Part shown: piece by piece, positions 1 through 64,000 of the stretch | Numbering within the stretch: position 1 is the stretch's first letter | How the letters are laid out: each line of letters starts with the position of its first letter | Source of the DNA: Ovis canadensis | Lineage: Eukaryota > Chordata > Mammalia > Artiodactyla > Bovidae | NCBI RefSeq assembly: GCF_042477335.2 | Contig: NC_091250.1 | Coordinates: 60,333,384-60,397,383, forward strand | Reading direction: 5' to 3' | Length of the DNA: 64,000 nucleotides | Notes under the pieces: generated by a model | Databases searched by the model: none | What the model was told of the DNA's origin: nothing | What the model saw: only the letters and a program-made list of their open reading frames with translations | Program-made: the position numbers and the translations under genes

Positions 1-727
1 GGAGAATGGAGGCCCCACAGGGTTCTTACTCTTGTGGCCCTCACCGTCCAATGAGCTGAGCCCCGCAGTAAAGTCAGCAAGCAAACACGTGGATGAGACG
101 ATGTGAGGTGATTGCTAGAGAAACAATTCCGCCCTGTGATAGAGCGCGTGGGAAGGGTGGGAATCTTTTAGGAAGACTGTTGGAGGTGGTAAGATTTGAA
201 GTTATACCCAAGTGACAAGGGGAAGGAATCATACAGTCATCTAGAGTCAGATTTATTTAAATTTCTCAACATAAAACAAAAGCTTAATGGCAACCTTAGG
301 GAACGGCACTCAGAGTATCCCGTAGCTACGAAATTCTCCTGAAGTGTGTATGAGAGAGCGCAGAGAAGGGACAGCAGAGCTGGAGGGCCCAGCCCTGCCT
401 CTCCATGCTGCCTTAGGAGGCCTATCTGGGACCTATCTACAAATGGGTTTGTGAACTTACCTAAGGAGAGTCTGCTGCAAACATGAAATGGAGTAACATG
501 GGCGGCGCAGGACGCTGGAGCTGCTGTTGACCTTGACGCCGAGTGTCTGGCTGGCCTGGCCCATTGAAGGGTCAAATCTGGGCTATTGACTTTGGTTTCA
601 CTGGGCTCCCCTGACCACCTGTGACCTCTCTCAGCTCTCAGGTGGTGTCGTTGCTGAGGTAGAGACTCCATGGTGGGGGGATGGGGGTGAGGGGATTCTT
701 CCTTATACATTGCTGCTCTTGACAATA

Positions 728-898
728 AATAATACTAACAACAGTGGGCCAGACACTCTACAGCCATCCCCTAGCTTCATCCCCCTCTGATCTCTTCTGT
801 CCATTTTACAGATGTGGAGACTGAGGTTCTGAGAGGCTAAGGAGCTTGGTGAAGGCCACACAGCAGCCAGGCATCTAGCTCTATGTTGCAGCCACAGG
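728..898 (+). repeat. MIR SINE relic
   Basis: Shows the MIR core order: a conserved block like ccattttacagatgtggaga, then ctgaggttctgagaggctaa and aaggccacacagc. Diverged, as expected for a repeat over 100 million years old. Confidence 0.8.
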
Positions 899-1117
899 CT
901 GGCCCTCACCCCAGGGGCTCAGCCATCCCCCTCAGGAGTCCCCCTCCCCTCAGGGAGACCAACTCCCTTTGTCTTTCCCTGGTTAACTCTGACCTCACTC
1001 AGATTCCAGTGACATCACTTCCTCAGTGAAATGCCCCTATCATGGGTACGCCAAACCACCGGTCAGAGCTATGACTGCACACTATCCATGCGATCACCAG
1101 CGTCCTGTACCATATAG

Positions 1118-1272
1118 GGTTAAGAGCCCAGTTTGCACATCAGGCATGTGGCACTGAAGCAACCATCCTGGGCAAGTTCTTTAGCCTCCATCCCCCTCAG
1201 TTTCCTGGGCTGTAACAGGAGGAACGTAGCAATAATGACCTCACAGGGTAACAGTCCCGATGATGAAATAAA
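1118..1272 (-). repeat. MIR SINE relic
   Basis: Reverse-oriented MIR: tgggcaagttctttagcctc, ctcagtttcctgggctgtaa, then aataatgacctcacagggt in the expected order. Confidence 0.8.
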
Positions 1273-2635
1273 CCAATGCTGCTACCTCTGTGTTTGCAGA
1301 AAATGCCCCACAGGTCTCACAGAAGGGCCCAGTAGGCCGACCTCCCTACTGCAGGCTCCCCCCGGGCAGGAAGACCTGGTGGAGCAGGCCTACAGCCGGC
1401 ATCTGGGGAACGCAGCGAGGTGTCACGATCACCATCCCATTTCACACTCCAGCCCGCGTTCACACAACTGGGAGAGGGGCTCTGAGTCTTGTGCGTGCCC
1501 CTCGTGGCCACTCCTTGCTGCCCTTTGGGACTTTTCTCCCGTCTGTCGGGTGAAAGTCCACAGTCCAGGTGGGAGAGGTGGCAGGAGTGTCACAGAAGCT
1601 CCAAGGGAGGCCCATGTCCACACCCTCTCCCCTACCAGCGCCGCAGGGGCCGTGCAGACTGCACCCAGGCCCCAAGCAGTGGGCAGCAGAGGGGCTGAAG
1701 GGCACTCCAGAGGGGGCAGGAAAGCCCAGTGGGCCAGACACCCCCGCCCTGGTCAGTGGGACCTTCCGCCAGGCCTGAGGCTCCTGGACACAGGATCCTG
1801 ACAGAGGGCCTCCCAGCTGTCAGCCGCCCTCCTGTTTTTACCTTGTTCCTTAATTTCCCCAGGGCCTGGCGTGTGGCTTGGGTCTAATGATTTTCTGTGA
1901 AAACTCCACCAGGGGTGTGTTTTTCTGTGTCTTCAAATGGAGGACTAATCCAGCCAGACCGTCTCCATTGCCCTCCCTTCACCCTCTCGGACCAGACCAG
2001 CCAGTCTTTTTTTTTTTTTTTTCTCTTGAATTTAAGAGCCTTGCAGACACAAAGATCCTTTTAGCTTTTAACATATTTAATAATTTATTATTTCTCTGAT
2101 ATTTTGGTAAATGTATTCCTCAGATCATGCCTCTGCATCTCCCGTTTCCAATTTGCACCTACCTGACATGGTTTATATTACAATCCATTGATGCTCTTAA
2201 GGCAGGGTTTCCTCTTTTAACACTTCTTTATAGCCCTAATGAACCTCTATGCTTCATTTACTCAAGAAGACAGCTCTCTCCCCCTTTTACACTTGCCTGC
2301 TTACAGGCATACAAATCACATGTGTCACTAATACAGTGTTGGTTTTCCCTGCGTTGGTTCCTTTTAACATGTTTGCCCTTCAGCCTGCTATTAACCAGTT
2401 TCTTCCTACTTTGAAAAACTTGCTCTTTTAAATTTCATCATTCAGTTTTTTCCTCGGGGATTTTACCCTTTATTAAGAAGTCAAAACCAATTCTGGAGCA
2501 ATCATAGACATAAAATAGTCTCATGAATCTTTTGTATCCTCCAACTTGACACAGGAATAGGCACACAGCAGAGATACTGTAAACACCCAGTGTGGCCAGG
2601 ATGGTCCACAGACGATTTTTCAAGAGGCAGGGCGA

Positions 2636-2872
2636 GGCAATGTTTAAGTACACAGGTGCAAAATCTGATTGCATGGATTGGTTTGAATACTGGTTTTTAG
2701 CCCACATTAGCTATGTGACCACAGGCAAATTACTCAAATGGTCTGTGCTTTCGTTTCCTCAGCTCTAACATGGAAGAATCATTCTACCATCTTCCAAGGC
2801 TTGTTGCAAGGATTAAATAACTAAAGCACTTAAGATGGTTCCTGGCTGAGCAAGCTCTGAATAAACAGCGCC
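2636..2872 (-). repeat. MIR SINE relic, nearly full length
   Basis: Reverse MIR: gctatgtgaccacaggcaaa, tttcgtttcctcagctctaa, and aaggattaaataactaaagc in order. Confidence 0.8.
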
Positions 2873-4387
2873 TTTGTTATCACTGCCTGCCTACTATTTG
2901 CAAGACTTTCAGATTCGCAATTACCTTAGATCACAGACTCAGGCAAATCATCTCTTTCCCCTCCCCTCAAAATTAAGAACCACACATGATAATAAGATCT
3001 TGGTCCTGGTTTTCTACACAAGGACTCAGGGGTGTGGAAGGGCCCCTCTGGGTGACCTCGAGGCCAGCATGTGTAAAATGGGAAGAATGCGTCGTCTCGT
3101 GCTGGGGAAAGCATCCCAAATCCCCGTTCTCAGATCTATCACCTCCATGTAAATAATTTCTCAACTGGGTTCATCTAAAATGAATCGCCCACCCACTAGT
3201 TCTGAATAGTTGCTAACAAGCCAATAGAAGCCATCAGTGCTAAGGATGGGTCGACTCAGGTGGCAGAGGCAGAAATGTCCACTAGGGGGCGAGTGCGCTC
3301 ACTCCTGTTCCCTATGGTGGCTCAGTCCCAGAACCAGGGAGGGAGAGCAGGCATGTTTCCGACACCCGCTCCAGCTCCTTCTCTGTGTGTACTACTGTCT
3401 ATAATCCCCCACTGCCTCAACTCAGGGAGTTGTATTAACTACATATTAGACCTGAGAAGTCTGAGGCCTACCTGCCCAGGAGCAGAGAGCTGAGAGGAGA
3501 AACTGCAAGGGAACCTAGATTTCTCTGACTCTACCAGGGCTGCCTGGAGGAAGGGAAGGTGTGCAGACGCTGACAGCGTGGTGGGCACATGCATCTTCCT
3601 CCTAAAAGGAGTACAGGATAGGGCCTATTTCCCAAAGTGTGTCCCCTGGAACACTAAGTCCTGGGAGGTGCCCTGTAGTAACAGTCTGGCTAACACAAAT
3701 CTGTGGCCTTTGGTATTCTCTCTGAAGTGCACAGTACACGTTAGTTTGTTAAAGGTTCTGATAAGTCCTGCAGTCAAGAAAATTGTTTGACTTTTTTAAG
3801 CATCAGCCTTCCCCTGGTTTACCTGACATCAGGGTTTTTATATACATATGACATCTGTTAATGTTCACTTTGAGAAATGCTGGTTTTGGCATAATAAAAG
3901 TGAGACAAATAAGAGACATAATGAAAGTGAAGAAATGGAATTTTACCCACGTGATAACGAACTGACATAGACGTCTCAAGGACAGAGGAAAATGTGTCCT
4001 AGCAAGACGTTCACAGAGAGTCTGAATTATGAAACAGAACCAGAGCCATTAAGAAACATAAAGTCTTTATGATATGAAAAAGCCATTTCAGCATTCAGGA
4101 TGACTCCTAAATATTAATATAGCCCAGAAGACAAAACAAAATGGCAGTCAGGTTCCTTCATACCATGGGGTACAAAATCTGTATTTTATTAGCTCATGCT
4201 CAGAGCTAAGATCTTTGCATGGAATGAGAGTTTATTTATAAAGTTGCTGTGTTCATCAAAGTGATCAGGTGTTTGCTAAGACTTAGCATTGAGTTGCTTA
4301 AAGAGTTCAGTCCATGCAGCACTATTTACAATAACCAAATTACAGAAACAACTTGTGTTCCTCCACAGATGAATGGATAAAGAATAT

Positions 4388-4436
4388 ATGGTGTGTATGT
4401 ATATATACATATATACACATACATACATACATATAG
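4388..4436. repeat. TG/TA/CA microsatellite
   Basis: Alternating purine-pyrimidine run (gtgtatgtatatatacatat and onward), inside the L1 3' segment at the usual site of an ATATAC expansion. Confidence 0.8.
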
Positions 4437-4453
4437 TGGGATGCCATTATTTG

Positions 4454-4680
4454 GAGAATCACATTACTGACTGAAGCTTCCCAGACTGCTCAGTGGTAAA
4501 GAATCCACCTGCCAAGCAGGAGATATGGGTTCCATTCCTGAGTCAAGAAGATGCCCTGGAGAAGGAAATGACAACCCACTCCAGTATTCTTGCCTGGAAA
4601 ATCCCATGGACAGAAGAACCTGGTGGGCTACAGTCCATGGGATCACAAGAGTCTTGTGATGACTTAGCAACTAAACAACA
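4454..4680 (+). mobile_element. Bov-tA SINE with unusual 5' leader
   Basis: The body is the tRNA-Glu-derived head (gctcagtggtaaagaatcca) plus a Bov-A unit (ctccagtattcttgcctgga; ctacagtccatggga), ending gcaactaaacaacaa. Because it interrupts a recognisable L1, the insert boundaries can be seen: L1 sequence stops just before a leader of about 28 nt (ggagaatcacattactgact) that canonical Bov-tA lacks. A similar leader precedes the SINE at 17016. Confidence 0.8.
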
Positions 4681-5211
4681 ACCATTTAGCCATAAGAAGG
4701 AAGGAAATCCTATCATTTGCAACAACATGGTTGGACCTTGAGGGGAATATGCTAACTAAAGTAAGTCAGAGAAAGAAATATTGCATGATTTCATTTGTAT
4801 GTGGAATCTAATAAACAATACAACAATAAAACTCAAAGAAAAACAGTTTTTGCAAGATTTGTGGTTAGTGAAGCAGGCATGGATTGGAGGAATTGGATGA
4901 AGGTGGCCAAAAGGTACAAACTTCCAGTCATAGCTGGAAGTATATAAGTAAATATTGGGATGTCATGTACATGACATAATAACTACAGTTAATGCTGCTG
5001 TGAGGTACATTTGAAAGTTGTTAAGAGTAAATCCTAAAAGTTCTCGATCATGAGGAAAAAGTTTTTGTAACTATATGAAGTAATGGATATTATCTAAACT
5101 TACCATGGTAATCATTTCACAATACATGTATATCAAGTCATTATGTGGCACACCTTACACTCATACAGTGCTCTGTCAATTATAGATCAATAAAACTGAA
5201 AATTAAACAAA

Positions 5212-6225
5212 CTGTGGAAAATTCTTAGAGAGGGGAATACAGACTACCTTACCTGCCTCCTGAGAAATCTGTATGCAGGTCAAGAAGCAACAGTTAAAAC
5301 TGGATATGTCGGGAAAGGAGTACATCAAGGTTGTATATTGTCACCCTGCTTATTTAACTTATATGCAGAGTGTATCATGTGAAATGCTGGGCTGGATGAA
5401 GCACAAGGTGGAATCAAGACAGCCAGGAGAAATAGCAATAACCTCAGATATGCAGATGACCCACCCTTATGGCAGAAAGTAAAGAACTAAAGAACCTCTT
5501 GATGCAAGTGAAAGAAAAAGTAAAAAAGTTGGCTTAAAACTCGACATTCAGAAAACTAAGATCATGGCATCTGGTCCCATCACCTCATGGCAAATGATGA
5601 GGAAACAAATGGAAACAGTAAGAGACTTTACTTTTTTGGGCTCCAAAATCACTGCAGATGGTGACTGCAGTCATGAAATTAAAAGATGCTTGTTCCATGG
5701 AAGAAAAGCTATGACCAAGCTAGATAGCATATTAGAAAGCAGAGACATTACTTTGCCAACAAAGGCCTGTCTAGTTAAAGCTATGGTTTTTCCAGTAGTC
5801 ATGTATGGATGTGAGAGTTGGACTATAAAGAAAGCTGAGTGCCAAAGAACTGATGCTTTTGAACTGTGGTGTTGGAGGAGATTCTTGAGAGTCCCTTGGA
5901 CTGCAAGGAGATCCAACCAGTCCATCCTAAAGGAGATCAGTCCTGAGTGTTCATTGGAAGAACTGATGTTGAAGCTGAAACTCCAATACTTTGGCCACCT
6001 CATATGAAGAGCTGACTCATTTGAAAAGACCCTGATGCTGGGAAAGATTGAAGGTGGGAGGAGAAGGGGACGACAAAGCATGAGATGGTTAGATGGCATC
6101 GCCGACTCAATGGACATGAGTTTGGGTAAACTCTGGGAGTTGGTGATGGACAGGGAGGCCTGGCACACTACAGTCCATGGCGTCACAAAGAGTCGGACAC
6201 GACTGAACAACTGAACTAAACTGAA
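5212..6225 (+). mobile_element. BovB (RTE LINE) 5'-truncated fragment
   Basis: Encodes, with breaks, the BovB reverse-transcriptase palm/thumb and C-terminal region: FGHLI, CWRRFLRVPWTARRSNQSIL and YGCESWTIKKAE are clear between 5564 and 6007. The 3' end is the typical gagtcggacacgactgaac. It abuts the end of the L1 at 5210 directly. Confidence 0.9.
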
Positions 6226-6314
6226 AACTGAAAAGAATTTAAACCAGTATATAGAGGATTACTCAGTAAAACAAATTCAAGTCAGCTTGAAATAAATTCA
6301 TCAAAACACAAACC

Positions 6315-6412
6315 AAAAAAAGAGAAAAAGAGAGAAAAAAGGAAAGAAAGAGAAAGGACGAGGAGAAAATTAAGAGGGAGAAAAAGAAAGAGGAAGGAAG
6401 GAAATAGAAGAG
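6315..6412 (+). repeat. Polypurine (A/G-rich) tract
   Basis: About 98 bases almost entirely A and G, with only a few interruptions (an isolated C near 6359 and TT near 6371). Low-complexity sequence following the BovB fragment. Confidence 0.9.
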
Positions 6413-7044
6413 TCCACAGTGACAGATGGTGAGACCCACGGCTGGCCCTGAACCCTGCCTTCTCCAGGTCAGTGAGAGGCAAGAGGAGACACATAGGGAA
6501 CCAGCTGCTGCTGCACAGCTGGACGCGCAGGCCTGCCCCCGAGTGGACCTGTGGTCAGTGCCAGAACCCAGCAGCCTATGCTGACCGCATGCCTCCGCAC
6601 ATACAATAACTACAGCTTGCTGTTGCCGGCGAGTTAAGTGTAAATCCTTCCATACATAAGCCCTCCTTCCAGTATGTGTGAATCTGAACTGGCCCTAGTG
6701 GCCTGCCTGATCAAGACAATGCAGCCGCAAGACTGCTGTGGCACCTCTGAGGCCAGGCATTGCAGCATCTGTCAGTTTCCTGGGACACCTTCTTAGAACC
6801 CAGCCCCTCTACTGTGAGTACAATGCAGCCACGTGGAGCTCCAGCTGAGCTCCAGACACATGAGAGAGCCACCCTGGAGGGAATCTGCAGGCCCCAGTCA
6901 AGTCGTCTCAGCCACGGACCCCCCCACACCCCACCCAGCCAAGCCTTCCCTCCAAATAACCTGACCGGCCACGCATGGAATGTGGTAAGACGGTTGCTTT
7001 AAGCCACTGAATTTGAGGCCATTTTTAAGAGCAACAGATAACCG

Positions 7045-7225
7045 GAGCACAGTTTTACTGAGCTCCTGCTATATGACAGGGATCAAAACAGGCAAGTGCT
7101 CTTGTGTGTTACTTGCTGCCGTCTTCACTAGAGCCTCCGTGAGGCAGATATTTAATCAGAAATATGTCAGAATTAAGACTTTGGCCTTGGGTGAACTACG
7201 AAACTTACCCAGAGTCACACAGGAA
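7045..7225 (+). repeat. MIR SINE relic
   Basis: Forward MIR features: actgagctcctgctatatga near the start and acttacccagagtcacacag at the end. Confidence 0.65.
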
Positions 7226-7974
7226 CCCTGTTTTCTCTGTCTTGAAAATCTTGAATGATAGGAAGCTCTTGAGGGGAAGAACCCATGAAATATGCTAGGG
7301 ATATCATAGGTGGGAGACAAGCAGTGAATGGTGAGTTTGTGTGGGTCGCAAGGAATACACCTCAGGTTCTGCCTTAAAATAAATGTTGTAGGCAATGGAG
7401 ACTTTTCATGAAAACATGTGCTCCCTCTGGCTTCAGTTTTATCATCGCTCTGCGACTGAACAGAAAAATGGAGGGAGAGAACATTTTCACAATATTACAA
7501 ACGTTTTCCCCTTTAAATTACCAAGGCTAGCACACCAACTGCGCCCTGGCATTTGTCTTTAATAACAGCACCCATGCATTTAGCACCTACTACCTATAAG
7601 CGTCGCTTCAGGTGCGTCACCTGTCCGGTAACCACAGGCACATTTCCTTACATTTGTAAGTGCTTTTGAGTTCACAGACTACATTTACCCACATGCTCAT
7701 TTCATCGTGAGAGCAGATGCTTTTCCTCGGGAGCAAACAGAGCCAAATTAATCAACAGATAATTAATATTTATCAGGTACCACCTATGTGATTGAGAAAT
7801 ATGATCCTTCCTTGCTTCCCTCCCCCTGCTAGCGAGCTGATTTCCTCTTGCTTTCTTACTTAACAGCTTGCATTGTAACGGCGTATGCATGATTCCTTCC
7901 TGAGTCTATAAGCTTCTCTTGCATATACGAAGAGCCTAAGCGCCATGGTTGGGGAGAAGAGCAAGCACCATCAG

Positions 7975-8022
7975 TGGGAAGGATGGATAGATGGATGCAT
8001 GCATGCATGGAAGGATGGAAGG
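7975..8022. repeat. GGAT/GCAT simple repeat
   Basis: A run of ggat and gatg units with a central (ATGC) stretch, gatgcatgcatgcatgg. Confidence 0.8.
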
Positions 8023-8029
8023 ACTGTAT

Positions 8030-8700
8030 GTCTAAGTGGTTAAAAAGAGTTGAGAACTGTGGAATCACCCAGTCCTTGACCATGTGATGTGGGCTAGGTC
8101 TTAACCTTTCCAAATGGAGATTCTATTACTTTTATAGAGTTGTTGTGGTTATTGTAGAGTCTCTCAAGTCATGTCCAACTCTTTGTGACCCCATGGACTG
8201 CATGCAGCACGCAAGGCTTCCCTGTCCTCCACTATCTCCCAGAGTTTGCTCAAACTCATGTCCACTGAGTCGGTGATGCCATCCAACCATCTCATCCTGT
8301 TGCCCCCTTCTCCTGCCCTCAATCTTTCCCAGCATCAGGTTCTTTTCCAATGAGTCAGCTCCTCTTTGCATCAGGTGGCCAAAGGATTGGGGCTTCAGCA
8401 TTAGTCTTTCCAATGAAAATTCAGGGTTGATTTGCTTTAGGACTGACTGATTTGATCTCTTTGCTGTCCAAGGGACTCTCAAGAGTCTTCTCCAACACCA
8501 CAGTTCAAAAGCATCAATTCTTCAGTTCACAGACTTTTTTATGGTCCAGCTCTCACATCTGTACATGACTACTGGAAAAACTATAGCTTTGACTATGTGG
8601 ACCTTTGTCAGCAAAGTGATAACTCCATAGAGTTACTGGGGATTAAATGAAATAATACATATCTCTTATAGTGGCTGATACATTATTAACTCTCAAATGC
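8030..8700 (-). repeat. MIR relic split by BovB
   Basis: 8040-8125 (gggctaggtcttaacctttc) and 8627-8700 (ggggattaaatgaaataata) are consecutive parts of a reverse-oriented MIR, separated by a BovB insertion. Confidence 0.6.
8142..8626 (-). mobile_element. BovB 3' fragment with target-site duplication
   Basis: Reverse-oriented BovB 3' end; on the minus strand it reads RVPWTAKRSNQSVLKQINPE and QSFGHLM. It is flanked by the direct repeat ATAGAGTT at 8134-8141 and 8627-8634, which marks the insertion into the MIR. Confidence 0.88.
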
Positions 8701-9039
8701 AGAAGCTCTGAAGAGGAGGAGGAAGATTCTTCAGAGGGTAAAGAGCTGGAAGAAGAGAAGAAAGAAGTCAGCCCAGGGAAGCACCTGCCTACTGTGTATG
8801 AGCAACAAGCAGATGCTTCTAGACTCTCCCCCTAGGTATTTACACCTAATGTGGTACCCGCTCTTTTGTTCAACCACTTCTTTCCTAGCTTGCCGGGTTG
8901 ACTGAGGCCAACCAGTCCCTCTGTAAAGCATGCTGACAATGCCCAAGGCCCATGAAATGCTGAGTGGGTTTGCTCTGCTTGAGTTCACCCACATATTCCC
9001 CCAAACTGAGTCAATCTTTTGTTTCCAAGATCTGTGGAT

Positions 9040-9170
9040 GGCAGTTTAATTTATTCAAACAACAGACACTCGAGCACCTGTGATGTGTGGGCACTGTTCC
9101 CTGCTCTGGTGAGTAAGACAGAGAAGGCCTGCCCTCAGGAACCTTCTATTCCAGTTATACTTCTTTCATT
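9040..9170 (-). repeat. L2-like LINE 3' relic
   Basis: The plus strand reads like the reverse of an L2 3' end: attcaaacaacagacactcg, gggcactgttccctgctctg, gccctcaggaaccttctatt. Confidence 0.55.
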
Positions 9171-9291
9171 TCATACTTAAATCACAAAGTAGGAAACTAA
9201 TGAAAAACAAGTGAGCAAAAGAAGTTCTCGTTCCTATGAAAACCAGTTGAAATGTTTTGCCATGACTGAGGAGACTAAGTTGCTAGAAGAA

Positions 9292-9511
9292 TGTGTGCTA
9301 AGTCACTTCAGTCGCGTCTGACTCTCTTTGCAACCGTATGGACTGTAGCCCCGCCAGGCTCCTCTGTCCATGGGATTCTCCCGGCAAGAATACTGGAGTG
9401 GGTTGCCACGTCCTCCTCCAGGGGATCTTCCCGTCCCAGGGATTGAACCCATGTCTCTTGTACCTCCTGCATTGCAGGTAGATTCTTTACCACTGAGCCA
9501 CCAGGGAAGCT
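9292..9511 (-). mobile_element. Bov-tA SINE
   Basis: Complete reverse-oriented Bov-tA: starts as gtgctaagtcacttcagtcg and ends ttctttaccactgagccacc followed by agggaagc, the reverse complement of the tRNA-derived head. Confidence 0.9.
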
Positions 9512-9839
9512 ACTGAATTTGGTGTGGACCAGACAATCCGATAGTGTTAGGGAAACTGGTGAAAATCCAAGATTCACCTTTGCAGGTGTATTCAAGTTCT
9601 TGCTGGTCTTTAAAGAAACCGAAAACAGAAGTTAGAGATGACTTCAGTGTATGGCTTGTGCAGACAACAGACAACAAGAAACTTGAACCAACAGACATGG
9701 ACTGGTGGGACACTGGTGAGGCAAGCGAGGAGCCCAGGGTGCAGATTCACAAGAGGACTTGCTGTCAACACTGTGCGAGCACAGAGTGGCATCTGACAGT
9801 GAGCACCTCCTTTTATTTTGTGCCCTAAGTATCTCACTT

Positions 9840-9963
9840 TGGAGAAGGCAACAGCAACCCACTCCAGTATTCTTGCCTGGAGAATCCCATGGATGGATGA
9901 GCCTGGTAGGCTACAGTCCACAGGGTCGCAAAGAGTCGGACACGACTGAGTGACTTTACTTTC
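9840..9963 (+). mobile_element. Bov-A monomer SINE with perfect target-site duplication
   Basis: A Bov-A unit without the tRNA head (ggagaaggcaacagcaaccc to acacgactgagtgacttt). It is flanked by the perfect 13-bp repeat AAGTATCTCACTT at 9827-9839 and 9964-9976, so the head was absent at insertion and not lost later. Confidence 0.9.
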
Positions 9964-10146
9964 AAGTATCTCACTTGCCTTCCCCTGGGACCAGTCCCGC
10001 CAGGTGGTCTCAGATCAATGTATGTTTTAAGGTAAAACACTGATGGGATATAACATTTTTAAAGATCCATCATTTAAGAACAGAGTTCCAAATGGAGAAT
10101 CTGTTGGGAAGAGAGAGCTTCTGCAGGATCAAAAATATGTATTCAG

Positions 10147-10274
10147 AGAACTTTCTGGTGGTCCAGTGGTTAAGACTCCACGTTTCCAATGCAGGGGGTG
10201 TGGGTCTGATTCCTGTTTGGGGAACTAAGGTCCCACATGCTGGGATGCCCACATGTGAAGCAGCCAAACATGTA
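10147..10274 (+). mobile_element. CHR-type tRNA-Glu SINE
   Basis: Ctttctggtggtccagtggt, aatgcagggggtgtgggtct, ggggaactaaggtcccacat: the head and middle of the cetartiodactyl CHR SINE. A short repeat tattcag lies on both sides. Confidence 0.8.
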
Positions 10275-10287
10275 TATATTCAGCTTC

Positions 10288-10440
10288 TATAATACCAGCA
10301 AGCATTTATTGAGCGTTTCCCACGGATCGAGCAATGCTCTAAGCACACAGTGTGTTAACTCATCAATCCTCTGCTTCTTTCCAGATCCCAGTGTTGCTAT
10401 TCCTATTTTGTAGATCAGGAAACAGACACGATGAGCGCAG
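10288..10440 (+). repeat. MIR SINE relic
   Basis: Agcatttattgagcgtttcc, atgctctaagcacacagtgt, and ttttgtagatcaggaaacag in MIR order. Confidence 0.75.
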
Positions 10441-10977
10441 GCACCTGGTCACAGCATCTGGCTGCAGGGTCTCATTTCTCCGAGGAGCCCCTCACACTCA
10501 GAGGCCACGTGAGCCATGCAGGGCTTGACCGCCCCCACCTCATGCTCTACCAGCTCCCCTGTCCAGACAACCAGCAGGGTTTCAGCTCCTTGGCCACAGA
10601 GACTGGCTCAGGGATGGGTACGGAGGATCCCAGCAGATGCATCTTGAGGCCAGGGCTCCCAAGAAGAGCCACTGTTTTCTCTGTTGAGACAGCTGCCAAT
10701 GAAGTTGATGAGATATCGGTGGCGTACCCAAGAAAAGCCTGAAAAAGCCAACAGGGAGAGGAAAGCAGGAGCAAGAGGAGAGGAGAGACCAAGTTCCGAG
10801 GCCATTGTCTGAGCTTTGGCTGGAGCCTGCCTAAAGCCAATGTACCCCCAGATTTTTCTACTGTGTGCACCAAACAGTCCCCGTTTTACTTAACACTATT
10901 TGAGCTGGGTGTTCTGTCATCTACAACCAAATTTTTTCTAATTAAAAAAATGTCTAATCACAGTCTCTTTTCTGAAT

Positions 10978-11305
10978 ACTTTGATCATTGAATGAGTATT
11001 TGTTGAGAACTTAACAGGTATCTGGCCCCAAACTATATGCTCAAAGGGAAATTATCAAGTGTAAGGACACAGTACCAGGACTTCCCTTGCAGTCCAGTGG
11101 TAAGACTCTTGCTCCCAATGCAGGGGGCCAGAGGTTTGATTCCTGGTCAGGGAATTAGATCCCACATGCCACAAAGATCAAAGATCCCATGTGCAGCCAC
11201 TAAGATGGGCACAATCAAATAAGTAAAATAAATAAATGTTTTATAAAAATTTTAAAAAGACATACTTTCTGCCAACCAGGAACTTACTGTCTCAGTGGGA
11301 GTGAT
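10978..11305 (-). repeat. L2-like relic split by a CHR SINE
   Basis: Gaatgagtatttgttgagaa on the left and ccaggaacttactgtctcag on the right fit one reverse-oriented L2 3' end with the SINE between. Confidence 0.55.
11080..11258 (+). mobile_element. CHR-type tRNA-Glu SINE
   Basis: Acttcccttgcagtccagtg, aatgcagggggccagaggtt, tcagggaattagatcccaca, then an A-rich aaataaataaatg tail. Confidence 0.85.
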
Positions 11306-12477
11306 ATGCCCATCCTATCCACCCTGACTCCATCAGATGTTCGATAATATTGAGCCGTTGCGAGAGAGAGAGTATGTACCGAATGTAAGATGGGATATCA
11401 CTGCTGAGAAAGGAATGGGCTGGAGTGGCCTGAGAAGGTAAGGCTGGGTCTTGGAGCATAGAAAAGATGCAGCTAAAAGAATAGGACTTGGGCAGGAAAG
11501 AACGGAAGTGGCAGACCCCCAAAGCAGATGCTGAGATGACAATGCAGTACGTGTGTCTTATTTGGAAGATGATTCCTGGAAATACTGGTAGGAAAGTGGG
11601 GTCAGGGAAAGGAAGGAAGCCGGTAAAAGGGTCACCATCAAGTTCATCACTGCAAGGGCACTGGGGCTCTATCCAGTGTGAAACATGTTTGAGAATCACC
11701 CCAGTTGTACAACGGAGACAGAAGTATTTATCTGCAAACTTGCCATCCCATACTAGCTCAAGGCTGCTCTTGGGGCCATTACCTTGCTGCTGGAAAACCA
11801 GGAACAGCCTGGGCAGCTGAGCACAAGTGGTAGCCCCACAGGTCTGCGACAGCCACCACTCCATCTGACTGCATCGAGCCAGGCCAGCCAGGACTCTGTC
11901 CCCAGTGTTATCATAAAACTTGTCAAGTATCGTGCTGAAACCTGGGCTGTTTGGGGCCAGCTCAGAGTGGGAGAAGGGATGTGGGGAATGGGGTACTATT
12001 TTTTTTAACCCTAGAACCTAGGGAATGTTTCAGGAGTCATATGGCAAAAGCAGGGAGTGAATTCAGATAATGCCGCTACTCCGCCCCAGCTCCCTCCCAG
12101 CTCTGCTGATCTCTGAAGGTGAATTAGAATGAATCAAATCTGCTTCTCCAGGAAGCCCAGGTGAGCCATCAGATCCCCTGCCACTGAATTCATGTTTCTC
12201 CTCTGCCCAGCACAGTGGCCCAAATCCCCATGATTATGGTTTTACAAGGCTGCTAGCCTTGGATAGGTACTTCTTTCTCATTTGCAAGGTAGAATTACTG
12301 CTGATTTCTTGTGGGAACACACAGTGCGTTTAAAGCACTTGATTTAAGCATAGTACCCTCCTCTTAAGGAAAGATTCAAGGAAGAAATCCGCAAACTACA
12401 CTAAGAATACAAGCGAATGGGGAATGTCATTTAGGAAGCCCTTGAGAGGATTCATATCATAAGCATGATCTTCCCTT

Positions 12478-12555
12478 CATCCCTTCATTCAATGAATGCT
12501 TCATAGAGTCCCTACTTTGTGCCAGGTAAAGTGAACAAAACAAGCTTCTGCTCCC
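12478..12555 (-). repeat. L2-like relic
   Basis: Ttcattcaatgaatgcttca, ctactttgtgccaggtaaag, aacaaaacaagcttctgctc: a reverse L2 3' end. Confidence 0.5.
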
Positions 12556-12608
12556 ATATATAAATAAATTATACATTTGAATGTATATACTGTCAGGTTA
12601 TCAGTGCT

Positions 12609-12641
12609 ATCGCTTCTTGGCCTTTTGGCTAAGATCAAGTG
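12609..12641 (+). ncRNA. U2 snRNA 5'-terminal fragment (33 nt, pseudogene piece)
   Basis: First 33 nt of U2, stopping just at the branch-point recognition element (GUAGUA begins at nt 33). It lacks the Sm site, the 3' stem-loops and any U2 promoter, so it is not a functional snRNA gene; it is the 5' part of the chimeric retroposon. Confidence 0.9.
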
Positions 12642-12853
12642 GTGGCTCAGACGGAAAGCGTCTGTCTACAATGTGGGAGACCTGGGTTCGATCCCTGGGT
12701 TGGGAAGTTCCCTGGAGAAGGAAACGGCAACCCACTCCAGTACTCTTGCCTAGAAAATCCCATGGATGGAGGAGTCTGGTGTCCATGGGGTCGCAAAGAG
12801 TTGGACACGACTGAGCGACTTCACTTTTCTTTTTTTCTTTCTTTTCTTTTTCT
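12609..12853 (+). mobile_element. U2 snRNA 5' end / Bov-tA SINE chimera
   Basis: 12609-12641 matches U2 snRNA nt 1-33 (atcgcttcttggccttttgg, then ctaagatcaagtg), with one difference at nt 10. It passes directly into Bov-tA at ggtggctcag, so the first ten or so bases of the SINE head are missing. The SINE then runs normally through cctgggttcgatccctgggt and gcgacttcac to a pyrimidine-rich CTTTT tail. The whole unit is flanked by TTATCAGTGCTAT at 12598-12610 and 12854-12866; the AT is shared with the U2 start. Other families could not be excluded without a search, but the U2 match is long and ends exactly at U2 nt 1. Confidence 0.9.
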
Positions 12854-13069
12854 TTATCAGTGCTATGAAGAAAAATAAAGCATAGAAAGGGGAGATACAG
12901 TAATAAGAGGGTGTAATTTAAAATAGACTTCTCTGGGCAGGTGGCATATGAGTAGAGACCCAGGAAGGTACAGAAGGTGGAGAAACCCAGGCAAGTAACT
13001 GGCGGAAGGAACAAGAAGACATTATTATATTGATTTATAGCTTTTACATAAAGCATGTGATGATGGTTG

Positions 13070-13633
13070 TATTAGCTTCCTATTGCTGCTGTAACAAATT
13101 ACTACAAAATTAGTAAATTAAACACATTACTGGGATTTCACTGGTGGTCCAGCGGTTGGGAGTCTGCCTTGCCATGAGGGGGACGTAGGTTTGGTCCCTG
13201 ATCAGGGAACTAATCCCACGTGTCACAGGGTAACTAAGCCCATGAATCATATGAGGATCCTGCATGCCATAGATAAGGGCTGACCCAGGCAAATAAATAA
13301 ATATTAAAAACAACCCCCCCCCCCATCCTCCCTGAAACACATTATCATCTTACAGTTCTAGAGGTCAAAAGTTCAAAGTGAATCTTAACAGGCTAAAATC
13401 AAAGTGTCACCAGATCTGTATCCCTTCGATAGGTTCCAGGGGAAAACCTGTTCTTGGACTCCTCTAGCTTCTAGAAGCTGCCTGCATTCCCCAGCTTCTG
13501 GCTCCTTCCTCAAATCACTCCAAACTCCGTCTGGCTCAGTCATTAAATCTATTGTTCTGTGACCCTCTTGCCTCCTTTGTATAAGGACTCTTATGGTTTT
13601 AGTGGACCCACCAAATAATCCAGGATAACCTGA
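13070..13633 (+). repeat. Ancient mammalian repeat (family not assigned), split by a CHR SINE
   Basis: Ttcctattgctgctgtaaca, tcttacagttctagaggtca, and tagcttctagaagctgcctg match a common old mammalian repeat whose name I cannot assign safely. The SINE at 13130-13334 interrupts it. Confidence 0.6.
13130..13334 (+). mobile_element. CHR-type SINE with target-site duplication and C-run tail
   Basis: Tttcactggtggtccagcgg, ccctgatcagggaactaatc, then an aaataaataaatatt tail followed by a C-run of about 11 and atcctccctg. Flanked by AAACACATTA at 13120-13129 and 13335-13344, so the C-run lies inside the insert. Confidence 0.88.
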
Positions 13634-14732
13634 CCTTCTCAGTTCAGTTGCACAGTCGTGTATGACTCTTTGCAACCCCATGAACTGCAGCACGCCAGGC
13701 CTCCCTGTCCATCACCATCTCCCGGAGTCCACCCAAACCCATGTCCATTGAGTCGGTGATGCCATCCAACCATCTCATCCTGTCATCCCCTTCTCCTGCC
13801 CTCAATCTTTCCCAGAATCAGGGTCTTTTCAAATGAATCAGCTCTTCGCATCAGGTGGCCAAAGTATTGGAGTTTCAGCTTCAACATCATTCCTTCCAAA
13901 GAAATCCCAGGGTTGATTTCTTTCAGAATGGACTGGTTGGATCTCCTTGCAGTCCAAGGGACTCTCAAGAGTCTTCTCCAACACCACAGTTCAAAAGCAT
14001 CAATTCTTTGGTGCTCAGCTTTCTTTATGGTCCAACTCTCACATCCATATGTGACCACTGGAAAAACCATAGCCTTGACTACATGGACGTTTGTTGCCAA
14101 AGTATTGTCTCTGCTTTTTAATATGCTATCTAGGTTGGTCATAACTTTCCTTCCACGGAGTAAGCATCTTTTAATTTCATGGCAGAAATCACCATCTGCA
14201 GTGATTCTGGAGCTCCCCAAAAATTAAGTCAGCCACTGTTTCCACTGTTTCCCCATCTATTTCCCATGAAGTGATGGGGCCAGATGCCACAATCTTAGTT
14301 TTCTGAATGTTGAGCTTTAAGCCAACTTTTTCACTCTCCTCTTTCACTTTCATCAAGAGGCTCTTTAGTTCTTTTTCATTTTCTGCCATAAGGGTGGTGT
14401 CATCTGCGTATATGAGGTTATTGATATTTCTCCTGGCAATCTTGATTCCAGCTTGTGATGTTTCTCATGATGTACTCTGCATAGAAGTTAAATAAGCAGG
14501 GTGACAATATACAGCCTTGACGTATTCCTTTTCCTATTTGGAACCAGTCTGTTGTTCCATGTCCAGTTCTAACTGTTGCTTCCTGACCTGCATACAGGTT
14601 TCTCAAGAGGCAGGTCAGGTAGTCTGGTATTCCCATCTCTTTCAGAATTTTCCAGTTTATTGTGATCCACACAGTCAAAGGCTTTGGCATAGACAGTAAA
14701 GCAGAAATAAATGTTTTTCTGGAACTCTCTTG
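13634..14732 (-). mobile_element. BovB 5'-truncated fragment (1.1 kb)
   Basis: On the minus strand it carries the BovB RT from KAFDCVDHNK through the thumb (LKSLLMKVKEESEKVGLKLN, YGCESWTIKKAEHQRIDAFE) to the 3' end, with frameshifts and stops. The truncation point is at ctggaactctcttg. Confidence 0.92.
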
Positions 14733-15059
14733 GAAAGATATAGTAATATAAATGAAGAAAGTAAGCAATAAAAAGAGACTGTGATAAAAACAAGAGTCTA
14801 GCCAACAGGCCCACCCATCTAGGAGTCCCAAATTGCACGGGTGGCCCTTTAGGGTCTTGTTATGTTGAACTTTACCTCAGGGTGACTTTTTTAAAAGGTC
14901 AGTGAGAAAGGTCAAGGTGCAGTGGAGAGACTTACATTTTCCCTTTTAAATCCAGAATAAGAGTAATTAACCCTTAAGCTGAGCAACTAGATTGGCCAAG
15001 TAGGTACTCCTAGCCAATTTCTAGGTTTAAGCTGAAATTTAGGCTTAAACCTAGAGTTT
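14733..15059. other. Unassigned spacer between two head-to-head BovB pieces
   Basis: 327 bp with no recognisable element. Its right end carries two closely spaced hairpins, entered as a separate repeat. Confidence 0.6.
15020..15055. repeat. 13-bp inverted repeat (hairpin)
   Basis: Perfect 13-base arms: tctaggtttaagc at 15020-15032 and gcttaaacctaga at 15043-15055, with a 10-base loop. A second imperfect hairpin lies just upstream (ttggc ... tagg tact ccta gccaa, 14991-15016). Confidence 0.85.
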
Positions 15060-15872
15060 AAGGTTGTATATTGTCACCCTGCTTATTTAACCTATATGCA
15101 GAGTACATCATGCGAAATTCAAAATGCTGGGCTGCATGAAGCACAAGCCGGACTCAAGATTGCCAGGAGAAATATCAATAACGTCAGACAGGCAGATGAC
15201 ACCACCCTTATAAGCAAAGAGGAACTGAAGAACCCCTTGAAGGTGGAGGAGGAGAGTGAAAAAGCTGGCTTAAAACTCAATGTTCAAAACAGTAAGATCA
15301 TGCCATCCAGTCCCATCAGTTCTTGGCAAATAGATGGGGAAGCACTTCTTCCACCTTGAAAGAAAAGGAAGGACAAACCTAGACAACATATTAAAAAGCA
15401 GAGAATCACTTTGTCAACAAAAGCCTGTACAGTCAAAGCTACAGTTTTTCCAACAGTCATGTACAGACGTGAGAGCTGGGACCACAGAGAAGGCTGAATG
15501 CTGAAGAATTGATGCTTTCAAACTTTGGTGTTGGAGAAGCCTCTTGAGAATCACTTGGACTGCAAGATCAAACCAGTCAATCCTAAAGGAAATCAACCCT
15601 GAATGTTCATTGGAAGGACTCATGCTGAAGCTGAAGCTCCAATACTCTGGTCACCTGATGGGAAGAGCCAACTCATTGGAAAAGACCCTGATGCTGGAAA
15701 AGACAGAAGGCAGGAGGAGAAGGGGAGAACAGACAAGATGGTTGGATGGCATCACTGACTAAATGGGCATGAGTTTGAGAAGCTCTGGAAGATGGTGAAG
15801 GACAGGGAAGCCTGGCTGGCTACAGTCTATGGGGTCACAAAAGAGTCAGACACGACACAGACTGAACTACAA
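15060..15872 (+). mobile_element. BovB 5'-truncated fragment
   Basis: Begins in the RT at the GCILSPCLF region (tatattgtcaccctgcttat), keeps ADDTTLISKEELK with YA of the catalytic box changed, and ends at the usual BovB terminus. Several deletions and frameshifts; inactive. Confidence 0.9.
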
Positions 15873-17015
15873 CAAAGCTGAAATTGTCACTGTACATTAG
15901 TCTTCTATACTCTCAAAAGCAATTTTATCACCTGCTGATGTGACCCAAGCCATTCAGTATCTCTCAGCCTTACTGTCTGTATTGAGCAATAAGAATAATA
16001 CTCAGGGTTCTTCTCAGTGTTGCTGTTGGGACTCAATGTGTTCATTTGTGCAAATCAGTCTAGCACAGTGGCAGGAACAGAGAAGGGCCTCACCAAATAG
16101 GAGTTCTCCACCTTTCCCACGAATGGTCATGCTCAGTGGACACAGGGCATGATTCAAATATATCCTTGAAGGATTCTGGAGCTAGCTTTTCCTGTTAAAG
16201 AGTTCAGAAGTTTGTTAAATACAATCACAGGGCTTCACCATAAGCCTTGTTGACTGAATTAGGCTTGTGCATCAAATTACACAGTCTCACAGGTGACTGT
16301 ATCCAAGCTCACTCTGCTCACTGCACAATGGGCCAAAAAGTTGGGTGTTTGTTGAGGTACGGAGTAACAACTTTATTTATAAAGCTGGCAGACCAAGATG
16401 GCAGACTAATGTCTCAAAATAACCCGTCTTATGGGTTATGGATGTCAGTTTCTTTTACAGAACAGAAAGGGAGAGGTGGTGAGGAAGTAAAGTTTTTCTT
16501 AAAAAAAAGGCAATTAAATCTTGCAAATATCTCCTGGAATGGCAAACCTTAGGGAGGGGATGTGTCAACGTTCAGGTAGAGGGGCAGGGTTCCCTGAGGC
16601 AGGCCATTCTGTACACAGTATCCTTTCAGTGAACAATAGCAACTGAAAGCAAAGGTTAAAGAAACAGATTTTCCTGTGTAAAAACCAGACCTGGGAGTTT
16701 TGTATGGATACTAGCAGGAGGAGCTAAATTATATGGTAATTAGAAAGAGTCCCCATACCCCAGTGGCTTTTACACACAGATTTCATTCTTGCTCACCTGC
16801 ATCTGGGGTCAGCTGGGAGTTTTGCTTTGTGTGGCCTCATCCTGAATCAGGGCCGTGGCAGAAGAAAATGGACTCACGCAGCGACTGTGCTCTTAACAGC
16901 TTCCAGTTGCACTTACTTCTGCCCTGGCCTAAAGAGACCAAGTTTTGCTCACATGGCCAAACCTAACTCCAAGGGGGATGAAGAAAACTACCACCTGACT
17001 GTAACCAGAAATATC
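15873..17015. other. Intergenic DNA, no gene supported
   Basis: Apart from the MIR at about 15940, the interval 16330-17015 looks like decayed interspersed repeat (possibly LTR-like), but I cannot assign a family and see no coding gene. Confidence 0.5.
15938..16112 (-). repeat. MIR SINE relic
   Basis: Tgtgacccaagccattcagt, agcaataagaataatactca, and cagtctagcacagtggcagg in reverse MIR order. Confidence 0.7.
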
Positions 17016-17232
17016 TGGAGAATCACATTAATGACTGGAGCTTTCCAGGTGGCTCACTGGTAAAGAATCTACATGCCAGTGCAGGAGGCTCAAGAGGCGC
17101 TTTTCATCCCTGGGCTGGGAAGAGTCCCTGGAGGAGGGCATGGCAACCCACTGCAGTATTCTTGCCTAGGAAATTCCATGGAGGAGCCTGATGGGCCACA
17201 GTCTAGTCATACACAACTGAGCACACACATTA
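17016..17232 (+). mobile_element. Bov-tA SINE with the same unusual 5' leader
   Basis: The leader (tggagaatcacattaatgac, then tggagct) runs into ttccaggtggctcactggta, a tRNA-type head, and a Bov-A unit ending ctgagcacacac. Over about 31 nt the leader and head start differ from the copy at 4454 at only three positions. Confidence 0.8.
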
Positions 17233-17774
17233 AATTATGGCAACAGTTGCTGAGGCTCGGTCAGTTCCAGGGATTTTTGTCCTATGACCTCGGTATAGGG
17301 CTCCACATTAATGACTATCACAAGGATCTTACAAAGCTTTCATCACAATTATTACTCAATTCTCACAATATCCAAGGTAAAAATTAATTAATTAAATGTG
17401 ATAATTCAATGATAAGCCATCAGTAAATACCAACAGAAACAGAAAACCCAGAATAAACAGTCTGGGCAAGTCAGCCTACTATTCTGAGTCAAGTACCTGG
17501 AACAGATGAAATGGAAAGTGTTGCTCACCTCAAGAGGTGTCTGCCCATCTAAAGAAGAGTTTGCCTCTTAAAGTATGTCTTTGATAATAAGATTCTCATT
17601 TTATTTTGATATTGTTTTGTAAATGGCCCCTGAATGAAGGCCAACCACATCAATTCTTAGCTTAAAAATTGTGATCTTTTAATATTGTAGGAAAAACTGG
17701 TCAATATTTCTCCTTGAAGTAGCCCAGCATCCATTTCAAGTCTTTTATTGAATTTGTTAACAGTATTGCTTCTG
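17233..17774. other. Intergenic DNA, no gene supported
   Basis: AT-rich. A MIR-like trace may exist at 17260-17370. The 13-mer cacattaatgact recurs at 17304-17316. Nothing else recognised. Confidence 0.5.
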
Positions 17775-17884
17775 TTTTGTTTTGTTTTTTTTTTTTTTTG
17801 GCCAGGAGGCATGTGGCATCCTTGCTCCCTGACCCTACACTGAAGGATGAAATCTTAACTATTGGACCACTAGGCAAGTCCCTC
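17775..17884 (-). mobile_element. CHR-type SINE (reverse)
   Basis: A T-run followed by ggccaggaggcatgtggcat, ccttgctccctgaccctaca, and aactattggaccactaggca: reverse complement of a CHR SINE. Confidence 0.8.
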
Positions 17885-17910
17885 AGCATGCATTTCTAAC
17901 AGGGTAACTT

Positions 17911-19488
17911 GAAGAACTGTACAAAAAAGATCTTCATGACCCAGATAATCATGATGATGTGATCACTAATCTAGAGCCTGACATCTTGGAACGTGAAGTC
18001 AAATGGGCCTTAGAAAGCATCACTATGAACAAAGCTAGTGGAGGTGATGGAATTCCAGTTGAGCTATTTCAAATCCTGAAAGATGATGCTGTGAAAGTGT
18101 TACACTCAATATGCCAGCAAATTTGGAAAACTCAGCCGTGGCCACAGAACTGGAAAAGGTCAGTTTTCATTCCAATTCGAAAGAAAGGCAAAGCCAAAGA
18201 GTGCTCAAACTAGCACACGATTGCACTCATCTCACATGCTAGTAAAGTAATGCTCAAAATTCTCCAAGCCAGGCTTCAGCAATACGTGAACCATGAACTC
18301 CCTGATGTTCAAGCTGGTTTTAGAAAAGGCAGAGGAACCAGAGATCAAATTGCCAGCATCTGCTGGATCATTGAAAAATCAAGAGTTCCAGAAAAACATC
18401 TACTTCTGCTTTATTGACTATGCCAAAGCCTTTGACTGTGTGGATCACAATAAACTGTGGAAAACTGTGAAAGAGATGGGAATACCAGACCACCTGACCT
18501 GCCTCTTGAGAAATCTGTATGCAGGTCAGGAAGCAACAGCTAGAACTGGACATGGAACAACAGACTGGTTTCAAATAGGAAAAGGAATATGTCAAGGCTG
18601 TATATTGTCACCCTGCTTATTTAACTTATATGCAGAGTACATCATGAGAAATGCTGGACTGGAAGAAGCACAAGCTGGAATCAAGATTGCCAGGAGAAAT
18701 ATCAATAACCTCATATACGCAGATGACACCACCCTTATGGCAGAAAGTGAAGAGGAACTAAAAAGCGTCTTGATGAAAGTGAAAGAGGAGAGTGAAAAAG
18801 TTGGCTTAAAGCTCAACATTCAGAAAACGAAGATCATGGCATCTGGTCCCATCACTTCATGGGAAATAGATGGGCAAACAGTGGAAACAGTGTCAGACTT
18901 TATTTTGGGGGGCTCCAAAATCACTGCAGATGGTGACTGCAGCCATGAAATTAAAAGACGCTTACTCCTTGGAAGAAAAGTTATGACCAACCTAGACAGC
19001 ATATTAAAAAGCAGACATATTACTTTGCCGACTAAGGTCCGTCTAGTCAAGGCTATGGTGTTTCCTGTGGTCATGTATGGATGTGAGAGTTGGACTGTGA
19101 AGAAAGCTGAGCACCGAAGAATTGATGCTTTTGAACTGTGGTGTTGGAGAAGACTCTTGAGAGTCCCTTGGACTGCAAGGAGATCCAGCCAGTCCATTCT
19201 GAAAGAGATCAACCCTGGGATTTCTTTGGAAGGAATGATGCTAAAGCTGAAACTCCAGTACTTTGGCCACCTCATGCGAAGAGTTGACTCACTGGAAAAG
19301 ACTCTGATGCTGGGAGGGATTGGGGGCAGGAAGAGAAGGGGATGACCGAGGATGAGATGGCTGGATGGCATCACCGACTCGATGGACGAGTCTGAGTGAA
19401 CTCCGGGAGTTGGTAATGGACAGGGAGGCCTGGCGTGCTGCGATTCATGGGGTCGCAAAGAGTCGGACACGACTGAGCGACTGAACTT
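17911..19488 (+). mobile_element. BovB fragment with a long RT open frame
   Basis: 1.6 kb of BovB covering most of the RT domain to the 3' end. Motif A (DYAKAFDCVDH), GKGICQGCILSPCLFNLYAE, and motif C (YADDTTLM) are present in a frame open from 18293 to 19345. Lesions seen: a TAG at 18211-18213 where relatives have a Tyr codon, a 2-nt deletion near 18385, and CGA to TGA at the end of the frame at 19343. The endonuclease part is absent. The short repeat AACTTG flanks both ends (about 17905 and 19486). Confidence 0.93.
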
Positions 19489-20514
19489 GGAGAGATTTAA
19501 TTTGGACTATGTAATGATTTTTGCCTTAGAGTTTGACTTGAGTCTGACCCCTGAGTGAAAGATGAAACTCCACTTTATCCCTCTCCAAAAATCCCTGTCT
19601 CCTCAAGACAACTCCTCTGTGAAGGGACTACTTAGCTGCATCTCCAGAACCAGGTGGCTCTCTGGGTCTGGCCACTTGGCCTAGAATCTCAGCCACCTCG
19701 TCTACCCTGAAGATGAATGTGTGAGGCAGGAAGCTAAGAACAATTTCCACGTTTCTTAATTAATCCTGGCAAGGAAGTATTTTGGTCTCAAAGCTTGACC
19801 ACTGGGTATCAGACTTATGGGGCAAAGGAAAATAGAGATGGTTTATCAACTCCACTTAATTATGCCAATAGAATTCAAGTGAGATTTTCTACAGGACAGA
19901 AAATCAGCTGGCCCAAGATGTCAGTATGTCAGGGAACGCTCACTAAACTTTTCATCTGATTAAATCAGTAAATATCTTTTCTACATCTGCTCAAATAATT
20001 CATGTGACAGCATAGTGGTATGACCTTAATCCTCTCCTGATTTAAAGACTAAAGGGGAGTGGCCAACTTCTATATATGAAGCAATTCTAGAGACAGGTAA
20101 CTGGAAAGCTTCCTGCAACAGAACACCTGGGAATGCAGAAGAAAAGTACTTTAAGGACATCTTTTTCAATGCATAACCAAGTTTAGGAGGAAAGGGGGGA
20201 AATCCCCAGGATGGGGCTGGGATGAAACAAAGCAACTGACAACTCAAGTAAAGATTGCATGAGTGGGTAGCTTTGACATTTGACAAATCTGGGAAGACAA
20301 GGACAGGAGGAATTGGGACTGAGGGATGGAGCACAACTGTGATTTACACATTAAGTCCTGGCCTCCAAAAATGCAGGTCTCAAGTGGCACATCTAAGACA
20401 AGGAAGCTCAACTTTGCACTGGCTGGGGGTAGGGTAAGGTATTACGGGAAATAACAATGCTGTAGAGAAGACATTGGGGCCTGCTCTCCCTACCTTTCAT
20501 CTCCACTTTCAAGG

Positions 20515-20680
20515 TTTAAAACTCAGCTCTCCCTTATTAGGTTTGAAATCTTAGGCAGGTTATATAACCTCATAGCACCTTATTCTCCTTGGCTGGGCTT
20601 TGGTGAATGATTGATAAATTTAGTTTAAGCGCTTAATTAGCATACTACTTGGTACATAAAAAGGTAGTGTTCAAAAATGG
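20515..20680 (-). repeat. MIR SINE relic
   Basis: Taggcaggttatataacctc, then tttaagcgcttaattagcat and tacttggtacataaaaaggt: reverse MIR. Confidence 0.65.
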
Positions 20681-23579
20681 TAGTAGTGTTCAGAAATCAA
20701 AATATGTTGGAACTGTGTTTTTCTTCGAGAGTTTCAGTTTTCCTTAAGTAAAAAGAAAAAAAGATATGCATTATCTGAAAGTTGGAAAGGAGGTAACTCC
20801 ATCTTTAAAGGACAGAGATTTTACATCCCTATGAGATGCTAATCAAATAATTAGAAAAAAACCAGCCTGAAACTAGCCAAGGTTTGAAACTACCTCCATT
20901 ATGAAATTACTAAAATAACAAACACACAAAATGTTTTAGTAACTGTCATCAAAGTTCTCTTAATGCCACAGGCATAGTTTAAAAACAATTTTTGTTTGGG
21001 AAAAGCAAAAAAGTCAAAAGTAATTATAAAAATAAAACCAGCATGTATATAATTGCATGGAGGGGGAAGCCCTCACTTGGAATGAGAAAAGAAAATAACA
21101 AACTGAATACCCTTGAAGCAAACTTGGTTACCTCAGGGCCTTGATTTTCTCTGAAAATGAGGGTTTAAAATCAATGACTTTTGAGGTCCTTTCTAGCATT
21201 TCCTGATTTTGACAGCTGTTACAATTGCAACAGAAAGTACTATCCATTTGTCCCTCCCATTCCACAAAAACAAAACACACAGTATCATTTTAAGAGTCAA
21301 GAGGCAAATTCTTGTTTTGAATTTTCAAGTGCTACATGACTGCTAAGGTTAAAACTCCTCTCTTTCAAAAATCGAAAAGGTTGAATCATCAGAGGATAAA
21401 ACCCATCACTACTGCAAACCAAAGTGGATTTCAACTTAGTAGAAAATCTGAATTGACAAAGCATGCAAAAATTAGCTCCAATAGCTGCAGACTGCCTCTA
21501 TGAGTATCCTGGTAAATGCCTAGTAGTTTTAAGTGTTTATTGTTTATGCTGCAGAAAGCAATGAGGCTGGAAGCATGAATGTATCTGCCTAGAAACTAGA
21601 ATAGAATCTTCATTCAACAGGGAGTTTCCTCCAAGTAAAAATAACACAACTAAAAAATTACAAATTCTTATCAAAAGATTTAATTGTTTTTTCACAGGAT
21701 CTTTCTCTTTGGCCGGCGGGGGGAGGGGAACGACAGGTAACACGTGAGTGTAAATCACCAACTATCAATCACGTATTTGCAAAATTTTCAATTTTTTAGT
21801 CACCAGATTTACATACATTTGTAAGCAATGTTTCTCCACATAAACATACGGTGAAAGACACTGTCCAAATAACTTTTGATGTAAAGTGGAACTTAGAAAA
21901 ATCACTTAAGAAATCAAATCTCTTATAATAGAAATACTTTAAGCACAGCATTCATACATTTAACAGTAGATTCTAAATGCTTATCTAAACAGAAGCAATG
22001 CAATTAAGCTGCCTTCACTCAAAATGGTGTCAGAAGGCAACTACCCTATTTACTAGCCACTGATAAGTTATGACAACACTATTTCATAGCCTGTCACTGT
22101 ATTTCTTAACCCCTATCCCCAAGCACTAGGATTCAGGGTATCCTCATCACGAAGGACTTATCTCAAAAGTCTTAGTTCAGAACAGTAAAATAAATAAAGA
22201 TTGCAACGACACATTTAGAAACTACATCAGGACTTGGAAGTAAAAAAGGAGACAGGGAGAATTGAGGAACTGTCACTTACCTGTTTTTTAAGTTTTCTAT
22301 TTTTGAATAAATAGCAAAACTAAACTTAAAACACTAACTGAAAAAAAAAAGAAAAATCTAGCAGACTTAAGCAAATCTGTGGGAAACCCAATGGCCACGG
22401 AAAACTTTTAGACCACTACTAGCAGGTCTTTGTTCCGCTATATTGTTCAGACATGATTTAATAATACATATGAAGATGGTGACAGAACTTGTATTTACTG
22501 ATAAGATGAATCTGGTGAAAGACAGTATTCCCTTTCACAATTAAGTTTTAAAAAGATGATTCTTTAAATATAAGGCATATACAAAAGCTATGAGTATTAA
22601 TACAAAATAAAAAATTTCCTTACTTATACATTTAAATATTATTTTTCTCTCTTCCCTTATGGGACTGGGGGGAAATGCCAGAGAAGAAAAACTGGTTTCT
22701 GCCTAACAGTTCAAAAAGTCTTCTGTAAGTCTAAACACCCGTCTCCTACTTGCCTGGCTGTGCCTAAATCCTGTCAAGGGACTAAAAAAAGGAAGATCAA
22801 AACAAGCAAGGCCTTTCCCTGGACATTTCAACTGCATTTGTTCACAGTGCACAACATCCTCAAGTTCTCTTGTAGACAAATACATTGGTCATTTATTTGT
22901 AATCAGATGCTGACTTCAGCAGATGATAGCACAGGGTCTGAAACACTGTCACAGACACTGCATTATTAAATATAATGTGGACTGTCCATGAAAAGTTTGT
23001 GATTCCTTTCAAAACATTCAATGCACTCTTTCAGGCTACTTCCCTGCAAACATCCTCTAGCATGTAAGAAGAGAACATTCATGTCACCTACACCTTCTTG
23101 TTATATTCACTTGTATCGATGTGTACAAAGGGGAATCTCTTTCCAGGTGATTTTAAGAATCCTGAGTCAGGGACTAAGCAAGACAGACCTCTGGAAGGTG
23201 ATCACAATAAATATTTCAGAGTTCAAGTAAAGAATGGAGCTTTACTCAGGACCCACAAAATATCCAATGATAGTTGTATTAACAGCAAAGGGATAGGAAA
23301 AGCTGCTCCTTACAGGCATTTCATTTAGTTAACCCAACCCTTTGGCCAAGTATTATAACCAGTTCTCCCCTGAGAAATGAGGGAACAGTTTAGGTTAAGT
23401 CACATCCAGTTATCTCAAACCCAATCAGCTCATTGCACCATATTCCCCAGCCCATATTCCCTGGACAATTGGATTTCTAGCCTGGTGATTTTTTAAGGCA
23501 GTCTAGGGAGTTCCCCCACCATCAGTGAGGAAGGAACAATGCAAACATGAGAAAGCCACAGTGGTTAGATTTTTAAAAT

Positions 23580-23700
23580 ATCTGCTGATTCCTTACTGCA
23601 TACCAGGCCTACTGTTAGGCACCAGGGACAGTGACATGTGACAAGGCCCTCGACCTTAAGGTACTCACAGTATATCAGAGAAAAACAGCCTTAAAATACT
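23580..23700 (-). repeat. L2-like relic
   Basis: Ccttactgcataccaggcct, actgttaggcaccagggaca, ggccctcgaccttaaggtac: reverse L2 3' end. Confidence 0.55.
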
Positions 23701-24348
23701 CGCGACTCCAAGGAGAGAAATGGGAAAGAATCATCATAATGGCTCCAAATGATGAGGAAAAGCAGTTTGCTGTGAATATGTAGGAGGGAATATGATTCAC
23801 TTTGGTTTGGAAATAATTCTTAATTCAAAAACTCTCTCATTCAACAATGACTAACAGAGGCCAGATGGGGCACGCAAATGACAGAAAATGTGTCTTCCTA
23901 CAGGGAACAGCCACAACCCCATTGCAGATTACTGGGTGCCAGGCTAAACCTCAGGTGGGCCTGTCCTTGCCTCACTTCACAATATTTTGAAAAACCTTTC
24001 TGAACAATGGCTCTAGCTGGTTTCAAATACTAGGTCACACAAAACAGACGAGCAGGCGGAAATCTAGCTCTTCGGCTACCAGTTTGCAGTCTTTACCTTA
24101 AATGTATGTTAACTGGCTAATCCAAGAACCTTCTAGATTCCCAATTCTTATCTACCCGTAACTGCACTATCCAAACTGTTTTATTTCTCTCTCACTCCCC
24201 AATTCTTTGATCAAATGTTCTGTACTTGCAATCTTTGTCATTTCTCTCTTATGGTGGCAACTGGGATCTCAATAAAACGACCTGAATGAAGCTGAGATTC
24301 AGTTGGCACACCGAGCCATTTCATTCACTTGTACCCTGAACCAGCTCT

Positions 24349-24473
24349 TTTAGGGGATACGGGGGTGTGCCACATGGTATTTGAGATCTTAGTTCCACAA
24401 GGGATCAAACTGGAGCCCCATGCAGTGGGAACACAGTCTTAGCACAGTGGAAGCACCGTCAGGGAAGCCCCTA
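24349..24473 (-). mobile_element. CHR-type SINE with perfect target-site duplication
   Basis: Reverse CHR (gagatcttagttccacaagg, cccatgcagtgggaacacag). Flanked by AACCAGCTCT at 24339-24348 and 24474-24483. Confidence 0.9.
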
Positions 24474-25070
24474 AACCAGCTCTCTGTAATGATTTCTTTG
24501 TTTCATCATTACCTTACCTTGTGCTCTTTCACTCTTATTTTTCTGTTTGGGTTTAATCTTCTTCCTTGGATTATAATATTATTTTCTAAGTGGTTTCAGT
24601 GTCCCCCACCATTTCCAATCTATCCTCTCTAGTGAACTTGGATCCACTTCTAACCTAGCCTTCGAAGCCCTCCCAACCTAAATTCATAGACTCATCTGTC
24701 CTCACACTATGGTACAGACATCATGCTCCAGTCAAGATGGAACACTTACCGTTCCCTTAACACACCGTCGAAACTGGCCCCAAATACCAACAGCACAAAT
24801 CATGAAAAGAAGAAAAAGAAGAGGATAAATGGCAGCGGGGGGTTGGGGGAGGTGTGTGAATGCTCGAATATTTACAAGTTCTGCTGATTTTCGAAAGAAA
24901 CTCTTAAGAACATAAGAGAAGTTAATAGGCTTGGAAAACGTGTAAATTATATACCTCATCAAGAACTGGGATCCAGAATAAGTAAAGAACTCAAACTCAA
25001 CAATAAATTTAGTGATTAAAAAGAACTAATGATGTAACCAATCATTTCACCAGAGATATGAAAGGCAAAC

Positions 25071-25268
25071 GTGTGTGTGCTCAGTTGCATCTGACTCTCT
25101 GTGACCCCACGGATGGTTGCCCACCACGCTCCTCTGTCCATGCCAATTTTCCAGGCAAGAATACTGGTTATCTTTCTTACTCCAGGGGATAGTCTCGACC
25201 CAAGGACTGCATTTGCGTCTCCTGCACTGGCAGGTGGCTCTTTACCACTGCACCACCTGGGAAAACCC
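25071..25268 (-). mobile_element. Bov-tA SINE
   Basis: Reverse Bov-tA ending in tttaccactgcaccacctgg. Flanked by ATGAA(A/T)GGCAAAC at 25058-25070 and 25269-25281, one mismatch. Confidence 0.88.
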
Positions 25269-25553
25269 ATGAATGGCAAACAGGCATGTAGAAAGATACT
25301 CAACTTCTCCAAAGATTGGTTGCTAGTGGAATGCAAATGGAAACCACAAAGAGGGATTACATACCCACCTAAATGGCTAAAATTTAAAATGTAAACAGGT
25401 AATTACAAAACACAAGAATGCAGAGCAATACACATTGATGGTAGGATAGCAAAAGAGCCTCATAAGTACTTCGAAAAACTGCTTAGCAGTTTCTCATAAA
25501 ATTAACCATGCACTTACCGTACAACCTAGCAATGTTTCCTAGGTAAAAATTCC

Positions 25554-25768
25554 CCGCTAGTGGTAAAGAACCCACTTGCCAATGCAGGCGACCTAAGAGA
25601 CACAGGTTTGAGCCCTGGCTTGGGACGATCCCCTGAAGGAGGGCATGGCAAACCCACTCCAGTATTCGTGCCTGGAGACTCTCCATGGAGAGAGGAGCCT
25701 GGTGGGCTACAGTTCATGGGATCGCAAAGAGTTGGACATGACTGAAGCAACTCAGCACACACACACAA
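25554..25768 (+). mobile_element. Bov-tA SINE
   Basis: Gctagtggtaaagaacccac, cactccagtattcgtgcctg, atcgcaaagagttggacatg, then a CA-repeat tail. Inserted in L1. Confidence 0.88.
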
Positions 25769-25954
25769 AACCATACAAACACCTATTTGCAAATAGCTTT
25801 ACGCACAATACAAAGGCTGGAAATAACCCAACATTCCAGCAACAGGTGAATGCATAAACAAATATGATACATACATAATGGACTACTGAATATACTAATA
25901 TACACAACATGGATGAACCTTAAGAGCATTATGCCCAATGAAGGAGAATGTTAA

Positions 25955-26006
25955 TGTTGTACACAACTCTTTGCGACCCCATGGACTTGTAGCCTGCCAG
26001 GCTCCA
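25955..26006 (-). mobile_element. Bov-A fragment
   Basis: About 50 bases (caactctttgcgaccccatg, agcctgccaggctcc) matching a reverse Bov-A unit, lying inside the L1 3' end. Confidence 0.75.
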
Positions 26007-26969
26007 AAACGGCAACCAGTTTATGACCTTCTGGAAAAGGCTAATAAACTAAAAGGACAGAAAGTCTGTTGGTTTGCAAAAACTCTTGGGGAGATGAATA
26101 AGGGGATTAGTGAACAAAGGGACACGGGGAACACTTTGGGAGTGATCAAAGTATCGAGTATTGATTGTGGTGATGGTTATACAACTGTATAGAGTTGTTA
26201 AGCTTCATCAAACTACACCTAAAAAAGATAATTTACTGTTATGTAAATCTGTCTACAAAATACTCAGTGCTTGTTGAAATCCTAGTATTTGTTTGACACA
26301 CAATGAAATGTCCGCCACAAAATTTTGATTAACCCCAAAGTTATGAATGACTGCCTAGAATCTAGCTTTGAGTGAAGAAAAAAAAAAAGATCTAAAACTT
26401 CTAGAAGAGAGATTTAGCATATAAATTTGAATTTCCAGCTTGATTTAAAATATCATTAGGCACTGTCCAAGACAGAGCCAGGGATGTGAGCTTATTTATC
26501 CTAGGCCTTCACCACTTCCAGTGACTTACACCTAACCATTTAACTTACTGGGCTGCTTATTTACCTCTCTTTCCTCAATACTCAACTAGTCCTTAAACTA
26601 TCTTTTCTTTCTGATACCTATTAGCTCTTTCATCTTTACCATATTCATTATACCTTGCTTTTATGTTATAGATCTTTGAAAACATTTTTAAAACTCCAAC
26701 CAAACCATAATCGAGACAGTATCTGAATTACCAAATCTGTTTTTATAGACTCACACAATGCCTTCCAGAGTTGGTACTTAATAAAATGAACATGATCAGT
26801 ATTACTAAGCAATTAATATAGAAATTCTCTGAAGGAATACCACAAAATGTCTATTATGGAGAAATGTTAAAAAAAAAACAAGTTATAAATGTAGTTTTAC
26901 CATTTTTATCATGAATTCTCAATCTGGTTCCACTTACTACAGTCTATTTTTAACTATAAATAAAGACTC

Positions 26970-26989
26970 CACACACACACACACACACA
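26970..26989. repeat. (CA)n microsatellite
   Basis: Nine to ten CA units. Confidence 0.95.
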
Positions 26990-27894
26990 AAACCAGCATC
27001 TTTTCAAACAGAATAAAATAGGCCCACACATTAAAAGAATGCAAGAAAATTGCCAAATACAAGTAACTCCCAGATTTGGGTTAAACTTAGCATATGACTG
27101 ATAGCAGTATTTAAGAAGCAATTTTTAAAATGTCTAACCTTAGAAGGTTATTTAATGGGCTATAAATGCATTTAACGTGGGGTGAGGTCTCCAAACATTA
27201 ACATTGTGAGCCCTGAGCCACATCCAAAACTATCATGTAATAACTAGACACCATAAATTTATAGTGAGATTCACAGAAGCTAGAAGGTTATGGTTGCATG
27301 AAAGGGTAACAATCTTTTAAGTTGCATTAACAGAAGCAATGGCATGTCTGGTCCCCTGGAAAATACAGATTCCATTACACTCTGCCCAGTTTAGACCGTA
27401 GTATTGACTATAATCCAGAAAACACCTAGCAGAAGTTAAGCAGGAATGTTCAAAGAAGGCTGAGGGGAAACAGGCTATTCAGCCTAAATAATAAAGATGA
27501 CAGTTAACTCAAATAACTAAATGGCATCATGCGTAACAGCCAGATGTAGTTAACGTTACTCTGGAATTAAAAACAATTAGAGAAACAGTATTCAGCTCAG
27601 CATTTCAAACAGAACAATTAAGATGTCTTCTAAAGTAATGGTGTCTCTAAGGTATCTGAGCAGAAGGGATGGCCATTAAAATTATTGAGAAGAGAAGTGC
27701 AATTGTTTGCAGGTACCTTACAAACCTAAAATCCTAGGACTAAATCATATAGCTTTTATTTTGGGGGATTCTAGCTCAATGGATTGATTACAGGGTAATG
27801 TTTATTTTATCCTGTCCTATACCCCAGTTGTCTTAATTCTCTCACCATTTACAAGCAAAGGCTCCATTTGCTGCTGGTCCTCCCTCCTTATGCT

Positions 27895-28075
27895 ACACAG
27901 TCTGCACTCTATCTAGGGGTTCTGAATCCACTGTTGGTTGAATCCAGGGATGTGGGACCTGGGTTAACAGAGGGCCAACTGTATCATGCCACTTAATACA
28001 AGGGACTTGAGCAACCATGGATTTTGGTATCCACATGGGGCCCTAGAACCACTCCCTTGCAGATACTGAGAACTA
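27895..28075. mobile_element. Tigger/MER2-like DNA transposon relic
   Basis: Ggttgaatccagggatgtgg with gagggccaactgta, then tacaagggacttgagcaacc, atggattttggtatccacat and cagatactgag. These are the two ends of a pogo-type Tigger MITE brought close together, so the centre is deleted. Confidence 0.7.
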
Positions 28076-29449
28076 TATTCACAACAAAAAATTGTTCTAT
28101 TTTACTATTTTGAGAGAGAAGGAGATCTCTCAAGAAATCTTCAAAAAAGATTTTTCTGAATATTATGGGGGGAATTTTAATATTTTGGTATGCATGATAA
28201 TAGAGAATAAAAACTCAGTTGCTCTAATGATTCCATGTAGCCACTACCAACACATATTCACCACTTATACGATACAAAGAATACTAGCCATTCCTAGAAA
28301 CTCTGCCAAATAAATAACCAACACTGCTCTACACATTGCTCTGTAACTTGTCTCTGTAAGAAAACATAATGGTCAAACTCCAGATTTTAAAAAGCACAAG
28401 GTTAAACAATACATACACTAGAAACCTATTTATTATAAAATCAGATAGATTTATAAAGATATGCAACTGATTTACCAACTATATACTGTGGTATAATTTG
28501 ATTAATGGACAACATAGGCACATAATGTTGCCAACAGTTAACCCCAGGATAAATTTAAACAAAACCTAAAATATTATTTCAGCACATAAATTACTCCACA
28601 GGAACAAAACTAGGCACTTAATAGAAGTATCCCAGTAGTGTGAAAAACTCTTAACTTTCCCAATTAACTCCCTTAAACCATACTAGATTTATGCCTCAAA
28701 GTAGTATTTAAATTTCAACTATGTACACCTATAATTTACTTTAACTTTTAATATTTGTAATGAGTGGGAAAGGTAGAAGAGGTGAGTCTGGGCATTAATG
28801 AGTACAGTATGCATGCTTTAAGTATAAGGAACTGATTTATTACTGGGGACCCTCTGATAGGACTCACCCTGAAGAATACACCTGACCCTAAAGATGGTCA
28901 CACCTACCCTCTGATGGGTCATTTGTGGATAAAATAGTCTATACCTGTCACAGAGAAGGAAATTCACATTTTAACACACTATACTCATGACTTTGTACAC
29001 TGCACAAAACATCCAACATTAAGAATTCAATAAACTGACCAACATCTACAATATCACTTCCTATTGTCTATTTAACACAAACATTTGTTTCAGAGACTAG
29101 AGTACATAGAATGTCTTAAGTAAAAAAAAAAAAGATCTGCTAAAAATTTGGTAACAAAATAAATAATCAGTCTTATAGAATGAACTTTATGATGAAAACT
29201 ATTATTATTCTGTCTTTGGGGATCCAATTCTGAGTTAAAAACAACATACTCTATCCCACTAGATCAGATCCTAACTAACCTAACAAAGTGCTACAGTATG
29301 TCCTTTAAAACCTAAGAGCAGCCCCTGTGGAAAGACACTGAATATGGAGTCACAGTACACTTACAATTTAAGGAAACAAAAAAAGCCCCACACTTGGGAA
29401 GAAAAGAAGCCATACTTAGATTAGAACAAAAATATTAAAGTGCTGTGGC

Positions 29450-29904
29450 CAAAATTAGTATAAATAGACTTTATTGAAGTCAGTGCCTCTGTACCGAGAC
29501 AGAAGATTGTGTCTACATAAGCACAAGTTGTAACATTTCACAACTTCTAAAAGGAATGTCAACAATTACAACGATCATGCATACCATGGTCGATAATCAC
29601 ATTTTAGAAGCATTTTCAACCATTTCTAAAGAAATGCTTATAACATTGTTATATATAGAACTACTTTCAATAAACTGCAAAACATTGATCGACTTTTCCA
29701 GTATGAGCTACAGTGTCAACACAAAAGGGAGGCATAAATGTTTAATTTATGAAATCAGAATGGAATATTTACTGTAAAGAAAAATTAAAAAGCTTTCAAA
29801 TAAAGGCCATTATTGAACCAACATGAAGAGCACAACTTGAACTTTTCAGTTCGTTCATCTTTTAAAGCTGTCCTCTGAATAACTTCAGTTCTAAGCATTG
29901 AATT
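29450..29904 (-). other. DHX15: DHX15 3' UTR (end approximate)
   Basis: About 455 nt after the stop, AT-rich and without recognisable transposons. It ends about 20 bases past the only canonical AATAAA in the interval, and U/GU-rich sequence follows on the minus strand. An upstream ATTAAA-type hexamer near 29740 could be used as a minor site. The exact cleavage point is inferred. Confidence 0.75.
29470..29475 (-). terminator. DHX15: Polyadenylation signal AATAAA of DHX15
   Basis: The plus strand reads tttatt, so AATAAA on the minus strand, about 430 nt after the DHX15 stop codon. On the minus strand the sequence downstream is T- and GT-rich, as expected for a cleavage/polyadenylation site. 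Confidence 0.8.
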
Positions 29905-57994
<28,090 letters not shown>

Positions 57995-60010
57995 TCAAGA
58001 CATAAATATGAAATGCAAAGACATCAGATAAATATAAATTAACCCTTGTTCAAAACAAATGTTATTATTTCAAAATCAATTACAAAATTAAGCTTCCATA
58101 AAAACTTTTCACTGAATGTATCAAATAAGTTATATATTATCAAATTCTGTCAAATGAGACTGTAATACCAAAATACACTGAGAAACAATGTTAATCTGAT
58201 GATGACAGAATTAAACACATTTCACACAAATGCCAAAGTGAAAATAGTCACTTAAATACATTTCTTAAAAACAAAATAAAATGTAAAATATTCAACTTGC
58301 AAAACAAAACCAAGAAACCATTTTAAATTGCTTTATCACATTACAGCACTAAACTGTTGTTATTTCTTTAAAACTGCACTAACTTCCCACTTGAGCTAAC
58401 AGGTTCAAAAGGGCTGAGACAGCAGGAGTCTACCATCTTTTTTTCCTCAGTTCCATCTAATTCAATAAAATGATGGTAAAGAATCAGAAAAAGGAACACA
58501 TTCATGGAATGAGGGAGCAACATTATGCTGTGGAAATGCTGATAAAATTATGGAAAAGACAAGGCATATAGCATTATCTGTATCAAGGAACCAGAGAGGA
58601 AAACTAGGCTCAGGGATGGGTTGAGAGAAGCCAGCTAATAGAGAATCCAGGCACTCAGATGAAGGGTGGTGTGAAGAATGATTTGTACAGGCCAGTGAGT
58701 CTCCTGTCTGTTCCCTTCTGGCTGCTACTGTCACTAATACAAAACATCCTGCATTTGGCACTTGGACAGAATGAAGTCTGCCTGCAAATGCTGAAGCCAC
58801 AGGCCATTCAGTTAAATACAAATCCATGGTTTTATTTACGTAATTAAAACAAGTATAAAAATCTGAAGTCATCATTTATGACTTCACTGTTCTGGCTCTA
58901 TTTTTCACAAATTAATCTAATCTTTCAAGGACCAACTTTGTATTTTTAGCCAAAACCATCGGTTGAAGCACTAAGTTCAACAAAATGACAGTGTACAACC
59001 CAAGTGAAGCCTTCTCTTTATTCTGCCTAAACTTAGTTGTAGATTCAGCTACTCTAGTCTCTAGATGTTTTGAAATATCTTGATCTGTGAGGACGCTTGG
59101 TAACTTCTCCTGCCTGCAGGTGTTATTACTGACACAAGCTAGGCAGTCCTTTTGCACATTATCTCAGTAGCAAAACATTAATAGTTTCATATACTTGTGG
59201 ATAATTTCCTTAGTTTCAACATACTCTGTCTTTTGCTTTGCAAGGCAAAAAAACATGGATTGGTCACTCTTTGAACAATATCTGCTTAAACACTATCAAA
59301 TTTATACCCTGTTGCTGTTTCCAAGCCTACTCAATTCAACATGGAATTTAGTGTAGTATTTCTGAAAATACTGTAATTAACAAATGAACTCAACATATGT
59401 AGTTCCAGAAATACGTATTACTTATGAGAACTGATGATATGTACAGCTAGATCAAGTTCAATCACTGACCACCACCTAACTTCCACCTGTAAGACCCTCA
59501 ACAGACTGTAAAATGCATTCTAATGTCACATATTAAATTGCGATTAAAAAGCCACTAAGTATCAAATTTTCACTTGAAAACCCCTTTAAAAAACAATACC
59601 CCTTTATTTTGATCTTTCCTCAACAAGCTTCAGAACACCACAATGTGATGATGGATTCCAAAAGTAGAGCTGACCCAAATACTCATTCTTTCATATTTTC
59701 CTGAGAAGAGGGTAACGATTACAAATGGCAGCTTATAGTTATAATTAATGAGCTATTATTTGCTCTTTATTAACAATTATGCATTATCACCTGTACCAAG
59801 TTAAATGGTCAACTAAACCCAAATCCTCGGACTTCCAGGTTTTAGAATCAGAATTAACATAGTTAAATTTGCTGCTTTCCCAGGGAGTATTAGCAGTTAA
59901 CTTTTCCAGGGCTTTAAAATCAGTGGAATAGCCTGCTAAGACTAGGTATCAGTATACCGATTCCCAATCCCAGGCCCCTCAGACACTGACATACTCTCCC
60001 CTCAAAGTCC

Positions 60011-60305
60011 TATGACTTCCCTGGTGGTCTAAAGATTGAGAATTCGGCTGCCAATGCAGGAAACACAAGTTTGATTTCTGGTCCAGGAAGATTCCAATAT
60101 GCCCAGGGGCAAATAAACACAAGCACAACTAGTGAGCCTGTGCTCCAGAGTCCCAAACCTGCAACTACTGAAGCCTGAACACCCTAGAGCCCTTGCTCCA
60201 CAATGAGAAGCAACTGCAATGAGAAGCCAGAGCACCGCAACAAAGGCAGCCCTCACTCACAACTAGAGAGAAAGCTCTCGTGCACAAGGAAGAAAAATTT
60301 TAAAC
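60011..60305 (+). mobile_element. CHR-type SINE, long form
   Basis: Gacttccctggtggtctaaa, ccaatgcaggaaacacaagt, gcaactactgaagcctgaac, gcaatgagaagccagagcac and actagagagaaagctctcgt: the repeated middle of full-length CHR is present. Confidence 0.88.
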
Positions 60306-60689
60306 AAGCCCAGAAAGAGTAGAGAGCTAACACCTGATGATTTGCTAGATTTATGAAACCCTTTCCCAAAAAACCAAAGTAACCTGATAGAATAAAAAAA
60401 AGGCAGAACCAGGATCTGATAGCCCTATAAAGACCCTAACTATTTTCTTTTACCTAGATCAAGTTTTACTACCTTTCAAAGTAGCAATTAAATATTTACC
60501 CAGACTAAGGGGTGAGCCATAAAAATAGGGTGTCACAATAAAAGCTGTTATTACATAATTCTGAAGTTTTAGTAATGGACTAGTAACCAAAATTTCCCAG
60601 GACAGCCAAACTCTACATTTTACTGGGTATCCTATTATCCACAATGTTTCTCTAACTGTCTTGGGAAAATACTAGCTTTAAAAAGTCAT

Positions 60690-60815
60690 CAGTTTCATCT
60701 AGGAACTCGTTAGAAATACAGAACTGGCTTCACTTGGGATCTACTTGATCAAAAAATTTGCATAGATAGCAACCTGTGTTTGCTTTCACATTTTCACATT
60801 TTGATGCTTGCTAAG
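60690..60815 (+). repeat. MER5-like hAT relic
   Basis: Catctaggaactcgttagaa, cttcacttgggatctacttg, and ttttgatgcttgctaagctg in MER5A order. Confidence 0.55.
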
Positions 60816-60825
60816 CTGCAGAAAA

Positions 60826-60988
60826 GTGTTAGTCACTCAGTCATGTGACCCCATGAACAACAGCACACCAGGCTCTCCCATCCATGGATTTCTCTAGGCA
60901 AGAAGCCATTCCCTTTTCCAGGGGACCTTCCTGACCCAGGTATCCAATCCAAGTTTCCTGCACTGCAGGCAGATTCTTTACCATCTGA
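60826..60988 (-). mobile_element. Bov-tA SINE (reverse), beside the mariner
   Basis: Gtgttagtcactcagtcatg, ctctcccatccatggatttc, tgcactgcaggcagattctt, then taccatctga. Slightly shortened. It sits where the 5' end of the mariner would be. Confidence 0.85.
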
Positions 60989-62096
60989 CTTATTATTTGC
61001 TGTATATTTTATATTTACTTTAGACTACAGAAATGAAGTTAGACAAAAAGCAAATTCAAACAATTTTTTATTCAAGTACAAAATGGGTTGTAAAGCTGCA
61101 AAGACAACTTGCAACATCAACAATGTGTTTCACTCAGGAACCACTAAAGAACGTATAGTGCAGTAGTGGTTCAAGTAGTTTTGCAAAGGAGACGAAGCCT
61201 TGAAGATGAGGAGCACAGTGGCCAGCCATCGGAAGTTGACAACGACCAAATGAGAGTAATCACTGACGCTGATCCTCTCATAATTGCATGAGAAGCTGTC
61301 GAAGAACTCAACTACGACCATTCTATGGTCATTCAGCACTTGAAGCAAACTGGAAAGGTTTTCTGAAAAAGCTCAGTGAATGGGTACCTCATGAGCTGAC
61401 CACAAATCAAAAAAATTGTTCTGAAGTGTTGTCTTCTCTTATTCTATGCAACAATAGCGAACCATTTCTCAATTGTATTGTGACATGCGACAAAAAGTGG
61501 ATTTTATACTACAACCACCAATGACTAGCTCAGTGGTTAGACCAAGAAGCAGCTCCAAAGCGCTGAAATTTCCCAAAGCCAAATTTGTACCCAAAAGTCA
61601 CGGCCACTGTTTGGTTCCTGCCCATCTGATCCACTACAGCCTTCATGGAATCCTGACGATATCATTACATCTGAGAAGTACGCTTGACAACTCAATGAGA
61701 TGCACTGAAAACTGCAATGCCTGCAACTATTAGTCAACAGAAAAGGCTCAATTCTTTGCCACAACAACACTCAACTGCACGCTGCACAACCAACACTTCA
61801 AAAGTTGAACAAATTGGTCTACCAAGTCTCGCTTCACCTGCCATATTCACCTAACCTCTCACCAACCAACCAGCACTTCTTCAAGAACCTCAACAACTCT
61901 TTGCAGGGAAAATGCTCCCACAACCAGCAGGGAGGCAAAAAGTGCTTTCTAAGAGTTGAAGCATGGATTTTTTTTTTATATACTATAGGAATAAACAAAC
62001 TTACTTCTCGTAGGCAAAAATTTATTAATAAAGATGTGTTTGAGCCTAGTTGCAATGACTTAAACTGCATCGTCTGAAACTGCAATGGTATTTTTA
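60989..62096 (+). pseudogene. Mariner (Hsmar1/SETMAR-type) transposase relic
   Basis: A cecropia-group mariner transposase gene reads on the plus strand from an ATG at 61033 (MKLDKKQIQ) to about 62045. Clear blocks are SLEDEEHSGQPSEVDNDQ, VPHELT, NEPF-like, IVTCDKKWILYYN, LIHYS, PYSPNLSPTN and NSLQGKCSHNQQ. The first catalytic Asp (TCD) is kept; the second and third are Asn (HNN, YSPN), so the catalytic triad is lost. There is an in-frame TGA at 61289 and several frameshifts. The 5' terminal inverted repeat is missing and the 3' end (gtctgaaactgcaatggtat) is a degraded end. It is antisense to DHX15. By similarity it is the family that gave SETMAR in primates; ruminants have their own mariner copies. 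Confidence 0.88.
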
Positions 62097-62149
62097 AAAT
62101 TATTATTTTTTCCACTCATGATCTTTTAAATTGAGATATAGTTGATTTA

Positions 62150-63000
62150 GGGCTTCCCTCAGAGCTCATCACTTCATGGCAAATAGATGGGGGAACAGTG
62201 GAAAACAGTGGCTGACTTTATTTTTTGGGGTTCCAAAATCACTGCAGATGGTGATTGCAGCCATGAAATTAAAAGACGCTTACTCCTCGGAAGGAAAGTT
62301 AGGATCAACCTAGACAGCATATTAAAAAGCAGACACATTACTTTGCCAACAAAGGTCCATGTAGCAAAGGCTATGGTTTTTCCAATAGTCACGCATGGAT
62401 GTGAGAGTTGCAGTATAAAGAAAGCTGAGCACAGAAGAATGGATGCTTTTGAACTGTGATGTTGGAGAAGACTCTTCAGAGTCCCTTGGACTGCAAGGAG
62501 ATCCAACCAATCCATCCTAAAAGAGATCAGTCCTGGGTGTTCACTGGAAGGACTGATGTTGAAGCTGAAACTCCAATACTTTGGCCACCTGATGCGAAGA
62601 ACTGACTCATCCGAAAAGACCCTGACGTTGGGAAAGATTGAGGGCTGGAGGACAAGGGGACGACAGAGGATATGATGGTTAGATGGCATCACTGACTCAA
62701 TGGACATGAGTTTGGGTAAACTCCGGGAGTTGGTGATGGACAGGGAGGCCTGGTGTGCTGCGGTTCATAGGGTCTCAAAGAGTCAGACATGACTGAGTGA
62801 CTGAACTGAACTGAACTAAAGGAGCTGAGATGGTAAAAGTATCCACCTGCACTGCAGGAGACCCAGGTTCAATCCCTGGATTGGGAAGATCTCCCACTCC
62901 AGTATTCTTGCCTGGAGAATTTCATAGACAGAGGAGCTCTGCGGGCTACAGTCCCTGGGATCACAAAGAGTCAAACACGACTGAGCGACTGACAGACACA
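62150..63000 (+). mobile_element. Bov-tA SINE split by BovB
   Basis: The first 17 bases of the head (gggcttccctcagagct) lie at 62150-62166; the rest resumes at 62822 (gagctgagatggtaaaagta) and ends at about 63000. TAG(T/C)TGATTTA at 62139-62149 and 63001-63011 is its target-site duplication. Confidence 0.88.
62167..62821 (+). mobile_element. BovB 3' fragment inside the SINE, intron 3, antisense to DHX15
   Basis: Begins catcacttcatggcaaatag and ends ctgaactgaactgaactaaa. The frame 62187-62459 reads GSKITADGDCSHEIKRRLLL and KAEHRRMDAFEL. The duplicated word GAGCT (62162-62166, 62822-62826) flanks it. Confidence 0.9.
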
Positions 63001-63224
63001 TAGCTGATTTACAATGTTATGTTTGTTTCTGCTGCACAGTAAAGTGATTCACTTATACAGACTTTTAAAATATATATTCTCCATTATGGTGTACCACAGG
63101 ATATTGAATATAGTTCTCTGTGCTATACAGTAGGGCCTTGTTTAAGATATGCATTTTAAAACAGCACCATAAAAATGACTGTCAACCAGGTATCAATATG
63201 TCTGGAAAGCTGAGAAAAGCATCT

Positions 63225-63715
63225 TAGATTCCAAAAAGAAATACAAATGGCTCATAAGTACATGTAAAGATGCTCGATTTCATATAAAAGAAATGCAGAT
63301 TAAAATCATAATGAGATTTCACTTTTTAACTTACAATATAGACAAAGATAAAAATGTTCCACAACAAAGTGTTGTCAAGGCCATAGAAACAGATACTCAT
63401 TTGCTTATCCCTTAGTCAGAGTAGCTCAAATATGGCAACAGCTAATAAAATTCCAACACACCCTCTGACCCAACCAGTTTCATTTTTAAGAAACTCATTT
63501 CACAGATACACTCACCTGAACGTGTGTGAAAAAAATGTGTGTACAAGTTTATAAGAGAATACTAAGGACACCAACTGATTTTAATAAAAGAAACTGTAAA
63601 TTCTGAGTGTCCATCTAAGGAATTAAACTAGCAGTCACTAAAATGAATGAAGAAACTTTACACTGATCTAGAACAATCTCCAGGGAAAATATAAGTGAAA
63701 TTAGCAGCCATATGT
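63225..63715 (+). mobile_element. Older L1 3' portion
   Basis: Agatgctcgatttcatataa, agaaatgcagattaaaatca, gtgtgtacaagtttataaga and ctccagggaaaatataagtg follow an L1 ORF2-end order, highly decayed. Confidence 0.6.
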
Positions 63716-64000
63716 CTTGAACCAGCCCTACTATTAAAGCTGAAGTTTAATACGTTCTGAATATCCTAGTTATGTGCTGTTATTCCAATCCTGTTAGGGT
63801 TTTGGTTACCTTTCAAAGTATAGGCTTTATTCTGGCATGACTAAACAAGCAAATAAATCAAAACTGTTTCTAGAGGACCCAAAATTCATTCAGCATGACC
63901 AAAAGAAATTCCTGGTATCTATTTCACACATCGAGTAAAACCTGAGTAATTAGATTTACTACCTTACAAATACTTACACATAAATAATTCTATGGAGCTG

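Follow-up and report, generated by a model that had tools for sequence, protein, structure and literature searches.

A dispersed family of Bov-tA SINEs with a U2 snRNA head in the genome of Ovis canadensis

U2-headed Bov-tA elements form a dispersed, multi-copy family in the genome of Ovis canadensis. The copy characterized here lies in a 64-kb stretch of DNA, referred to below as the window. We consider it very likely that this copy was recently derived from a small chimeric SINE subfamily that propagates itself, and the founder of which would have arisen by a single jump from Bov-tA to U2. An earlier note on the same DNA had placed the jump to U2 at the window locus itself; this is very probably wrong, because the junction occurs at 112 places and the variants of head and body are co-inherited, which makes the window locus a daughter copy. 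The same note had predicted that, if the junction recurred at other loci, it would represent a new chimeric SINE subfamily, and this prediction was borne out genome-wide.

Structure and boundaries of the window copy

The features of the unit are listed in Table 1. The U2 sequence of 188 nt used for matching is one that we take to be the reference, and five genomic copies (L115, L116, and L187 to L189) tracked it to its last base, 188, with some mismatches allowed. The head of the window copy corresponds to the first 33 nt of U2 with one mismatch. No second match to this segment was found in the 64-kb window at up to three mismatches, and none of 100 shuffled sequences contained a match. The body belongs to what we take to be Bov-tA, by name and consensus a tRNA-derived SINE of ruminants; the ordinary Bov-tA 5' end, GACTTCCCTGG, is absent, and the U2 head replaces about ten first bases of the SINE. 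A TG at the junction is common to U2 and Bov-tA. Thus, both the composition of the unit and the microhomology at its junction, as described in the earlier note, were confirmed.

The whole U2 and SINE unit is enclosed by one 13-bp target site duplication, TTATCAGTGCTAT, the two copies of which are identical at 13/13 positions. This accords with the earlier view of a single retrotransposition unit, and contradicts the case in which the U2 stretch would be an independent older pseudogene with its own flanks. The tail is composed exclusively of C and T, and is therefore pyrimidine-rich and not poly-A, as had been noted. Besides, Rfam (at the gathering cut-off) and ARAGORN gave no annotation within the 64-kb window, and a functional small RNA gene was rejected on these grounds.

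Table 1. Features of the U2-headed Bov-tA unit in the window (A-box and B-box consensus sequences are those that we take to be valid)
Feature	Position	Strand	Basis
Target site duplication, 5' copy, 13 bp (last 2 bases are also U2 nt 1-2)	12598..12610	+	Two separate checks agree
U2 snRNA nt 1-33 head, C10T at 12618	12609..12641	+	Match to U2
Bov-tA SINE body, 183 nt; diagnostics: T-less GGAAAG, CTGTCTACAATGTGGG, GCCTAGAAAATCCC, shortened CTGGTGTCC	12642..12824	+	Comparison with siblings
A-box-like stretch in U2 head, weak, 6/9 specified positions; no better than chance	12626..12637	+	
tRNA-type A box of the SINE, 8/9 specified positions	12643..12654	+	Presumed consensus
tRNA-type B box GGTTCGATCCC	12685..12695	+	Presumed consensus
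Pyrimidine-rich tail	12825..12853	+	
Target site duplication, 3' copy	12854..12866	+	

Copy number, independence, and 5' ends of the insertions

Several patterns were searched for in the genome that contains the window, an assembly of 2.97 Gb in 42 contigs. The exact 24-base junction was found at 68 places on 23 contigs, and its reversed pattern, used as a control, at none. With up to three mismatches, the 24-base junction was present at 112 places genome-wide, and a 42-base pattern over the entire head at 43; a 52-base pattern running from the junction into the body was found at 100 places, and a 52-base pattern with the ordinary head and up to three mismatches at 13 (control, 0 in each case). 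A search with the 3' body at up to one mismatch gave 54 places, at which U2 (29, including the deletion variant L123), an ordinary head (10), or neither (15) stood in front. The junction had no exact match in prokaryote and viral contig collections, which are uninformative on cattle or goat.

We analyzed 85 distinct chimeric copies, namely 78 from the exact-junction and 42-base searches and 7 of 33 extra places that were picked by the 3' body and contained the junction. This sampling demands a near-intact junction, so that old and heavily truncated copies are under-counted. In the 240-nt 5' flanks, none of the 3,570 pairs of copies had a common 25-mer, indicating that the 85 copies are separate insertions; the check put forward in the earlier note, whether the same junction occurs at other loci with different flanks, thus had a positive outcome. 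The copies also vary in truncation and tail. On the other side, target site duplications were recognized by the set criterion in just 16 of the 85 copies, which counts against the family reading. The corresponding figure for ordinary-headed elements was 8 of 21 rows, at least two of which (L133 and L141) are chimeric and were included via a loose pattern, so that we base no comparison on it.

These data bear directly on two explanations that do without a family. A one-off chimera at the window locus would account for the clean unit and its 13-bp duplication, but the junction at 112 places with unrelated flanks leaves this idea practically no room, and we rejected it by copy number. An assembly artefact or a segmental duplication of a single locus, for which no supporting evidence was found, is scarcely conceivable given the lack of common flanks, the spread of exact junctions over 23 contigs, and the differences in truncation and tail among copies; segmental duplication was rejected by the unrelated flanks.

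The family is young. Outside CpG sites, the 85 copies differed from their consensus by 2.3% on average, the window copy by 0.6%, and four copies (L015, L055, L079, and L132) not at all. Taking about 2.2e-9 substitutions per site and year for ruminants, the mean age of the copies, in a sample skewed to young ones, is about ten million years.

U2 begins at nt 1 in 22 copies, at nt 2 in 11, and at nt 3 to 22 in the remaining 52. Upstream of those copies in which U2 opens with nt 1 or 2 (33 of 85), no strong conservation was detected (at most 0.39 bits among the positions listed). Given their number and this lack of upstream conservation, U2 nt 1 is probably where the source RNA starts. From U2 nt 1, the SINE A box is 34 nt away, and in ordinary copies about 11 to 14 nt from the start of GACTTCCCTG. 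The A-box-like stretch at nt 18 of the U2 head was considered as a second A box that would explain the start at nt 1, and was rejected since 38% of shuffled heads scored equally. In the deletion variant L123 (1-751), TGGAAAG follows immediately on U2 nt 1-26: the segment between TGGCTAAGA and TGGCTCAGA is lost, the deletion falling between the two TGGCTMAGA stretches, and a single fused A box is left at the U2 position. To judge from this one variant, the U2 head may even supply half of an A box.

Joint inheritance of head and body

Among the 59 copies with a head reaching nt 8, U2 nt 10 was T in 54, C in 4, and A in 1. In the U2 cluster on contig C11, all 7 copies among the matches listed had C at this position. 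Nucleotide 10 lies within a CpG, and its change to T through decay is conceivable; because the CpG at U2 nt 3-4 was unbroken in 23 of the 33 copies reaching that far, T10 is best interpreted as ancestral to the main branch. The presence of C at nt 10 in five chimeric copies, by a separate tally, counts against a single origin. Two of the chimeric copies, L054 and L083, have A13 together with C10 in common and are perhaps a second branch.

A further head variant, the non-CpG change C14T, is common to seven copies, and six of these carry G137A in the body, versus 2 of 68 others (Fisher p = 9.5e-7). This was the best of 25 head-body pairs tested, each pair being required to have at least two copies in common. 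The head variant thus tracks the body variant, which indicates that head and body were inherited as one.

Chimeric and ordinary-headed copies have a common body. In seven ordinary-headed siblings (L152 to L158), the same body is preceded by GACTTCCCTG. As in the chimera, the T of GGTAAAG is missing in these seven and in the ordinary-headed L134 and L150, and the same nine copies also carry the shortened CTGGTGTCC. Eight others (L122, L126, L127, L131, L136, L137, L140, and L142) have the shortened CTGGTGTCC with the T kept, and may be an older form. Body site 84 was T in 30 of 35 rows taken as ordinary, among which N_L036_+1523 is the chimeric L036 itself; the 85 chimeric copies had C in 50 cases and T in 34.

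In the unmasked body tree, the chimeric label required 18 changes, compared with 30.4 for shuffled labels, and the starred branches forced 5. For the CpG-masked tree, the 35 ordinary rows were reduced to 16, all siblings of the subtype; N_L036_+1523, 17 rows without the subtype mark, and L136, in which the mark was present and the length odd, were left out. Here the label required 15 changes versus 14.9 when shuffled, the starred branches forced at least 5, and one chimeric clade appeared in zero bootstrap trees, but a constraint grouping the chimeric copies was not rejected (p-AU = 0.151). Besides, two sets of identical masked bodies occurred under both heads. As proof of one origin, therefore, the body phylogeny is not decisive and argues in part against it; the case for a single origin is carried by the junction, T10, and the linkage of C14T with G137A, not by the body tree.

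Origin of the fusion and its known relatives

Short U2 copies are abundant in this genome, U2 nt 5-33 being found at 460 places with up to two mismatches. From 100 of these 460 matches listed, we obtained 73 U2 copies lacking the family junction, earlier ends being excluded by the nt 5-33 pattern itself. Among them, 48 end at nt 33 to 36, the region used in the family fusion, and 15 exactly at nt 33; 5 are full length, and 4 (L108, L109, L177, and L193) have a SINE downstream. The full-length copies (L115, L116, L187, L188, and L189) belong to the U2 cluster on contig C11, near 51.60-51.74 Mb, which has at least seven copies in both orientations. Among eight loci inspected, two had a duplication around the whole unit: in L109 (1-801), U2 to nt 36 is joined to Bov-tA at the A box within an exact 11-bp duplication, and in L177 (1-801), U2 to about nt 39 is joined to a SINE in mid-body within an exact 10-bp duplication. 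In L193 (1-801), a copy of U2 nt 1-33 is nested in a Bov-tA and has its own duplication. The ends at nt 33 to 36 agree with passages of a study of tailless retropseudogenes (PMC5322556), which place such ends in single-stranded regions and argue for internal priming.

Based on these observations, a jump from SINE RNA to U2 RNA is the best account of the founder's origin, and L109 and L177, with their other junctions and unit-wide duplications, support such template jumping. We infer that an RNA of the young Bov-tA subtype lacking the T of GGTAAAG would have been reverse transcribed, that synthesis would have halted about ten bases short of the SINE 5' end, and that it would then have jumped onto U2 snRNA at nt 33 and copied through to U2 nt 1. 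With both boxes (A and B) and the 3' end of the SINE retained in the founder, its transcription by RNA polymerase III might have been possible. Copying would have proceeded in trans, with BovB as the probable driver; judged by the sequence, this driver is plausible because the tail is not poly-A. The daughters inherit the entire fusion: their junction is the same, most heads have C10T, and C14T together with G137A marks a sub-branch.

If every copy had instead come from a separate jump of Bov-tA RNA to U2 at one hot spot, the concentration of U2 3' ends at nt 33 to 36 among the matches listed, the existence of other fusions (L109 and L177), and the failure of the body trees to separate chimeric from ordinary copies would all be in keeping. 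However, such recurrent jumping would have to produce one identical junction at 68 places, C10T in 54 of 59 heads although the seven listed copies of the U2 cluster have C, and the linkage of head and body variants, and the junctions of L109 and L177 differ from that of the family; we hold it to be quite improbable. A less improbable but still unlikely origin is that a tailless U2 (1-33) pseudogene landed within the 5' region of a Bov-tA, and that later transcripts starting at U2 nt 1 spread. Among the matches listed, an end at nt 33 is indeed common (15 of 73 U2 copies), and L193 displays such a nested form. SINE 5' sequence was found within 70 nt before U2 in none of the 85 copies, although daughters starting at nt 1 would hide it. 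Jumping also accounts better for the TG common to both parts at the junction, and for L109 and L177, each of which is a fusion enclosed by a single duplication.

It is possible, if somewhat short of probable, that jumping between SINE RNA and U2 is a live route to new ruminant SINE families, in that the genome has several fusions of independent origin (the present family, L109, and L177), of which one became self-propagating because its tRNA promoter was left intact and its RNA start was moved to U2 nt 1.

SINEs with snRNA heads, said to have been described as SINEU by Kojima in 2015, occur in crocodilians. An rRNA-derived mammalian SINE was reportedly described by Longo in 2015; by its title, it resembles the present family in having a cellular RNA within a mammalian SINE, the RNA being a different one. 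The window family is like SINEU, as far as the latter is known by description, in being a dispersed multi-copy SINE with an snRNA-derived 5' head, but in the ruminant family U2 caps a tRNA SINE that has its own A and B boxes. Compared with Bov-tA itself, the window unit has the body, both boxes, and the pyrimidine-rich tail, and differs in the exchange of its first bases for U2.

Other relatives are found in passages of published work. SINEU is used there as a class name (PMC5753468), a SINE with a U1/2 snRNA-derived part is mentioned (PMC13174262), and the 3' end of Bov-tA is described as common to the BovB LINE (PMC5322556). In its relevant passages, a 2026 catalogue (PMC13174262) describes U6::LINE-1 chimeric insertions as full-length, in sense, and often with duplications, and usually without further propagation. 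These U1-U6 snRNA::LINE-1 chimeras resemble our unit in having an snRNA on the 5' end of a retroelement in one insertion (PMC13174262) and in the enclosure of the unit within one duplication, which holds for the window copy and, by the criterion used, for 16 of 85 copies. In contrast, the 3' part here is a Bov-tA SINE and not a LINE, the snRNA is limited to nt 1-33, and the U2-Bov-tA fusion propagates, whereas U6/L1 chimeras, according to the same passages, usually do not. Tailless U2 retropseudogenes, as treated in PMC5322556, likewise begin with U2 nt 1 and stop at an internal position, but here a SINE body and tail follow U2, with no duplication directly at that point.

In open-licence full text, we found no report of a U2-headed Bov-tA, U2 snRNA and Bov-tA co-occurred solely in unrelated passages of one paper, and a 21-base stretch of U2 is printed in a paper on mouse cells; Repbase, Dfam, or subscription papers may hold notice of it. 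SINEs headed by snRNA and snRNA::L1 chimeras are already published; the present family provides a mammalian tRNA SINE that is headed by an snRNA, for which no report was found in the open-licence literature. The origin of a new SINE head is usually inferred long afterwards, whereas here the pieces are still visible within one genome: the ordinary-headed sibling subtype, the U2 gene cluster, fusions with other junctions, and the young fusion at 112 places with its sub-branch. Owing to the low divergence, living animals lend themselves to tests of whether insertions are polymorphic, whether the copies are expressed, and what the head does.

As a minor observation, the window also contains an ordinary-headed Bov-tA at 53117-53348, which has an undeleted TAGGCTACAG and is flanked on both sides by ACAACATAAATA.
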